Positions 1 through 64,000 of a stretch of DNA of 64,000 nucleotides are shown here, in pieces. The notes under the pieces were generated by a model. It was not told the origin of the DNA. It ran no database searches and was given only the letters and a program-made list of their open reading frames with translations. Each line of letters starts with the position of its first letter. Position 1 is the first letter of the stretch. The translations under genes and the position numbers were made by a program. The stretch is from the NCBI RefSeq assembly GCF_947499945.1, contig NZ_CANMQD010000001.1, positions 62,001-126,000 of the forward strand. The letters run 5' to 3'. Origin of the DNA: an uncultured Sulfitobacter sp. (GTDB taxonomy: Bacteria > Pseudomonadota > Alphaproteobacteria > Rhodobacterales > Rhodobacteraceae).

Positions 1-888
1 GACACCCGCGTCGGTGTCGCCTTTAACGAATTCAACATCTCGCAGGACTCCACCACACTTGAGGACCCCTCCGAGATCACCCCTCACGCCGCCATCACCC
101 TGCGCTACCCCCTGTCCAAAACAAGTACAGCAGGCATCAGCCAAGTGCTGGAACCCGTGGTACAGCTCAGCTGGACAGGCGGCAACCGCCTCGACATCCC
201 GAACGAAGAAAGCACATTGGTCGAGTTTGATCAGGGAAACCTGCTCAGCCTGTCGCGTTTTCCCCGCGCGGACCGCCGCGAACGCGGCGCTATGGCTGCG
301 ATTGGCGTCGGCTGGTCGCGGTTTAACCCCGCAGGCTGGGATGCGCATATCAGCGTGGGCCAAGTGTTTCGCGAGGACAATGACACCTCGTTCTCTACCA
401 CCTCTGGTCTCGACGGCCTTTCGTCCGACTTTCTCATAGCGGGCCAAATAGCCTCGAGTGATGGTGTCAGCCTGACGGGGCGCAGCCTGTTCGAGCAGGA
501 CTTCACCCTGTCCAAAGCCGAATTGCGCGGCGATTATGCCTTTAAACGCGGACGCATCGGGGGCTCTTATGTCTGGCTTCAGGACGACCTTGAGGAAGAT
601 CGCGCCACGGAAGTTTCCGAATTCACCCTCGACGGTAGCTACAAGATAAATGAGTTCTGGACCGCTTCCGCCGACTGGCGCTACGATATCGCATCAGACC
701 GCGCCGCAACCGCAGGCCTTGGCCTAAGCTACGAAAATGAATGTGTGACCCTTAACCTCACCGTCGAACGCAGCTATACAACCTCAACAAGTGTTGAGCC
801 CTCAACCGATTTTGGATTTAACGTCGGTCTGCGGGGCTTTTCCGCTGATACCGGAACAGAAAGATACGCGTCCTCATGTTCAAACTAA
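1..888 (+). CDS. lptD: LPS-assembly protein LptD, C-terminal part (5' end outside window)
   Basis: LptD is the outer-membrane beta-barrel that, with LptE, inserts lipopolysaccharide into the outer leaflet. The frame is open from base 1 with no start, so only the last 295 residues are present. The visible part has alternating barrel-strand character and the family pattern 'LVEFDQGNLLSLSRFPRADR', then repeated aromatic and glycine strands. It ends in a short tail with a cysteine (YASSCSN). The stop overlaps the start of surA by 13 bases, and surA delivers barrel proteins, so the pair fits the usual lptD-surA order. Identity rests on the motif plus the downstream genes; the N-terminal OstA domain cannot be checked here. 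Confidence 0.88.
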   Translation, partial: DTRVGVAFNEFNISQDSTTLEDPSEITPHAAITLRYPLSKTSTAGISQVLEPVVQLSWTGGNRLDIPNEESTLVEFDQGNLLSLSRFPRADRRERGAMAAIGVGWSRFNPAGWDAHISVGQVFREDNDTSFSTTSGLDGLSSDFLIAGQIASSDGVSLTGRSLFEQDFTLSKAELRGDYAFKRGRIGGSYVWLQDDLEEDRATEVSEFTLDGSYKINEFWTASADWRYDIASDRAATAGLGLSYENECVTLNLTVERSYTTSTSVEPSTDFGFNVGLRGFSADTGTERYASSCSN

Positions 889-2093
889 AACCTGCCCTCG
901 CCGCCGTGGCAATCATTGCCGCCCTAGCCGGTCCTGCCACTGCGCAAAACATGTTCGCCCCTGCGGCCACTGTGAACGATACCGTTGTGACGGAGTTCGA
1001 AGTCGAACAGCGCGTGCGCTTCCTCAAAATCCTCAATGCTCGTGGCGCGACCCGCAAAGCAGCCATTGAGAGCCTGATCAACGAGCGTCTGCGCGGTGAG
1101 GCCATTCGCGATGCCGGCCTGCAACTGACCGAGGAAGGCATCAACGATGCCCTCGAAGAGTTTGCCAGCCGTGCCAATCTGACCCGCGCCGAGTTTACAA
1201 CCGCTCTCGCCCGCGCTGGCGTTGAAAAAGAAACCTACCGCGACTTCGTAATCAACGGCATTGCATGGCGTGACTTGATCCGCGCCCGCTATGGTGCTCG
1301 CGTTACCATTTCCGAGGCCGAAATTGACCGCGCACTAGCATCGCAAAGCGGCGGCAGCTCCAACATCCGCGTGCTAGTGTCGGAAATCATCATTCCTGCC
1401 CCTCCCCAACGCGCGGCTCAAGTCGCCGCCATCGCCGAGCAGATATCGGAGAGCCAGTCCGCAAACGAGTTCTCGAACTTCGCCCGCAAATACTCCGCAA
1501 CTGCCTCACGTGGCGCAGGCGGACGCCTCCCGTGGCAAGCGCTCAGCGATCTGCCCCCCTCCTTGCAGCCGCTGATCCTGTCGCTGGCTCCCGGTGAAGT
1601 AACCCAGCCCCTGAATATCCCGAACGCGGTGGCCCTATTCCAGCTGCGCGATATCGAGGAAACAGGCAAACCCTCGAAGAAATATTCGGCCATCGAATAT
1701 GCCGCCTATTACATGGCCGGGGGCCGCTCCGAGGAAACGCTGCAACAGGCGGCAAACCTTAAGGCCCAAGTTGACGTCTGCGACGATCTCTACGCCTTCG
1801 CAAAAGGCCAGCCCGACTCTGTGCTGGACCGTGAAACCCTGCCGCCCTCCAAAATCCCGCAGGATTTCGCGATTGAGCTCAGCAAACTGGACGAAGGCGA
1901 AGTCTCGACTGCTCTGACCCGCTCAAACGGCCAAGCGTTGGTATTCTTGATGATGTGCGGTAAAACAGCCGAGCAAAACGCCGACGTTAGCCGCGAAGAT
2001 GTGGCTTCCTCCATCCGCCAGCGTCGGCTCTCTGGTTTCGCCGACAGCCTGCTGGCCGAGCTGCGGTCCGAAGCGCGTATTAGCCTGAAATGA
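876..2093 (+). CDS. surA: Periplasmic chaperone / peptidyl-prolyl isomerase SurA
   Basis: SurA escorts unfolded outer-membrane proteins across the periplasm to the BAM complex. The 405-residue product begins with a Sec signal peptide (MFKLKPALAAVAII.., cleavage near ATAQ, about residue 24). A SurA N-terminal helical domain follows (about 30-150, with 'FLKILNARGATRKAAIESLINERL'-like helices), then one parvulin-type PPIase domain (about 165-275, containing RGAGGRLPW and LSLAPGEVTQPL). The C-terminal helical part completes the chaperone core. Start ATG lies inside the end of lptD, and the stop overlaps pdxA by 4 bases, so translation is probably coupled. Only one parvulin domain is seen, as is common in this order. 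Confidence 0.9.
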   Translation: MFKLKPALAAVAIIAALAGPATAQNMFAPAATVNDTVVTEFEVEQRVRFLKILNARGATRKAAIESLINERLRGEAIRDAGLQLTEEGINDALEEFASRANLTRAEFTTALARAGVEKETYRDFVINGIAWRDLIRARYGARVTISEAEIDRALASQSGGSSNIRVLVSEIIIPAPPQRAAQVAAIAEQISESQSANEFSNFARKYSATASRGAGGRLPWQALSDLPPSLQPLILSLAPGEVTQPLNIPNAVALFQLRDIEETGKPSKKYSAIEYAAYYMAGGRSEETLQQAANLKAQVDVCDDLYAFAKGQPDSVLDRETLPPSKIPQDFAIELSKLDEGEVSTALTRSNGQALVFLMMCGKTAEQNADVSREDVASSIRQRRLSGFADSLLAELRSEARISLK

Positions 2094-3049
2094 AGCCGGT
2101 CATTCTGACCTGTGGTGAACCCGCAGGCATCGGTCCCGAAGTGGCTGCCCGTGCGTGGGCGGCCCTTGCAGACCGCATTCCTATGGTCTGGCTTGGTGAT
2201 CCGCGCCACTTGCCCCGAGGCACAGTGCATGAGGTCATTAATGACATGTCACAAGCCGCTGAAATTTCTCCCACGGCCTTACCCGTCCTCGCCCATCCCT
2301 TCGCTGGCTCTGCCGTTGCAGGCATCCCCGATCCCGCCAATGCGATTGGTGTAATTGATGTGATTGCCCGCGCTGTCGATTTGGTCCAGTCGGGTCATGC
2401 CGCCGCAATTTGCACCGCCCCCATCCACAAAAAAGCCCTCAAAGACGGCGCAGATTTCGCCTATCCGGGCCATACCGAATACCTTGCAGCCCTCGCAGGT
2501 GGTTGCGATGTCGTGATGATGCTTGCCTCCGACCAATTGCGCGTGGTCCCTGCGACCATCCACATCGCCCTGTCCGAAGTGCCAACTGCACTAACCCCCG
2601 CAGGCCTGCGCCGCACGATCGAGATCACCCACAGCAGCCTGCAGACCCAATTCGGCATCGCCAATCCCCGCATTGCCATCAGCGGCCTGAACCCCCACGC
2701 AGGCGAAGGGGGTGCCATGGGCAGCGAAGAGCTCGACTGGATGAATGCGCTTGTCGCCCAGATGCAGACCGAGGGGTTTGATCTCAAAGGACCACTGCCT
2801 GCTGACACGATGTTCCACGCCGCTGCCCGCGCCCGCTACGACGCGGCCATCGCCATGTACCACGATCAGGCCCTTATCCCGATCAAGACCCTCGACTTCG
2901 ACAAGGGGGTGAACGTGACCCTCGGCCTGCCCTTTATCCGCACTTCCCCCGATCACGGCACAGCATTTGACATCGCAGGCAAAGGCCTCGCCAACCCCAC
3001 CAGCATGATCGAGGCAATCCGTATGGCCCATAGGATGAGCACAACATGA
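2090..3049 (+). CDS. pdxA: 4-hydroxythreonine-4-phosphate dehydrogenase
   Basis: PdxA oxidises 4-phosphohydroxy-L-threonine with NAD in the DXP-dependent pathway to pyridoxal 5'-phosphate. The 319-residue protein has the family hallmarks: '[11 protein letters not shown]' near the N-terminus, the metal-binding histidine in 'YPGHTEYLA', the substrate region '[10 protein letters not shown]', and '[10 protein letters not shown]' with the second metal histidine. Length is normal for the family. It starts in the ATGA overlap with surA and ends in an ATGA overlap with rsmA, the classic surA-pdxA-rsmA order of proteobacteria. Confidence 0.96.
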
Positions 3050-3888
3050 GCGGCATCGACAATCTTCCTCCGTTGCGCGAGGTCATCGACACCTATGACC
3101 TCCAAGCGCGTAAATCGCTGGGCCAGAACTTCCTTCTCGATCTTAATCTTACCGCCAAAATTGCACGCCAAGCAGGCGATCTGACCCAATGCGATGTGCT
3201 GGAAATCGGCCCCGGCCCAGGCGGCCTCACACGCGGCTTGCTTTCGGAAGGTGCGCGCAAAGTCCTCGCCATTGAGAAAGACAGCCGCTGCATCCCCGCC
3301 CTGAACGAGATCGCAAACGCATACCCGAACCGCCTCCAAATCATTGACGGCGACGCGCTCGAAGTGGACCCGCTTGCCTATCTCACCCCGCCCATCCGCG
3401 TGGCCGCAAACCTGCCGTACAACATCGGTACCGAACTCTTGGTCCGTTGGCTCACCCCGCAAGAATGGCCACCCTTCTGGCAAAGCCTTACCTTGATGTT
3501 TCAACGCGAAGTGGCCGAACGTATCGTCGCCAAACCGGGGAGCAAAGCCTACGGTCGCCTTGCCCTGTTGGCCCAATGGCGTGCAGATGCAAAAATCGTG
3601 ATCACCCTGCCGCCCGAAGCTTTCTCGCCCCCACCCAAAGTCTCAAGCGCCGTGGTCCACCTCACAGCGTTGGCAGAGCCGCGTTTCCCCGCCGATGCCG
3701 CTATCCTGTCGCGCACAGTCGCCGCAGCTTTCAACCAGCGCCGCAAAATGCTCCGCTCTGCCCTGAAGGGCACCGCACCCGATATTGAGGACCGCCTGAT
3801 CGCCGCAGGCCTCAAACCCACCGACCGCGCTGAACAAATCCCGCTTGAAGGTTTCTGCGCGCTGGCCCGAGAACTGGCAAAACCTTAA
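3046..3888 (+). CDS. rsmA: 16S rRNA dimethyladenosine methyltransferase (KsgA/RsmA)
   Basis: RsmA dimethylates two adjacent adenosines near the 3' end of 16S rRNA during small-subunit maturation. The 280-residue sequence shows '[10 protein letters not shown]' near the N-terminus, the SAM-binding loop '[10 protein letters not shown]' (about 51-60), the acidic ribose-binding region after it, and the catalytic '[11 protein letters not shown]' motif (NLPY). The C-terminal rRNA-binding helical part contains '[14 protein letters not shown]'. It is the last gene of the lptD operon, overlapping pdxA by 4 bases, and is followed by a convergent hairpin region. Confidence 0.96.
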
Positions 3889-3938
3889 GCCGTTTCTTCA
3901 TTTGGCCTCAAAACTCAGCCTAAAAACTCAGGGGGAAC

Positions 3939-4043
3939 CGGTGCGCAGCACCGATGGGGTTTGGCCCCTTACCAATTTCCAAAACCGCACCCCCAAAAAC
4001 TAATGTCCCAAAAGCAAAAAGCCCCGCATAGCAGGGCCTTTTG
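3939..4043. terminator. Convergent intergenic hairpins between rsmA and the DUF4167 gene
   Basis: Three inverted repeats lie in the 161-base gap between converging genes: cggtgc-gca-gcaccg at 3939-3953, ggggtttggcccc just after it (about 3956-3968), and an imperfect A/T-flanked hairpin at 4017-4043 (aaaagccccgc / gcagggcctttt) whose arms run into A and T tracts on both sides. The last has the shape of a bidirectional intrinsic terminator serving both the rsmA operon and the DUF4167 gene. One mismatch or bulge is in its stem. Confidence 0.55.
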
Positions 4044-4049
4044 TTTAAA

Positions 4050-4658
4050 TCATTCCGCCGCTTCGGGCTGGTCGCCGCCCTCGGCCTTTGGTGCATCATC
4101 ACCTTTTGGCTTGGGCTTACGCCGTGGGGCACGGCGGGTCTTTGGCTTGGGCTCAGGCGCAGTCTCGGGTGTCTCAACCAAGGTGCTGCCCTCATCGCCT
4201 GCATCAGGCTGGGGCTGCTCAGAAGGGTCGCTCACCACCTCGGGCTGCTCGGCAGATTCGCGTTCCTGACGCTCCATCCGCTCGTTGCGCTCACGGTCAC
4301 GCTCGGCCTGACGCTCGCGGTTAAGACGGTCCTGTTCGTCACGCTCGGCTTGGCGTTCACGGTTGGCTTTTTCCTGCTCTTCACGCTTGGCGTCGATTTC
4401 TTTTTGCGCCTCGGACAACAGTCGCAGGTAATGCTCGGCGTGCTGTTGGAAGTTCTCCATCGCAACGCGGTCATTGCTCAGCTGTGCATCACGCGCCAGC
4501 TGGTTATATTTCTCGATCACCTGACTGGGGGTCCCGCGCACTTTGCCCTCGGGACCGGAGCTGTCGAACACACGGTTGACGACATTGCCACCCTGATTGT
4601 TGCCACCGCCACGGTTGCGGTTTTTATTGTTACGCGAACGCGATCTTTGAGGTTTCAT
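4050..4658 (-). CDS. DUF4167 domain protein
   Basis: Alphaproteobacterial protein of unknown function. The 202 residues start with a basic, Asn/Gly-rich stretch (MKPQRSRSRNNKNRNR..) followed by the conserved block 'EGKVRGTPSQVIEKYNQLA' and 'ENFQQHAEHYLRLL' (about 37-80) that defines DUF4167. A long highly charged coiled-coil-like segment rich in Glu, Arg and Gln (about 84-150) and an acidic/Pro tail with a Lys/Arg patch (RRAPRRKPKPK) follow. Its place downstream of prfA-prmC is conserved in the class. The basic ends suggest nucleic-acid binding, but that is only inference. Confidence 0.82.
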   Translation of the reverse strand: MKPQRSRSRNNKNRNRGGGNNQGGNVVNRVFDSSGPEGKVRGTPSQVIEKYNQLARDAQLSNDRVAMENFQQHAEHYLRLLSEAQKEIDAKREEQEKANRERQAERDEQDRLNRERQAERDRERNERMERQERESAEQPEVVSDPSEQPQPDAGDEGSTLVETPETAPEPKPKTRRAPRRKPKPKGDDAPKAEGGDQPEAAE

Positions 4659-4855
4659 AGAGGGGGTCAGCCTTTTGGTGCTGTTATTTGGTCAGGCCAT
4701 CAGTGCGCTTGGCGCATATTGTCGGCACGTTGAGATGTTGGGCATAAGCCGCGCGGGACCGTCCGTGGACGTTCATCACTGCAACGCCTTATCAATAGCC
4801 CCGAGCACCCCTTAGAGGCAAGAGCGAATAGAGCAAAAAACAAGCAATTATCACC

Positions 4856-5692
4856 CTAAGCGGGATTTTGTGCGATAATAACACGGTCACGGCCGTCCAG
4901 ATCAGGGAGAATCCTGATATCGGCCCACCCTGCCTCCACAAACAACGAAGCGACCTCCGATCCCTGCTTCCAGCCGATTTCGAACATCACGCGTCCACCG
5001 ACTGCCAGATACTCTTGCGCCCTTGACGCAATCAACTGGTAAGCACTCAGCCCGTCCGCACCATCCGTCAAGGCGATCGCCGGCTCATGCAGGGCAAGTT
5101 CAGGGGCAATTTCCTTCATCTCTGCAATCGACAGATAGGGTGGATTGCTCACAATCAGATCAAACCGTCCCTCCACGGCATCAAACCAATCGGACTGGAT
5201 CACCTCCGCCCGCTCGGTCACACCGTGCAGCACCGCATTGGCGCTCGCTTGCAGACAGGCCGCCTCTGACACGTCAACGCCAAGCCCTGTCGCAGTCGGA
5301 TTCTCTGCGAGAAGCGTGACAAGAATACAGCCCGATCCCGTCCCCAGATCCAGCACTCGCTCGAATGGGGCCGACAATGCCGCCTCTACAAGGCTCTCTG
5401 TCTCGGGCCGCGGGTCCAGCACATCGCGGCTGATCTTGAACTTGCGCCCGTAAAACGCACGCTCCCCCACAAGTTGCGACACAGGCACACGCACAGCACG
5501 CAAGGAAATAAGGTGCTCGTAGCGCTCTGATATCTCTGGGGCGATCTCTTCAGGGGCAATTAATGTCACCCGTGCTGCATCCACGCTCGCCGCATGGGCC
5601 AGCAATATCCGCGCATCGCGTGCAGGGTCAGGAACCCCCGCCGCCCGCAGCTTTGCTGTTGCCGCAGCCATGGCAACGGCCGCTGTGGTCAT
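4856..5692 (-). CDS. prmC: Release factor glutamine N5-methyltransferase
   Basis: PrmC methylates the glutamine of the GGQ motif in release factors RF1 and RF2, raising termination efficiency. The 278-residue protein has an N-terminal helical domain (about 1-90), the SAM-binding loop '[10 protein letters not shown]' (about 113-122), and the catalytic 'NPPY' at 183-186. It overlaps the upstream prfA, its own substrate gene, by 4 bases, so the two are probably translated together. This linkage makes the identification secure among the many N5/N6 methyltransferases. Confidence 0.95.
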
Positions 5693-6738
5693 TGCCCCAT
5701 CTCCGCAAGCATCTTGGCCTGCGCATCCGCCGTGAGCGCATCAACAATCTCGTCCAGATCGCCCTGCATCACCGCATCCAACTTATAGAGCGTGAGGTTA
5801 ATGCGGTGGTCTGTCAGCCGCCCCTGCGGGAAATTATAGGTCCGTATCCGCTCCGAGCGGTCGCCACTGCCAACTTGAGACGCACGGCTGTCAGAGCGTT
5901 CCGTATCAATCCGCATCCGCTCCGCATCATACAGGCGGGCTTTGAGCACCTGCATGGCAATCTCGCGGTTGCGGTGTTGGGATTTCTCGGAACTTGTCAC
6001 CACAATCCCCGTAGGAATATGCGTAATCCGCACGGCCGAATCGGTGGTGTTCACGTGCTGCCCCCCCGCGCCTGAACTGCGGTAAGTATCAATGCGAATA
6101 TCCGTCGTGGCAATCTGGATGTCGACATCCTCCGCCTCGGGCAGCACCGCCACAGTCGCGGCTGATGTATGCACCCGCCCCTGGCTTTCCGTGCTTGGCA
6201 CACGCTGCACACGGTGCACGCCGCTTTCGTACTTCAGGCGCGCAAAAACGTTTTCGCCCGTGATATGCGCCACAACTTCCTTGACCCCGCCCAGTTCGGT
6301 CATCTGCTGTTCGATCAGGTCAACTTTCCAACCGCGCGCCTCGGAATACCGGATGTACATCCGAAGCAGGTCCGCTGCGAACAACGCCGCCTCATCCCCA
6401 CCCGTCCCGGGCCGGATCTCCAACATCGCGGGCCGCGCATCGGCCTCATCCTTTGGCAATAGCGCCAGTTGCAAGGATGCTTCTGCCGCAGGCAGCACAT
6501 GCTCGATCTCGTAAATCTCGTCTTTTGCCATCGCCGCCATCTCTGGATCGGCCAGCATCTCGCGTGCGCCTTCAAGATTTTCCAGCAACACGCGGTAGGC
6601 CGCAATCTCCTCCACCACAGGGCGCAGATCGCTGTATTCTTTGGCCAGCTTGGAAATATCTCCGCCATCAGTACTCATCGCCGCTTCGAGATACTCGAAA
6701 CGGGCAGTAATCTGGGCAAGGCGGTCCATAGGTATCAT
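5689..6738 (-). CDS. prfA: Peptide chain release factor 1
   Basis: RF1 recognises UAA and UAG stop codons and triggers peptidyl-tRNA hydrolysis. The 349-residue protein carries the RF1 type of recognition motif in '[12 protein letters not shown]' (P-S-T at about 181-183, equivalent to the PxT tripeptide) and the catalytic 'GGQ' at about 225-227 within '[10 protein letters not shown]'. The PxT tripeptide separates it from RF2 (SPF). A second in-frame ATG three codons in (at 6729) would give MDRLAQ.. and is an equally plausible start. First gene of the prfA-prmC-DUF4167 run. Confidence 0.96.
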
Positions 6739-6800
6739 GCGCTTGGGAGTGGCCTATGAAAACACTTTGGTCAAGAGCAGCGTCATGGTATAAAGGAGGT

Positions 6801-7112
6801 ATGAAACGATTTGCATTCCTTATCGCTCTACTCCCGCTCACCGCTCAGGCTCAGGGCGTCACAAAAGCCAAGACAATCGACTGCTACTGCACGGACAGCA
6901 CAGGCGGGCGGATTGAGCTGGGCGAAAGCATTTGCCTAAACGTTGGCGGGCGCATGTTCACGGCCCAATGCCAGATGTCGCTCAACGTGCCCATGTGGCG
7001 CGAGACACAAGAAGGCTGCCTCAGCTCGGACTTGAACTTACCCTTCAGCCCGCTTGACCCGCGCACGCTCCAGCAGCCCGTCCAGACGTTTGGCGTTCAC
7101 CCCAAGGTCTGA
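6801..7112 (+). CDS. Small secreted cysteine-containing protein, unknown function
   Basis: I do not recognise the family. The open frame reaches back to an ATG at 6756, but the ATG at 6801 gives a clean signal peptide (MKRFAFLIALLPLTAQAQ) and has an AGGAGG six bases long just before it. The spacing of one base is unusually short, which weakens the ribosome-site argument. The mature part of about 85 residues has four cysteines (IDCYC, SICLN, AQCQM, EGCLSS; five counting both in CYC), so disulfides in the periplasm are likely. Its last 75 bases overlap the 3' end of the convergent DUF1499 gene, so one of the two C-termini is under double constraint. Confidence 0.6.
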   Translation: MKRFAFLIALLPLTAQAQGVTKAKTIDCYCTDSTGGRIELGESICLNVGGRMFTAQCQMSLNVPMWRETQEGCLSSDLNLPFSPLDPRTLQQPVQTFGVHPKV

Positions 7113-7460
7113 TTTGCCGAACCGCAAGCGTGCATAGAGCTTGATCTGATCGCCGTCCTGCTCGATCGTGGTATAGTCAGGGAAACCCATCCATTTGGAG
7201 CGGGTAATATAGGTCAACCGCCCCTCACCCACACCACCAGCAATCAACTCAGTGCGGGGCAAGGCCAGCATCTGCTGGTGCAGATCCGACAGCAAGCCTG
7301 GCGTGGATTGTACAACTCGACCCGACCAGCCTTCCCCGTCCGTGTTCTCTGCATCGCCAATCGGCTTGTGCCAGCGCGATACATCCGTCGGCGCCAGACG
7401 GACAAACGCCATGCCCGAAACCACAGCTAGAACTAAAATTACCCAAACCATTTTACGCAT
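7038..7460 (-). CDS. DUF1499 family protein, membrane-anchored
   Basis: About 140 residues with one N-terminal hydrophobic segment (MVWVILVLAVVSGMAFV) and a C-terminal block 'GFPDYTTIEQDG..LYARLRFGKSDLGVN' typical of DUF1499, a family of unknown function. The open frame extends to a GTG at 7478; the ATG at 7460 (MRKMVW..) places the membrane segment directly at the N-terminus and is preferred, but no strong ribosome site decides it. It lies 22-40 bases beyond the stop of the minus-strand ureohydrolase gene and could be co-transcribed with it. Its end overlaps the plus-strand gene 6801-7112 by 75 bases. Confidence 0.72.
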   Translation of the reverse strand: MRKMVWVILVLAVVSGMAFVRLAPTDVSRWHKPIGDAENTDGEGWSGRVVQSTPGLLSDLHQQMLALPRTELIAGGVGEGRLTYITRSKWMGFPDYTTIEQDGDQIKLYARLRFGKSDLGVNAKRLDGLLERARVKRAEG

Positions 7461-7499
7461 CCCTGTGTTACCCACCACACGCCCAGAGCGGGCCTTGCT

Positions 7500-8447
7500 T
7501 CACCTGTACGCAACTCCGGGCAGTACACACAACATCTCATATAGTAAATTTGCCGCCGTTAGCGCGGTATTGCCGCTTGGGTCATAAGGCGGTGACACTT
7601 CGACCAGATCGCCACCGACGATGTTCAGCCCTTTAAGGCCGCGAATAAGCTCCAGTGCTTGCGGTGTTGTCAGCCCACCAATCTCTGGCGTGCCAGTTCC
7701 GGGCGCATACGCAGGGTCCAAACTATCAATATCATAGGTCACATAAGTTGGCGTGTCGCCGATATCGCGCCTGATCTCCCCCGCCAGTTGCGCCAATGAG
7801 CGCCCCCACAACTCCTCCGCAGGCCATTGTTGGAACCCCCAGCCTACCGCCTCGCTAAAATCAGTCGCAGCATATCCCGTGCCGCGTATCCCGATCTGAT
7901 AGGTCTTCTCGGGCCGGATCAACCCTTCCTCATAAGCGCGGCGAAACACCGTGCCGTGGGTCTCTTTCTCACCGAACATCTCGTCGTTTACATCTGCATG
8001 CGCATCCACATGCACCAGCGCCACAGGTCCGTGCCGCTTTGCCATCGCCCGCAGGATCGGCAGGGTAATTGAATGATCCCCCCCCATCGCCAACGGCATC
8101 GCATCATACATGAGGATCTGATCGTAACTCTCCTTAATGATTGACAAACTATCTTTTAAGGAAAACGTATTAATCGCCAGATCACCAATGTCTGCCACTT
8201 GCAAACTGTCAAAGGGTGCCGCCCCTGTGGCCAAGTTATAGGGCCGCAACATCGCGCTTTCCGACCTAATCTGCTTGGGGCCAAACCGAGTGCCGGAGCG
8301 CCACGAGGTGCCGATATCCATCGGAATCCCCAGCACTGCCACATCCAGCCCCTTGAGGTCATTCACCGCAGGCAGCCGCATAAACGTTCCCGGCCCCGAA
8401 AAACGCGCCAGCTCGTTGCCGCCAATCGGCTGGTTCTTATCAGTCAT
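7500..8447 (-). CDS. Ureohydrolase of the agmatinase/arginase superfamily, copy 1
   Basis: Predicted to hydrolyse a guanidino compound to urea plus an amine at a binuclear Mn centre. The 315-residue protein has all metal motifs: GGDHS (122-126), DAHAD (148-152) and DIDSLDP (239-245), with the late conserved 'GGDLVEVSPPYD'. The metal set is complete, so activity is expected, but the substrate (agmatine, guanidinobutyrate, guanidinopropionate, guanidine and so on) cannot be read from motifs. It is 21 bases downstream of a paralogue with a different residue after GGDH. The gene is the third of a minus-strand run that begins with an M20 amidohydrolase. Confidence 0.88.
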   Translation of the reverse strand: MTDKNQPIGGNELARFSGPGTFMRLPAVNDLKGLDVAVLGIPMDIGTSWRSGTRFGPKQIRSESAMLRPYNLATGAAPFDSLQVADIGDLAINTFSLKDSLSIIKESYDQILMYDAMPLAMGGDHSITLPILRAMAKRHGPVALVHVDAHADVNDEMFGEKETHGTVFRRAYEEGLIRPEKTYQIGIRGTGYAATDFSEAVGWGFQQWPAEELWGRSLAQLAGEIRRDIGDTPTYVTYDIDSLDPAYAPGTGTPEIGGLTTPQALELIRGLKGLNIVGGDLVEVSPPYDPSGNTALTAANLLYEMLCVLPGVAYR

Positions 8448-8468
8448 TTCAGTCTCATTCGTTTCTAA

Positions 8469-9449
8469 TTACTGCCCAACCCCTTGAGGTTGACGCATAC
8501 GCGCGCCCAAAAGGCAGCATATTTCCGTCGCCACATGCGCCCCAGCAATCGCAGTGGCCCCTGTGGTATCAAACGGCGGCGACACTTCGACAATGTCCCC
8601 GCCCCGTATGTTAATCCCTGCCAGATCGCGCAGCATCGCCGCCGCCTGCCAGCTGGTCAATCCACCCCAAACAGGCGTGCCTGTCCCCGGTGCAAAGGCG
8701 GGATCAAGCGCATCTATATCAAATGTGAGGTATGTAGGGTTATTCCCTAATATTTTCTTAATCTTTGCCACTGCCGCAGCAGTCCCGCCCTCATGCACTT
8801 CGCGTGCATCAATGGTCGTCACGCCCATCGTGTCAGGGTTATGGGTCCGAATGCCCACCTGAATAGAGGTCGCAGGATCAATATAGCCCAGCTTGATCGC
8901 CTTATAAAACATGGTGCCGTGGTCAATCCGCTCCATGTCATCATCGACCCAAGTATCTGAATGCGCATCAAAATGCAGCAGGCTCATCGGCCCGAACTTC
9001 TCATAATAGGCCTTGAGAATCGGAAAGCTGATGTAGTGATCCCCGCCAAGGGCCACACTCGCCGCCCCCGCATCCAAAATGCCCGCAATATGCGCGGTCA
9101 ACGTGGCAGGAAACTCCGATACTTTTGCATAATCGAACGCAAGATCACCGTAATCTACGATGGCCCGCTCGCTCATCACGTCAAAATCCCAGCCATAAGG
9201 CGGATCATAGGGCTGCAAGGCACTCGCCTCACGGATCGCCCGTGGCCCCAGCCGCGTGCCCGTGCGGTTTGTCACCGCTTGGTCAAACGGCACACCCGTC
9301 ACGGCAATATCCACACCCGTCAAATCCTTGGTGTACTTGCGCCGCAAAAATGACGTGGCCCCGCCAAAGGCATTCTCGAAACTCGGCCCCTTGAGATCAT
9401 CGCGCATAAACGCCTGATCTACTTGGCTCTTTGCATCCTCCAGACCCAT
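8469..9449 (-). CDS. Ureohydrolase of the agmatinase/arginase superfamily, copy 2
   Basis: Second Mn-dependent ureohydrolase, 326 residues. Metal motifs are GGDHY (135-139), DAHSD (161-165) and DIDALDP, with 'GGDIVEVSPPFDT' near the end. The two copies differ most in the N-terminal arm and around the active-site loops; here Tyr follows GGDH where copy 1 has Ser, a position close to the metals where guanidino-acid hydrolases vary, so the two copies probably take different substrates (inference). The ATG shares one base with the amidohydrolase stop (TAATG), so its translation is tightly coupled to that gene. Confidence 0.88.
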   Translation of the reverse strand: MGLEDAKSQVDQAFMRDDLKGPSFENAFGGATSFLRRKYTKDLTGVDIAVTGVPFDQAVTNRTGTRLGPRAIREASALQPYDPPYGWDFDVMSERAIVDYGDLAFDYAKVSEFPATLTAHIAGILDAGAASVALGGDHYISFPILKAYYEKFGPMSLLHFDAHSDTWVDDDMERIDHGTMFYKAIKLGYIDPATSIQVGIRTHNPDTMGVTTIDAREVHEGGTAAAVAKIKKILGNNPTYLTFDIDALDPAFAPGTGTPVWGGLTSWQAAAMLRDLAGINIRGGDIVEVSPPFDTTGATAIAGAHVATEICCLLGARMRQPQGVGQ

Positions 9450-10615
9450 TATTTCGCCGCCGGTTGCAGCTGCTCGACAAGCTGCGCAAAGAAGGACGCA
9501 CCCAGAGGCGCAATCTCGTCGTTAAAGTTGAATTTCGGATGGTGCAGCCCTGCCCCGGGACCCGCGCCAAGGAACAAATACGATCCGGGCCGCTCTTCCA
9601 ACATATAAGAGAAATCCTCGGCCCCCGCGACTTTGGCGAAATTATCATCGACCTTGGCCTCGCCGACCAATCCACGCGCAACACCCGCCGCAAACGCTGT
9701 CTGCGCCTCGGAGTTCACCGTCGCAGGATAACCCTCTTCATAGTCCAGCTCTGCAGTGACCCCATAACTCGCCGCCTGCCCCTGAACAATCTCGCCCATC
9801 CGCTTCATAATCGTGTCCCGGGTCTCCACGTCAAAAGTGCGTACCGTGCCATTAATCATCGCTGTGTCAGGGATCACATTACTGGCGCTTCCCGTATGGA
9901 TTTGAGTGACCGAGATCACCTTCTCCGCACCAGACTTCACATTACGGCTGATGATCGTCTGGATCGCCGTGACCATGCCACAAGCCGCCACCACAGGATC
10001 AGCCGTCTCATGCGGCATGGCCCCATGCCCACCACGCCCGTTGATTGTGATGGTAAAGCTGTCCACCGCTGCCATAATCGGACCTGGCCGCGTATAAAAC
10101 GTCCCCTCGTCGACACCCGGAAAATTATGGATGCCATAAACTTCGGCAATGTCGAACCGATCCATCATACCTTCTTGGCACATCACTTGCGCCCCGCCGC
10201 CATCTTCCTCGGCGGGTTGGAAGATCAGTGCGACGCGGCCAGAGAAATTCCGCGTCTCCACCATATATTTCGCAGCCCCCAACAACATGGCTGTGTGCCC
10301 ATCATGGCCGCACGCATGCATCTTGCCCGCATGGGTGGAGGCATATTCAACACCTGTTTCTTCCTCAATCGGCAGTGCGTCAAAATCCGCCCGCAGGCCC
10401 ACAGTCGGCCCATCCCCCTTGCCGTTGATGATCGCCACAATCCCCGTCTGCGCGATACCCTCATGGATCTCGTCCACACCAAACTCCTGCAATCTCTCTT
10501 TGATGAAAGCCGCCGTTTTAGGGCAATCAAAGCTCAACTCGGGGATGGTGTGTAAGTGGCGCCGCCACGTTGTCATATCCTCGGCGAAATCGGCAATACG
10601 GTTGATGATGGGCAT
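9449..10615 (-). CDS. M20 family amidohydrolase (hippurate-hydrolase type)
   Basis: Zinc/cobalt-dependent hydrolase that removes an acyl group from an N-acyl amino acid or similar amide. Sequence signs of the M20D group are 'HTIPELSFD', 'GLRADFDALP', the metal pair region 'MHACGHDGHTAMLLG', the catalytic glutamates in 'FQPAEEDGGGA', and the lid domain 'GHGAMPHETADPV'. The open frame runs back to 10672, but ATG 10615 (MPIINRIADF) has a good AGGAG seven bases upstream and gives the usual 388-residue length. First gene of the unit with two ureohydrolases, and divergent from mazG across 56 bases. Confidence 0.9.
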   Translation of the reverse strand: MPIINRIADFAEDMTTWRRHLHTIPELSFDCPKTAAFIKERLQEFGVDEIHEGIAQTGIVAIINGKGDGPTVGLRADFDALPIEEETGVEYASTHAGKMHACGHDGHTAMLLGAAKYMVETRNFSGRVALIFQPAEEDGGGAQVMCQEGMMDRFDIAEVYGIHNFPGVDEGTFYTRPGPIMAAVDSFTITINGRGGHGAMPHETADPVVAACGMVTAIQTIISRNVKSGAEKVISVTQIHTGSASNVIPDTAMINGTVRTFDVETRDTIMKRMGEIVQGQAASYGVTAELDYEEGYPATVNSEAQTAFAAGVARGLVGEAKVDDNFAKVAGAEDFSYMLEERPGSYLFLGAGPGAGLHHPKFNFNDEIAPLGASFFAQLVEQLQPAAK

Positions 10616-10671
10616 GGGTGGACTCCTATGGACTGTTATCCTTATCTGACACCACACCGAGGAGACACGCA

Positions 10672-11493
10672 ATGCCAGATGACTTGATACGTAACGAGGC
10701 CGCAGGCATTGAACGCCTGCTTGAAATCATGCGTCGCCTGCGTGACCCTGAAACTGGCTGCCCGTGGGATATCGAGCAGGATTTCGACACCATCGCCCCC
10801 TACACGATCGAGGAAGCCTACGAGGTCGCCGACGCGATCGAGCGGCGCGATTGGCCCGAGCTTGAGGGCGAACTGGGCGATCTACTGCTCCAGTCCGTCT
10901 ATCACACCGCCATGGGCGAGGAAGCAGGCCACTTCACCTTCCAGTCCGTCGTGCGCAATATCTCGAACAAAATGGTCGCCCGCCACCCCCATGTCTTTGG
11001 CGACGAGAGCCGCGAAAAATCCGCTGAGCAACAGACAAAAGACTGGGAAGCCATCAAAGCAGCCGAGCGTGAAGGCAAGAAACAACAAGGCGCGCTCGAC
11101 GGTGTCGCCGTTGGCCTGCCAGCGCTCCTACGCGCCTATAAACTGCAAAAACGCGCAGCGCGTGTGGGCTTTGACTGGCCTGATACAGGCGATGTCATCG
11201 CCAAAATTCAGGAAGAAGCCGCAGAACTGGTCGAAGCCCGCGATGAACTCTCGCCCGAGGAACAATTCGAAGAATTTGGCGATCTGATGTTCGTCATGGC
11301 GAACCTAGGCCGCCATCTGGGGATCGAGCCCGAGGCCGCCCTACGGGCCGCCAACGCCAAATTCACCCGCAGATTTGCAGCGGTCGAAGCAAAACTGGCA
11401 GAGATCGATAAAACACCACAAGATAGTGATCTCGCGGAAATGGACGCTTTATGGGACGCGGTCAAAAAAGATGAAAATGCGGCCAAGTCCTAA
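10672..11493 (+). CDS. mazG: Nucleoside triphosphate pyrophosphohydrolase MazG
   Basis: MazG hydrolyses (d)NTPs to NMPs and pyrophosphate, a house-cleaning function. The 273-residue protein has two MazG domains: the first around residues 20-120 with 'YTIEEAYEVADAI' and 'ELGDLLLQSVYH', and the second around 165-260 with 'QEEAAELVEA' and 'EEFGDLMFVMANL'. Both carry the acidic metal-binding helices. An in-frame ATG exists at 10618, but ATG 10672 has GAGGAG seven bases upstream and matches the family N-terminus. It converges on the sulfotransferase gene with a 4-base overlap of stops. Confidence 0.94.
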   Translation: MPDDLIRNEAAGIERLLEIMRRLRDPETGCPWDIEQDFDTIAPYTIEEAYEVADAIERRDWPELEGELGDLLLQSVYHTAMGEEAGHFTFQSVVRNISNKMVARHPHVFGDESREKSAEQQTKDWEAIKAAEREGKKQQGALDGVAVGLPALLRAYKLQKRAARVGFDWPDTGDVIAKIQEEAAELVEARDELSPEEQFEEFGDLMFVMANLGRHLGIEPEAALRAANAKFTRRFAAVEAKLAEIDKTPQDSDLAEMDALWDAVKKDENAAKS

Positions 11494-12377
11494 CGCAGCA
11501 ACATCACCGCTGGCATCTTGGCAATCTCATCAAGGTGCTCACGATAGCGCCCTTCAAGAATTCGTGTCTGCCGCTTGGTGAATTCCGAAACACCACGGCT
11601 CTCCGTATCATCACGGTACTCCGCAATAATCTTCTGCCATACCTCGCGCGCCAACGTATCACCGTTATGATACCGCTCTTGCAACGCAACCAATGCCGCA
11701 TCCGTTGCCGAATGATTCATCCGCCGTTCAGGCTCACGCAGTGGCACACCCGCAAGCTCCGGCACCAACATCCCCAGAATATCTACACTCCGGCCGCGCC
11801 GTGCATAATCAATCACGACCAGTTCTTGCACTTTGAGGTATTCAAAAATCAACCGCACCAAATCGGGCCAGCCACGGTCCATCTCCAGCATATTCCGCCG
11901 CCCCTCGGCAAAGGGTGGCGATTTGTTGTCCTCCGCCCGCTTGCGGTAGGCCGAGACATAAAGGTCAGTATATTCCCGCACCACCAACACAGCCCGCAGC
12001 ACAGGTGCTCCTGCCGCCGCCGCCAGCGTTTGCAAACGCACTTCGGCGGCGGGATAGAACTGACCAGCGGGAAAGTGAATCATCCGTCCGGGAATATTCT
12101 CCTCCGACAAGATCATCGCGTGACTGTTCACACTTGCATGGCGTTGCAACTCAGCCGCGGCAGCAGGCAAAAACTTCGTGTCCCACTGCTTGACGTTGCG
12201 CGGATCTGGCAGTTTCAGACGTAAATCCCCCTTTGGAATATCGTCGCGACCAGGGTATGCCAGATCATACCCTCCCTGCTCCAACAAATCACGGTTCTCG
12301 GCCAGCATCATCTGAAACGATGATGTTCCCGTACGGTGCGCACCCAAATGCACATAAAGTGGCTTGCCCTGCTTCAT
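11490..12377 (-). CDS. Sulfotransferase-like P-loop protein
   Basis: 295 residues. The N-terminal 'LGAHRTGTSSFQ' is the PAPS-binding 5'-phosphosulfate loop of sulfotransferases, and a later 'VVREYTDLYVSAYRK' fits the 3'-phosphate-binding strand-helix (R..S). Such single-domain enzymes sulfate carbohydrates, lipids or small molecules, but the acceptor cannot be inferred. No transport or polysaccharide genes are near to help; neighbours are mazG (convergent) and a nucleoside hydrolase (divergent). Ribosome site GGAG is only one base from the ATG, but the loop position near residue 11-20 supports this start. Confidence 0.72.
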   Translation of the reverse strand: MKQGKPLYVHLGAHRTGTSSFQMMLAENRDLLEQGGYDLAYPGRDDIPKGDLRLKLPDPRNVKQWDTKFLPAAAAELQRHASVNSHAMILSEENIPGRMIHFPAGQFYPAAEVRLQTLAAAAGAPVLRAVLVVREYTDLYVSAYRKRAEDNKSPPFAEGRRNMLEMDRGWPDLVRLIFEYLKVQELVVIDYARRGRSVDILGMLVPELAGVPLREPERRMNHSATDAALVALQERYHNGDTLAREVWQKIIAEYRDDTESRGVSEFTKRQTRILEGRYREHLDEIAKMPAVMLLR

Positions 12378-12486
12378 ACTCCACGCTTACCCAATCAGCA
12401 CGCCCCTGCGCAAGCACTGCTGACCGCTGGACAAGAGGGCCACAGATTGCGAGTGTGCGCGAAACCGCGCTGACAGGAACAAACCC

Positions 12487-13428
12487 ATGCCCCCACGCAA
12501 GATTATCATTGATACAGATCCCGGTCAGGATGATGCCGTGGCGATCCTTTTGGCGCTGGCCAGCCCTGAAGATGTCGACGTGCTGGGCATCACTTGCGTA
12601 GCAGGCAACGTGCCGCTCCCGCTGACCACCAAAAACGCCCGCATCGTCTGTGAACTGGCAGGGCGTCCCGACATGCCCGTCTATGCAGGGTGCGACCGTC
12701 CCTTGGGCCGCGATCTGGTCACCGCAGAACATGTGCACGGCAAAACAGGGCTCGACGGCCCCACGCTCCCCGATCCGACAATGCCTATGGCCAAAGGTCA
12801 CGCCGTTGACTTCATCATTGACCAGTTGCGCACATTTGCCCCCGGCACCATTACGCTTTGTCCCCTTGGACCGCTCACCAACATCGCCACAGCGCTGGAA
12901 AAAGCGCCGGACATCGCCAGCCGCATCGCCAAGATCGTGCTGATGGGCGGTGGCTATTTCGAGGGGGGCAACATCACCCCCACCGCCGAATTCAACATTT
13001 ACGTCGACCCAGAAGCTGCTGATATCGTGTTAAAATGCGGCGTTCCCATCGTGGTCATGCCCCTTGATGTAACTCACAAAGCCCTCGTCACACGCCCTCG
13101 TAATGATGCTTTCCGCGCGCTCGGCACCGCCGCTGGTATCGGCGTCGCCGAGATGACAGATTTTTTCGAGCGTTTCGACAAAGAGAAATACGGCTCCGCA
13201 GGGGCGCCGCTCCATGATCCCTGCGTGACCGCCTATATGATCCAGCCTGATTTGTTCACAGGCCGCCACATCAACGTCGAGATCGAGACACAATCAGAAC
13301 TGACCATGGGCATGACCGTCGCCGACTGGTGGGGTGTCACCGACCGCGCACCCAATGCGACATTCATGGGCGATATCGACGCCGATGGATTTTTCACTCT
13401 ACTGACCGAACGGCTGGCCCGCCTATGA
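12487..13428 (+). CDS. Inosine-uridine preferring nucleoside hydrolase
   Basis: Calcium-dependent hydrolase that splits ribonucleosides into base and ribose for salvage. The 313-residue protein begins with the diagnostic aspartate cluster 'DTDPGQDDA' (9-17) and has 'LCPLGPLTNIA', 'KIVLMGGGYFEGGN', 'EFNIYVDPEAA' and the C-terminal 'HDPCVTAY' with the last Ca-binding aspartate, so the active site is complete. Starts a plus-strand unit with a GNAT (4-base overlap) and selO. Substrate preference between purine and pyrimidine nucleosides is not determined. Confidence 0.93.
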   Translation: MPPRKIIIDTDPGQDDAVAILLALASPEDVDVLGITCVAGNVPLPLTTKNARIVCELAGRPDMPVYAGCDRPLGRDLVTAEHVHGKTGLDGPTLPDPTMPMAKGHAVDFIIDQLRTFAPGTITLCPLGPLTNIATALEKAPDIASRIAKIVLMGGGYFEGGNITPTAEFNIYVDPEAADIVLKCGVPIVVMPLDVTHKALVTRPRNDAFRALGTAAGIGVAEMTDFFERFDKEKYGSAGAPLHDPCVTAYMIQPDLFTGRHINVEIETQSELTMGMTVADWWGVTDRAPNATFMGDIDADGFFTLLTERLARL

Positions 13429-13874
13429 GCGCTGCCCTCACCCTCGCTGGCCCCGACCACCTCGATAAACTTCTATCGCTGGTAGAGGCCTTCCACACCG
13501 AGGCCGACATGACGTCCACCGAGGAAAGCCGCCGCGCAGGGCTGGCGCCACTTTTGGGCGACATTCCATATGGCTGCGTCTACCTCATCGGGCCACCCCG
13601 TGCGCCTATCGGCTACATGGTCATTACGCTTACATGGTCCGTGGAATACGGCGGCCTCGACGGTAATATAGACGAGCTCTACATCCGCCCCGGCGTCCGT
13701 GGACGCGGCATCGCCTCCGAGGCACTGGTGGCCCTACCAAAAGCGCTCTCTGGCGCAGGCCTGCGCACCATCCACCTTGAGGTCGACCGCACAAACGCCT
13801 CCGCCCTCAAACTCTATCGTCGCGCAGGATTTATCCTCAACGAGAACTATATGTTCATGACCAAACACCTCTGA
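13425..13874 (+). CDS. GNAT family N-acetyltransferase
   Basis: 149 residues. The acetyl-CoA-binding motif A is visible as 'IDELYIRPGVRGRGIASEAL', followed by 'LEVDRTNASALKLYRRAGF', the usual motif B. The substrate is unknown. The start is the ATG overlapping the nucleoside-hydrolase stop (ATGA); the longer open frame back to 13329 lies entirely inside that gene and is not used. selO starts 2 bases (or 11, at its second ATG) after the stop. Confidence 0.88.
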   Translation: MSAALTLAGPDHLDKLLSLVEAFHTEADMTSTEESRRAGLAPLLGDIPYGCVYLIGPPRAPIGYMVITLTWSVEYGGLDGNIDELYIRPGVRGRGIASEALVALPKALSGAGLRTIHLEVDRTNASALKLYRRAGFILNENYMFMTKHL

Positions 13875-13876
13875 GG

Positions 13877-15295
13877 ATGCGCACGATGGAACTCCCCTTC
13901 GACAATAGCTTTGCCGCGCTGCCCGACGCGTTCTACACCCGCGTGCCGCCGACATCCGTAAAAGCGCCCAAGCTATTAGCATTCAATGACGATCTAGCGA
14001 AATTGCTTGGCATTTCCAAAGCGGATGACGCCGAGCTGGCACAGATATTCAGCGGTAATTTCCTACCCCAGAACGCCGATCCTCTCGCCCAACTCTATGC
14101 AGGCCACCAATTCGGCAACTTCAATCCCCAATTGGGCGATGGCCGCGCAATTCTGCTCGGAGAAGTCATAGATACCAACGGCGTACGACACGATATTCAA
14201 CTAAAAGGTTCAGGCCGCACGCCCTATTCCCGAGGGGGTGATGGCCGTGCATGGCTTGGCCCAGTCTTACGCGAATATGTGGTCTCCGAAGCAATGTACG
14301 CCCTTGGTGTTCCCACCACCCGTGCCTTGGCCGCCGTCAGCACTGGCGAGGATATCCTGCGCGAACAAGGCATGCTGCCCGGCGCAATCCTTACCCGCAC
14401 CGCCTCAAGCCACCTGCGCGTCGGTACCTTCCAAGTCTTTGCCCACCGTGGCCAAGTAGACGAGCTGCGCACTCTCACCAATTACGCGATCAAACGCCAC
14501 TACCCCGAGGCCACAGGCCCCATGGACCTGCTCCGCGCAGTCTGCACCGCCCAAGCCAATCTCATCGCTCAATGGATGTCCATCGGCTTTGTCCACGGCG
14601 TCATGAACACAGACAACTGCGCCATCGGCGGCGAAACCATCGACTACGGCCCTTGCGCCTTTATGGATGATTTCAACATGGGCCGCGTCTTCTCCAGCAT
14701 TGACCAGCAAGGCCGCTACGCCTACGGCAATCAACCCAACATCGCGATCTGGAACATGGCGCAACTTGCCACCGCCCTCCTGCAACTCTTCGAGGACAAA
14801 GACTCCGCACTGGAGGAAGCCACCGCCATCATCCACGCCATGCCCGACCAGATCGAGACCGCGTGGCTACAGCGCTTCGCCGCGAAAATCGGCATCGCCG
14901 CGCCCACGTCCAAGGACACCGAGCTCATCCAAAAGCTGCTCGACCTGATGCAAACTGACGGTGCTGATTTCACCAACACCTTCCGTGCCCTAAGCGGACC
15001 GGACGCCCGCGACCAGTTCACCGACCGTAACGCCTTTGACGCATGGGCCACGAAACACGCCGAGCGCATCGCCTATCTGCCAAACGTCCAAGACCTCATG
15101 AACACCACAAACCCCGCCGTGATCCCGCGCAACCACCGGATCGAGCAGATGATCCAAGCGGCGATTGCGGGTGACATGGAGCCCTTCAACCGCCTCATGA
15201 CAGCCTACAAGAAACCCTACACCCTCACCGATCCAGATCTCGCAAATCCCCCGACCCAATCGGAAATCGTTCCCGCCACTTTCTGCGGAACCTAA
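13877..15295 (+). CDS. selO: Protein adenylyltransferase SelO (YdiU)
   Basis: SelO is a pseudokinase-fold enzyme that transfers AMP from ATP to protein hydroxyls and is linked to redox stress. The 472-residue sequence has the family blocks 'AQLYAGHQFGNFNPQLGDGRA', 'QLKGSGRTPYSRGGDGRA', 'REYVVSEAM', 'HGVMNTDN' (catalytic region) and 'DYGPCAFMDDF'. The C-terminus ends in Phe-Cys-Gly-Thr, a cysteine three residues from the end, at the place where vertebrate homologues carry selenocysteine. ATG 13886 (MELPFD..) is an alternative start with better spacing to GAGG. Ends 4 bases into the convergent EamA gene. Confidence 0.94.
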   Translation: MRTMELPFDNSFAALPDAFYTRVPPTSVKAPKLLAFNDDLAKLLGISKADDAELAQIFSGNFLPQNADPLAQLYAGHQFGNFNPQLGDGRAILLGEVIDTNGVRHDIQLKGSGRTPYSRGGDGRAWLGPVLREYVVSEAMYALGVPTTRALAAVSTGEDILREQGMLPGAILTRTASSHLRVGTFQVFAHRGQVDELRTLTNYAIKRHYPEATGPMDLLRAVCTAQANLIAQWMSIGFVHGVMNTDNCAIGGETIDYGPCAFMDDFNMGRVFSSIDQQGRYAYGNQPNIAIWNMAQLATALLQLFEDKDSALEEATAIIHAMPDQIETAWLQRFAAKIGIAAPTSKDTELIQKLLDLMQTDGADFTNTFRALSGPDARDQFTDRNAFDAWATKHAERIAYLPNVQDLMNTTNPAVIPRNHRIEQMIQAAIAGDMEPFNRLMTAYKKPYTLTDPDLANPPTQSEIVPATFCGT

Positions 15296-16179
15296 GCCGC
15301 CTTGGGCTTGCGGTTGATCAGCGTAATACCCGCCGCCACCAGCACCAGTGCGATCCAAATCGACGGCGCAATCTCCTCGCCCAGCAGCACCCAACCCAAC
15401 AGCACCGAAGCCACAGGCGAGATAAAGCTGAAGGACGCCACCGAATTGGCAGGATACCGCTTCATCAGCCAAAACCACGCCAAAAACCCAAGGCTCGCCA
15501 CGCCGATAATTTGGAACGCCATCCCCCAGAGGTGAATGGCCTCCACCTCCCGCAGCATCGGCCCGAACAGCGGTGCCAGCAGCAACAAAATCGGCGCAGA
15601 AATCATCACTTGGCTGATAAGTTGCTGTTCAGGCGGCACATGCGCCAGCGGTGTTACCCGCACAACCAACACGATCCCCGCCCAAGACAAAGCCGAGCAC
15701 AGCGCCAGAATATCACCCGTCCAACTGATCTGCCCGCCACCCCGCTCCGCGAGTGCCACAACAACGCCACCAAAAGCCAGCGCCAACCCCACGACCTTGC
15801 GCCGCGTCAGCCTCTCGTCGGGCAAAAAGACCACGCTCGCCAGCGCCAGCCACAAAGGCATCGAATAAAATATAACCGAGGACCGACTGACCGTAGACAC
15901 ATCAAGTGCATTATACAAACACATGAACTCAAACGCAAAAAGAAGTCCGGACACGACAGCCCACGGCCACGCCGCACGCGGCATCCGAAACGAAACACCG
16001 CGCAAATACATCCATAACAGCAATACAAATATCGCCCCAGCAGAGCGTAACCCAGCCGCAAAAACAGGGCTAAACCCGCCCGCCGTCACTTTGATCACCA
16101 CTTGGTTAAACGCCAAATGCAGCGCAAACGCGGTCAGCGCCACCGCCCCAAAGGCATCAACAGTCGATTTTCTTTCCAT
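15292..16179 (-). CDS. EamA/DMT family transporter
   Basis: 295 residues with about ten hydrophobic segments in two repeated EamA halves (about 10-140 and 155-285). Family signs are 'VSTVSRSSVIFYSMPLW' in the first half and 'FSFISPVASVLLGWVLLGEE' in the second. Such 10-TM drug/metabolite transporters export amino acids, nucleotides or related metabolites, and the substrate is not predictable. Convergent with selO (4-base overlap) and divergent from the DUF533 gene, with an inverted repeat tatgcc/ggcata at 16259-16277 in the shared upstream region. Confidence 0.88.
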   Translation of the reverse strand: MERKSTVDAFGAVALTAFALHLAFNQVVIKVTAGGFSPVFAAGLRSAGAIFVLLLWMYLRGVSFRMPRAAWPWAVVSGLLFAFEFMCLYNALDVSTVSRSSVIFYSMPLWLALASVVFLPDERLTRRKVVGLALAFGGVVVALAERGGGQISWTGDILALCSALSWAGIVLVVRVTPLAHVPPEQQLISQVMISAPILLLLAPLFGPMLREVEAIHLWGMAFQIIGVASLGFLAWFWLMKRYPANSVASFSFISPVASVLLGWVLLGEEIAPSIWIALVLVAAGITLINRKPKAA

Positions 16180-16305
16180 AATCTCACCAACGCCTTAGCC
16201 GCCACAGATGTCAATGCACACCAAACCCCTCTTTTTCCCCCGTTACACCCCGCTCGAATATGCCATGATACGGCATAATTGAATCAAATCAGGGGGAGCT
16301 CACGC

Positions 16306-17166
16306 ATGAGCCTTATGAAAACATTGGCCAAAGTGGCTATCGGCGTTGCAGTTGCAAAAGGTGCCAACGCGATGATGAAGGGCGGCAGTGGCGGCACGTC
16401 ACAAGCAGGCGGCCTCGGCGGTCTGTTGGGTGGTCTGACAGGCGGCGCAGGCGCGCAAGGCGGCGGCGGTCTTCAAGGGATGCTCGGCGGTCTACTCGGC
16501 GGCGGTGCTGCGGGTGGTTCAACAGGCAGCGGCGGCTTGGGTGGCCTACTCGAAAGCCTCGGTGGCGGCGCACAAACTGGCGGCGCCAGCGCTCAGGGCG
16601 GCCTTGGCGGCCTCTTGGGCGGTCTGGCTGGCGGCGGCGGCGCGGGCGGTATGCTCGGCGGTCTGGCAAGTGCGGCTGGTGCCGGCGGCCTCTTGGGCGG
16701 CCTGACCAGCGCCATGGGCAATGCCCCAGCCCAAAACGATCAGAGCTTTGGCGCGGTCCTGAACTCCCAATTCGACGAGACACCGGAGCCTGCGATCCAG
16801 CCGTCCCAAGATCAAGAAGCCGCCGCAGCGCTCATGCTCGCCGCGATGATCCAAGCGGCCAAATCCGACGGCACATTCGATGACACGGAAAAAGAAAAGC
16901 TGCTCGGCCAACTCGGTGATGTAGACGCCGAAGAAGCAGCCTTCGTCCAAGCGCAGATGCAAGCGCCCGTCGATATCGAAAATCTTGTGGCAAACACGCC
17001 CGACGGTCTGGGCCAGCAGGTCTATGCCATGAGCGTGATGGGCATCGATCTCGACACCCAGGACGAGGCGCAATACCTGCACAAACTGGCAACAGCCTAC
17101 GGCATGCAGCCCGCACAGGTGAACGAAATCCACGCCCAGCTCGGCGTGCCATCGCTCTACACCTAA
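16306..17166 (+). CDS. DUF533 / TerB-like protein with long glycine-rich N-terminus
   Basis: 286 residues. The C-terminal third (about 165-285: 'LMLAAMIQAAKSDG..', 'AYGMQPAQVNEIHAQLG') matches the DUF533 family, which has a TerB-like helical fold of unknown function. The first 150 residues are a low-complexity Gly/Ala/Leu stretch built from repeats of the type GGLGGLLGGL, very expanded for the family. ATG 16306 is chosen over an in-frame ATG at 16279 because AGGGGGAG lies eight bases before it. The product has no signal peptide that I can see, although residues 6-20 are hydrophobic. A strong terminator follows at 17188-17220. Confidence 0.8.
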   Translation: MSLMKTLAKVAIGVAVAKGANAMMKGGSGGTSQAGGLGGLLGGLTGGAGAQGGGGLQGMLGGLLGGGAAGGSTGSGGLGGLLESLGGGAQTGGASAQGGLGGLLGGLAGGGGAGGMLGGLASAAGAGGLLGGLTSAMGNAPAQNDQSFGAVLNSQFDETPEPAIQPSQDQEAAAALMLAAMIQAAKSDGTFDDTEKEKLLGQLGDVDAEEAAFVQAQMQAPVDIENLVANTPDGLGQQVYAMSVMGIDLDTQDEAQYLHKLATAYGMQPAQVNEIHAQLGVPSLYT

Positions 17167-17187
17167 GACCAAAAAGGTCTGAAACGT

Positions 17188-17220
17188 AAAAAAGGCGCTT
17201 CTCTCGGGGCGCCTTTTCCT
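17188..17220. terminator. Bidirectional intrinsic terminator
   Basis: Perfect 9-bp stem aaaaggcgc (17190-17198) / gcgcctttt (17209-17217) with a ten-base loop. It is preceded by an A run and followed by TTTT, so it reads as a terminator on both strands. It sits between the convergent DUF533 gene and the DEAD-box helicase gene and probably ends both. Confidence 0.85.
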
Positions 17221-17236
17221 ATTTTACTTTGGCACG

Positions 17237-18565
17237 TTACGCGCCAGCAGGCTTACCGCCACCGCCGCCACTGCGCCGTCTGCGCGCACCGCCGCCAGGC
17301 TTGCCAGCACCACCGCCCGCAGGCTTGGCTGCACCGCCACCGCCACCGCCGCCCTGTGGACGACCACCGCCGCCGCCACTACGACCGCGACCACCGCGCC
17401 CCTGCTGCTTTGGCTTGGCGGGAACTTCATGGCTTTCCCACACACGACCAGAGGCTACGGGAATACGGATGCCCATGACTTTTTGGATGTCGATCAATTC
17501 GCCCATCTCGTCAGGTGCACAGAATGCAATCGCAGCACCATCTTTGCCCGCACGCGCAGTACGACCAATGCGGTGCACATAGTTGTCAGGCACGTTCGGC
17601 AACTCATAGTTATAGACGTGCTTAACGTCTGGAATGTCCAAACCACGCGCAGCAACATCGGTCGCCACCAGAACGGTAATATCACCCTTTTTGAAGGCTT
17701 CGATTGCACGGTCGCGCTGACCCTGTGATTTGTTGCCGTGAATAGACGCCGCATCAAAGCCGGCTTTCACCAAATCCTTCATCAGCTTCTCACAACCATG
17801 CTTGGTACGACCAAACACCAGTGCGCGCTCATCCTTGTGCTTCTCCAGCAACTCAACCAGTAGCGCTTTCTTCTCCGCCTTCGCGATAAAGTGCACCTCT
17901 TGTGTCACCTTATCCGCAGCCTTCCCTGGAGGGGACACTTCAATGCGGATCGGGCTCTGCAAATAACTGTTGGCAATCTCGTTCATCAGCTTTGGCATGG
18001 TGGCCGAAAACAGGAACGTCTGCCGCGTCTTTGGGATCACTTGCGAAATCTTGCGCAAGTCATGGATAAAGCCCATGTCGAGCATCTGGTCAGCTTCATC
18101 CAGCACCAGAAACTTCGCCTCGTCCAGACGCACCGCACGGCGGTCCATCAGGTCGAGCAGTCGGCCCGGTGTCGCCACCAGAATATCAATGCCGCCATGC
18201 AGGCGCTTGATCTGGGTATTGATGTTCTGACCGCCCACAACCATCGCGACCTTAATCGCTGTGCCTTCGGAGAAAGCACGCAAGTTTACGCTGATCTGCG
18301 TGGCAAGCTCGCGGGTGGGTGCCAGCACAAGGCCGCGCACAGTTTTAGGGTTCGGACGCCCCTCCATCTGCAACATCTGTGCAATCAACGGAATGCCAAA
18401 GGCCGCCGTCTTGCCCGTCCCTGTCTGGGCCAGACCCATCACATCACGGCCATTCAGGCCATGGGGGATCGCTTGTTTTTGAATGGGTGTCGGGTCTTTC
18501 AGGCCCATCGCTTCCAAACGCTTTACCAGCGCCTTTGGCAGGTCCATCATATCGAAATCGCTCAT
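17237..18565 (-). CDS. DEAD-box ATP-dependent RNA helicase (RhlE-like)
   Basis: RNA helicase that remodels structured RNA in ribosome assembly, decay or cold adaptation. The 442-residue protein has Q-motif 'KDPTPIQKQAIP', Walker A 'AQTGTGKTAAF', 'PTRELATQI', 'TPGRLLD', the DEAD box 'VLDEADQMLDMGF', 'FSATMP', 'VATDVAARGLDIP' and 'HRIGRTARAG'. The last 75 residues are a Gly/Arg/Lys/Pro-rich tail, usual for RhlE types and likely RNA binding. The open frame continues 59 codons upstream, but ATG 18565 (MSDFDMMDL) matches the family start. The 333 bases upstream hold no confident gene. Confidence 0.94.
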   Translation of the reverse strand: MSDFDMMDLPKALVKRLEAMGLKDPTPIQKQAIPHGLNGRDVMGLAQTGTGKTAAFGIPLIAQMLQMEGRPNPKTVRGLVLAPTRELATQISVNLRAFSEGTAIKVAMVVGGQNINTQIKRLHGGIDILVATPGRLLDLMDRRAVRLDEAKFLVLDEADQMLDMGFIHDLRKISQVIPKTRQTFLFSATMPKLMNEIANSYLQSPIRIEVSPPGKAADKVTQEVHFIAKAEKKALLVELLEKHKDERALVFGRTKHGCEKLMKDLVKAGFDAASIHGNKSQGQRDRAIEAFKKGDITVLVATDVAARGLDIPDVKHVYNYELPNVPDNYVHRIGRTARAGKDGAAIAFCAPDEMGELIDIQKVMGIRIPVASGRVWESHEVPAKPKQQGRGGRGRSGGGGGRPQGGGGGGGAAKPAGGGAGKPGGGARRRRSGGGGGKPAGA

Positions 18566-18898
18566 ATATATCTCATATTCCGCGCAAACGGGGATGCCCC
18601 GTGCGCTTGTCGTCAGGGTGCGCAACAGCAGATCGCGCAAACAGGCCAAATGCCCGCATGCGTCCGGTTGCGTCTGCCCCACGCGTGATCTTGGGAACAA
18701 AGGGGGTGCCTTGCGTATGCGGATAAACCGCCGCCTGCTCACGCGGCAGAAGGCACGCCCTAAGGATCACATGAGGCCTGAGGGCCGATATGTCAACGGG
18801 TCTGGCAAACACAGCCAAAAGAAGTCTATCCAATGCGCAGATCGAAACGGCTCCGCCCAAGAACCGGATGATGTCATCATCGGAGGCCCTCCTAAGCG
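18566..18898 (-). other. Leader region upstream of the RNA helicase gene
   Basis: 333 bases between the frameshifted membrane-protein gene and the helicase start. A minus-strand frame stays open through all of it but its codon use is not convincing. A TTGACA hexamer lies at 18791-18796 (minus strand) without a good -10 at 17 bases. The one ORF with a consensus ribosome site is listed separately at 18767-18880. A long 5' leader is common for RNA-helicase genes and could be regulatory, but I see no recognised riboswitch. Confidence 0.4.
18767..18880 (-). CDS. Possible 37-codon small ORF with consensus ribosome site
   Basis: On the minus strand an AGGAGG at 18888-18893 lies seven bases before ATG 18880. 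The ORF codes for 37 residues rich in Trp, Phe and Pro (starting MMTSSGSW) and ends in TGA at 18767-18769. I do not recognise the peptide. It would begin about 20 bases after the end of the frameshifted gene and lies about 200 bases before the helicase start, so it could be a short translated leader. The only support is the ribosome site and the open frame; chance is a real alternative. Confidence 0.3.
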   Translation of the reverse strand: MMTSSGSWAEPFRSAHWIDFFWLCLPDPLTYRPSGLM

Positions 18899-19259
18899 TC
18901 ACCCAAGAACCCCGGCAGCCTTCGGCCTGTCCTGGCCTTCAATCGGAACACCCACCATCCCCGCCAGACCCCCCACCAGCATGCAGCCCGCCAAAACTAT
19001 TGCGATCACCGGGTCTGTTCCGCAGCGCAAAGATACTGTCCTTTCCCCGCACCTTGAACAGATCGTTTCCACAGGTTTGCCCGATCATGAGAACAACAGC
19101 CCCAAGACCCGTGCCAGACATGACCAGCACCCATTGTTCTTGCAGATGGGCAGGTATCCACCCCTTGGCTTCAAGAAGCGCCATAACCGCAATGGTTGCG
19201 ATCCCTATGACCATCACGGCGCACCCGATCAATGAGGCGATACGTGCAAAATAAATCAT
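18899..19259 (-). pseudogene. Small membrane protein gene with an apparent one-base frameshift
   Basis: From ATG 19259 the frame codes for two hydrophobic segments ('IASLIGCAVMVIGIATIAV' and 'VLVMSGTGLGAVVLMIG'), then turns into low-quality Gly-rich sequence ending at 18939. In the next frame, directly after the GGG at about 19082, a different peptide continues without stop to TGA 18899-18901. It has a Cys-rich part (ICSRCGERTVSLRCG) and a third clear membrane segment (PVIAIVLAGCMLVGGLAGMVG). Removing one G joins the two into a protein of about 119 residues. The simplest reading is a one-base insertion in the gene or a sequencing error; a true slip site is less likely. Family not recognised. 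Confidence 0.6.
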
Positions 19260-19447
19260 GGATGATCCAAGCCAATGCAGTTGCGTTTATCAGGGGGTCA
19301 TAGCTACCGATACACTGGGGCAAAACTATGTCGCACCGGATCGCGACCTGAAACAGCATCCCGACGCTCCGCGCTGATGCCCGCGCCCCCTTGTACCCGC
19401 TTCTTCAAAAGCGCATCACAAGTTAACGAACGAAAAGGGACGATCAC

Positions 19448-20338
19448 ATGGACAATCTGCGCGGCGCGACCATTATGGTGCTGTCCATGCTCGGTTTCGC
19501 GATCGAGGATGCGTTTATCAAAATGATGGGCGATGCCTTGCCCGTGGGCCAGATCCTTGTGATGCTAGGGATTGGCGGCTCGGCCGTCTTTGCCGTTGTG
19601 GTGCTGGCTCAAAAGCGCGCATTGTTCGAGCGTGACATGCTCGCCGCCCCCGTCCTCACCCGCGCCATGGGCGAGATCATCGGCACCATGTGCTTTATCT
19701 CTGCCATCGTCTACACCCCTCTGTCCACCGCCTCCGCCATCTTGCAGGCAACGCCTCTGGTCGTGACACTCGGTGCTGCACTCTTCCTTGGCGAGGCTGT
19801 TGGCTGGCGCCGCTGGGCCGCAATCATTGTGGGCTTTATCGGCGTTCTAATGATCATCCGTCCGGGCCTTGACGGCTTCTCGCCACTCTCGCTCTTCGCA
19901 GTCGGCGGCGTTTTCGGCCTTGCCCTGCGCGACATCTCCACCCGCAAAATCTCCAAATCGCTTTCCTCGATGCAGCTGAGCTTTCTCGGTTTTCTTGTCC
20001 TGATCCCTGCGGGTTTCGTTATGCTGGTCATTACAGGCCAATCCGTTACGGCGATGGACACGCACCTCTGGCTTCTGATCATCGCCTCCATCGCAATCGG
20101 CGTCTTCGCCTATTACGGTATCGTCGCCGCCATGCGTGTGGGCGAAGTCAGCTTCGTCACGCCCTTCCGCTATTCCCGCCTGATCTTTGCCATGATCATC
20201 GGCGTGAGCTTTTTCGGGGAGCGGCCTGACCTCCTCACCATAATTGGCGCCATCGTTATTGTGGCTTCCGGCATCTACACAGTGTTGCGTGAGCGCAAAC
20301 ACCGCATCAAACCCATCGCCGCACCTTTAAAACCCTGA
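19448..20338 (+). CDS. EamA/DMT family transporter
   Basis: 296 residues, about ten membrane segments in two EamA repeats. The first half ends with 'TPLSTASAILQATPLVVTLGAALFLGE', the typical loop-helix of the family, and the second with 'VSFVTPFRYSRLIFAMIIGVSFFGE'. The latter is characteristic of the S-adenosylmethionine-uptake/RhaT-like DMT branch in alphaproteobacteria, but the substrate stays unknown. A ribosome site AAAAGGGA precedes ATG 19448. It stands 53 bases before eno on the same strand. Confidence 0.88.
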   Translation: MDNLRGATIMVLSMLGFAIEDAFIKMMGDALPVGQILVMLGIGGSAVFAVVVLAQKRALFERDMLAAPVLTRAMGEIIGTMCFISAIVYTPLSTASAILQATPLVVTLGAALFLGEAVGWRRWAAIIVGFIGVLMIIRPGLDGFSPLSLFAVGGVFGLALRDISTRKISKSLSSMQLSFLGFLVLIPAGFVMLVITGQSVTAMDTHLWLLIIASIAIGVFAYYGIVAAMRVGEVSFVTPFRYSRLIFAMIIGVSFFGERPDLLTIIGAIVIVASGIYTVLRERKHRIKPIAAPLKP

Positions 20339-20379
20339 GCAGCGGCTATATGACGGGCACAAATCAACCGAAATCCTGA

Positions 20380-21666
<1,287 letters not shown>

Positions 21667-21668
21667 CG

Positions 21669-22280
21669 GTGGACCGCGCTCAATTCTGCTGGGTTGTGGG
21701 TGATACGCTCACCCACTTCACCCCCGCTTCAAACGCTGGCGGCATCAATGCACTTGGCTTGATGCCGCCTTCCATGCTTGCGAAAAAGGCTGGCCTTGAT
21801 CCGTCCACTATCCTGCTTCGCGCCAATCCTGTTGAGTTCAAGATAAAGCGCCACACGGTACGCCTCAACCACCAGCGTCCGCTATTGGCAGGCCGTGGCA
21901 AAGAGGGGCAATTCCTCGAGGGCCACACATTGCAAAGCTGGGCCGCCCAGCTCGACACCCGCATCTTCCTGTGGCGCGGACAACAGGGCGACGCCTTCGC
22001 CCGCAGCCTGCCCGACGACACCCTGCGCTTTGATATCGACACGGCAACCCTCTATGACCTGTATCGCGATCATATCTGGCTCAGCCCGATTAACAGCGGC
22101 AGTGCCATGCGCAAACCCGCCATGCGCGGCGATTGGCTTTACGTAAGCGTGAACGCCACACAGCGCGAATTCTGGTACAACCGCCGCACCCCAGAGCGCA
22201 ATTTTATTAATGACCGCGTCAAAGAAATATCGCTCACCTGCCCGATCCCGCCCGACATGCTTAAAGCGCTGCGCAAATGA
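21669..22280 (+). CDS. DUF7002-like protein, possibly an ADP-ribosyltransferase-type fold
   Basis: 203 residues. I place it in the DUF7002 group by its overall pattern, with moderate confidence. Near the N-terminus is 'LTHFTPASNAGGINALGL', an H-F-T..N..I..GL arrangement like the NAD-binding start of DarT and other ADP-ribosyltransferase-fold proteins. Further on are 'RLNHQRPL' and a conserved-looking 'IFLWRGQQGDAF'. Function is not known and the fold link is inference. It begins two bases after the eno stop with a GTG codon just after it (reading GTGGACC at 21669), and overlaps the next GNAT gene by 4 bases, so the two are probably co-expressed. Confidence 0.65.
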   Translation: MDRAQFCWVVGDTLTHFTPASNAGGINALGLMPPSMLAKKAGLDPSTILLRANPVEFKIKRHTVRLNHQRPLLAGRGKEGQFLEGHTLQSWAAQLDTRIFLWRGQQGDAFARSLPDDTLRFDIDTATLYDLYRDHIWLSPINSGSAMRKPAMRGDWLYVSVNATQREFWYNRRTPERNFINDRVKEISLTCPIPPDMLKALRK

Positions 22281-22783
22281 CCCTCATCCGCCCCGCCACA
22301 ACGCCTGACGACCTCGCCGCTGTCCGCCAGTTGTGCTGGGACTATCGCACGCATCTGAACGCCGCCAGCCCCATCGACGCACAGATCACCGAGACATTTT
22401 ATCCCGTTCCCAAGTACACCGCACTGATGGACACGATTGCGACAGAACATGCCCGCCCCAAAGGCATCATCCTGCTGGCAACGCTTGACAATCAACCCGT
22501 TGGCTGCGCCATGACCCACGCGCTGGACGCGCATTCCGCCGAGATCAAGCGCCTCTACGTCGCGCCCCATGCACGCGGCCATGGCATCGCTCGCAAACTG
22601 GTCACGGCCTGCATGGAGCAGGCCCGCACTGACGGCTTCACCCGCATCCTGCTGGATACCTCGGTCACCCTCATCCCAGCACGCGCCCTCTACACTGCTA
22701 TGGGCTTTTCCCAGCGCGGCCCTTACCAGAACATCCCCGCAGACGTGCTACCGCATCTGGTGTTTTTTGAGGCTGCCCTGTAG
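22277..22783 (+). CDS. GNAT family N-acetyltransferase
   Basis: 168 residues of a complete GNAT domain: 'IRPATTPDDLAAVRQL' at the start, and the acetyl-CoA loop 'IKRLYVAPHARGHGIARKLV' (about 93-112), then 'ALYTAMGFSQRGPY' near the end. The substrate is unknown. The ATG lies in the 4-base overlap with the DUF7002-like gene, so the pair may act on the same target, for example one modifying and the other capping or reversing (speculative). Confidence 0.86.
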   Translation: MTLIRPATTPDDLAAVRQLCWDYRTHLNAASPIDAQITETFYPVPKYTALMDTIATEHARPKGIILLATLDNQPVGCAMTHALDAHSAEIKRLYVAPHARGHGIARKLVTACMEQARTDGFTRILLDTSVTLIPARALYTAMGFSQRGPYQNIPADVLPHLVFFEAAL

Positions 22784-22810
22784 GGCAAAGCAGCAACACG
22801 GGAGATAGCC

Positions 22811-23167
22811 ATGAGCCGCAAACGCACCATCGCCCTCGCAGGCGCAGCCCTCCTCGCCACTCTCGCCCTGATCGAACGCGCCACCAACAGCGTGGAACTG
22901 GTCCCTGCGAACGTCATTGGATTGCAGCAAGGTATTCCCAATGAAGGGCCAAACCGATGGATCGCCGCCTTTGAGCTAACCACGTCGGAAATCAGAGGCG
23001 ACAAAGCGTTTAACATCACAGAAGACGGAACCGCCCCCCTGCTTGCTTACGGTGATCCCATTTGCCTGCGACTGCATCGCCGCGGTTGGGCAGCACCCAA
23101 ATTTCAGATTGTCTCCGATAAGAGCTGCTGGGACGGCGTTGATATGCCTGCATGGACAATTGAATAA
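22811..23167 (+). CDS. Small membrane-anchored or secreted protein, unknown function
   Basis: 118 residues with a basic start (MSRKR) and one hydrophobic segment (about 6-20), no lipobox and no clear cleavage site. It is therefore either membrane-anchored with the rest in the periplasm or secreted. Two cysteines (DPICLR and KSCWDG) in the outer part could form a disulfide. GGGAGA lies seven bases before the ATG. It is the last gene of the eno-linked group and converges on anmK. I do not recognise the family. Confidence 0.65.
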   Translation: MSRKRTIALAGAALLATLALIERATNSVELVPANVIGLQQGIPNEGPNRWIAAFELTTSEIRGDKAFNITEDGTAPLLAYGDPICLRLHRRGWAAPKFQIVSDKSCWDGVDMPAWTIE

Positions 23168-23185
23168 CGTACACAGACCTTTAGA

Positions 23186-24289
23186 TCACGGCACGCTTAC
23201 CGTCCCGCCGCCCACAGCCGCGCGCACACCAGTCGTCCCCGCGCAGCTCGTCGGCATTCCCCGCGCCACGCGCACAGCAAGATAGGCAAAGGCCTGCGCC
23301 TCCAACATATCGCCGTCCAGACCCACTTCTTCAACAGGCACCACAGGACAGTCAAGCGACACCTCAAGCATCTGCATCAGAACGGGATTGCGCCGCCCAC
23401 CTCCCGTCACCAAAACGCGGCTCGGTGGCGTTGGACAATGCTGCATCGCCTCAGCCACCCCCGCCGCACACATCGCCGTGAGGGTCGCCGATGCATCGCT
23501 GTTCGACAACTCCCGCACAAGCGCCACCATCTCGGCAAAATCATTTCGGTCCAGCGACTTCGGCGGCATGCGCGCAAAATACGGCTCCGCCAAAAACAGC
23601 TCCAATGCCCCCACTTCCACCGTGCCGCCCTGCGCAACAGCACCGTCGCGGTCATAAGCCAGCCCCAACCGCTCCTGCATCAAATCATTCACAGGCGCAT
23701 TGGCAGGTCCGGTGTCAAATGCCAGCAGCGCCCCCTCATGATGCGGCTCGGGGATGCTCGGATCAACCCAAGTCAAATTCCCAACTCCGCCCAAATTCAA
23801 AAACGCCACAGGCTCGGTCACCCCGATATATCGCGCACAAGCATGATGGAAAAACGGCGCCAGCGGCGCGCCCTCACCGCCCAACTCCACATCCGCACTG
23901 CGAAAATCCCAAACCACAGGAACACCCAGCTCTTGCGCCAGCATTGCACCATTGCCCACCTGCAACGTGCCTTGCATCCGCGGCGCATGGGCAAGCGTCT
24001 GGCCGTGAAACCCGATCATATCCACATCCGTAAAATCCCGCAGAATCTCGAGATGTGCCGCTTCAATCACACCCGCCGCCGCCTCCACAGCCGCACCAGA
24101 CCAAAGCCCGAAACCCGCCGCGACCCCCTTGCGCTCCTGCCCCGAATACTCCCGAAACGCCGAGCGCCCAAAACCAAAAATGTCGCGTCCGTCCGTCTCC
24201 AGCACCGCAACATCAACCCCGTCCAATGACGTCCCCGACATCGCACCAGCCGCACGCACCACACCCGTCTTTGCAATGGCTTTACTCAT
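23186..24289 (-). CDS. anmK: Anhydro-N-acetylmuramic acid kinase
   Basis: AnmK cleaves and phosphorylates 1,6-anhydro-MurNAc to MurNAc-6-phosphate in cell-wall recycling. The 367-residue protein has '[15 protein letters not shown]' near the N-terminus, the catalytic-base region '[12 protein letters not shown]', '[11 protein letters not shown]', '[13 protein letters not shown]', and the ATP-binding '[15 protein letters not shown]'. ATG 24289 is preferred to an in-frame start at 24367 because of AAGGA upstream and family length. nagZ, another recycling gene, is at 37748-38755. Divergent from tyrS. Confidence 0.95.
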
Positions 24290-24355
24290 AGTGTCTTTTC
24301 CTTTGGACGCAGCACCCCTATAGATGCCCTGCAATTCAAGCCGAGGGCAAGCGCC

Positions 24356-25639
24356 ATGACATACCATCCCAAATCAGATTTCGTACGTGTGATGATGGAG
24401 CGGGGCTTCCTTGCCGATTGCACCGACTATCAGGGCCTCGATGAGGCACTGCTCAAGGGTGGCATGCCAGGCTACATCGGTTTCGATGCCACAGCCAAAT
24501 CCCTGCACGTAGGCTCGCTGATCCAGATTATGATGCTCCGCTGGTTGCAAAAGACAGGTGGCAAGCCGATCACCCTGATGGGTGGCGGCACCACAAAAGT
24601 GGGCGACCCCTCTTTCCGCGCAGATGAACGTCCCCTGCTCACGCCAGAGCAGATCGACGACAACATCGCAGGCATCCGCCAAGTGTTCAGCGCCTACCTC
24701 AGCTATGACGAGGGCCACGTGCCCTCAAGTAGCGTAGCGGTAGGGCAAGATAATGTCGCGATGATGATTAACAACGCCGAATGGCTCGACGGTCTCAACT
24801 ACCTCGACTTCCTGCGCGACATCGGCCGCCATTTCTCCATCAACCGCATGCTGGCGTTTGAAAGTGTGAAATCACGCCTCGACCGCGAACAATCCTTGTC
24901 GTTCCTTGAATTCAACTACATGATTCTCCAAGCTTACGACTTTATGGAGCTGCACCGCCGCTACGGCTGCGTTTTGCAAATGGGCGGCTCGGATCAATGG
25001 GGCAATATCGTCAACGGCATCGACCTCACCCGCCGCGTGATTGATGGCGAAGTCTACGGCCTAACCTCGCCCCTTCTCACCACCTCAGACGGAAAGAAGA
25101 TGGGAAAATCTCAATCAGGTGCCATCTGGCTCAACCCCGACATGCTCTCGCCCTATGAGTTCTGGCAGTTCTGGCGCAACACCACCGACGCCGACGTGGG
25201 CCGCTTCCTCAAGCTCTACACAGAGCTGCCCGTCGATGAATGTGACCGCCTCGGCGCGCTGGAAGGGTCCGAGATCAACGAGGCCAAGATCAAGCTTGCC
25301 AATGAAGTCACGGGCCTGCTCCACGGCGCAGATGCAGCAGCAGCGGCAGAAGCAACAGCACGCGAAGTCTTCGAGAAAGGCGGCGTTGGTGACGACCTGC
25401 CCACCCTAACCCTCACGAGCGACGAGATCGGCGATGGCATCTCCATCGTGCAACTCATCGTGAAATCAGGTCTCGCAGGATCGGGAAAAGAGGCCAAGCG
25501 CCTGATCTCCGAGAGTGGTGCTAAAATCAACGACGAGCCGCTCACGGATGCAGGTATGATGATCGACGCGAGCGTGCTTGCCACACCCATCAAACTCTCC
25601 GCAGGCAAAAAACGTCACGCGCTCATCCAACTCAGCTAA
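24356..25639 (+). CDS. tyrS: Tyrosyl-tRNA synthetase
   Basis: Class I synthetase that charges tRNA-Tyr. The 427-residue protein has the HIGH-equivalent 'LHVGSL' (about 48-53), the tyrosine-binding '[12 protein letters not shown]' region, '[11 protein letters not shown]', and the KMSKS-equivalent 'KKMGKSQSG'. The C-terminal S4-like RNA-binding domain is visible as '[21 protein letters not shown]'. Normal length. A rho-independent terminator follows at 25644-25670. Confidence 0.97.
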
Positions 25640-25643
25640 ATCA

Positions 25644-25670
25644 AAGGGGGCTACGGTTAAGCCCCCCTTA
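25644..25670 (+). terminator. Terminator after tyrS
   Basis: Stem aagggggct (25644-25652) against agcccccctt (25660-25669) with a seven-base loop and one bulged C, followed by a short T/A stretch. It lies five bases after the tyrS stop on the plus strand. Confidence 0.65.
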
Positions 25671-25695
25671 ACCATCCTGCGGGCAAACTTGAGCA

Positions 25696-26505
25696 ATGTT
25701 TGACGCAAGCCCCCCACACGCCAATCACCCCCTGATGCAAGACCGCGCCTTTGCCGCAGCTCTGCGCCTGTGCGGGGAAGACCCGATCACGCTGCCTTCC
25801 GGCCACATGCTGCTCAATCGCCGCATTTTGGGTATACCTGTCCTGATGCTGCCCCGCGCAGCACCGCCCCCTGACCTGATCGCTCAACTCAAAACACTCG
25901 GCCTCCAACGCCGTCCCCTGATCCTCTCGCCTGAACATCCCTGCAAAACACCCCGCGCCATAAACGTAGCTAATCCCCGCGCGCTCTACACAATCGACCT
26001 CACCCCCCCCCGCGAGGTCCGCCGCGCCGCCCTCCACCAAAACTGGCGTCACCAGCTCGGACAGGCAGAGCGCAGCCCCCTGCGCATCCTCCACCGCCCC
26101 CTAGCGCCAGACCATCCCCTATTGATCCTCGACGCCAAACAATCCCGCGCCCGCCGTTATCAAAATTGGCCAACCGCACTCACTTCGGCATTCGCCATCG
26201 CGGCGCCCGATCAAACCCACCTCTTCACAGCACTCCTGCGCGGTCACCCCGTCGCCCACATGCTGATGCTCACCCACGGCAACCGCGCCACCTATCACAT
26301 CGGCCACACCACCGATGAGGGCCGCAGCCTTCACGCGCATAATCTGATTTTATGGGAAGCCATGAACACATTCGCCGCACGCGGGCTGACCACCCTCGAC
26401 CTCGGCTCTGAAACCACGCCCCAAATCGACCGCTTCAAACGCCGCGCAGGTGCGCAGACGCTGCCCACAGGCGGCACATGGCTGCGCTGGACCCCGTTGG
26501 CCTAA
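25696..26505 (+). CDS. FemAB/GNAT-like acyltransferase
   Basis: 269 residues with the pattern of the peptidoglycan-bridge or BioF2-like GNAT group: a basic mid region 'RRAALHQNWRHQLGQAER' where the acceptor chain is handled, then 'ALLRGHPVAHMLMLTHGNRATYHIGHTTDEGR', 'AHNLILWEAMNTFAARGLTTLDLGSE' and 'IDRFKRRAGA' near the C-terminus, which fit the second GNAT half. The substrate is unknown. The product has no signal peptide. It stands alone between tyrS and the convergent ABC-F gene. Several CCC-rich stretches make it more GC-rich than neighbours. Confidence 0.68.
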   Translation: MFDASPPHANHPLMQDRAFAAALRLCGEDPITLPSGHMLLNRRILGIPVLMLPRAAPPPDLIAQLKTLGLQRRPLILSPEHPCKTPRAINVANPRALYTIDLTPPREVRRAALHQNWRHQLGQAERSPLRILHRPLAPDHPLLILDAKQSRARRYQNWPTALTSAFAIAAPDQTHLFTALLRGHPVAHMLMLTHGNRATYHIGHTTDEGRSLHAHNLILWEAMNTFAARGLTTLDLGSETTPQIDRFKRRAGAQTLPTGGTWLRWTPLA

Positions 26506-26625
26506 CGCGCAAGAATTTTCAAAAAATCTGTGCAAAATTTTTCAAAAAATTTTATCCCGCGCCCGATGCAAACACCAGGCTGCAAAATCAAGGGGGCGTC
26601 AGGGGGGTGTACAGCAGGTGTACGC

Positions 26626-26646
26626 GGGGTGCACAGATGGCACCCC
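26626..26646. terminator. Weak hairpin in the A/T-rich gap before the ABC-F gene
   Basis: A 7-bp stem ggggtgc/gcacccc with a seven-base loop lies between the converging acyltransferase and ABC-F genes. No T run follows on the minus strand and only a short CTATTTTC on the plus strand, so terminator function is uncertain. The gap before it (26506-26600) has two near-copies of ttttcaaaaaat. Confidence 0.35.
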
Positions 26647-26652
26647 CTATTT

Positions 26653-28461
26653 TCAGCTGTTGGATTTCTCTTCCAGCATCAGCCATTCTTCCTCGGCATC
26701 GCTCAGCTTTTCGTGCCGCTGTACAAGCGCGTCACTGGCCTTCTGGAACTTCGCAGGCTGCTCTGTAAACAGTGCCGGATCACCCAGCAGTTCTTCCAGC
26801 TTGGCAATCTCCGCACCGATGCGCTCGATCTCCGCAGGCAGCGCTTCAAGGCGGTGCTTCTCGGTAAAGCTCAAGCCCGCTTGCGGCTTCGCTTCTTTAG
26901 TTTGCTTCGCGCCAGAAGTCTTTGACTTCACAACACTATCCGCAAAATCTTCCATCCCGCGCTGCGCCAGATAATCGGTCCAGCCGCCTGCATATACAGT
27001 TGCTTTACCGTCACCTTCCATCGCAATCGTCGTCGCCGCAACACGGTCCAAAAAGTCACGGTCGTGGCTTACCAGAATGACTGTGCCATCATAGCTGCCC
27101 AGCAATTCTTGCATCAAATCAAGGGTTTCAACGTCCAAATCGTTGGTCGGCTCGTCAAGCACCAAAAGATTGCTCTCCCGCGCCATCAATTTCGCCAACA
27201 GCAGCCGCGCCTTTTCACCACCTGACAGAGACCGCACAGGCGCCCGCGCCTGCGCCTCGTCGAACAGGAATTCTTTTAGGTAACCAACTACATGCTTGGG
27301 GTTTCCCCGCACCAAAATCTGGTCCGCCTTACCCGAGACGCGCATGTCAGGATCACCCGTCAGGCTGTCCCAAAGCGTCATATCCCCGTCCAACTGCGCA
27401 CGCGCCTGATCGAACAGAGCCAGCGCCAGATTGGTCCCGATCTTCACTTCACCACTGTCGGGCTGCTCCTTACCGATGAGCATATTCAGCAGCGTTGTCT
27501 TGCCCACACCGTTCGGCCCCACAAGGGCAATCCGGTCCCCACGGTTCACCGTCAGCGAGAAGTCATGCAGAATGACCTTGTTTCCATAAACCTTAGTGAT
27601 GTTAATGGCTTCCATCACTTTACGGCCGGATTTCGGCCCCGCCTCCAGCGCCATGGCGGCCGTGCCCTGCCGTGTGATCTGGCTGCTCCGCTCAGCGCGC
27701 AATTCCTGCAAAGCACGCACGCGGCCTTGGTTCCGTTTGCGCCGCGCCGAAATGCCTTCAACTGCCCACCGCGCTTCAGACTTGATCTTGCGGTTGAGCT
27801 TGTGGCGCTGCATGTCCTCTTCTTCCCAGATTTGGTCACGCCATGCCTCAAACCCTTGAAAACCAATCTCTTGGCGGCGCACAGCACCGCGATCAATCCA
27901 AAGGGTGGCACGGGTCAGCGCGTTGAGAAACGCACGGTCATGGGAGATAATCAGGTATGCCGCGCGAGTCGATTTCAGTTCTTCTTCGAGCCATGCAATT
28001 GCTTCAATATCCAAGTGGTTTGTCGGCTCGTCGAGCAGCATCAACTCAGGCTCGAGCGCCATCAGACGCGCCAGCGCCGCCCGCCGCCGCTCTCCGCCAG
28101 AGGCGGTTGCCACAGGGCGCTCGGGATCGAATTTCAGACCTTCGCCCGCGCGCTCGACCTTATACAATTCACCCGGATCTAGGCCGTGCGAGGCAAAGTC
28201 GCCAAGCGTCTCAAACCCCGATAAATCAGGGTCCTGCTCCATATATCCTACGGTGACGCCCGGCCCTGCGGTGATGTCGCCCTTATCGGCCTCCACCAGT
28301 CCGGCCATGACCTTCATCAGCGTCGATTTGCCAGAGCCGTTACGCCCAACCAATGCCAATCGGTCACCTTGCTGGATGACCAGACCAAGGTTTTCAAATA
28401 CAGGATCACCGCCAAAAGTGAGGGCGATATCGGAGAGCTGGAGAAGGGGTGCGCGTGCCAT
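26653..28461 (-). CDS. uup: ABC-F family ATPase (Uup-like)
   Basis: Soluble twin-ATPase protein without membrane domains; ABC-F proteins act on the ribosome or, for Uup, on DNA branch structures. The 602-residue chain has Walker A 'GRNGSGKST' and signature 'ASGGERRR' with 'LLDEPTNHLD' in the first cassette, and 'GPNGVGKTT', 'LSGGEKARL' and 'VLDEPTNDLD' in the second. The linker (about 215-290) is long, charged and helical. The last 100 residues form a Lys/Glu-rich coiled coil, the C-terminal domain typical of Uup rather than of EttA. Convergent with the FemAB-like gene. Confidence 0.9.
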   Translation of the reverse strand: MARAPLLQLSDIALTFGGDPVFENLGLVIQQGDRLALVGRNGSGKSTLMKVMAGLVEADKGDITAGPGVTVGYMEQDPDLSGFETLGDFASHGLDPGELYKVERAGEGLKFDPERPVATASGGERRRAALARLMALEPELMLLDEPTNHLDIEAIAWLEEELKSTRAAYLIISHDRAFLNALTRATLWIDRGAVRRQEIGFQGFEAWRDQIWEEEDMQRHKLNRKIKSEARWAVEGISARRKRNQGRVRALQELRAERSSQITRQGTAAMALEAGPKSGRKVMEAINITKVYGNKVILHDFSLTVNRGDRIALVGPNGVGKTTLLNMLIGKEQPDSGEVKIGTNLALALFDQARAQLDGDMTLWDSLTGDPDMRVSGKADQILVRGNPKHVVGYLKEFLFDEAQARAPVRSLSGGEKARLLLAKLMARESNLLVLDEPTNDLDVETLDLMQELLGSYDGTVILVSHDRDFLDRVAATTIAMEGDGKATVYAGGWTDYLAQRGMEDFADSVVKSKTSGAKQTKEAKPQAGLSFTEKHRLEALPAEIERIGAEIAKLEELLGDPALFTEQPAKFQKASDALVQRHEKLSDAEEEWLMLEEKSNS

Positions 28462-28496
28462 GGGTGTCGCCTACTGTGCCGCGCCGAATTCGTCAA

Positions 28497-29216
28497 TCAG
28501 ACAAGTGCACGAAGGCGGCTTTTCCGTGCGGCAGGAATGGCCCCGATCTCAAGCGCGGTGAACACATGCAGCGTATTCATCGCACGGTCCACAACGGCAT
28601 GGTCGCTAACCCAACCGCCCATCGCCAGATAAGTCCGTAATAATGGCGGTAAAACCGCATTCGCTTTTGCCAGATTAGGCTTGCGCCGCAGGATCGCACT
28701 ATAGCGGTAGACCTCCGCCGCCTTAACTTGGGGCATCCACTGTGACGGCCCCATATGTCGCGCCTTGAGCACGGCAAAAGCGTCTATATAAATCTGAGGG
28801 TCGGTTCCCATGAAAGAAGAGCAGCCAAACAACATCTCTATGCCATTTGCGTCCACATAGGCCGTAAGAGCCGCCCAGGCGATGCGCAGAATGTCCGGAT
28901 CATTGAGATCGGGGTGGATGCAAAAGCGGCCAAGTTCAAGCATCGGCCCCTTAAATGCCTGTAAGGCCGTAAGGTCATAAAAATCGGCAGCGTAGCTGTC
29001 TTGTAAATCCGTTCCGACAAACTGCGCCATACGGAATGTCGCTACAATATGCCCTGTAGCACTACGGACAACGACATGCGTGGCACTGACATCAAAGCGA
29101 TCAGGCACGCCACCCACAGCACCAAAACACAGATCGCGCAGATTAAACACAGCGTTCATATCAGCCGCACCATTGGCGGGCTCAACTCTATAGATACCTT
29201 TGGCCAAGGGGGTCAT
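28497..29216 (-). CDS. OlsB-type N-acyltransferase (ornithine or glutamine lipid synthesis)
   Basis: 239 residues with the hallmark 'ELGRFCIHPD' and 'GCSSFMGTDP' of the family that transfers a 3-hydroxyacyl chain from acyl carrier protein to an amino acid, giving the lyso-aminolipid. In roseobacters both ornithine and glutamine lipids are made by close relatives (OlsB and GlsB), and the sequence alone does not tell which. The partner O-acyltransferase OlsA is not next to it, as the ABC-F gene follows. It is 32 bases downstream of the bamE-like gene on the same strand. Confidence 0.82.
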   Translation of the reverse strand: MTPLAKGIYRVEPANGAADMNAVFNLRDLCFGAVGGVPDRFDVSATHVVVRSATGHIVATFRMAQFVGTDLQDSYAADFYDLTALQAFKGPMLELGRFCIHPDLNDPDILRIAWAALTAYVDANGIEMLFGCSSFMGTDPQIYIDAFAVLKARHMGPSQWMPQVKAAEVYRYSAILRRKPNLAKANAVLPPLLRTYLAMGGWVSDHAVVDRAMNTLHVFTALEIGAIPAARKSRLRALV

Positions 29217-29248
29217 CGGAGGCTCACGGCGCGCAGGCTGTCGCCGGA

Positions 29249-29713
29249 TCAGCTCGCAAGTCCAGCTGGGTTGAAGCGGCCAAGGTTGCCTAGAAGCTGG
29301 CGGATAAAACTGTTGTCGCGAACACCCGAGGTCGTCACACGGCGCGTAAGGGGCACAACTTGGCCGCGCTCAAGTCCGAATGTCTCGATGTTGCTCACCA
29401 CACCTGCGCTGTCAAAGCTTATGGCAAGCACACGGCGCTCGATCTCTTTGGGCGCCAGCGCGCCAAATGTCCGCTTGCGACTGCGCACATAGTAAAATCC
29501 GCTTTCGTTCACGACACCTGCCGTAGAGGGCGTCCCAATGGTTTCTTCAACAGAAGCGCGTGTATCGACGCCGACAACAATCTGCTCCAGCTCGTCTTCG
29601 GGTGGAATATAGCCGTGATTTTGGAACTGGGGCGCACAGGCCGAAACCGTGCCAGCCAACACTGTGGCGAGCAGCACACGCCGCACAAAGCTCGTGTTAA
29701 TAAAGATACCCAT
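29249..29713 (-). CDS. bamE: BamE (SmpA/OmlA) outer-membrane lipoprotein
   Basis: Lipoprotein subunit of the BAM machine for outer-membrane protein insertion. The 154-residue precursor has a lipoprotein signal peptide ending in 'LAGTVSAC' (Cys about 26) and the SmpA/OmlA domain: 'VGVDTRASVEETIGTPSTAG', 'GFYYVRSRKRTFG' and 'ERRVLAISFDSAGVV'. The C-terminal extension (about 120-154) is usual for alphaproteobacterial members. Divergent from the DUF177-rpmF-plsX operon across 88 bases. Confidence 0.9.
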   Translation of the reverse strand: MGIFINTSFVRRVLLATVLAGTVSACAPQFQNHGYIPPEDELEQIVVGVDTRASVEETIGTPSTAGVVNESGFYYVRSRKRTFGALAPKEIERRVLAISFDSAGVVSNIETFGLERGQVVPLTRRVTTSGVRDNSFIRQLLGNLGRFNPAGLAS

Positions 29714-29801
29714 GGCACTGCCCCTTGCTCTTAGCCTGTCTGGCTTTTATCTCGCATATACCAGATGCGCCCCATGGTTCAAGAATTGAAAGCACATACA
29801 C

Positions 29802-30356
29802 ATGTCGCCCACACCTCCTACAGTCAGCAGTTTACGCGTAGCGAACCTGTCACAATCCAGCCCGAACCCCTTTTCACTGCGCCCAGACGCCGCCACCCTC
29901 GCCAAAATTGCCGAAGGTATGGGCTTGCTCGGATTGCGCAAATTGTCTTTTGAAGGGGACCTCAGCCCGTTGGGGGATCGTGACTGGCAGCTTAAAGGCC
30001 GCTTGGGCGCTACAGTTGTGCAGGCTTGTGTGGTGACCCTTGAGCCTGTGATGACACGCATTGATACGGACGTCGTGCGCACCTTCATCCGTGACTATAC
30101 CGACATCGACGCACCCGAAGCGGAAATGCCAGAGGATGATAGTGTGGAGCCTTTGGGCACATGGATTGATCCCGCAGAGGTGATGGAAGAAGAACTGGCC
30201 CTCGCCCTGCCCGAATATCCCCGCAAGGCAGAAGCAGAGTCTGCAACCATCCGCGTGACCGAGCCGGGCAAAGAGCCGATGACCGACGAACAGGCCCGTC
30301 CTTTTGCCGGTTTGGCCGCTCTCAAGGACCAGCTCAGTGGTGACAAGGATAAATAA
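29802..30356 (+). CDS. DUF177 (YceD) family protein
   Basis: Protein of the YceD/DUF177 family, linked to ribosomal RNA or 50S maturation. 184 residues with the core 'WQLKGRLGATVVQACVVTLEPVMTRIDTDVVRTFI' (a V-x-Q-x-C-V-V-T-L-E-P pattern diagnostic of the family) followed by an acidic segment (DIDAPEAEMPEDDSVE) and 'GTWIDPAEVMEEELALALP'. Position just before rpmF-plsX-fabH is conserved across bacteria. The exact start is uncertain as no strong ribosome site precedes ATG 29802. Confidence 0.9.
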   Translation: MSPTPPTVSSLRVANLSQSSPNPFSLRPDAATLAKIAEGMGLLGLRKLSFEGDLSPLGDRDWQLKGRLGATVVQACVVTLEPVMTRIDTDVVRTFIRDYTDIDAPEAEMPEDDSVEPLGTWIDPAEVMEEELALALPEYPRKAEAESATIRVTEPGKEPMTDEQARPFAGLAALKDQLSGDKDK

Positions 30357-30539
30357 CGCGCCGAAACCCGCTTGCACCCTCTGAATTTCGCAGTATTTTG
30401 CGCCTCTCCCGTGAATTAGCGTTGGACAAGCGAGCGGCACTTGCCTAAACGCACGACACGCCCGTACGGGAGTTGATATGAAACACGGCCCGACGCAGCC
30501 GATCTGCGCACCATGGCCCCGAATACAAAGGCACCTGAT

Positions 30540-30746
30540 ATGGCTGTCCAGCAGAATAAAGTCTCCAAATCACGCCGCAACAACCGCCGCTCACACGATT
30601 CGCTGACAGCAGCGAACCCGAACGAGTGCACAAACTGCGGTGAGCTTAAGCGCCCACACCACGTTTGCTCCGCATGTGGCCACTATGCTGACAAAGAAGT
30701 TGTAGCGCAGAACGACGAGATTGATCTCGACGAAGACGCGGCGTAA
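30540..30746 (+). CDS. rpmF: 50S ribosomal protein L32
   Basis: 68-residue L32. The start ATG 30540 gives the universal '[13 protein letters not shown]' N-terminus; an in-frame ATG at 30513 would add nine residues not found in the family. A four-cysteine zinc knot (C-T-N-C and C-S-A-C, separated by nine residues) is intact, so this is the zinc-binding form. It precedes plsX as in most bacteria. Confidence 0.97.
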
Positions 30747-30785
30747 GCTGCGCCGAGCAGTAACAACTAAAGGCATTCGCACCAG

Positions 30786-31862
30786 ATGACGGCCCCGACC
30801 GATCACACATCCGCGAACGCCCGCACCCTCATCTCGGTCGATGCGATGGGGGGCGATCAAGGACCGGCAGCTGTGGTTGCCGGTTGTCTTATTTCGGCCA
30901 AAGCAAATCCTGACATTTCCTTTATTCTGCACGGTCCTGAGGCCGAGTTGCGTGCGCTGGTGGTCAAACACCCCCTGTTGGAAAGCCGCACCACCATCCG
31001 CAACGCTGTGGGTGTCGTGACTATGGATGACAAACCCAGTCACGTCGTGCGCACGGGAAAAGACACCTCTATGTGGTCCGCCATCGAGGCTGTTCGCTCT
31101 GGCGAGGCTGCCGTCGCCGTATCTTGCGGCAACACAGGCGCGCTTATGGCCCTGTCGATGATCCGCCTGCGCAAACTGCCCGGTGTGAACCGCCCTGCGA
31201 TTGCCGTCCTCTACCCCTCCTCCAACAAGCAGGGGTTTAACGTCATGCTGGACGTGGGTGCGGACATAAAGGCGGATGCCGATGATCTGCTCCGGTTTGC
31301 CCTAATGGGAATGTCCTATGCCCGTAACGGTTTGGACGTGGAACGTCCGCGCATTGGTCTGCTGAATGTCGGAACCGAAGAGCATAAGGGCCGGACCGAG
31401 CTTAAGGAAGCCTATGACCTGATTCGCGACCATTCCACCGAAGCAGCATTCGAGTTTGTCGGATTCGTCGAGGGCGGCGATATTTCAGGCAACAAAGCCG
31501 ATGTCATCGTTACAGACGGATTTACCGGAAATGTCGCCATTAAAACTGGCGAAGGTACCGCAAGCCTAATTGGCCAACGTCTACGCGAAGCGTTCAAATA
31601 TTCCATACTATCGCGTCTGGCCTCCCTACTGGCCTACACGTCCCTGATGCGCCTGCGCCTCAAAATTGATCCGCGCCGCGTGAATGGTGGCGTATTTTTG
31701 GGCTTGAATGGCACAGTTGTAAAATCACACGGTTCAGCCGATGCGACCGGCATATCAGCAGCAATAAAATTGGCAGCGCAGCTGTCCGAGAACGGATTCA
31801 ACGACAAGCTGGCCGCCCGCGTTGCCGCCGCTTTGCCAAGTGAGGAGCCAGCCCCCCAATGA
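30786..31862 (+). CDS. plsX: Phosphate acyltransferase PlsX
   Basis: PlsX makes acyl-phosphate from acyl-ACP for the first step of membrane phospholipid synthesis. The 358-residue protein has 'ISVDAMGGDQGP' near residue 20, 'VSCGNTGALMALSM', 'MLDVGADIKADADDLLRFALMG' and 'VTDGFTGNVAIKTGEG', all family blocks. It overlaps fabH by 4 bases, so supply of acyl-phosphate and of new acyl chains are co-expressed. Confidence 0.97.
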   Translation: MTAPTDHTSANARTLISVDAMGGDQGPAAVVAGCLISAKANPDISFILHGPEAELRALVVKHPLLESRTTIRNAVGVVTMDDKPSHVVRTGKDTSMWSAIEAVRSGEAAVAVSCGNTGALMALSMIRLRKLPGVNRPAIAVLYPSSNKQGFNVMLDVGADIKADADDLLRFALMGMSYARNGLDVERPRIGLLNVGTEEHKGRTELKEAYDLIRDHSTEAAFEFVGFVEGGDISGNKADVIVTDGFTGNVAIKTGEGTASLIGQRLREAFKYSILSRLASLLAYTSLMRLRLKIDPRRVNGGVFLGLNGTVVKSHGSADATGISAAIKLAAQLSENGFNDKLAARVAAALPSEEPAPQ

Positions 31863-32830
31863 CCCTGCGTGCAGTTGTAAAAGGTGTGGGCCATTATTTG
31901 CCCGAACGTGTTGTAGAGAACGCAGAATTCGAGGCGACGCTCGACACAAACGACGAATGGATCAGAGCACGCTCAGGCATTGAGCGCCGTCATTTTGTCG
32001 GTAAAGGGGAGACAACCTCCAGCATGGCCACTGCCGCAGCGCAAGCCGCCCTTGATATGGCAGGTCTCACGCCGGATGATTTGGACACTGTTATTGTCGC
32101 GACCTCGACTGCTGATCTGACATTCCCCTCTGCTGCAACGATGGTGCAGGCGCAATTGGGCATGAAATCGGGCTTTGCCTTTGATATTCAAGCAGTTTGT
32201 GCGGGATTTATCTTTGCGCTGAGCAACGCCAACGCGCTGATCCTGTCGGGTCAGGCCAAACGTGTCATGGTCATCGGCTCAGAGACATTCAGCCGCATCA
32301 TGGACTGGACCGACCGCGGCACCTGCGTTTTGTTTGGCGATGGCGCAGGTGCTGTCCTGCTCGAAGCACAGGAAGGCAATGGCACCACTGATGACCGTGG
32401 AATCCTGTCGACCGATCTTAATTCCGACGGCACGCAACGCGATCTGCTTTATGTCGACGGGGGCACCTCGACCGGCACGACAGGCTACCTGCGGATGCAG
32501 GGCAATCAGGTTTTCCGCCATGCCGTTGAAAAGCTGAGTCAAACAGCAACCACTGCAATGGCTACCGCTGGCGTAGAGAGCGCGGACGTCGATTGGATCG
32601 TTCCGCATCAGGCCAACATCCGCATCATCCAAGGCACCGCGAAAAAGCTTGGTCTGCCCATGGATAAAGTTGTCGTGACCGTTCAAGATCATGGTAACAC
32701 TTCTGCCGCGTCAATCCCGCTGGCCCTGTCGGTCGGCGTCGAACGTGGCCAGATCAAGCAGGGCGATCTGATCGTGACAGAGGCGATTGGCGGCGGTTTG
32801 GCGTGGGGCGCGGTGGTTCTGCGCTGGTAG
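31859..32830 (+). CDS. fabH: Beta-ketoacyl-ACP synthase III
   Basis: FabH starts fatty-acid elongation by condensing acetyl-CoA with malonyl-ACP. The 323-residue protein carries the Cys-His-Asn triad: Cys 114 in 'IQAVCAGF', His in 'VPHQANIRI' and Asn in 'DHGNTSAASIP'. The C-terminal 'GGGLAWGAVVLRW' is the usual ending. Start ATG is within the plsX stop overlap. Confidence 0.97.
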   Translation: MTLRAVVKGVGHYLPERVVENAEFEATLDTNDEWIRARSGIERRHFVGKGETTSSMATAAAQAALDMAGLTPDDLDTVIVATSTADLTFPSAATMVQAQLGMKSGFAFDIQAVCAGFIFALSNANALILSGQAKRVMVIGSETFSRIMDWTDRGTCVLFGDGAGAVLLEAQEGNGTTDDRGILSTDLNSDGTQRDLLYVDGGTSTGTTGYLRMQGNQVFRHAVEKLSQTATTAMATAGVESADVDWIVPHQANIRIIQGTAKKLGLPMDKVVVTVQDHGNTSAASIPLALSVGVERGQIKQGDLIVTEAIGGGLAWGAVVLRW

Positions 32831-32918
32831 CGATAGCAGTTTCACGCGGATCGCAGAGCGTAATGATTGACTTGTTCAACACTTCTAGCCAAAGTCTTGG
32901 CAAATATCGGGGGAAACT

Positions 32919-33221
32919 ATGACAACGAATACACTTACACGGATGGATCTGAGCGAAGCAGTGTTTCGCGAGGTGGGCCTGTCTCGCAACGAGAGCGCAC
33001 AATTGGTCGAGACTGTGCTCGAAGAAATGTCCGATGCCCTTGTACGGGGCGAACAGGTTAAAATTTCCTCTTTTGGCACATTTTCCGTCCGCTCGAAATC
33101 GGCTCGCATCGGCCGAAATCCAAAAACAGGCGAAGAGGTTCCGATCAACCCGCGGCGAGTCCTGACGTTTCGTCCATCACACCTGATGAAGGACCGTGTC
33201 GCGGACGGCAACAAGTCCTGA
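32919..33221 (+). CDS. ihfA: Integration host factor, alpha subunit
   Basis: DNA-bending protein of the HU/IHF family that acts as a heterodimer in replication, recombination and transcription. The 100-residue protein has '[21 protein letters not shown]' and the DNA-arm segment '[15 protein letters not shown]' with the intercalating Pro, followed by '[15 protein letters not shown]', typical of the alpha chain. CGGGGGA precedes ATG 32919. The merR-like gene starts four bases after its stop. Confidence 0.95.
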
Positions 33222-33225
33222 ACTG

Positions 33226-34704
33226 ATGCCAAAATCGCCTGACGCGTTCCGCACCATCTCTGAAGTTGCCGACTGGCTTGGTATCCAAGCGCATGTTTTG
33301 CGCTTTTGGGAGAGCAAATTCACGCAAGTGAAGCCGATCAAACGCGCGGGCGGCCGCCGCTATTACAGACCTGCTGATATGCAACTGCTGGGCGGCATCC
33401 GCAAGCTTTTGCATGACGACGGCCTGACCATCAAAGGTGTGCAAAAGATTTTGCGCGAAGAAGGCATGAGCCATGTCGCTGCGATGTCGATGCCACTTGA
33501 TGATGCCGATATTGAGGCACCCGCTCCAACGGCGTCAGTCCAAAAACAAAAGCCAGTCGTGGAAGAAGCCGTTGTGCTGCCTTTCGAGGCACCAAAAGAT
33601 CATGAGCGCAGCGCAGAACCTGTGGCAGAGCGAGAGCCTGAAGCCGCCAGCCCTGAGCAGGAAGAAGCTCCACAAGCAGATACCATTGAGGTCGTTGAAG
33701 TTCCGGATGATGCTCCTACCGAAGCTGAAACTGGGAGTACCGCCCCAGATATGCCTGAAGCTGAGCCTGCGACTCCAAAAGCTGCTGATAACCCGGCACA
33801 GACTACTGCACCCGTTGAGGAGACCGCGCAAAATGAAGAACAGGAAAATGCCGAGCAATTGGTAGCGCCTGCGCAGGCTGACGGTTCGCGAGAGGGCGCC
33901 CCTGATAAAGAAGCTACTGAGGCACCTGCGCCAGATGAAGTATCTGAAATCGAACCTGCTATTGTAGTAGCCACTGATGTGCCGACAGTTAAAATAACGC
34001 CCGACCAGACCGAAGCAGCGCCTGTATCGGATGAGGGCGTGACAGCCGAACCTGCCGTTGTTTCACCTGTTGAGCCCCAGACAGCAACAAGCAATCCGGC
34101 TGATGGCGAGGCGACTTCCAAAGACGTTGTAGAGGACGAAGCTGCTGTTGATGCCCCCGTAGAGACTTCGGCAGCAGCGAAAGAAGCCACAAAGCCATCC
34201 GAAGAAGCCGAAGCAGAGCCGGTTGAGGTAACGCCAGCCGCGCCTGCGCCCGTTGAGGCCGCACCGAGCCAAACTGCGGATGCAGAAACGGCAGACGTAA
34301 AGCCGGATATGCCACCACCAGCGGAAACGCCCTCCCCCCTGCCATCATTCCTGCGCAAACCTGCCGAAGACACACCAATCGCGGCTGCAGCTGACGAGAG
34401 CAACAAACCCGCCGATGTGGAAACGCCGAAAGAGGCAGAGGCCGAGCCAGAGCAGAATACAACGACCGAGGCCCCTGCGCCCGTAGCAGAAACGCCCTCT
34501 GCCCCGAAAGCACGCGATATCGGCATGCCGAGCGTCACACCAGAAGCGGAAATCCACGCAAGCGCAGCCGCGCTCACACGTGTCAGCCAAATTCACAAAC
34601 TGGATGCTGCAACAGCGCAAAAGATTGGGCCGCTCCTCGCCCAGTTGAGTGCGTTGCGCGACCGCATGGCAGCACGTACCGGCAGTGCAGTACCAAAATC
34701 CTGA
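33226..34704 (+). CDS. MerR-family regulator with a very long acidic tail
   Basis: The first 75 residues form a MerR winged-helix domain ('[20 protein letters not shown]', '[23 protein letters not shown]', '[14 protein letters not shown]'). The next ~390 residues are low-complexity, rich in Ala, Glu, Pro, Thr and Val, with no predicted fold. The end ('[31 protein letters not shown]', about 455-485) looks like a short helical element. Start ATG 33226 is preferred to 33196 because it matches the family N-terminus and follows ihfA by 4 bases. The regulated genes are unknown. Total length 492 residues, against 120-150 for typical MerR proteins. Confidence 0.85.
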
Positions 34705-34734
34705 AACCCTCGTGCCAATGGGTGCGATTGCCTC

Positions 34735-34762
34735 TTGCACAGGCCTCCCGATACGGTATGAA
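34735..34762 (+). promoter_or_regulatory. Likely promoter of the tRNA-Pro gene
   Basis: TTGCAC at 34735-34740, a 16-base spacer and TATGAA at 34757-34762. The tRNA begins 12 bases after the -10 element, which fits a start site just upstream of the mature 5' end. The spacer is one base shorter than ideal. Confidence 0.45.
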
Positions 34763-34773
34763 CACGCCATGTT

Positions 34774-34850
34774 CGGGCTATGGCGCAGCCTGGTAGCGCG
34801 TCCGTCTGGGGGACGGAAGGTCGCAGGTTCGAGTCCTGCTAGCCCGACCA
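34774..34850 (+). tRNA. tRNA-Pro (anticodon GGG)
   Basis: 77 bases with 7-bp acceptor stem (cgggcta/tagcccg), D-arm with GCAGCCTGGTAGCGC, anticodon stem tccgt/acgga around loop CTGGGGG (anticodon GGG, G37 as in tRNA-Pro), and T-arm with GGTTCGAGTCC. The CCA end is encoded. The GGG anticodon reads CCC and CCU codons. It lies between the merR-like gene and dcd. Confidence 0.97.
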
Positions 34851-34860
34851 CGACATACAC

Positions 34861-34895
34861 AAAACGCTCGTATCCCTTTTGGGTGCGGGCGTTTT
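34861..34895 (+). terminator. Terminator of the tRNA-Pro gene
   Basis: A 15-bp stem with some G-T pairs: aaaacgctcgtatcc (34861-34875) against gggtgcgggcgtttt (34881-34895), loop ctttt. It begins ten bases after the tRNA CCA end and ends with TTTT, so it most likely ends the tRNA transcript. dcd starts 52 bases later. Confidence 0.65.
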
Positions 34896-34947
34896 GCACA
34901 TATTGCGGCTGTCTTGGCATTTGGATGGTCTACGGAGAGGAAATCTT

Positions 34948-36024
34948 ATGTCCGGTGTGATCCCCAACCAACAACTTGAAGCGATGATTGCCGCGGGCGT
35001 GATCTCCGCCGCCTCTGCCGTTGATCCCGCCCAGATACAACCTGCCAGCCTTGATTTGCGCTTGGGCACTGTAGCCTACCGCGTGCGGGCCTCTTTCCTT
35101 GCGGGGCGCGGCGCAAAGGTGTCCGACCGATTGGACGAGTTCGAGATGCACCGCGTGGACCTGACAAACGGTGCCGTGCTGGAAAAAGGGGCGGTTTATG
35201 TCGTCCCCCTGATGGAACACCTCGCCTTGCCCGACACAGTCAGCGCCGTGGCCAATGCAAAAAGCTCGACAGGGCGGCTTGATCTGCTGACGCGCCTCAT
35301 TACGGATGGCGGGACGGAGTTTGATCGCATCGGTGCGGGCTACACCGGTCCGCTCTATGCCGAGATTTGCCCCCGCTCCTTCTCCGTTCTCGTCCGTCCA
35401 GGTATGCGCCTCAATCAGATCCGTTTCGGCACCGGTGACGCGACGCTGGACGATGATGCACTGCGCGCACTCCATGCCGAGACGCCGCTTGTGAACGGGG
35501 ATGCGGTGATAAGCGATGGCTTAGGCTTTTCCGTTGATCTGCGGCTCAAGGATACTACGCTGGTGGGCTACCGTGCCAAGCCGCATACAGGGGTTATCGA
35601 CCTCGACAACATCAACCACTACGCTCCCGCTGACTACTGGGAAGAAGTGCACAGCGACAATGGCCAGATCATCCTCGACCCCGGTGCATTCTATATTCTG
35701 GTGAGCCGAGAGGCTGTGACCATTCCGCCAGACTTTGCGGCTGAGATGGCCCCCTATCTGGCCATGGTGGGCGAGTTCCGCGTGCATTACGCAGGCTTCT
35801 TTGATCCCGGTTTCGGCCACTCCGCCGCAGGTGGTGCAGGCTCACGTGGCGTGCTTGAAGTGCGCTGCCACGAGGCCCCTTTTGTGCTGGAGCATGGGCA
35901 GATTGTCGGGCGGCTGGTCTATGAGAAGATGGTGGAGGCCCCTACTCAACTCTATGGTGCTGGAATTGCTTCCAATTATCAGGGCCAGGGATTGAAGCTG
36001 TCAAAGCACTTCAAAGCACCTTGA
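34948..36024 (+). CDS. dcd: dCTP deaminase, long two-domain alphaproteobacterial form
   Basis: Deaminates dCTP to dUTP for thymidylate synthesis. The 358-residue protein is about twice the length of E. coli Dcd and shows two dUTPase-like halves. The first (about 1-170) has 'QIQPASLDLRLG', 'KSSTGRLDLLTRLITDGG' (catalytic region) and 'GAGYTGPLYAEICP'; the second (about 190-350) has 'DYWEEV..', 'VGEFRVHYAGFFDPGFG'. ATG 34948 follows GAGAGGAAA and gives the family start; the open frame reaches back to 34879. Confidence 0.9.
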   Translation: MSGVIPNQQLEAMIAAGVISAASAVDPAQIQPASLDLRLGTVAYRVRASFLAGRGAKVSDRLDEFEMHRVDLTNGAVLEKGAVYVVPLMEHLALPDTVSAVANAKSSTGRLDLLTRLITDGGTEFDRIGAGYTGPLYAEICPRSFSVLVRPGMRLNQIRFGTGDATLDDDALRALHAETPLVNGDAVISDGLGFSVDLRLKDTTLVGYRAKPHTGVIDLDNINHYAPADYWEEVHSDNGQIILDPGAFYILVSREAVTIPPDFAAEMAPYLAMVGEFRVHYAGFFDPGFGHSAAGGAGSRGVLEVRCHEAPFVLEHGQIVGRLVYEKMVEAPTQLYGAGIASNYQGQGLKLSKHFKAP

Positions 36025-36025
36025 T

Positions 36026-36253
36026 TTATGCCTGACCTTTATTCTGTTCGCGTCTGGCACGGCGTGCCGCACGCACTTCTTGCTGCGTTGGGCCGCGTTT
36101 GACGGGATTACCGTAATCGTCAATATCGCCTTGAGGCTGCTGCTCCTTGCGGCCATTGCGCATGGACGAGGCCTTATTAAAACCCGCATCAATCCCCTTG
36201 TTCAGGACTTTGCGCATAACGATCTTCATGACCATGTTGATTATCTGGTTCAT
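36026..36253 (-). CDS. Small basic protein, unknown function
   Basis: 75 residues. The N-terminal half is helical with repeated basic residues (MNQIINMVMKIVMRKVLNKG), the second half is rich in Arg, Gln and Gly and ends in RRARREQNKGQA. No recognised domain. It lies 58 bases after scpB at the 3' end of the dgt-argS-nagZ-scpAB operon and converges on dcd with a one-base gap. It keeps a clear frame across its length and is probably a real gene of the order. Confidence 0.65.
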   Translation of the reverse strand: MNQIINMVMKIVMRKVLNKGIDAGFNKASSMRNGRKEQQPQGDIDDYGNPVKRGPTQQEVRAARRARREQNKGQA

Positions 36254-36311
36254 CTTGCTCTCCTCACTTCATTTGTTGCCACTATAGCGACAATTGCGGC
36301 AATTCTGGGGA

Positions 36312-36968
36312 TTAGTCTTCGAAAAGTTCGCTCTGCCCTTCGGTGCTCTCTGGCTCGTCCTCGCCATCGCCCACTTGTGGCAACATCCCGAGCGGGGATC
36401 GGTTCTCCAAAAGCCCAGCAGAGCGCAACTCTTTGAGCCCCGGCAGATCACGGGCGTTCTCAAGGCCAAAGTGGTCTAGAAAGCCCTCGGTCACGACAAA
36501 GGTCACAGGCCGCCCCGGTGTCATCTTGCGGCGTCCAAAGCGTATCCATTCAAGCTCCAAAAGCTGATCCACTGTGCCGCGCGAGACGGAGACACCTCGG
36601 ATCTCCTCGATCTCGGCACGGGTTACGGGTTGGTGATAGGCGATGATGGCCAATGTCTCGATGGCAGCACGGCTGAGCTTACGCACTTCCACCGTTTCTT
36701 TTTGCATCAGATAGCCAAGGTCAGCAGCCGTCCGCAACGCATAGGCATCGCCGATCTTCATCACCTGCACACCGCGCCCCTCATAGCGCTTTCGCACAAA
36801 GACCATCGCCTCCGCCGCGTCACAGCCATGGGGCATGCGGGCTTCCAACTCCTTGAGCGTCACAGGCTCCGCACTAGCAAAAAGAACGGCTTCGATCATA
36901 CGCTCTTGCTCTGCCATTGGCGGAGCGTCAAACAGACTTTCTTCTTCGTGATCAACATCTTCCGACAT
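36312..36968 (-). CDS. scpB: Segregation and condensation protein B
   Basis: ScpB binds ScpA and SMC (or MksB-type) proteins to form the condensin complex that folds and separates chromosomes. The 218-residue protein has two winged-helix domains, with 'MIEAVLFASAEPVTLKELEARMP' in the first and 'ALRTAADL..', 'KLSRAAIETLAIIAYHQPVTRAEIEEIRGV' plus 'GRPVTFVVTEGFLDHFGL' in the second. ATG 36968 is chosen because it gives the acidic family N-terminus and lies four bases after scpA; the longer frame to 37064 lies inside scpA. Confidence 0.93.
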   Translation of the reverse strand: MSEDVDHEEESLFDAPPMAEQERMIEAVLFASAEPVTLKELEARMPHGCDAAEAMVFVRKRYEGRGVQVMKIGDAYALRTAADLGYLMQKETVEVRKLSRAAIETLAIIAYHQPVTRAEIEEIRGVSVSRGTVDQLLELEWIRFGRRKMTPGRPVTFVVTEGFLDHFGLENARDLPGLKELRSAGLLENRSPLGMLPQVGDGEDEPESTEGQSELFED

Positions 36969-36972
36969 GATC

Positions 36973-37755
36973 TTAATCTCTCTTTCGCAACTGGATAGGC
37001 GCAAAACTCTCGCTTTGACGGATTTCCAAACGGCCCTCTTTGACCAGTTCCAGCGATGCCGCAAACGTCGCCGCAGTGGCCGAGCGGCGTTTGACCGGAT
37101 CGCTTTCCCATCCTTCGGGCAAGAAGCTCATCAGATCACCCCAGTCACCCGCATACCCGATAAGACCGCGCATACGCTCCAAGGCTTGCTCCATCGTAAA
37201 GACCTTTTCGCGGTCCATCACAAAGGGTCGGAAATCATCGCGGGTGCGAATGCGGGCATAGCCCTGCATCAAGTCCAGCAACGTGGCAGTATAGGTAACC
37301 GAGCGCACCCGCTCTACCACTTGGGTTTGGCCCCGCGCAAAGAAATCACGCCCCAACTGGTCACGCGCCATGAGCCGCGCGGCCACGTCGCGCATCGCTG
37401 CCAAACGCTCAAGCTGAAACGCCAGATGCGCGGCAAGCTCCTCGCCTGACGGCCCTTCTTCGGTCGGATCAGGGGGCAATAATAGGCGGGATTTAAGAAA
37501 CGCGAGCCATGCCGCCATCACAAGATAGTCAGCGGCAAGCTCCAATCGCAGCGCCTTCGCCTTTTCCACAAAGGCCAGATATTGCCGCGCTAATTGTAAC
37601 ACGGATATCTTGCGCAGATCGACCTTCTGGGTGCGGCTGAGGGTCAGCAACAGGTCAAGCGGACCTTCAAACCCGTCCACGTCAATGATCAGCGCCTCGG
37701 CAGCAAGGCGCTCCGCGACTGATCCGCTCTCTTGCCCGAATAAATTCTCAGCCAT
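36973..37755 (-). CDS. scpA: Segregation and condensation protein A
   Basis: Kleisin subunit of the SMC condensin. The 260-residue protein has the ScpA N-terminal helices with 'VDGFEGPLDLLLTLSRTQKVDLRKISVLQLARQYL', 'ELAADYLVMAAWLAFLKSRLLLP', and the C-terminal winged-helix 'KRRSATAATFAASLELVKEGRLEIRQ'. ATG 37755 overlaps the end of nagZ by 8 bases, and the stop is 4 bases before scpB. Confidence 0.94.
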   Translation of the reverse strand: MAENLFGQESGSVAERLAAEALIIDVDGFEGPLDLLLTLSRTQKVDLRKISVLQLARQYLAFVEKAKALRLELAADYLVMAAWLAFLKSRLLLPPDPTEEGPSGEELAAHLAFQLERLAAMRDVAARLMARDQLGRDFFARGQTQVVERVRSVTYTATLLDLMQGYARIRTRDDFRPFVMDREKVFTMEQALERMRGLIGYAGDWGDLMSFLPEGWESDPVKRRSATAATFAASLELVKEGRLEIRQSESFAPIQLRKRD

Positions 37756-38755
37756 GCACACCCTCGCCCAGAAGTGCGCTAAGCTGCGCATCGAGGGCGG
37801 GAATGTCAATATCATCGGGCGTCTGCCGGTAGCTGAGCGCACGCAAGGCGCGACGGTGCGCGGCATCATTCATCTCACCCGCCGCTGCGGCCACTTCGGC
37901 GCGTTCGGCCAATGTGCCATTACAATGCAGGATGACATCACAACCTGCTGCAATCGCATCGCGGCTTAGATCGCCTAAATTACCCGAGAGCGCTTTCATC
38001 GAGATGTCGTCTGTCATGATCAGGTTGTCAAAACCGATATCCTCACGGATTACTTTCATCATCTTCGACGACAGGGTCGCAGGGGCAGAATCGATCGCTT
38101 CGTAAACCACATGCGCGGTCATTCCCATCGGCGTGTCGCGCAGGCGTTTGAAGGGCGCGAAATCGACACGGTCCAACTCTTCACGCGACGCACTCACATG
38201 GGGCAACTCGAAATGACTGTCAGCGGTGGCGCGACCATGGCCGGGAATGTGTTTGATCACGGGTAAAACACCGCCTGCCAGCATCCCGTCATTTGCCGCC
38301 TGACCCATGAGCGCGACATCCCGCGCATCTGTTCCATAGCAGCGGTTATAGAGAAATTCATGGGTGTCGGCACGTGGGACATCGACCATGGGGGCGCAAT
38401 TACTATCGATCCCGAGGGCATAAAGCTCATGCGCAATAAGGCGAAACCGGATGTACATCGCCTCGGCGGCATTCTCGCCAGCGGCTTGCACGAAGTTCAT
38501 CGGCGGCAGCCATTCGCGCCACGTCGGCGCACGCAGACGTTGGACGCGACCACCCTCTTGGTCAATAGTGATCGGTGCGTTGTGGCCCGCAGCTTCGCGG
38601 AAGTCATCGCAGAGCGCACGTACCTGATCAGGTGTATCAATGTTGCGCGCAAACAGGATAAAACCGAAGGGTTTTGTGTCGCGGAACAGAGATTTTTCCT
38701 CGGCAGTCAGGCGGAGGCCTTCTGCATCGAGGATCGTCGCGCCAAAACTGCTCAT
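37748..38755 (-). CDS. nagZ: Beta-N-acetylhexosaminidase
   Basis: Cytoplasmic GH3 enzyme that removes GlcNAc from muropeptides in cell-wall recycling. The 335-residue protein shows 'IDQEGGRVQRLR', the substrate loop 'KHIPGHGRATADSH' and the nucleophile aspartate in 'MTDDISMKALSG'. It overlaps the SPOR gene by 4 bases upstream and scpA by 8 downstream. Together with anmK at 23186-24289 it supports an active recycling pathway. Confidence 0.95.
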   Translation of the reverse strand: MSSFGATILDAEGLRLTAEEKSLFRDTKPFGFILFARNIDTPDQVRALCDDFREAAGHNAPITIDQEGGRVQRLRAPTWREWLPPMNFVQAAGENAAEAMYIRFRLIAHELYALGIDSNCAPMVDVPRADTHEFLYNRCYGTDARDVALMGQAANDGMLAGGVLPVIKHIPGHGRATADSHFELPHVSASREELDRVDFAPFKRLRDTPMGMTAHVVYEAIDSAPATLSSKMMKVIREDIGFDNLIMTDDISMKALSGNLGDLSRDAIAAGCDVILHCNGTLAERAEVAAAAGEMNDAAHRRALRALSYRQTPDDIDIPALDAQLSALLGEGVHG

Positions 38756-39747
38756 CGTGTTACCACAGGAATGCAGTCCACGCTTTCGGCAACCAATGCA
38801 GAGCAGAAGCGCCGTGCATCACCGATGTCTTCAAACCCTTGAGCACGCAAGCGGTAGAATGTGCGCCCGCCTGACTTGGCTTCCATCACAATCCGCATTT
38901 TGCCTTCCATAAACGGCGCAAAACGGGCGTTCAGCTTTCCCCACTGGGCACGGGCAATCTCGGGGCTGTCAAAGGCGCCAAGCTGCACCAGCCGTGTGCC
39001 AGCAGGCAAGGTAGCAGCATCCAGATCAATACCGCTGATCGCTGAAGACGCCGATGCAGGAACTGCTGCCACTGCTGCCGCACTGCGTTTGGGGCGCAAT
39101 GTCGGGCGCAACGAGACACGCATGCCCTCGCCACTCAACGCGGCAGATAAATCCTGCGTCTCAATCGAGGCGAGCACAGGGGCGCTTTCGCCCTCCATAT
39201 CGTCCATGGGCGCGATACCATTGGTCAGCTGCGCCACAAGGCTCTCGACAGACCCGCTCTCAAGGGCCGCTGCGATATCTTCAGCCGCTGGCGCTTCTAT
39301 TTGCGGATCCTGCGCCACAATCTCTGTTGGAGCTTGAGCAACAGGTGCCTGCTCTGCGGCCACTTGCGACATGGCGGGCATGGGCTGGTCTTCCTCGGCC
39401 AACTCGACTGGACGCGGCGCAAGGCGTACTTCCTCCGCCAAATCATCCGTGGTTCCAAGGGCAGAAACCGAATTCACCGACAACCCTTGATGCTGGGCAA
39501 AAGCGCCACCCGGCTCTTGAGGGCGCACGCGCATCTCGCCTTTTGCTGCAGCGACAACAGGAATGCCGCTCACGTCGCGCACCAGCAGCTTATAACCCCA
39601 GACACCAACACCAATCACCAGCGCCAGCGACACAACGGCTCCAGTCAGGTTTGTCAGTTTTGCCATCGCATTGCTGGACGGCACTGAATATTCAGGGTGC
39701 ACATGCGGAGCAAAGCCCCCTTGGGGGGATTGTGTGTAATCTGCCAT
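38752..39747 (-). CDS. SPOR-domain cell-division-type protein, single-pass membrane
   Basis: 331 residues with a short cytoplasmic part, one membrane segment (about 32-55, 'GAVVSLALVIGVGVWGYKLL'), a long Ala/Pro/Glu-rich periplasmic linker and a C-terminal SPOR domain (about 250-331, with 'RLVQLGAFDSPEIARAQWGKL' and 'GRTFYRLRAQGFEDIGDARRFC'). SPOR domains bind glycan strands without stem peptides at division sites. ATG 39747 is preferred over 39789 for its position next to GAGAG. Neighbours in the operon, nagZ and argS, fit an envelope role. Confidence 0.88.
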   Translation of the reverse strand: MADYTQSPQGGFAPHVHPEYSVPSSNAMAKLTNLTGAVVSLALVIGVGVWGYKLLVRDVSGIPVVAAAKGEMRVRPQEPGGAFAQHQGLSVNSVSALGTTDDLAEEVRLAPRPVELAEEDQPMPAMSQVAAEQAPVAQAPTEIVAQDPQIEAPAAEDIAAALESGSVESLVAQLTNGIAPMDDMEGESAPVLASIETQDLSAALSGEGMRVSLRPTLRPKRSAAAVAAVPASASSAISGIDLDAATLPAGTRLVQLGAFDSPEIARAQWGKLNARFAPFMEGKMRIVMEAKSGGRTFYRLRAQGFEDIGDARRFCSALVAESVDCIPVVTR

Positions 39748-39820
39748 CGTTGCCTCTCTGTCCGCGCGATACAGTGCCGCACGGATCATATGTCGTTGCC
39801 TGCTGCCCTGCGGTGGCTGC

Positions 39821-41566
39821 TTAGCGCATCTCTTCCGCAGGAGTTACGCCAAGGATACCCAAGCCTGCTGCAATTACAATCGCAACGGACCGCGCGAGGG
39901 CGATTTTCGCTTGGGATGTTGCAGGATCGTCCTCCTGAATGAACCGCAGGCTTGTTTCTGAGTTCCCGAGATTCCAGAAACCGTGCAAATCTCCTGCAAG
40001 TTCATAGAGATAAAAGGCGATCCTGTGCGGCTCGTTGCTGCGCGCGGCCGTCTCTACCAAACGCGGCCATTCTGCCACTTTGCGAAGCAGCGCCAGTTCA
40101 GCCTCATGGTCCAGCTTGCTTAAATCCGCCGACTTGAGCGCATCATCACTTACGTCGATACCTGCCTCTGCGGCCTTGCGCATCACACTGGCCACCCGCG
40201 CATGGGCGTATTGCACATAAAACACTGGGTTGTCGCGCGACTGCTCCGTCACCTTGTCAAAATCGAAATCGAGCGGTGCGTCGTTCTTGCGGGTAAGCAT
40301 GACAAAGCGGGTCACATCCTTGCCCACTTCTTTGATAAGGTCACTGAGCAAGACAAAGTTGCCTGCCCGTTTGGACATCTTGAACTCTTCACCGTTTTTA
40401 AAGAGCTTAACCAACTGCGTCAGCTTGATATCTAGCGGCACTTTGCCACCCGAGAGCGCATGCACCGCCGCTTTCATCCGTTTGACATAGCCGCCGTGAT
40501 CCGCGCCAAAAACGTTGATCAACGCGTCATAGCCACGCTCGACCTTGTCATTGTGATAGGCGATATCGGGCGCGAAATAGGTCCATGTGCCGTCGTTTTT
40601 CTGGATCGGGCGGTCTTGATCATCGCCAAACTCGGTGGATTTGAACAGGGTCTGCTCGCGCGCCTCGTAATCATCGGGAAGCTTGCCTTTTGGCGGCTCA
40701 AGCGTGCCACGATAGATCAGGCCCATATCATCGAGCTTTTTAAGGCAGGCTTCGATTTTACCCGTGTTATAAAGCGATTTCTCGGAAAAGAAGCGGTCCA
40801 TCTTGACGCCAAGCAGCGCAAGGTCGGCACGGATCAGCTCCATCATTTCGTCTGTAGCAAAGTTACGGATCGGGACGAGCCATACATCCTCTGGCTGGTC
40901 GAGATATTGCTCGCCCACCTGCTCTTTAAGCTTTTGACCAACGGGGATCAGGTAATCGCCAGGGTATGTCCCATCGGGAAAAGCCACCGTCTGACCGTGC
41001 GCCTCTTGGTACCGCAAAAAGACCGACCGCGCCAAAGCGTCAATCTGGTTGCCACCATCGTTGATCACATATTCGCGCGTCACGTCCCAGCCGGAAAACG
41101 CCAACAGGCTCGCCAGTGCATCGCCAAAAACGGCACCGCGCGTGTGACCGACATGCAGCGGCCCTGTCGGATTCGCTGATACATATTCGACATTCACACT
41201 CCGGCCCGCACCCAGATCACCACGGCCATAATCCGTGCCAGCGGCCAGAACGTCGTGGGCGACGTGCTGCCACACGTCCGGCGCCAACCGAAGGTTGATG
41301 AACCCCGGCCCCGCCACATCGGCCTGCGTGACACGCGGATCTTGCGACAGCAGCAGCGCAAGCTCGACTGCAATATCGCGAGGTTTCATGCCTGCGGGTT
41401 TTGCCAGCACCATCGCGGCATTGGTTGCCATATCCCCGTGTGAGGCATCTCGCGGCGGCTCTGCTGTGACATTGTCGGTGACCAGACCCGCAGGCAAATC
41501 GCCAGCGGCAACCATCGCATCAAGTGCGGTCAAAACAAGGGTGCGGATATCGGCGAAAAGGTTCAT
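39821..41566 (-). CDS. argS: Arginyl-tRNA synthetase
   Basis: Class I synthetase charging tRNA-Arg. The 581-residue protein has the N-terminal Arg-N domain, the HIGH-type '[12 protein letters not shown]' (preceded by 'VSANPTGPL'), and the KMSKS-type '[11 protein letters not shown]'. The C-terminal anticodon-binding helical domain includes '[13 protein letters not shown]'. Located between the SDR-like gene (73 bases upstream) and the SPOR gene, as in many Rhodobacterales. Confidence 0.97.
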
Positions 41567-41639
41567 TGCAATGCTCTCAGCGGGTGAAGTGACCTGTCAT
41601 GTACCACCCTGACAGGGCGCGTCAATCAGGCCCCTTCAA

Positions 41640-42245
41640 TCACAGGCGCAATTCTGTCCCCGTCAATGGGCCTAGTGATTTTGCCAAAAGGCCGACTACA
41701 GCGGCACGCGCAGGTGTAATCGCCCCTTCACCGACATTGATGAGGTTGAGCGTGATACCGTCACGGCGCAGCGCATGGGCAAGAGCCGCTTGCGCTGACA
41801 CAAGTGCGGGGGCCAGCGCCCCTGCCCCCACATCCAACGCCTGCTCGGGCCGCGCCACGACAGTTAAAATCTGCCCCTCACAGGCGGAAAGGGCTGGCAT
41901 AAATCCCTGAACAATCCCCTGAAGCACAGCTACATTCAGGTCCAGCTTGTCAGGGTGGCGCAGCGGCATCAGGTTCAGGACAGCGTCAAGGCGGGCCTCG
42001 CCCCACGCGCGGCCCACGCGACGCAATGCCTCTTCGGGTGTGCCCTTAAGCGTCAGCGGCACAGCACCCTTAATCTGTTTGAGCGCGTCGCCATTTGCAT
42101 CCGCTGCAACAACTTGCGCACCAGACGCGCCGAGTGCGCGTGTGATGCTGCGCCCAAATCCGCTACAGGCGCCCAACACGATGATCCGTTTGCCTTGCAG
42201 CAGCAATTTCGGCGTCGTCACTATCTCGGCTTTCAAATCCAGCAT
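41640..42245 (-). CDS. SDR-like Rossmann protein lacking the catalytic Tyr-Lys pair
   Basis: 201 residues with a dinucleotide-binding pattern G-A-C-S-G-F-G-R-S near residue 25-33 and the adenine-site strand 'AQVVAADANGDALKQ', as in short-chain dehydrogenases. At the place where the YxxxK catalytic pair is expected there is 'LVSAQAALAHALRRDGI', with no Tyr and no Lys. It is therefore likely inactive as a classical oxidoreductase. The ATG directly follows the stop of dgt with no gap, and argS follows 73 bases on. Confidence 0.72.
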   Translation of the reverse strand: MLDLKAEIVTTPKLLLQGKRIIVLGACSGFGRSITRALGASGAQVVAADANGDALKQIKGAVPLTLKGTPEEALRRVGRAWGEARLDAVLNLMPLRHPDKLDLNVAVLQGIVQGFMPALSACEGQILTVVARPEQALDVGAGALAPALVSAQAALAHALRRDGITLNLINVGEGAITPARAAVVGLLAKSLGPLTGTELRL

Positions 42246-43439
42246 TTATGATCCCTTCCCTGAAGTCCCACGTGCAGTTTGCACGCCGGCGCGGGGCGTG
42301 CCGCCGATCAGGCGTTCATGTTCTTGCAGAGCAAAACGGTCGGTCATGCCCGCAATGTAGTCAGCAACAATCCGCGCCAACAGTGTACGGTCTGTTCCCG
42401 CATGAGCAATATAATTTGCCCACTCAGAAGGCATAAGCTGTGGTTTTTCCAAAAATAGCGGAAAGAGATCTTCGACCACTCCCGTAACTTCGGCCCTGAT
42501 TTTCATCACCGCAGGGGCGCGGTACATACGCGTGAACAAGAAGCGGCGGATTTCACCCAAGTCACGCCACATCGCATCTGAAAAGCAGATCACCGGACGC
42601 CCCAGATGGCGGATTTCTTCGACCGAGCTTGCACCGGAGGCGTCGAGACGCTCCTGAGATGTCTCAATCACATCGGCAACCATGACTCCAAACACGCGGC
42701 GCAGTGCTTCGTGGCGGCGGCGGTAGGCGTCCAGTTCGGGATAAAGCGCGTCTACCTGCGCATAGGCCTCGCGCAGCAGGGGCAGCTGGGCAATATCGGC
42801 CTCGGTGAACAGTCCTGCGCGCAGACCGTCATGCAGATCATGGTTGTTATAGGCGATGTCATCCGAAAGTGCGGCCACCTGCGCCTCCGCACTGGCATGG
42901 GTATGCAGTTCCAAATTGTGCAGCGCATTATAGTCGGCCAGCGCATGCGGCAGATCGCCTTCAACGGGCCCGTTGTGCTTTGCGATGCCCTCCAGCGTCT
43001 CCCATGTCAGGTTCAGCCCGTCGAAATCAGCGTAATGCTGCTCTAGCGAGGTGACAATCTTGATCGCTTGGGCGTTGTGGTCGAAACCGCCATATGGCTG
43101 CATCAGCGCATGAAGCGCATCTTCGCCCGTGTGCCCAAAAGGCGGATGGCCCAAATCATGTGCAAGGGCAATCGCCTCGGTCAGCTCTGCATTCAATTTG
43201 AGCGCCCCCGCAATGGTTCGCGCCACTTGGGCCACTTCAATCGAATGGGTCAGGCGCGTGCGGTAATAATCGCCTTCATGTTCAACGAAAACTTGGGTCT
43301 TATGCTTGAGCCTGCGGAATGCCGATGAATGGATAATCCGGTCGCGGTCACGCTGAAAGCAGGATCGAAAGCTGCTCTCGTCTTCATGGACACGCCTGCC
43401 ACGCACGCGGTCAGGATCGGAGGCAAAGGATGCACGCAT
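42246..43439 (-). CDS. dgt: Deoxyguanosinetriphosphate triphosphohydrolase-like protein
   Basis: HD-domain phosphohydrolase that removes triphosphate from dNTPs, mostly dGTP, and affects dNTP balance. The 397-residue protein has 'HSSAFRRLKHKTQVF', the HD pair in 'LTHSIEVAQVARTIAG' and 'AHDLGHPPFGHTGEDAL', and 'DDIAYNNHDLHDGLRAGL'. ACAGGAG precedes the ATG. It begins the long operon dgt-SDR-argS-SPOR-nagZ-scpA-scpB. Divergent from the Fe-S carrier gene. Confidence 0.92.
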   Translation of the reverse strand: MRASFASDPDRVRGRRVHEDESSFRSCFQRDRDRIIHSSAFRRLKHKTQVFVEHEGDYYRTRLTHSIEVAQVARTIAGALKLNAELTEAIALAHDLGHPPFGHTGEDALHALMQPYGGFDHNAQAIKIVTSLEQHYADFDGLNLTWETLEGIAKHNGPVEGDLPHALADYNALHNLELHTHASAEAQVAALSDDIAYNNHDLHDGLRAGLFTEADIAQLPLLREAYAQVDALYPELDAYRRRHEALRRVFGVMVADVIETSQERLDASGASSVEEIRHLGRPVICFSDAMWRDLGEIRRFLFTRMYRAPAVMKIRAEVTGVVEDLFPLFLEKPQLMPSEWANYIAHAGTDRTLLARIVADYIAGMTDRFALQEHERLIGGTPRAGVQTARGTSGKGS

Positions 43440-43532
43440 TGTATGGCTCCTGTAACGCGGCGCTTGTACCCCGCTTGGCTCAATCCTATATTACGACTAA
43501 GCCACAATGGAAACACATCGCGGAGTGACCCC

Positions 43533-43856
43533 ATGAACCTGCCCCCTAAAGTGACGAAGCGCGCGTTTGAGCGTTTGTCAGAGATCGGCGCCGCCACCGA
43601 AGGCAAAGCCCTGCGCGTGGCAGTAGAGGGCGGCGGGTGTTCGGGTTTCCAGTACGAGATCGCGCTTGACGAGGCAAAGGAAGACGACCTTGTCCTGACA
43701 GGCGATGGTCAAACAGTAGTTGTGGACAGCATTTCCCTGCCGTTTCTTGCCAATGCAGTGATCGATTTCAGCGAAGAGCTGATTGGTGCCCGTTTTGTAA
43801 TCGAGAACCCCAATGCGTCATCTTCCTGCGGCTGCGGCACATCATTCTCCATATAA
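43533..43856 (+). CDS. erpA: A-type iron-sulfur cluster insertion protein (ErpA/IscA family)
   Basis: Carries and inserts Fe-S clusters into apo-proteins. The 107-residue protein has the three conserved cysteines: 'EGGGCSGFQY' and the C-terminal 'SSSCGCGTSFSI'. ATG 43533 is preceded by CGGAG and gives the normal length; the open frame continues upstream to 43329, but that part lies opposite dgt. Whether it is ErpA or another A-type carrier cannot be fixed from sequence alone. Confidence 0.9.
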   Translation: MNLPPKVTKRAFERLSEIGAATEGKALRVAVEGGGCSGFQYEIALDEAKEDDLVLTGDGQTVVVDSISLPFLANAVIDFSEELIGARFVIENPNASSSCGCGTSFSI

Positions 43857-44332
43857 GATCGTTTTCTAGATGATCGGGAGTGGGCCGCGTCAGAGAAATA
43901 GACGCAGAGCCGGAGAAATGATGCAAAGCGTTTCAAAGCTTATTGCCATTCTCGACCCTCACGTCAAAAACAACACTTTGAGTATCTTTACCAACCATCT
44001 TTCCCCGGCCCGGCGTTTCTCACGTTGGCTAGGACGGTTAAACATACGGACCTGCCATATGGTCAACCGGATCACGTCGTATGCTTAGATGCGGTCAGAA
44101 GGCGCAGTATAACAGGATGGGGCATGCACCCGTTTGGTGATTTGCCTTTACCCTCTGCGCCAGCGTCTCGCATCGTCGCGCTGTGGTATATACCTGTCTA
44201 CTTCGCATAAAATACGCCCAAAAGCCACCATTCATTGCAGGCGTGCGTTTGCGTCGCAGCCCCACAGCCACCTTGCCCTGCCGCAGCATTTGCGCGATAG
44301 CATTTGCACGCCAGTCAAAGGAGCCCTGCCCC
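43857..44332. other. 476-base gap without a confident gene
   Basis: No known gene is seen. A short plus-strand ORF (43918-44088, 56 codons starting MMQSVSKLIAI) has CCGGAG just upstream, but its codon use is not like the neighbours and I leave it as doubtful. The rest is lower in GC than flanking genes and probably holds the promoter of exonuclease III. Confidence 0.4.
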
Positions 44333-45142
44333 ATGAAGATCGCCACATTCAACATTAACGGCATCAAGGCCCGCATTAACGCCCTCCCCGACTGGCTGGA
44401 TGAGGCACAGCCCGATGTTGTGCTTTTGCAGGAAATTAAATCTGTGGATGAGGCATTTCCAACCGAAATTTTCGAAGACCGCGGCTATAACGTAGAAGTG
44501 CACGGGCAAAAATCATTCAACGGTGTGGGCATTCTATCAAAGCTCCCGTTGGAAGACGTCACTCGCGGCCTTCCCGGTGATGATATGGACGAACAAGCCC
44601 GCTATATCGAGGCGACTGTCGTCGGTGACAGCCATTCTGTGCGCCTGTGTGGTCTGTACCTGCCCAATGGCAACCCCGTTGAGTTGAATGAGGATGGCAG
44701 CCCTGTCGACGGTGGCAAATACGCTTACAAGTTGGCGTGGATGGACCGTTTGCGTGCCCGCGCCGAGGAATTGCTGGCCGAAGAAACCCCATTTCTGATG
44801 GCAGGTGACTATAACATCATTCCGCAGGATGAGGATTCTGCCAATCCCGACAGCTGGCGCGGCGATGCGCTGTTTCGCCCCGAAAGCCACGATAAATGGC
44901 GCAGGCTGCTCAATATTGGGCTGACGGAGGCCTTTCGCGCCCGTACCCAAGGGCCGGGCCATTACAGTTTTTGGGACTATCAGGCAGGTGCGTGGAACCG
45001 CAACAACGGCATCCGCATCGACCACTTCCTGCTGTGTCCCTACACCGCCGACCGCCTGCGCGATTGCCAGATCGACAAAGACATTCGCGCCCGTGAAAAG
45101 CCTTCAGATCACGTGCCAGTCTGGATCGAGCTTGATTTGTAA
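44333..45142 (+). CDS. xthA: Exodeoxyribonuclease III
   Basis: AP endonuclease and 3'-5' exonuclease of base excision repair. The 269-residue protein has 'ATFNINGIKARI', the metal Glu in 'LLQEIKS', 'GDYNIIPQDED', 'GIRIDHFLL' and the catalytic 'SDHVPVWIEL'. AAAGGAG precedes ATG 44333; the longer frame back to 44183 is not used. Full-length and complete active site. Confidence 0.94.
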   Translation: MKIATFNINGIKARINALPDWLDEAQPDVVLLQEIKSVDEAFPTEIFEDRGYNVEVHGQKSFNGVGILSKLPLEDVTRGLPGDDMDEQARYIEATVVGDSHSVRLCGLYLPNGNPVELNEDGSPVDGGKYAYKLAWMDRLRARAEELLAEETPFLMAGDYNIIPQDEDSANPDSWRGDALFRPESHDKWRRLLNIGLTEAFRARTQGPGHYSFWDYQAGAWNRNNGIRIDHFLLCPYTADRLRDCQIDKDIRAREKPSDHVPVWIELDL

Positions 45143-45192
45143 GGAAGCCGAGGGTCTGACGCTTTGCCTGTCATGCGCAAACGCCTTGCAGG

Positions 45193-46287
45193 TCAGATCA
45201 ACAAAACGGCTTCTTTCGATTTGAGCTGGTGACGCGCTCTGTCCCCATAACCACCCAAATTTCCCGCAAGCTGAGGAAAGATATCGAATACTTCGCACCG
45301 GCTGTGCGGGGAGAGCATTTCCATACATTCAGCACCTAGATACAGGCTCTCAGACCACATACCATTTGCCTGGATCAAGCTGTGACAGTCCAGCAGGATA
45401 TGATAATAGGTCACGCTCGGAACTGAACTGCGATAGGCGTAATCAGCATTCAACAGCCCTTTGGCTGCCGTGAGAACTTCCCTGTCGCCAAAGTAGATCG
45501 GCGCCTTCCAATGATCGTTCAGGACAGCGTGATTGGGCGACAGGCGGGTATCACAGCTTGGCACACCTGCGCCAAAAGCATGTGCCTTTATGGTAATAGG
45601 TTGCATGGATTTGTGGGTTGGCCCCAGACCTGCAAACCTGCGCTTACCAATCCAGCGGACTTTTTGTGCACCAAAATCTTTGGTGATCACTTCATCGCCA
45701 ATGCACAAAGCTTCAACCGCTTGTTCCCCTAGCGCTGTCAGGATTTTTGTCCCTTCGGTAAAGCAGATGTAGCTGCTGCCAGGATCGGGCGTGGTCGCAA
45801 GGGTATAGGTGCCGTCGGGCTGAAGCTCCAACGACGAAACACCATTAATCTGTCCAGTGTTATCCAACTGCGCCGCTGTTTGCCCAGCAAAGGGATCGCC
45901 TGAATTTGTGGAAACGGTATAGGGCGTGCCACTCCAGTTATAGAGGCCGTAAGTCTCACCCGTGACAGCGTTATATAGCCCAACCGCATCCAGTGCGTGT
46001 AGCGCAATGTTGGTGCCGTTCTCGGAGGTGCCGAATGTGTAATGCAGAATGCCGTCATCATCATCGCCATCGGCGTTCAGATCTTCTGTGTAAAGGGTGC
46101 CATCCAGTGTCACATTGTGAATGTCACCCGCCGAGGGTGACGCGGTGGTAGAGCCGCTGTGGGTTCGATCATAAATAACCAACCGCAAATTTTGCGGGTC
46201 GGGATAATCGTCAGGGATGCGCACTTCGAGGAAATCAAGCGTACCGCCGCCAAGATATTTGATTTCCGAGATTGCTGGATCTGGCAT
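45193..46287 (-). CDS. Hint-domain protein with lamin-tail-like N-terminal part
   Basis: 364 residues. From Cys 175 onward ('CFTEGTKILT') comes a Hint domain of the Hedgehog/intein fold, with 'RLSPNHAVL' and 'CHSLIQANGMWSES' further on; such bacterial Hint domains usually cut the chain at the Cys or act as adaptors at the end of secreted proteins. The N-terminal 160 residues start 'ISEIKYLGGGTLDFLEVRIP', resembling a lamin-tail domain, and contain an Asp-rich patch (DLNADGDDDD) that could bind calcium. No signal peptide is seen, so type I export is possible. ATG 46287 follows CAGGGA. Confidence 0.8.
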   Translation of the reverse strand: MPDPAISEIKYLGGGTLDFLEVRIPDDYPDPQNLRLVIYDRTHSGSTTASPSAGDIHNVTLDGTLYTEDLNADGDDDDGILHYTFGTSENGTNIALHALDAVGLYNAVTGETYGLYNWSGTPYTVSTNSGDPFAGQTAAQLDNTGQINGVSSLELQPDGTYTLATTPDPGSSYICFTEGTKILTALGEQAVEALCIGDEVITKDFGAQKVRWIGKRRFAGLGPTHKSMQPITIKAHAFGAGVPSCDTRLSPNHAVLNDHWKAPIYFGDREVLTAAKGLLNADYAYRSSVPSVTYYHILLDCHSLIQANGMWSESLYLGAECMEMLSPHSRCEVFDIFPQLAGNLGGYGDRARHQLKSKEAVLLI

Positions 46288-46552
46288 GTTCTGTCCCTGC
46301 TTCCATCGATTTCGCAAAAGATACCGAAAGCGGATGACGGAAATGGGGCATTTTAATAAAATGATTATGATCGCGGAAAATCAGTTCAACTCCGCGTAAG
46401 TCGCTTACTTAAAGGACTATTTATTTCCCTCTTGTGATTTCAACTCAGCACAAAGCCATGAAATTGCCGCGATGCCGCGCAACCGGAATGCTTTATCGGT
46501 GGCTGTTTCTGAATTTAGGGTCACGCGCTAGCGTGCTCATGTCCAAGACCAA

Positions 46553-47143
46553 TCAGGCCTCCAACTCCGCATCCCAATAGAGAAAATCCATCCAGCTGTC
46601 GTGTAGATGCCCGGGCGGGAATTTGCGGCCCATGTTACGCAATGCTTCGGGATCAGGCTGGCGTGGGGGCTTGCGTAGGGAATATCCCGTCTGGTGCAAT
46701 GCTTTGGACCCTTTGCGCAGGTTGCACGGACTGCATGCAGCCACGACGTTTTGCCAGCTTGTCACGCCTCCAGCGGCACGCGGCACTACATGGTCAAAGG
46801 TCAGATCACCCTTGGCCCCACAATACTGGCAGCGGAACTCATCACGCAGAAATAAGTTAAAGCGCGTGAAGGCCACGCGCTTTTGTGGTTTTACATAGTC
46901 CTTGAGCACAACAACCGAAGGGATGCGCAGTGTCGTAGTGGGCGAATGGACGCAGTCATCATACTCCGCCACGATATCCACACGGTCGAGGTATTTGGCC
47001 TTCACCGCATCCTGCCATGACCACAGCGACAGCGGATAGTAACTCAGCGGCCGGTAATCCGCATTCAGCACCAGCGCGGGCCTGTCTTTCAGCGCCGCGG
47101 GGCTTCGGGTAAATTCGGTTCTGAAATTGCCGTCCATCTGCAC
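46553..47143 (-). CDS. HNH endonuclease domain protein
   Basis: 196 residues. The zinc-finger HNH core is 'CQYCGAKGDLTFDHVVPRAAGG' with 'NVVAACSPCNLRKGSK', two CxxC pairs and the catalytic His in 'DHVVPR'. The N-terminal half ('LVLNADYRPLSYYPLSLWSWQDAV') is conserved in a large family of stand-alone HNH proteins in alphaproteobacteria whose cellular role is not settled. No restriction or phage genes nearby. Confidence 0.85.
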   Translation of the reverse strand: MQMDGNFRTEFTRSPAALKDRPALVLNADYRPLSYYPLSLWSWQDAVKAKYLDRVDIVAEYDDCVHSPTTTLRIPSVVVLKDYVKPQKRVAFTRFNLFLRDEFRCQYCGAKGDLTFDHVVPRAAGGVTSWQNVVAACSPCNLRKGSKALHQTGYSLRKPPRQPDPEALRNMGRKFPPGHLHDSWMDFLYWDAELEA

Positions 47144-47248
47144 GCCATCCTATCCCAATTTGGCATGACTATATCCCGTGGTTTCAGGCTGGCAAGCCTC
47201 ACGTGAACACAAGATGTCGCAGGGAACTGGGGTGCTGGCGCGTGCGTT

Positions 47249-47914
47249 TTAGAGGTTCAGCTTGTCACGCATAAAGGCCAACGCCACAGAAAGCCCGTCA
47301 GGCGCGATGCCGTGGCCAGTGCCTTTCATGATATGGGCAAACACATCGGTCCAGCCCGCCTCTTGAAGCGCCTCTGCCGCTTCGGGCAGCGATTGTGGCG
47401 GCACCACATCATCTTGGTCCCCGTGAATGAGCATGATTGGCGGACGCGAAACGGCCTCGTCCTTGAGGCTTTCGGGGTCAAGCAGACGGCCTGCGATGGC
47501 CACCACACCTGCGATCTCGTCCTCGCGGCGTGCGGCCACGTGCAAGCTCATCATGGTCCCTTGCGAAAAGCCAAAGAGCACGACCTGCTCGGGCAATACG
47601 TCCTCATCCACCATCAGCGCATCAAGGAAAGCGTTGAGGTCTTGCACAGCCATTGCCATGCCCCGCGCACTCTCTTCCTCGCTTGAGTTGTCAATCCAAG
47701 GGATCGGGAACCACTGATAGCCGTTGGGCATGCCTGCAACGCTTTCGGGTGCATCAGGAGCGATGAAAAGCGTATCGGGCAGATGCTCACCCAAGGGATC
47801 GGCAAGGCCCAGAAGATCAGCACCGTTGGCGCCATAGCCATGCAGGAATACCACAACCGAGCGTGTCTCCCCCGACAATGGTTCGCGGCGTTCTGAGTTG
47901 AGGACTCGTGTCAT
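47249..47914 (-). CDS. Phospholipase/carboxylesterase family hydrolase
   Basis: 221-residue alpha/beta hydrolase. The Ser is in 'LFGFSQGTMMSL' (GxSxG), the Asp in 'HGDQDDVVP' and the His in 'MKGTGHGIAP', making a full catalytic triad. Oxyanion-region 'VVFLHGYGANGADLLGLA' fits the carboxylesterase 2 (PF02230) group. Substrate unknown. ATG 47914 overlaps the alkA stop by 4 bases; GGGAAGG precedes it. Last gene of the cobK-alkA-esterase run. Confidence 0.88.
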   Translation of the reverse strand: MTRVLNSERREPLSGETRSVVVFLHGYGANGADLLGLADPLGEHLPDTLFIAPDAPESVAGMPNGYQWFPIPWIDNSSEEESARGMAMAVQDLNAFLDALMVDEDVLPEQVVLFGFSQGTMMSLHVAARREDEIAGVVAIAGRLLDPESLKDEAVSRPPIMLIHGDQDDVVPPQSLPEAAEALQEAGWTDVFAHIMKGTGHGIAPDGLSVALAFMRDKLNL

Positions 47915-48537
47915 GATATACCTTCCCGATTTTTCTGAATTCCGTAGTATGTGAAGAGCAGACGCGCTGCAACAGCCCGCCATGGCGACCAGTCCTGCGC
48001 CAGATGCTCAAGCTCCTTGGCCGTGGGCCGTGCAGGCAAATCCCACAGCATGCGCACCGCCTCTTGCAGCGCCAGATCGCCAGGGGCAAAGACATCGACG
48101 CGCCCCAGATTGAACATGGCATAGACCTGCGCGGTCCAGACCCCGATGCCGGAGACGGCTGTGAGCGACGAGATGACGTTGGCGTCAGAGGCATTGCGCA
48201 GCGCGTCATAATCGATATCCGCCTCCGCCAACGCACGAGCATATTTCATCTTGGGGCGGCTGAGGCCAACGGCTTTGAGGTCATCCTCGGTCGCGCTGCG
48301 CACCGCGTGGGGCGAGGCTAATCCCGCAGCCTCCACTCTGCCCCATATAGCGCGCGCAGAGGCGACCGAGACTTGCTGGCTCACGATCTTGTTCAGCAAA
48401 GCACCAAATCCGTCAGGGGCAAGGCGCAAAGGTAAAGGGCCTGTAAGGTCAAGAGCACTGGCAAAGCGTGGCTCTTGCACCGCCAGCCATGCCGCTCCTT
48501 CAGCCACATCGCTTTCTGTTGCAATCAACCGCATCAA
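47911..48537 (-). CDS. DNA-3-methyladenine glycosylase II-type (AlkA/HhH-GPD)
   Basis: Base-excision glycosylase that removes alkylated bases. The 208-residue protein has the helix-hairpin-helix 'LTAVSGIGVWTAQVYAMF' and the Asp in 'VDVFAPGDLALQEAV', the typical HhH-GPD catalytic site. Shorter than E. coli AlkA, lacking its N-terminal domain. Overlaps cobK by 4 bases upstream and the esterase by 4 downstream. Confidence 0.88.
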   Translation of the reverse strand: MMRLIATESDVAEGAAWLAVQEPRFASALDLTGPLPLRLAPDGFGALLNKIVSQQVSVASARAIWGRVEAAGLASPHAVRSATEDDLKAVGLSRPKMKYARALAEADIDYDALRNASDANVISSLTAVSGIGVWTAQVYAMFNLGRVDVFAPGDLALQEAVRMLWDLPARPTAKELEHLAQDWSPWRAVAARLLFTYYGIQKNREGIS

Positions 48538-49277
48538 AGTTCTTCCACCCAGTTAAGTGCAGTCCCCACATCTGCCACCACATGGAGCCGCCCTGATCGG
48601 GCAGGTCGGTCAAGCAGGATCACATCAAGGCCAAGGGCAATGGCCGCATCCAGTTTTGGCCGACTGGCGGCCCCGCCAATATTCCGACAAACCAGAACAT
48701 CTACGCCCAGCTTGGCAAACAACGCCTCCTCCTGCTGCGCATCAAAGGGCGGATCGCCAAACATCAGCTCTACAAATGGATAGGGTGCGGGGCGGTCATG
48801 TTTGCGGGTTTGGCGCAGCATCAGCACCGCACCGCGAAACCCTGCGTAGTCGGTCAAACTGTCCCAGCCCGTTGTGCAGAACACCCGTGCGCCCTGCGGG
48901 ATCAGCCTGTTGGCTGAGGCTACGTCAGGCGCAGTTTGCCAATGTAATTGTCCGGCGGTGTCCCATGCAGGGCGCTCAACCCGCAAAAATGGCAGTCCAA
49001 GCGCCGTCGCCGCTGCGGTTGCCTGTTCCCTCGCAGTGCGGTCAAAAACATGGCCCGCATCAATCAAGGCGGTAAACCCCTTTTGCGCCAGCGCCGCTTG
49101 CATCGCGCTCGCGTCAGGGAACCTGCGCAGTTGGGGTACTTGTGGCAAGGGCGCAGGCCCGCGCGGCGGCTCTGACAGCCAGACGGTATAGCGCAGGCCG
49201 CGCGCGCTAAGCGCTTCGGCAATACCCCGTGCCTCGGAACTGCCTGCAAGCAGAAGGATATGATGTTCATCGCCCAT
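48534..49277 (-). CDS. cobK: Precorrin-6A (cobalt-precorrin-6A) reductase
   Basis: NADPH-dependent reductase of the corrin ring in vitamin B12 synthesis. The 247-residue protein has 'ILLLAGSSEARGIAEAL' at the start, 'LIDAGHVFDRTAREQA', 'LRVERPAW', 'TTGWDSL' and 'LVCRNIGGAASRPKLDAA', the CobK/CbiJ pattern. ATG 49277 fits the family start; the longer frame (to 49595) overlaps the divergent MFS gene. No other cob genes in the window. NrdJ (62199-64000) and the MttB-family protein may depend on B12. Confidence 0.9.
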   Translation of the reverse strand: MGDEHHILLLAGSSEARGIAEALSARGLRYTVWLSEPPRGPAPLPQVPQLRRFPDASAMQAALAQKGFTALIDAGHVFDRTAREQATAAATALGLPFLRVERPAWDTAGQLHWQTAPDVASANRLIPQGARVFCTTGWDSLTDYAGFRGAVLMLRQTRKHDRPAPYPFVELMFGDPPFDAQQEEALFAKLGVDVLVCRNIGGAASRPKLDAAIALGLDVILLDRPARSGRLHVVADVGTALNWVEEL

Positions 49278-49392
49278 CCGCGCAACATGAGCGTGGCGTG
49301 CCGCAGGTGCAAGAGCCTCCCGCACACGCGCGGCGGGGGTTGCCCCCTTCCGTTCGCGGGAGTAGCCATGTCGCAGAACAAAGGAAGCGACG

Positions 49393-50670
49393 ATGATTGA
49401 CGATACCCGCGCCAAGCGCAATGTGATGGTGCTGGTTGCAGCACAGGCCTTCCTTGGGGCGCAGATGCCGATGATCTTCCTTGTGGGGGGGCTTGCGGGA
49501 CAATCGCTGGCCTCCAACATCTGTTTTGCAACTTTGCCAATTTCGATGATCGTTTTGGGGTCCATGCTGTCGGCGACGCCAGTCTCTGCGATCATGCAAC
49601 GTTTTGGCCGCCGTGCGGGGTTCTTCCTTGGCGCAGCAGGTGGCGCGTCGGGGGCGTTGATTGCGGCCTACGGCCTTTATGTCTCATCCTTTCCAATCTT
49701 CCTCGCGGGCTCGTTCCTGACGGGAATATATATGTCCGCCCAAGGGTTCTACCGTTTCGCCGCCGCTGACACGGCCTCGGAAGAATACCGCGCCAAGGCG
49801 ATCTCTTATGTCATGGCCGGTGGTCTGGTCTCTGCGATCATCGGGCCGCAACTGGCCTCCGCCACCTCGCTCAGCCTCACTGCGATTCCATTTGTCGGAA
49901 CTTATGTGGCTGTTGCTGTACTGAACATCGTAGGCTCGCTGATGTTCTTCTTCATCGACATTCCCAAACCACCTGTCCCCTCCGTTGACGCGCCGCACGG
50001 ACGCACACGTATGGAGCTGTTGCGCACACCGCGCATCGCCGTTGCCGTGATCTGTGCCATGGTATCTTACGCATTGATGAACCTTGTGATGACTTCCACC
50101 CCGCTGGCCGTGGTCGGGTGCGGCATTGCAGGTGATACATCCGTGCCGCCCTTCTTTGCCGATATGTTCGCAGGTGAAGAGACTTCCACCATGTTCAAAG
50201 TGATTGCCGGTTTTGTAGTCACGGGCCACGTATTGGCCATGTTCGCACCCTCGTTTTTTACGGGCCATCTGATCAACCGCTTCGGGGTTGAGCGAATTGT
50301 GGGCCTTGGCATTGCGATACTCGGGGCGGCGGGAGTTGTTGCACTTCAAGGCGTCGAGCTGAGCAACTTCTTCATCGCCCTTATCCTCCTAGGCATCGGC
50401 TGGAACTTCGGCTTCATCGGCGCAACCACTATGCTTGCAGGTGCGCATGCCCCGCATGAACGCGGACGCATGCAGGGTCTGAACGATCTGCTGGTATTTG
50501 GCGGTGTAACCGTTGCCTCGCTTGCTTCGGGCGGCTTGATGAACTGCTCTGGCGGCTCACCTGTCGACGGCTGGGCGGCAGTCAACTATGCCATGATCCC
50601 GTTCCTGTTGCTGGCGGGTGGCTCGCTCATCTGGCTGATGCTACACGACAAACGCACAGCAACGACCTAG
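49393..50670 (+). CDS. MFS transporter
   Basis: 425 residues with about twelve membrane segments and MFS features such as 'RFGRRAGFFLGAAGGASGAL' after the third segment. The middle loop (about 195-215) is short and basic. The substrate cannot be inferred. AAAGGAAG precedes the ATG. Divergent from cobK and convergent on the phytoene-synthase-like gene. Roseobacter relatives of this type are annotated only as general MFS proteins. Confidence 0.88.
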   Translation: MIDDTRAKRNVMVLVAAQAFLGAQMPMIFLVGGLAGQSLASNICFATLPISMIVLGSMLSATPVSAIMQRFGRRAGFFLGAAGGASGALIAAYGLYVSSFPIFLAGSFLTGIYMSAQGFYRFAAADTASEEYRAKAISYVMAGGLVSAIIGPQLASATSLSLTAIPFVGTYVAVAVLNIVGSLMFFFIDIPKPPVPSVDAPHGRTRMELLRTPRIAVAVICAMVSYALMNLVMTSTPLAVVGCGIAGDTSVPPFFADMFAGEETSTMFKVIAGFVVTGHVLAMFAPSFFTGHLINRFGVERIVGLGIAILGAAGVVALQGVELSNFFIALILLGIGWNFGFIGATTMLAGAHAPHERGRMQGLNDLLVFGGVTVASLASGGLMNCSGGSPVDGWAAVNYAMIPFLLLAGGSLIWLMLHDKRTATT

Positions 50671-50674
50671 GGCA

Positions 50675-51439
50675 CTACCAGCGCCCAGTCGCAGCCCTTA
50701 GTGTAAATGAAAGCCCCGTATCAGGCAGAGCGTCTTCGACCACAGATTGCGGAATTTTCTGCGCATAGCGCAACGCAGGCTCCGCCGCAGTCGCGAGCAA
50801 GAGCGCAGGCGTGCAAGCACTTGATATCCCTGCCCTATTTCGACGCGCTTGCATCAATGCACTATGACCTTCACTTGCCAATGCAACAACACCGTCGGGC
50901 GTCCCATCCAGAAGTGGCACACGTCCAGCAGTCTCCAGCGCGGGAATAGCACGCAACCATGCTCCAATCCCTGCGGCAACGCCTGCACGGCGCACAACTG
51001 CTTCTTCCGCCTGCCCCAACAGCGACGCCGCTATCCACATCAAATGGCCTGCGGTCTGGTCGATATAGCGCTTAAGATCAGCTTCATCTTCAAACGGATC
51101 GCGGTAGATATCCCAGCGCCGCGCAGCAACCAATTCATCAAGCATTTTGGCCTGTTCAGGCGACAGCACCGCGGCCAGCGGTGTGGCCACTTCATGGCGA
51201 CGCACAGGACCGCCTGCGGCAATCTCCTCTAGCACATCGCGCCACCATTGCAGGCGCATTTCGGCGATCATGGACTCTTGGGTCACCCATGGCGCACGGC
51301 TGACTTCGACGTTGAAGGCATAAAGCGCAAAAAGCGCACCACGCTGAGAGACAGGAGCCATCATCGTCGTGCGAAAACGCAGCGGATCTCCCCGCTCGAC
51401 AATTCCTGCACAGGCATTGAGATCATCCGACCACGTCAT
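50675..51439 (-). CDS. Squalene/phytoene synthase-like protein without Asp-rich motifs
   Basis: 254 residues. The fold pattern of the squalene/phytoene synthase family is visible ('ALYAFNVEVSRAPWVTQESMIAEMRLQWW', 'DQTAGHLMWIAASLLG', 'GVAAGIGAWLRAIPAL') but neither DxxxD-type metal motif is present at the usual places. Such members resemble the mitochondrial complex I assembly factor NDUFAF6 rather than isoprenoid synthases, so a non-enzymatic assembly role is likely (inference). It overlaps the methyltransferase gene by 4 bases and is the last gene of the cimA unit. No carotenoid genes are near. Confidence 0.8.
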   Translation of the reverse strand: MTWSDDLNACAGIVERGDPLRFRTTMMAPVSQRGALFALYAFNVEVSRAPWVTQESMIAEMRLQWWRDVLEEIAAGGPVRRHEVATPLAAVLSPEQAKMLDELVAARRWDIYRDPFEDEADLKRYIDQTAGHLMWIAASLLGQAEEAVVRRAGVAAGIGAWLRAIPALETAGRVPLLDGTPDGVVALASEGHSALMQARRNRAGISSACTPALLLATAAEPALRYAQKIPQSVVEDALPDTGLSFTLRAATGRW

Positions 51440-52164
51440 ACGGGCACAACCACGCTGAGCAGATAACCGAACTCGTCACGGTGCGCGCGCCAGCACTCAA
51501 TCTCTTCTTCGGCCTCATCCAGCACGTAAGTAAGCGCCCCATCAGCACGCTCCCGCAACGCTGCAATCCGCGCTTCGAGCGGAGTATAATACCTCTCCCA
51601 TGCAGCATCCGTTAAACGCTGCTGACCGATTACACGGTAGCCCGCCTCCGCGATCTGGACAGTGATCCCTACCTCATCCGTCATGGTTGGATACTCCTTA
51701 TCCCACAGCGCCTTGGCCCGCGCCGAGGGTGTATCCGTGAACCAGCATGCTTCCGAGAATGCGATTGCGCCCTGCGGCAACAAGGATTTGCGCCATGCCC
51801 GTAGCGCCGCCTCAACCCCCATGAAGTAGACTGCCCCTGCGCACCAGATAAGGTCATAGCGGTTTGCGATTACTCTCATATCCGCCTTGAGCACAGTCAC
51901 GCGGCCGTCACTGCCCCAAGCTTCGCGTGCGGTCTCCACAAAATGCGGGGTTTTATCGAGGGCAGTCACATGGCCTGCGGAAGCTGCCTCAAGCAGTGCT
52001 GCAATATCGCCCCCGGGGCCGCATGCCACATCGGCAATACGGGCCGTTGCCGATAAATCGATCAATCCAGCGGCCCAAGCCACATCCTCCGGCGCACCCG
52101 GACCTTCACGGGGTAAATCGCGGTGCAGCTGAAAGAAAGCTCGCATGTTCGGATCAGAACTCAT
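51436..52164 (-). CDS. Class I SAM-dependent methyltransferase
   Basis: 242 residues. The SAM loop is 'IADVACGPGGDIAALLEA' (about 43-60), then 'VTALDKTPHFVETA' (acidic ribose residue), 'DLIWCAGAVYFMG' and 'GAIAFSEACWF' form the rest of the class I fold. The methyl acceptor is unknown; the overall pattern fits small-molecule methyltransferases. ATG 52164 overlaps the hydrolase stop by 11 bases, and its own stop overlaps the next gene by 4, so three genes are coupled. Confidence 0.86.
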   Translation of the reverse strand: MSSDPNMRAFFQLHRDLPREGPGAPEDVAWAAGLIDLSATARIADVACGPGGDIAALLEAASAGHVTALDKTPHFVETAREAWGSDGRVTVLKADMRVIANRYDLIWCAGAVYFMGVEAALRAWRKSLLPQGAIAFSEACWFTDTPSARAKALWDKEYPTMTDEVGITVQIAEAGYRVIGQQRLTDAAWERYYTPLEARIAALRERADGALTYVLDEAEEEIECWRAHRDEFGYLLSVVVPV

Positions 52165-53131
52165 CCAAAAATCCTTCCATAATACCCAGTGTGCGAGGGT
52201 CATCCACGATATCCAAATGCGACGCACCAAGTATCATGTCAAAGCGCCCTTTGTCTGTAACGGCCCCCATTGTGGGCGCGTATTGCGAAGAAACAAACGC
52301 CTCATCCGCCCCGCCAGCGAGCAAGACAAACTTTGGCAGCGCAGCGACATCCTCAAGGTAGTTGCCGCGCGGAGCGAAGGATGTGTTGAGACGATAAGAG
52401 TAGGCGGTTGTGGCCGTGTCGCCCAACGGGCCCTCAAGCACTGTCTTTGGCATATTGAACTGGATAATGGGAAGATGGTTGAATGCTGTGATCTGGAACG
52501 TGTTGAGGATGCTTAACCCGATGATGCGCCGCATCAGCACCTCATTCCAGCCGCCAGCGTCCTCACGCATTGTAGGCGCTCTGTGGTGGAGGAAAGGTGC
52601 CAGCAGCACGGCTCCACCGAGCATCGCGCCATGCTCCCCCCCTGCAAAGCGGATCACCAAGCCACCGCCCGAACTGTGCCCCGCCATAATGACAGGCTGG
52701 TCCGGCTTGGCCATGGCAGTAATAATATCCGCCAGATCATCCTCAAGCTGCCCGATATAGTCGATATCGCCCCGCCGACCCGGCGCCGTTCCGTGGCCGC
52801 GCAAGTCAGGTACAATCACATCAGCTTTATCAGCCAAGTTACTGGCGAGACTGTCAAATTGCAGACCGTGCCACGCGGAACCGTGCACCAACACCAAGAG
52901 CGGCACATTGTCTGCGCCGCCATAAGTGCGTACCTGCAAGCGATAGCCGTCGCGCATCGGCACGCTTTGCAAAGGCGCCGGCGCGCTCACATCCCGCTCC
53001 AAGAGACGCGCAAATTCAAGCCCGCCTTCGCCGCTCATCTCTTTGGCGTTCTGCGTAAAGACCAGCACTGTTGCGACAACCAGCGTAACCCCAATTGAAA
53101 TAACAACTTGCTTCAAAATCCTAAATATCAC
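52154..53131 (-). CDS. Alpha/beta hydrolase with N-terminal membrane anchor
   Basis: 325 residues. A single membrane segment at the N-terminus (VVISIGVTLVVATVLVF, about 10-26) precedes an alpha/beta-hydrolase domain with 'LVLVHGSAWHG' (oxyanion), the Ser in 'AGHSSGGGL', the acid in 'LAGGADEAFV' and the His in 'GASHLDIV'. A cap-like insertion lies around 175-235. The start is taken as GTG 53131, four bases after the cimA stop with AAGGA upstream, because the longer frame (to 53452) is inside cimA. Substrate unknown. Confidence 0.82.
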   Translation of the reverse strand: MIFRILKQVVISIGVTLVVATVLVFTQNAKEMSGEGGLEFARLLERDVSAPAPLQSVPMRDGYRLQVRTYGGADNVPLLVLVHGSAWHGLQFDSLASNLADKADVIVPDLRGHGTAPGRRGDIDYIGQLEDDLADIITAMAKPDQPVIMAGHSSGGGLVIRFAGGEHGAMLGGAVLLAPFLHHRAPTMREDAGGWNEVLMRRIIGLSILNTFQITAFNHLPIIQFNMPKTVLEGPLGDTATTAYSYRLNTSFAPRGNYLEDVAALPKFVLLAGGADEAFVSSQYAPTMGAVTDKGRFDMILGASHLDIVDDPRTLGIMEGFLDEF

Positions 53132-53135
53132 CGAC

Positions 53136-54749
53136 CTATTCCTTGTCCCGAATGAGCTTCCAACGGATTGCATCCAGAAGGGCCTCAAACGACGCATCCA
53201 CGATGTTCGCCGAAACGCCCACAGTAGACCAACGCCGTCCCTGCCCGTCCTGACTGTCGATGATGACACGGGTGACCGCTTCTGTGCCGCCTTGAGTGAT
53301 GCGGACCTTGAAATCCACCAGATGCATATCTTCGAGTAGGGCCGAATATTGACCGAGGTCTTTGACCAGCGCTTTGCTGAGCGCGTTGACGGGGCCACGG
53401 TCGCTCCCCGTCTCATCCATACTCTCGGAGACGGAGAGGCGCTTTTCGCCATCCACTTTCACCACGACCACCGCCTCGGAGAGGCTGATCATCTGGTCAT
53501 ATTTATTTTTACGCCGCTCGACAGTCACACGGTAGCGTTTGACCTCGAACAGCTCTGGCATCTGACCCAGCACCTTACGCGCCAACAGCTCGAAACTCGC
53601 CTGTGCGGTGTCATAGCTATAACCTTCGGCTTCCCGTGCCTTAACCTCATCGAGGATAGCTGACAGCGCCGGATCTCCCTTTGCCACTTCCAGCCCCGCA
53701 CTGGCCAGACGGCGGCGCAGATTGGACTGGCCTGCCTGATTTGACATGGGAATGATGCGGGTGTTGCCAACCAGCGATGGCTCGATATGCTCATACGTGC
53801 TCGGATCTTTGAGGATTGCGCTGGCGTGCAGGCCCGCCTTATGCGCAAAGGCCGACGACCCGACAAACCCCGCTTGCCGCAGCGGCACACGATTGAGGAT
53901 TTCATCCAGCATCCGCGATGTGCGGGTGATACCTTCAAGCGCCTCGTCCGTTACGCCCGTCTCATAAAGGCTGGCATAAGGTTGTTTGAGCTTTAAGATC
54001 GGGATGAGGGCTGTGAGATTGGCATTGCCACACCGCTCCCCCAGACCGTTGAGCGTCCCTTGGATCTGCCGCGCACCTGCGTCCACAGCGGCCAGCGTAC
54101 AAGCCACCGCGTTTTCGGTATCGTCATGCGTGTGGATGCCGAGGCGCTCGCCCTCAATACCTGATGCGATTACCTCCGCCGTGATGTGCCCGATTTCGGA
54201 GGGCAGCGTGCCGCCATTGGTATCACACAGCACAATCCAACGCGCACCTGCGTCATAGGCCGCGCGGATCGCCTCCAGCGCATAGGCAGGGTTGGATTTA
54301 TACCCGTCAAAGAAATGCTCTGCGTCAAACAGCGCCTCACGCCCCTGCGCCACGATATGGGCGATAGATTTGGCGATGTTCTCGGTGTTCTCGGGGAGCG
54401 TGATGCCCAGCGCAGTGGTGACGTGGAATTCATGCGTCTTGCCAACCAAGCAGATGCTCTGTGTATTGGCGTTCATCACAGCGGCCAGCACATCATCGTT
54501 TTCCGCCGACATGCCGTTGCGCTTGGTCATGCCAAAGGCGGTCAAACGCGCGCGGGTCTCCGGCGCTTCGTCGAAAAAGGCGCTGTCGGTCGGGTTCGCC
54601 CCCGGCCAGCCGCCCTCGATATAGTCCACGCCCAGCGCGTCGAGGGATTTGGCGATGATCTGCTTTTCCTCTGTGGAGAATTGCACGCCTTGGGTTTGCT
54701 GGCCGTCGCGCAGCGTGGTGTCATAGAGTGAGAGGCGGGTTTTGGTCAT
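53136..54749 (-). CDS. cimA: Citramalate synthase
   Basis: CimA condenses pyruvate and acetyl-CoA to citramalate, the threonine-independent route to 2-oxobutyrate and isoleucine. The 537-residue protein begins 'LYDTTLRDGQQTQGVQF' and has 'EGGWPGANPTD', the metal-binding 'GIHTHDDTENAVA' and 'NGLGERCGNANL', then the C-terminal LeuA-type allosteric dimer domain (about 400-537). The N-terminal motif and length fit the CimA rather than the isopropylmalate-synthase branch. Leads a unit with hydrolase, methyltransferase and phytoene-synthase-like genes. Confidence 0.92.
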   Translation of the reverse strand: MTKTRLSLYDTTLRDGQQTQGVQFSTEEKQIIAKSLDALGVDYIEGGWPGANPTDSAFFDEAPETRARLTAFGMTKRNGMSAENDDVLAAVMNANTQSICLVGKTHEFHVTTALGITLPENTENIAKSIAHIVAQGREALFDAEHFFDGYKSNPAYALEAIRAAYDAGARWIVLCDTNGGTLPSEIGHITAEVIASGIEGERLGIHTHDDTENAVACTLAAVDAGARQIQGTLNGLGERCGNANLTALIPILKLKQPYASLYETGVTDEALEGITRTSRMLDEILNRVPLRQAGFVGSSAFAHKAGLHASAILKDPSTYEHIEPSLVGNTRIIPMSNQAGQSNLRRRLASAGLEVAKGDPALSAILDEVKAREAEGYSYDTAQASFELLARKVLGQMPELFEVKRYRVTVERRKNKYDQMISLSEAVVVVKVDGEKRLSVSESMDETGSDRGPVNALSKALVKDLGQYSALLEDMHLVDFKVRITQGGTEAVTRVIIDSQDGQGRRWSTVGVSANIVDASFEALLDAIRWKLIRDKE

Positions 54750-54900
54750 GGCTTGGCTCCGCTCTGCTCGTTTTTAAATTCGTTCCCTTTGCACGAACAG
54801 CGCCAGTCCGCCCTCGTTTTGCCGCAGGTAAACTTACAGTTTGACGGGTGGCGCTTCACGCCCCCTCTCGGACTAGCACTGTTCTGTGTTGTTAGGCGGG

Positions 54901-56343
54901 TCATTCGAGGGGTTCCAGTTTGGAATGATCGTAATCGGAAGTCGGGATAGCCTCTGCGCCCGCTTTTGTTATTTTCACTTCCACTCCTGCATCAAGAAGC
55001 ATCTTCCGAAAGCTATCTACGGCTGAGAAATCTTTCGTCTGCATCGCTTCACCCCGCAGTTCATTTAGCTTGCCAGCATAGAACTTGAGTTCTTCGCCTG
55101 CTTCGTGCCAGTTTTGAGTTTGCTCTAAGGCCTTTAGACGCATGAAAAATTCACCGTTTCCAGCAGGTAGCCCTAAAAACGTAGCACTCCTGATGAGCTG
55201 CTCAAACCGCTCTTCTTTGTACATCTTGTGTAGCTCAGCAATCGCCCCGTGTATGTTAAGATCGTTCAGGAGTGGTTCGACAACATCACGATCAGGCTTT
55301 TTGTCATGGGCTGTAACAAAGCCTACAACATCGGGATCGTTCCAGAGCCTTAGCGTCTTCTCCGCCTCCTCCCGCTTTTTCTCCGTCCAGTCCATCGGTT
55401 TGCGGTAATGCGTCGAGAGCATCACAAAGCGGATCACTTCGCCCGGCACGCCTTGGTCCAGCAAATCGCGCACGGTGAAAAAGTTGCCCAGCGACTTGGA
55501 CATCTTCTTGCCCTCCACCTGCAACATCTCGTTGTGCAGCCAGTAGTTCGCCATGGTGTCGGTGTCATTGGCACAGCAGCTTTGCGCGATCTCGTTCTCG
55601 TGGTGGGGGAACATCAGGTCGTTGCCGCCGCCGTGGATATCGAACTGCTCCCCCAACAACTCCTTTGCCATAGCGCTACATTCGATGTGCCAGCCCGGGC
55701 GTCCTTTGCCCCACGGGCTGTCCCACCCTGGAAGGTCGTCAGGTGACGGCTTCCACATCACAAAGTCCATCGGGTTACGCTTGTAGGGGGCGACCTCGAC
55801 CCGTGCGCCTGCGATCATATCGTCAACGCTGCGGCCTGAAAGGCTACCGTAGTGCTCTTTCCAACTATCCACAGCAAACAGCACATGACCTTCGGCAGCG
55901 TAAGCGTGATCCTTGGCGATTAGATCTTCGATCATGGCGATCATCTGGGCGATGTATTCAGTCGCACGCGGCTCATGGTCGGGGCGTCTTGCCCCCAGCG
56001 CGTCCATATCTTCATGATACCAATGGATCGTCTCGTTCGAGCGCTCGTGGATCAATTCTTCGAGCGTCCCCTCGGCCCCCGCCGCTTTACGCTTTTGGGC
56101 TGTCTCGTTGATCCGGTCATCCACGTCCGTAAAGTTGCGCACGTAAGTCACATGCTCCTCCCCGTAGACATGACGCAGCAAACGGTTGAGGACATCAAAC
56201 ACCAGCACAGGGCGCGCATTGCCCAGATGGGCACGGTCGTACACCGTGGGACCACAGAGATACATGCGCACATTTTTGGGATCAATCGGCACAAAGTCCT
56301 CGCGCTTGCGGGTCTTGGTGTTGTGCAGTTTTATCGTGGTCAT
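54901..56343 (-). CDS. cysS: Cysteinyl-tRNA synthetase
   Basis: Class I synthetase charging tRNA-Cys. The 480-residue protein has the zinc Cys and HIGH-type region '[18 protein letters not shown]', '[12 protein letters not shown]' and '[14 protein letters not shown]' (zinc site), and '[11 protein letters not shown]' (KMSKS). ATG 56343 follows AGGA and gives the family start. Oddity: the 3' third (54901 to about 55385, C-terminal domain) is about 47% GC by my count against about 57% for 55381-55620, with a different third-base pattern, as if the end of the gene came from another source. The frame is nonetheless intact. Confidence 0.95.
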
Positions 56344-56580
56344 GGCGTATGTCCTAATCAGGCGCGGGGATGCGCGGGACATGGCACAGTTTCAGAGGAA
56401 ATAAAACAACGTGATCAAGGCCCGCGAGAGGTATCTCAGCAGGTAATTGTACAGCTTGTAATGATCATGTTCGTTGTCATCCTTTAAGCCTAGCTCATCA
56501 GCTGCACAGTGGTCAAGGTTGATTGACAAATGCGCGCCCCTCTGCGCCCCTGCGCACGACATTTATCGGAGGGCAATATC

Positions 56581-57762
56581 ATGCAAGCATCAAACCGGAT
56601 CAGCACACTTCTGAGTGGCGGCTCTGACGGATGGGAGGTGTTCAACCGTGCGCGGCAGATGATGGCGGAAGGCACCGATGTGACCGAGCTGACAATTGGG
56701 GAGCATGACATTCGCACCGCCGCCCCCGTATTGCAGGACATGCACCGTGCAGCCATGGGCGGACATACCGGCTATGCCTCGATCCCCGGCATCCCTACCC
56801 TGCGCGATGCGATTGCAGCACGAGTGACAGCGCGCACAGGTGTCCCTACCACGCGAGAGAACGTGATGATCACCCCCGGTGGACAATCCGCACTCTTTGC
56901 CTCCCATATGGCTGTACTGGACCACGGCGATACCGCCCTCTACATTGATCCCTACTATGCCACCTACCCGGGCACGTTGCGCGGCGCCTCGGCCAAGCCT
57001 GTCGCGATCAAGGCCCGCGCAAGTGATGCCTTCCAGCCCCGCGCACAGGATATCGCCCCATATGCAGCAGGTGCCAAATCCCTGCTGATCAACTCGCCCA
57101 ACAATCCTACAGGTGTCGTCTATAGCCGTGAGACGCTGGAGGGCATTGCAGATGTGTGCAAAGAGCATGACCTGTGGCTGATCTCCGACGAAGTCTATGA
57201 CACGCAGATTTGGGAAGGCGCACATATTTCGCCTCGCGCCCTTGAGGGTATGGCCGAGCGCACGCTGGTTGTCGGCTCCATGTCAAAAAGCCATGCCATG
57301 ACAGGCTCTCGCATCGGTTGGGTCGTGGCGCCCGAGCCGATCATTGAACATTTGGTTAACCTCGCCACCCATACCACTTATGGTGTGCCCGGCTTCATTC
57401 AGGAAGCGGCCCTCTTTGCACTAGAGCAAGGTGAGGCTTTTGAGGCGGAGATTGCAGAGCCGTTCCGCCGCCGCCGTGGACTGGCCTATGATATCCTCGC
57501 CGCCCAAAATGTCGTCGGCGTCGTGCCTAATGCGGGGGCAATGTATATGATGCTGGATGTGAGTGCGACGGGGTTGAGCGGGGAAGGCTTTGCCAACGCT
57601 TTGCTCGATACACACCAAATCGCGGTCATGCCGGGGGAAAGCTTTGGCAGTGCAGCCGCTGGGCATATCCGTGTCGCGATGACAGTGGATGACACGGCGT
57701 TTGAGGCAGCCCTCAACGCTCTGTGCAGTTTCGCCCAAACCCTCGCCACAAAGGAGAAGTGA
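56581..57762 (+). CDS. Class I/II aminotransferase
   Basis: PLP-dependent fold-type I enzyme of 393 residues. The cofactor lysine is in 'VGSMSKSHAMTGSRIGW', and 'INSPNNPTGVVYS' plus 'LISDEVYD' are the usual PLP contacts. Substrate not determined; the overall pattern is close to arginine:pyruvate or aspartate-type enzymes. TCGGAGG lies eight bases before ATG 56581. Divergent from cysS across 237 bases, convergent on the beta-barrel gene with a shared terminator. Confidence 0.92.
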   Translation: MQASNRISTLLSGGSDGWEVFNRARQMMAEGTDVTELTIGEHDIRTAAPVLQDMHRAAMGGHTGYASIPGIPTLRDAIAARVTARTGVPTTRENVMITPGGQSALFASHMAVLDHGDTALYIDPYYATYPGTLRGASAKPVAIKARASDAFQPRAQDIAPYAAGAKSLLINSPNNPTGVVYSRETLEGIADVCKEHDLWLISDEVYDTQIWEGAHISPRALEGMAERTLVVGSMSKSHAMTGSRIGWVVAPEPIIEHLVNLATHTTYGVPGFIQEAALFALEQGEAFEAEIAEPFRRRRGLAYDILAAQNVVGVVPNAGAMYMMLDVSATGLSGEGFANALLDTHQIAVMPGESFGSAAAGHIRVAMTVDDTAFEAALNALCSFAQTLATKEK

Positions 57763-57766
57763 TAAA

Positions 57767-57791
57767 AGGCGCGCCTATCGCAGGCGCGCCT
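57767..57791. terminator. Terminator between aminotransferase and beta-barrel genes
   Basis: aggcgcgcct at 57767-57776 and 57782-57791, each self-complementary, separated by atcgc, forming a 10-bp stem. Reading the minus strand it is followed by TTTTATC, a good intrinsic terminator for the beta-barrel gene; in the other direction the T run is missing. Confidence 0.8.
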
Positions 57792-57802
57792 CTCCGTGTA
57801 CT

Positions 57803-58393
57803 TCAGAAGCGGAATGAGCCGCGCAGGTTAAAGGTGGTCGCATCTGCATCCACGCCAGTACCGCCAATGTCGTCAAAGCGGTGCTCAAGAAGCTCCCCAC
57901 CTACGGTGAAGCGGTCTGTAACCTGATAGGCCATGCCGACACCGATAAACTCACCAGTATCATCGCCAATGCTGGTCTGCAGCTTGGCCGCACCCGCTGT
58001 CGCATAGAGCAACGTACGTCCGAAATCATATCCGCCGCGCAACTTCAGGCGTGTCACGCTATCGGTATTGGCAGCACCATCCAGATCAATGTCGGCCTTA
58101 TCATACTCAAGCTCGCCACCAATCACATAACGGCCAAAGTCATAGTCATAACCGACGTGAAGGCCGTATGTTGTGTCGTCCCCGTCTGCCTCACCTGTAC
58201 CGTCCACGTCACCGTAGCCGAGGTTCAGACCGCCATAAGCGCCCGTCCAATCTCCTCCTGCGAAGGCGGGCTCGAATACGGGTGCAGGCACGGTTTCCAC
58301 AATCGGGTCTTCCAGAGATCCCGCAAACGCTGTGCTTGCCAGCAACGATGTGGAAACGAGGGTGGCAGCGCCGAATTTGTAAATCGTTTTCAT
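57803..58393 (-). CDS. Outer-membrane beta-barrel protein (porin-like/OmpA-like barrel)
   Basis: 196 residues with a signal peptide (MKTIYKFGAATLVSTSLLASTAFAG) and eight strands of an OmpW/Omp25-like barrel ('WTGAYGGLNLGYGDV', 'YGLHVGYDYDFG', 'RLKLRGGYDFGRTLLYATAGAA', 'VGMAYQVTDRFTVGGELL') ending in the terminal Phe (GSFRF) recognised by BamA. It belongs to the small outer-membrane barrel family of alphaproteobacteria, where it may be surface structural or adhesive. Confidence 0.88.
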   Translation of the reverse strand: MKTIYKFGAATLVSTSLLASTAFAGSLEDPIVETVPAPVFEPAFAGGDWTGAYGGLNLGYGDVDGTGEADGDDTTYGLHVGYDYDFGRYVIGGELEYDKADIDLDGAANTDSVTRLKLRGGYDFGRTLLYATAGAAKLQTSIGDDTGEFIGVGMAYQVTDRFTVGGELLEHRFDDIGGTGVDADATTFNLRGSFRF

Positions 58394-58633
58394 GATGTTT
58401 TCCTTCAGAAGAGTTCAACGAAAACAGGCAGTTTTGCTACCTATCGCCATCCAAACACCTGTTTGCACACGTTGGTTCCAAAGCTGACGCCGCGTGCGGC
58501 TGCTACGTGCGAAACATTGCCACAATGCGCCAAAAACGGCAGATTTTTGCTGTAGGGGGGGTTTAATCAGGTCGGAAACAGGACAGATTTGGTCGCGTTT
58601 TATTTTCAATGTTGATAGGAGGGGAGCGTCCAT

Positions 58634-58753
58634 ATGCAGCATCTGTCATGCAAAGCGATATTGGTCAGCCGCACCATCGGTGCGGACCGCGGACGCGCAG
58701 CGCGGGGGGCACCTTGGGGCGGATATCTCGCCCTTTGCTCTCCCTTTCGTTGA
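58634..58753 (+). CDS. Short ORF in the leader of mttB, 39 codons
   Basis: ATG 58634 has AGGAGGGG nine bases upstream, the best ribosome site in this region. It opens a 39-residue frame (MQHLSCKAILVSRTIG..) that ends 11 bases before ATG of mttB. mttB itself has only a weak ribosome site, so translation of the short ORF could be needed to reach it. The peptide is Arg/Gly-rich and not recognised. The rest of the 371-base gap to the beta-barrel gene holds no other feature apart from a small hairpin (cggcag/ctg type) near 58520-58560. Confidence 0.4.
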   Translation: MQHLSCKAILVSRTIGADRGRAARGAPWGGYLALCSPFR

Positions 58754-58764
58754 AAGACAACTCC

Positions 58765-60303
58765 ATGAACCAACAAATAACTTCTCGCTCTGGTGGCCGC
58801 GCTGCCCGCCGTGCTGCCCGCTCTGCCGCCCTGCCCGATAACCTGCGCCCCGTGCGTGCAGGGCTTGAAGGTGGCAAGTACAAGCCGCTGTCGGAGACAG
58901 ACGTGCTGAAAATCCATCACGCAGCGCTGGACGCGCTGGAAACCATCGGCCTTGCGGATGCCCCTCCCTCTGGCGTTGCCTACCTCACAGGCGCGGGTGC
59001 GATCTTGGGCGACGACGGGCGCATCCGCTTTCCGCGTGCATTGGTCGAGGATGCACTGGCCCGCGCCAACCGCTCCATCACGTTGATGAGCCGCGATGGT
59101 CTCCACGATCTCGACCTGTCAGGTACACGTGTGCATTACGGCACTGCGGGGGCTGCTGTGCATTTGGTGGATGTGGACGGCAAACACTACCGCGATTGCG
59201 GCGTGCAGGACCTGCATGACGCCGCCAAGATCGTAAATACCCTCGATAATGTGCACTTTTGCCAGCGACCAATGGTATGCCGCGATATTCCCGACAACAT
59301 GGAGATGGACTACAATTCCATCTTTGCCTGCGTCGCAGGTACCACCAAACACATTGGCACGTCGTTTACCGATCCGGCCTTCGTCGGCCCTGCGATCGAG
59401 ATGCTACACATGATCGCAGGCGGCGAGGATAACTGGCGTGAGCGACCATTTGTGTCCAACTCCAACTGCTTTGTCGTCCCGCCGATGAAATTCGCAACCG
59501 AGTCGTGTTTGGTGATGGAGGAATGCATCAAACACGGCATGCCCGTCCTGCTGCTCTCCGCGGGTATGGCGGGTGCGACGGCCCCCTCCACTGTGGCTGG
59601 TGCCATTGTGCAGGCTGTAGCCGAATGTCTGGCGGGTCTGGTCTATGTCAACGCCGTAAAACCGGGACATCCTGCAATATTTGGCACTTGGCCCTTCGGT
59701 CTGGATCTTCGCACGGGCGCGATGACAGGCGGCTCGGGCGAGCAGGCGCTTCTGACGTCAGGCTGCGCCCAGATGCATAACTTCTACGACCTCCCCGGTG
59801 GAGCGGCTGCGGGAATCGCGGATAGCAAACTGCCTGACATGCAGGCGGGCTGGGAGACGATGTGCTCCAACGTGATGGCAGGACTGTCTGGATGTAATAT
59901 GATCTATGAGGCGGCGGGCATGCATGCCTCCTTGCTGGGCTTTTGCCATGAAAGCTTGATCTTGGGCGATGACGTCATCGGTCAGGCGTTGCGGTGCGTA
60001 CGCGGAATCGAAGTGAACGACGAAACCCTAGCCCTCGATCAGATCGCTGAAGTCTGCATGGGCGGTCCGGGTCACTACCTCGGCACTTCAGGCACATTGA
60101 GCCGCATGCAAAGCGATCACTGCTATCCCACCTATGGCAACCGCATGTCGCCCAAAGAGTGGGTCGAGAAGGACAAGCCCGACCTGATCACCACAGCGAC
60201 CCTGCGCAAAGAAGCCATCCTGGACGCCCCTTCTGCTGCTGCGCTTGATCCTGCGATTGACCGCGCCATTCGGGACAGGTTCAACATTCACCTGCACGGC
60301 TAA
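58765..60303 (+). CDS. MttB-family methyltransferase, non-pyrrolysine
   Basis: 512 residues of the trimethylamine methyltransferase (MttB) superfamily, usually transferring a methyl group from a quaternary amine such as glycine betaine to a corrinoid protein. Signs are the Arg-rich start 'SGGRAARRAARSA', 'LSETDVLKIHHAALDALETIG', 'RVHYGTAGAA', 'FVSNSNCFVVPPMKF', and a long barrel with 'LLSAGMAGATAPSTVAG'. The frame contains no amber codon, so it is the pyrrolysine-free type, whose substrates in roseobacters are mostly unknown. ATG 58765 is chosen by family start; the frame continues back to 58609. No corrinoid-binding protein gene is next to it. Confidence 0.88.
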   Translation: MNQQITSRSGGRAARRAARSAALPDNLRPVRAGLEGGKYKPLSETDVLKIHHAALDALETIGLADAPPSGVAYLTGAGAILGDDGRIRFPRALVEDALARANRSITLMSRDGLHDLDLSGTRVHYGTAGAAVHLVDVDGKHYRDCGVQDLHDAAKIVNTLDNVHFCQRPMVCRDIPDNMEMDYNSIFACVAGTTKHIGTSFTDPAFVGPAIEMLHMIAGGEDNWRERPFVSNSNCFVVPPMKFATESCLVMEECIKHGMPVLLLSAGMAGATAPSTVAGAIVQAVAECLAGLVYVNAVKPGHPAIFGTWPFGLDLRTGAMTGGSGEQALLTSGCAQMHNFYDLPGGAAAGIADSKLPDMQAGWETMCSNVMAGLSGCNMIYEAAGMHASLLGFCHESLILGDDVIGQALRCVRGIEVNDETLALDQIAEVCMGGPGHYLGTSGTLSRMQSDHCYPTYGNRMSPKEWVEKDKPDLITTATLRKEAILDAPSAAALDPAIDRAIRDRFNIHLHG

Positions 60304-60322
60304 ACCCCTGCCCTGTATACAT

Positions 60323-60358
60323 CAGAGGCCCGGACCCTGGGGGGTTTCCGGACCTCTG
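60323..60358. terminator. Hairpin after mttB
   Basis: 12-bp stem cagaggcccgga / tccggacctctg with one mismatch and a 12-base loop, 20 bases after the mttB stop. No T run follows, so it is either an imperfect terminator or a stabilising 3' hairpin. Confidence 0.5.
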
Positions 60359-60420
60359 ACCCTCTGCACGTGCTGCTGCCACAGCTGTGCAGATCCCCTA
60401 AGCGGGGATGGTTTAAACGC

Positions 60421-60669
60421 TTAGCTTGCGGGCATCAGGCCTGCTTCCTGCGCTGCGGTGACTTCGGCGTCTTCCAACACGCCGTCACCGTTCAAATCCG
60501 CTGTCGCGAAAGTTTCCTCGGTCATGTCAGGATAAACCGCCTGCACCTCGGCAATGCTCAGTACACCGTCTTCGTTGGTGTCGGCCTGAACAGCACTTTG
60601 GCCCATCGCAAAAGCGGGCATGCAAAGGGCGGTGGCGGCGATTGCGGCGAATGTCTTTGTACGTGTCAT
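60421..60669 (-). CDS. Small exported EF-hand protein
   Basis: 82-residue precursor with a signal peptide (MTRTKTFAAIAATALCMPAFA) and two EF-hand loops: D-T-N-E-D-G-V-L-S-I-A-E and D-L-N-G-D-G-V-L-E-D-A-E, each with the usual D-x-N-x-D-G calcium ligands and a final Glu. It would bind calcium in the periplasm. ATG 60669 has GGAGA upstream; the longer frame to 60873 enters the ECF sigma leader and is not used. Divergent from the sigma-factor gene. Confidence 0.82.
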   Translation of the reverse strand: MTRTKTFAAIAATALCMPAFAMGQSAVQADTNEDGVLSIAEVQAVYPDMTEETFATADLNGDGVLEDAEVTAAQEAGLMPAS

Positions 60670-60917
60670 GTGGTGTCTCCATTTATTGTTTGTCGTGACA
60701 GAGCCCCGTTGTGGCGCTCTCACAAAGGTAGAGGCCATAAATGCCCTTTGCGTCCCGACCCTATCGACAGGCGCGGCGAGCCGCCGATCAGGGCCTGTCA
60801 CATGCGCGTCCCGCCGCCGAAAAAGGGCATCTTGGCGGAATCGGCGGAATACCCCCTCTGGTTGAAGCCGCAAAACACGTCATGCTGATGGAAAACAACC
60901 ATAGGCAGGACAGTGAT

Positions 60918-61415
60918 ATGACAATTATGGATGATGACACCGACCTTTCCGCACTTGCGAACCGTTTGCGGCGACGTGCGCAACGTTTGGGCGCACAGCC
61001 CAGTGATGCGGAGGACATAGCTCAGGAAACCTTGCTGCGCCTGATGCAGCGTATGGCCCGTCAGGATGTGGAGGCACCCGAGCATTACGCCATGATCATC
61101 CTGCAAAACCTGATCCGTGCAGGATGGCGTGCACGCGTCGAGATGGCGGAGCTTGAAGAGGACAGTGCAAGCACCCTGCCCGTGGGCGATGGCCGCCTTG
61201 CCGTGGCCGACCTGCGCACGGCCATTGCTGCCCTGCCAGACGAGCAGGCCGAGGTCATGACGCTGGTGTTACAGGGAGAGTTCAGCCCGCGCACGATTGC
61301 CGCGCAACTTGGATTGCCTGTTGGTACTGTTATGTCCCGTCTGGCGCGTGCACGGGCCAGATTGCGTGTACAGATCGGGCTGGAGGCTGGCACGCCCGTG
61401 GCTGAGTTGCTCTAG
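60918..61415 (+). CDS. ECF-type RNA polymerase sigma factor
   Basis: 165 residues. Region 2 is 'RLGAQPSDAEDIAQETLLRLMQR' and region 4 is 'ALPDEQAEVMTLVLQGEFSPRTIAAQLGLPVGTVMSRLARARARLR', both clear. No anti-sigma factor gene lies next to it, unlike most ECF factors. ATG 60918 has AGGA seven bases upstream and starts just before region 2; earlier in-frame ATGs (60888 and 60741) are alternatives. Divergent neighbour is the EF-hand protein (248-base gap), which may be its target or sensor (inference). Confidence 0.88.
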   Translation: MTIMDDDTDLSALANRLRRRAQRLGAQPSDAEDIAQETLLRLMQRMARQDVEAPEHYAMIILQNLIRAGWRARVEMAELEEDSASTLPVGDGRLAVADLRTAIAALPDEQAEVMTLVLQGEFSPRTIAAQLGLPVGTVMSRLARARARLRVQIGLEAGTPVAELL

Positions 61416-61840
61416 ATCCAGCTAAGTACGAGGGCGGCAAGCACCAGATAGCGTGTGCCTTTTGCCAGTGTGACGAGCAACATAAACGGCACCAAAGGCT
61501 CACGCATCGCCCCTGCTACAACTGTGAGCGGATCACCAACCACGGGCAGCCAACTGCCCAGAAGCGACCAGCGACCATAGCGTCTGTACCAGTTCTGCGC
61601 ACGCGCCAGTTGCGCGTCGTTGCTCGGGAACCAGCGATGGTCCTTAAAGCGCAACAGATATCGGCCAAGCACCCAATTGATCACCGACCCGAGAACATTA
61701 CCTGTCGTTGCCACTCCCAAAAGCGCTGCGACAGAGCGCTCACCGCTGAGCAAAAGCCCTGCAAGCACCGCCTCTGACTGCATCGGCAAGATGGTTGCCG
61801 CCACTAAGGCAGACAGGAAAAGACCAATATATCCAATCAT
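61412..61840 (-). CDS. YqaA/VTT-type small membrane protein
   Basis: 142 residues with about four membrane segments and the YqaA family pattern: 'ILPMQSEAVLAGLL', 'TTGNVLGSVINWVLGRYLL' and 'RRYGRWSLLGSWLPVVGDPLTVVAGAMR'. It belongs to the DedA-like (VTT/SNARE-associated) superfamily, thought to handle lipid or proton exchange across the inner membrane. The stop overlaps the convergent sigma-factor gene by 4 bases. An A/T-rich run and a terminator lie just upstream. Confidence 0.86.
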   Translation of the reverse strand: MIGYIGLFLSALVAATILPMQSEAVLAGLLLSGERSVAALLGVATTGNVLGSVINWVLGRYLLRFKDHRWFPSNDAQLARAQNWYRRYGRWSLLGSWLPVVGDPLTVVAGAMREPLVPFMLLVTLAKGTRYLVLAALVLSWI

Positions 61841-61874
61841 CTATCGCTCAAAGCTTATCCACCAAAAATAAAAA

Positions 61875-61895
61875 GGGGGAGCGCGAACGCTCCCC
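61875..61895 (-). terminator. Intrinsic terminator on the minus strand (likely for nrdJ transcript)
   Basis: Perfect 8-bp stem ggggagcg/cgctcccc around a cgaa loop (61876-61895). Read on the minus strand it is followed by CTTTTTATTTTT, a strong T run. It lies about 300 bases beyond the nrdJ stop and 35 bases before the YqaA gene start, so nrdJ mRNA probably ends here. Confidence 0.8.
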
Positions 61896-61998
61896 ACTTA
61901 GTTTCGCCGCATAGGCTCAATTTGTTAACCGATCGTTTTATTTTATGCCTGCGGCCTATGCGTCGTCAGGGGGCGAGCGCACCCGCCCCGTGTGTCGC

Positions 61999-62064
61999 GC
62001 CCCGGCAAAGCCGGGGCTGCGAAGTGGGTGGCAGCGTATCGCAAAGCGATGCGCGAGAACCCAC
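61999..62064. repeat. Paired palindromic element in the nrdJ 3' gap
   Basis: Two hairpins side by side: gccccggc-aaa-gccggggc (61999-62017) and a larger nested one with outer arms gtgggt (62024-62029) / acccac (62059-62064) and inner arms gtatcgc/gcgatgc around aaa (62036-62052). The gap 61896-62198 has no confident gene. The form is like dispersed palindromic repeats or a structured 3' untranslated RNA, but I cannot tell which. No copy was seen elsewhere in the window. Confidence 0.5.
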
Positions 62065-62198
62065 CCCGTATCAAGTCGAGCGCAAGGCAATCGTTCTCCT
62101 GAGAACACCGAGAGCCTCTCGCATCCAAACTTCCAACATCCAAGTAGAAGCCTGTATTCGCAAAAGTAGGGCGCCACTTCAGCGCCCCACCCTATCCC

Positions 62199-64000
62199 TT
62201 AGCTACAGCCAGACGTCCCACCGCAGGTGTTGCACTTCATACATGTCCCGTTGCGCACCAGTGTGTAGTTACCACACTCCCCGCAGGCCTCGCCCTCATA
62301 GCCCTGCATCTTAGCCTTGGTGCGCGCATTCATTGATACTGCCCCGGAGGAGATTGACGTGGTGCTTTTCACTGCTGTCACCACACCCACGTCTCCTTGC
62401 GGCATGATCGACGTCAGCGCGTCCATGGCAGCAGACTGCCCACCTTGCAGCATCGTCAGGTTCTGCGGCACACGGTTGCGCAAATACCCCTGTGAGGTGA
62501 TCTGCTTGAGTACTTCAAGCGATTTTGACGCAGCGCTCTCGGAGAGCTCGGAGACATTGGCAACCCCTTCTTCCTCACCACGGCCCAGCGTGTCGAACGT
62601 AGCGCCCTCGGGCTGCACATGCGCCAGATCGGTGCGGTCCAGATAGCTTACCGCCAATTCGCGGAAGATATAATCAAGGATCGAGGTCGCCTGTTTGATG
62701 CTGTCGTTGCCCTGCACCATGCCCGCAGGCTCGAATTTGGTGAAGGTGAAGGCATCAACAAATTCTTCGAGTGGTACGCCGTATTGCAGACCCACGGAGA
62801 CCGCGATGGCAAAGTTGTTCATCATGGCGCGGAAGCCTGCACCCTCTTTGTGCATATCGATGAATATCTCACCAAGGGAGCCATCGGTATACTCACCAGT
62901 ACGCAGGTACACCTTGTGCCCACCCACATTGGCCTTTTGGGTATAGCCCTTGCGACGCTGTGGCATCTTTTCACGGTGCGATTTCACGATCTCCTTGACG
63001 ATCACCTTCTCGACGATCTTCTCGGCCAGCACGATTGCCTTTTCGTGGGCTGTGCCGCTCTCGAGGATTTCTGCCGCATCATCATCGTCCTCGACGAGCG
63101 ACGCCGCGAGGGGTTGGGACAATTTGGAGCCGTCACGGTACAGTGCGTTGGCTTTGACACCCAAGGACCAGCTCAGTTCGTATGCTTTCTGGCAATCCTC
63201 GATGGTGGCGTCATTCGGCATGTTGATCGTCTTGGAGATCGCACCCGAGATGAACGACTGTGCCGCTGCCATCATGTAGATGTGGCTGTTGACCGACAGA
63301 TAACGCTTGCCCGTTTTACCGCAGGGGTTGGCGCAATCGAAGATGCCATAGTGCTCTTCTTTCAGGTGCGGCGCACCCTCCAGTGTCATCGTACCGCAAA
63401 CGTGATTATTGGCTGCATCGATGTCCTTTTTGGAGAAGCCAAGAGACTTCAGCAGGTCAAACGTTGGATCGTTGAGCTTGTCCGCAGGAATACCAAGTAC
63501 TTTGGTGCAGAACTCCGCACCGAGCGTCCACTGGTTAAAGACAAAGCGGATATCAAAAGCCGCCCCAAGTGCCGCATCGACCTTTGCCAGTTCCGCAGGC
63601 CCAAAACCGTGACCAATAAGTGAGGTATGGTTGATGCCCGGTGCATTGCCGATTGTGCCGTGACCCACTGCGTGTCCTACGATCTCTTCGATTTGCGCCG
63701 CACCATAGCCGAGTTTGGCCAAGGCCGCAGGAACAGATTGATTGATGATCTTGAAGTAGCCACCACCCGCGAGTTTCTTGAACTTAACCAGTGCGAAGTC
63801 AGGCTCGATCCCTGTGGTGTCGCAATCCATTACCAGACCGATGGTGCCTGTAGGCGCGATCACAGAGGTCTGTGCGTTGCGGTAGCCGTGCTTTTCGCCC
63901 AGTGCCAGCGCCTCATCCCATGTGGACATGGCCACATCGACCAGACCCGCCTGTGGGCAGTTTGCGTGATCAAGAGGAACAGGCTTAACCGCCAGATCCT
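62199..64000 (-). CDS. nrdJ: Adenosylcobalamin-dependent ribonucleotide reductase, C-terminal part
   Basis: Class II reductase that makes deoxyribonucleotides using vitamin B12 instead of a tyrosyl radical. The frame is open to the window edge (coding sequence continues past base 63935), so about the last 600 residues are seen and the N-terminal half is outside. Visible blocks include '[24 protein letters not shown]', '[22 protein letters not shown]' and the C-terminal zinc ribbon (C-G-E-C and C-M-K-C-N-T-C) that carries the final redox cysteines. B12 supply is supported by cobK at 48534-49277. The 303-base gap after it holds a palindromic element and a terminator. Confidence 0.93.

What the first reader, a model, noticed from the sequence alone, without database searches (positions are those of the whole stretch)
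21669..22783. DUF7002-like protein with an ADP-ribosyltransferase-like N-terminus, coupled to a GNAT behind eno
The N-terminal H-F-T..N..I..GL pattern resembles the NAD-binding start of DarT-type enzymes. The gene sits 2 bases after eno and overlaps a GNAT gene by 4 bases. If the fold link holds, this could be a modifying pair of unknown target.
Basis: inference. Interest (0 to 1): 0.5.

Follow-up and report, generated by a model that had tools for sequence, protein, structure and literature searches.

The report
DUF7002: a predicted DarT-like ADP-ribosyltransferase

Summary
The gene is real: 21669-22280 (+), 203 aa, 2 nt after eno, overlapping a GNAT gene by 4 nt; Pfam DUF7002. The fold guess holds: AlphaFold2 models of the window protein and of a 25%-identical relative (pLDDT 89.3, 87.9) both have DarT1 (8baq) as best Foldseek match (E 2.9e-4, 4.8e-6). 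E186, R51 and N142 never change in 34 rows and H16 is kept in 33; E, N and His align with DarT1's, R51 with R52 by spacing only. Close pairs show purifying selection. I predict an active ART, probably on a nucleic acid or nucleotide; untested.

The GNAT pairing fails: that GNAT follows eno without DUF7002 in 20 of 28 other same-genus genomes. The lasting link is to eno (18 of 20 window-type loci). 11 of 12 carriers searched, own genome included, show no macrodomain or NADAR, so a standard DarTG-type pair is unlikely. In 9 of 15 distant loci DUF7002 sits in a cassette; 8 hold a kinase-adenylosuccinate synthetase fusion with the phage-PurZ serine.

The parts
20392..21666 (+). eno, enolase, 424 aa; the conserved upstream neighbour
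   Evidence: Pfam Enolase_C/Enolase_N; upstream in 18 of 20 window-type loci
21669..22280 (+). DUF7002 gene, 203 aa, predicted ADP-ribosyltransferase
   Evidence: Pfam; AlphaFold2 pLDDT 89.3, pTM 0.86; fold matches
21714..21716 (+). codon of H16, proposed NAD-site His
   Evidence: 33 of 34 rows; aligned with the DarT1 and KptA His
21819..21821 (+). codon of R51, proposed equivalent of DarT1 R52
   Evidence: 34 of 34 rows; 35 residues after the His, as in 4 of 5 DarT1-type rows; hhalign places it 4 residues off
22083..22100 (+). codons of S139-P-I-N142-S-G144, proposed ARTT substrate loop; N142 = DarT1 N104
   Evidence: N142 and G144 in 34 of 34; N aligned with the DarT1-type Asn by hhalign
22224..22226 (+). 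codon of E186, proposed catalytic Glu = DarT1 E152
   Evidence: 34 of 34; aligned with the DarT Glu
22277..22783 (+). GNAT acetyltransferase, 168 aa; neighbour, not a specific partner
   Evidence: Pfam Acetyltransf_1 3.2e-20; behind eno without DUF7002 in 20 of 28 genomes

Best explanation
The DUF7002 protein is a catalytically competent member of the ADP-ribosyltransferase superfamily, nearest to the DarT group and DarT1 in particular. It binds NAD+ with H16 and the fold core, uses R51 and E186 for catalysis, positions a target with N142 in the loop before the last strands, and transfers ADP-ribose, most likely to a nucleic-acid base or a nucleotide. It is made from the eno transcript, probably by translational coupling. 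It works without the GNAT and without a neighbouring eraser, so its product is tolerated, made only on a trigger, or removed by an unidentified enzyme. Shown: gene, predicted fold, residue conservation, selection, context. Inferred: NAD cleavage, transfer, substrate class, coupling.
For: Models of the window protein and of L054 (25% identical) reach pLDDT 89.3 and 87.9. DarT1 8baq is the best Foldseek match of both: E 2.9e-4 and 4.8e-6, probability 1.00 each. VIA: 8baq Z 9.1 (151 aligned, rmsd 3.8) first for model 1; for model 2, 7omu 9.5 (153, 3.6) and 8baq 9.4 (158, 3.6), tied. The VIA rows shown (43 and a capped 50) are ARTs by title or, for several toxins, by recall, apart from CC0527 and VPA0770, whose titles do not say. 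Profile score against five DarT1-type rows 24.0, shuffle maximum 18.7, collinear from the His to the Glu. R51, N142, E186 in 34 of 34. Residue roles in DarT1 from passages of PMC11543638. dN 0.044-0.097 against dS 0.25-0.63 in five pairs, not all independent.
Against: No NAD or substrate test. Sequence-only evidence is weak: PDB profile searches give DarT1 at E 0.067 and 0.058, and hhalign prints a probability of 5%. Whole-alignment TM-scores are about 0.44 with rmsd over 8, so loops differ. In the second model's Foldseek list cholera-toxin-type ARTs rank 2 to 9, above DarT2, so the fold alone does not fix a nucleic-acid target. R51 is not aligned with R52 by hhalign. D54, essential in DarT1, has no clear counterpart. 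The lack of Macro/NADAR in 11 of 12 genomes speaks against a DarT-like toxic DNA target.
Confidence: 0.6

Rival explanations
1. An NAD+ glycohydrolase or conditional growth-arrest enzyme: it cleaves NAD+ on a trigger such as phage infection, with eno giving steady expression, and needs no eraser.
For: No Macro or NADAR in 11 of 12 carriers; sporadic gene: 17 of 394 family genomes at E <= 0.001, as defence genes often are.
Against: No PADLOC match for the window protein; no sensor domain or constant partner; the window-type gene keeps one core-genome site; invariant N142 in the target loop suggests an acceptor.
Confidence: 0.15
2. An RNA 2'-phosphotransferase-like (KptA/Tpt1), protein or small-molecule ART, harmless to the cell.
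For: KptA/Tpt1 is the next fold group by VIA, and the KptA profile gave the strongest short match, hhalign score 29.2 over 24 columns with 0 of 100 shuffles reaching it; no KptA match in the window's genome. Cholera-toxin-type protein ARTs rank above DarT2 for the second model.
Against: KptA aligns over about 90 residues only, from its residue 85 on, so its N-terminal part has no counterpart; DarT1 aligns over 151.
Confidence: 0.15
3. One reading: DUF7002 and the GNAT act together on one target.
For: 4-nt overlap here; both genes also together in L022/L043 and three Tateyamaria loci.
Against: GNAT without DUF7002 behind eno in 20 of 28 other same-genus genomes; GNAT matched in only 5 of 18 eno-linked DUF7002 loci, 5 of 16 assessable.
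Confidence: 0.04
4. A pseudoenzyme that binds NAD or ADP-ribose without catalysis.
For: No activity known; no paper with the word DUF7002 in the library.
Against: R51, N142, E186 unchanged in 34 of 34 rows.
Confidence: 0.06

Closest known systems
DarT1 (E. coli C7, PDB 8baq), guanine-specific ssDNA ADP-ribosyltransferase of DarT-NADAR
   Same: Best Foldseek match of two models; His, Arg, loop Asn and Glu in the same order; His-to-Arg spacing 35 as in 4 of 5 DarT1-type rows
   Different: No NADAR in 11 of 12 carriers; about 38 more residues between Arg and Asn; no hit by the Pfam DarT model; no clear D54
DarT2 (Thermus, Thermosipho, M. tuberculosis; 7omw, 7omu, 7yk3)
   Same: Same fold, VIA Z 7.2-9.5; catalytic Glu motif
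   Different: DarT2 has His at the loop position (H119), DUF7002 has Asn; no macrodomain in 11 of 12 carriers
KptA/Tpt1 RNA 2'-phosphotransferase (PF01885)
   Same: N-terminal His motif and fold core, about 90 residues
   Different: No counterpart of the first 84 residues of KptA in the alignment
Pfam DUF7002 (PF22531)
   Same: Full-length member, 113.2 bits
   Different: Listed as a family of unknown function; no ART statement seen for it
Phage PurZ/DatZ/MazZ 2-aminoadenine gene set (only for the distant branch)
   Same: Adenylosuccinate synthetase relative with Ser for the catalytic Asp; HD hydrolase nearby
   Different: Bacterial, kinase-fused, with DUF7002 and an unknown protein; not present at the window locus

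Membership tests
Pfam DUF7002 (PF22531) | Profile score over the curated cut-off | tested here: met
   113.2 bits, cut-off 27, profile 2-189 of 195
ADP-ribosyltransferase superfamily | ART fold | tested here: met
   on predicted models only
ADP-ribosyltransferase superfamily | Conserved catalytic Glu and NAD-site His or Arg | tested here: met
   E186 34/34, H16 33/34, R51 34/34
ADP-ribosyltransferase superfamily | NAD+ cleavage with ADP-ribose transfer | not testable with these tools
   Needs a bench assay
DarT (PF14487) | Match to the Pfam DarT profile | tested here: not met
   hmmscan lists DUF7002 only, at E up to 1
DarT1 | Catalytic set R52, D54, M71, N104, E152 (passages) | tested here: inconclusive
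   E and N aligned, R by spacing only, L/I/M72 a plausible M71, no clear D54
DarT1 | ssDNA guanine ADP-ribosylation | not testable with these tools
   Needs a bench assay
DarTG / DarT-NADAR toxin-antitoxin system | Macrodomain or NADAR antitoxin gene | tested here: not met
   None at E <= 0.001 in the window's genome; both absent in 11 of 12 carriers searched
KptA/Tpt1 | N-terminal domain plus ART domain | tested here: inconclusive
   Alignment starts at KptA residue 85; no Pfam hit

The most novel reading that the evidence does not exclude
DUF7002 is an unrecognised family of purine-directed ADP-ribosyltransferases that work without a known eraser. In one branch it is coupled to a bacterial PurZ-like kinase-synthetase fusion with an HD hydrolase, a cassette that would make or police 2-aminoadenine-type nucleotides; in Rhodobacteraceae it became a stand-alone gene driven by eno.
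Probability: 0.2. Interest if true: 0.8.

Novelty: new variant of a known kind. Interest (0 to 1): 0.5.

Why it matters
It gives a named family of unknown function a testable activity (NAD-dependent ADP-ribosylation) with specific residues to change. DarT-group ARTs are normally held in check by a dedicated eraser; a conserved relative kept behind a core glycolysis gene, with no macrodomain or NADAR in the genome, would mean a benign or conditional target. The distant branch ties the same fold to a bacterial gene set resembling the phage 2-aminoadenine pathway.

Tried and rejected
Rejected: GNAT as a specific partner. Unlikely: a simple DarTG or DarT-NADAR system. An ADP-ribosylglycohydrolase-family gene exists in 2 of 12 carriers, in the window's genome on another contig, so a distant eraser is not excluded; no non-carrier genomes were run as a rate control, and three of the 12 are 83-90% complete. 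No sign of phage origin: no PHROGs match, none of 26 IMG/VR candidate stretches encodes a relative (one scan, close relatives only).

PADLOC: no match for the window pair; of 10 cassette proteins one gave a weak match, the L053 fusion to VakA (E 0.0018, 16.9 bits).

Considered: whether the 594-688 nt between eno and the GNAT in four same-genus genomes (L070, L071, L073, L081) is a decayed DUF7002. No match at 1e-5 and none seen by eye in the frames; its nature is open.

Led nowhere: sequence searches of PDB gave no significant hit for DUF7002. Viral structure library: best a phage RNA 2'-phosphotransferase, E 6.4e-3. The promoter and terminator scan gave no more sites than shuffles, and no + strand terminator in 20000-23400. 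Paper searches: DUF7002, none; ART + enolase + operon + Roseobacter, none; adenylosuccinate synthetase + defense island, none; seen as listings only. Passages, not whole papers, were read of PMC11543638, PMC8342488 and PMC12884076.

Rows dropped: L043 and L045 as duplicates of L022 and L032, and L025 for a truncated start, before the 34-row counts; the own genome and L096 (eno cut at a contig end) before the 28. The weak matches G262 and G599 were never aligned. The label 'DarT1-type' for L063 and L099-L102 is mine, by resemblance to 8baq; their specificity is unknown. The Macro profile standing for DarG is recalled.

Full report
The observation. The gene at 21669-22280 (+) starts with GTG, encodes 203 residues, begins 2 nt after the eno stop and overlaps a GNAT gene (22277-22783) by 4 nt. 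Pfam calls it DUF7002 with 113.2 bits and the GNAT Acetyltransf_1. NCBIfam, PHROGs and PADLOC give nothing for DUF7002. The window's genome has one match. The genus is probably Sulfitobacter: the same-genus carrier G031 and the record titled Sulfitobacter sp. SS_bin_37 share a contig of 12,950 bases and gene order; this is an inference.

Distribution. Rare and sporadic: 2 of 60 in the relatives search, own genome included; 17 of 394 family genomes at E <= 0.001, 15 over the cut-off; 4 of 299 in the phylum, 3 over the cut-off. On plasmids, 4 records match the window protein and 10 a distant relative, of 72,556.

Fold. An alignment of the window protein with 16 relatives gave a model with pLDDT 89.3 and pTM 0.86. 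Foldseek's best PDB match is DarT1 8baq (E 2.9e-4, probability 1.00), the only one under 0.001, followed by DarT2 structures and then Tpt1/KptA. VIA-align puts 8baq at Z 9.1 (151 aligned, rmsd 3.8), 7omu at 8.0 (137, 3.8), KptA/Tpt1 near 6 (about 90 aligned) and other ARTs below. A second model, of the distant relative L054 (25% identical), was made as a test: pLDDT 87.9, 8baq again first by Foldseek at E 4.8e-6, but followed at ranks 2 to 9 by cholera-toxin-type ARTs ahead of DarT2; VIA gives 7omu 9.5 and 8baq 9.4, tied, with the DarTs in the first seven rows. The two alignments share sequences, so the tests are not independent. Z near 8 can occur without kinship, as the tool notes say; here the rows shown are ARTs by title or recall, except CC0527 and VPA0770, whose titles do not say.

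Catalytic residues. In 34 rows R51, G30, F100, W102, N142, G144, R153 and E186 never change; H16 is kept in 33. Passages of the DarT1 paper (PMC11543638) name E152 as the ART glutamate, R52, M71 and D54 as needed, and N104 as the residue that contacts the target base, where DarT2 has H119. hhalign aligns DUF7002 with five DarT1-type rows from the His to the C-terminus, putting N142 on their Asn and E186 on their Glu; its printed probability is only 5%, but 0 of 150 column shuffles reached the score (likewise 0 of 100 for mixed DarT rows and 0 of 100 for KptA). R51 is placed four residues off by hhalign, although the His-to-Arg spacing is 35 in the window protein and in 4 of 5 DarT1-type rows. 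D54 has no clear counterpart.

Selection. In five close pairs, not all independent, dN is 0.044-0.097 and dS 0.25-0.63 for DUF7002, so the protein is under purifying selection, though it changes faster than eno (eno dN 0.004-0.018).

Neighbours. In 18 of 20 window-type loci eno lies directly upstream, 15 of them within 33 nt of the homologous start and 6 with a 4-nt overlap; L034 and L036 lack eno in 11 kb. Part of that set came from a scan seeded with eno-linked genes; in the family search alone the link holds in 9 of 11. DUF7002 identity tracks that of the neighbours EamA (r 0.70) and eno (r 0.54), 0 of 2000 permutations each, which fits long co-inheritance at this site with many losses; transfer by recombination through the flanks is not excluded. 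The GNAT tells another story: of 30 same-genus genomes searched for eno, 28 others were assessable; none has DUF7002 there and 20 have the GNAT, 16 of them within 40 nt of eno. A matching GNAT occurs in 5 of 18 eno-linked DUF7002 loci, 5 of 16 if the two with under 500 nt downstream are left out.

No known eraser. Of 12 window-type carriers, NADAR and Macro each occur in one, the same genome G617. The ADP-ribosylglycohydrolase family occurs in 2 of 12, including the window's genome on another contig. A standard DarT toxin with its antitoxin is therefore unlikely; the target may be benign, conditional, or cleaned by something else. No non-carrier control was run.

The distant branch. Of 15 distant loci, nine (L037-L039, L052-L057) share a cassette and six (L023-L026, L040, L041) do not. 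Of the seven cassette loci with a named source five are from rhizobia and kin. All nine have a roughly 456-aa protein (three tested, no Pfam match; no PDB relative); eight have a clustered P-loop kinase-adenylosuccinate synthetase fusion, and L003, from the genome of L037, has an ORF with the same motif; six have a YfbR-like HD protein, over the Pfam cut-off in one of four tested. All 8 fusions read G-S-E-G-K-G where adenylosuccinate synthetase has its catalytic Asp; passages of PMC12884076 say this Asp is Ser in all 147 phage PurZ sequences of their tree. The best PDB relatives are archaeal adenylosuccinate synthetases and then phage PurZ. I read this as a PurZ-like set, untested. It hints that DUF7002 enzymes act on purine nucleotides or bases; the window locus has none of these genes beside it.

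Conclusion. The fold claim is strong, the enzyme claim probable, the substrate claim a guess (nucleic acid or nucleotide, purine favoured), and the GNAT pairing not supported.

Noticed in passing
L038, L039, L052-L057 (for example L054:3518-7910), also L037: Conserved cassette: HD protein weakly YfbR-like (6 loci), P-loop kinase-adenylosuccinate synthetase fusion with the PurZ-type Ser (GSEGKG in 8 of 8), DUF7002 overlapping or abutting it, and a ~456-aa protein without known relatives. Looks like a bacterial relative of the phage 2-aminoadenine gene set.
   Followed up: partly
L039 (Rhizobium sp. Kim5 plasmid NZ_CP021125.1): The cassette sits near AbiJ-NTD4, RelA/SpoT-domain, recombinase and transposase genes, a defence-island-like setting.
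   Followed up: no
L070, L071, L073, L081, behind eno: 594-688 nt between eno and the GNAT in four same-genus genomes, with opposite-strand ORFs and no DUF7002 match.
   Followed up: partly
L006 (G262:C12:175753-175836): A 205-aa open frame matches only DUF7002 profile positions 2-29 (E 4.2e-5): perhaps another ART family sharing the N-terminal His motif.
   Followed up: no
window 22811-23167 (+): Small 118-aa ORF after the GNAT without Pfam or NCBIfam match; partial matches recur behind the GNAT in L070 and L084.
   Followed up: no
G000:C2:373134-374198 (L106, L107): ADP-ribosylglycohydrolase-family gene in the window's genome, far from DUF7002: the only candidate eraser seen there.
   Followed up: no
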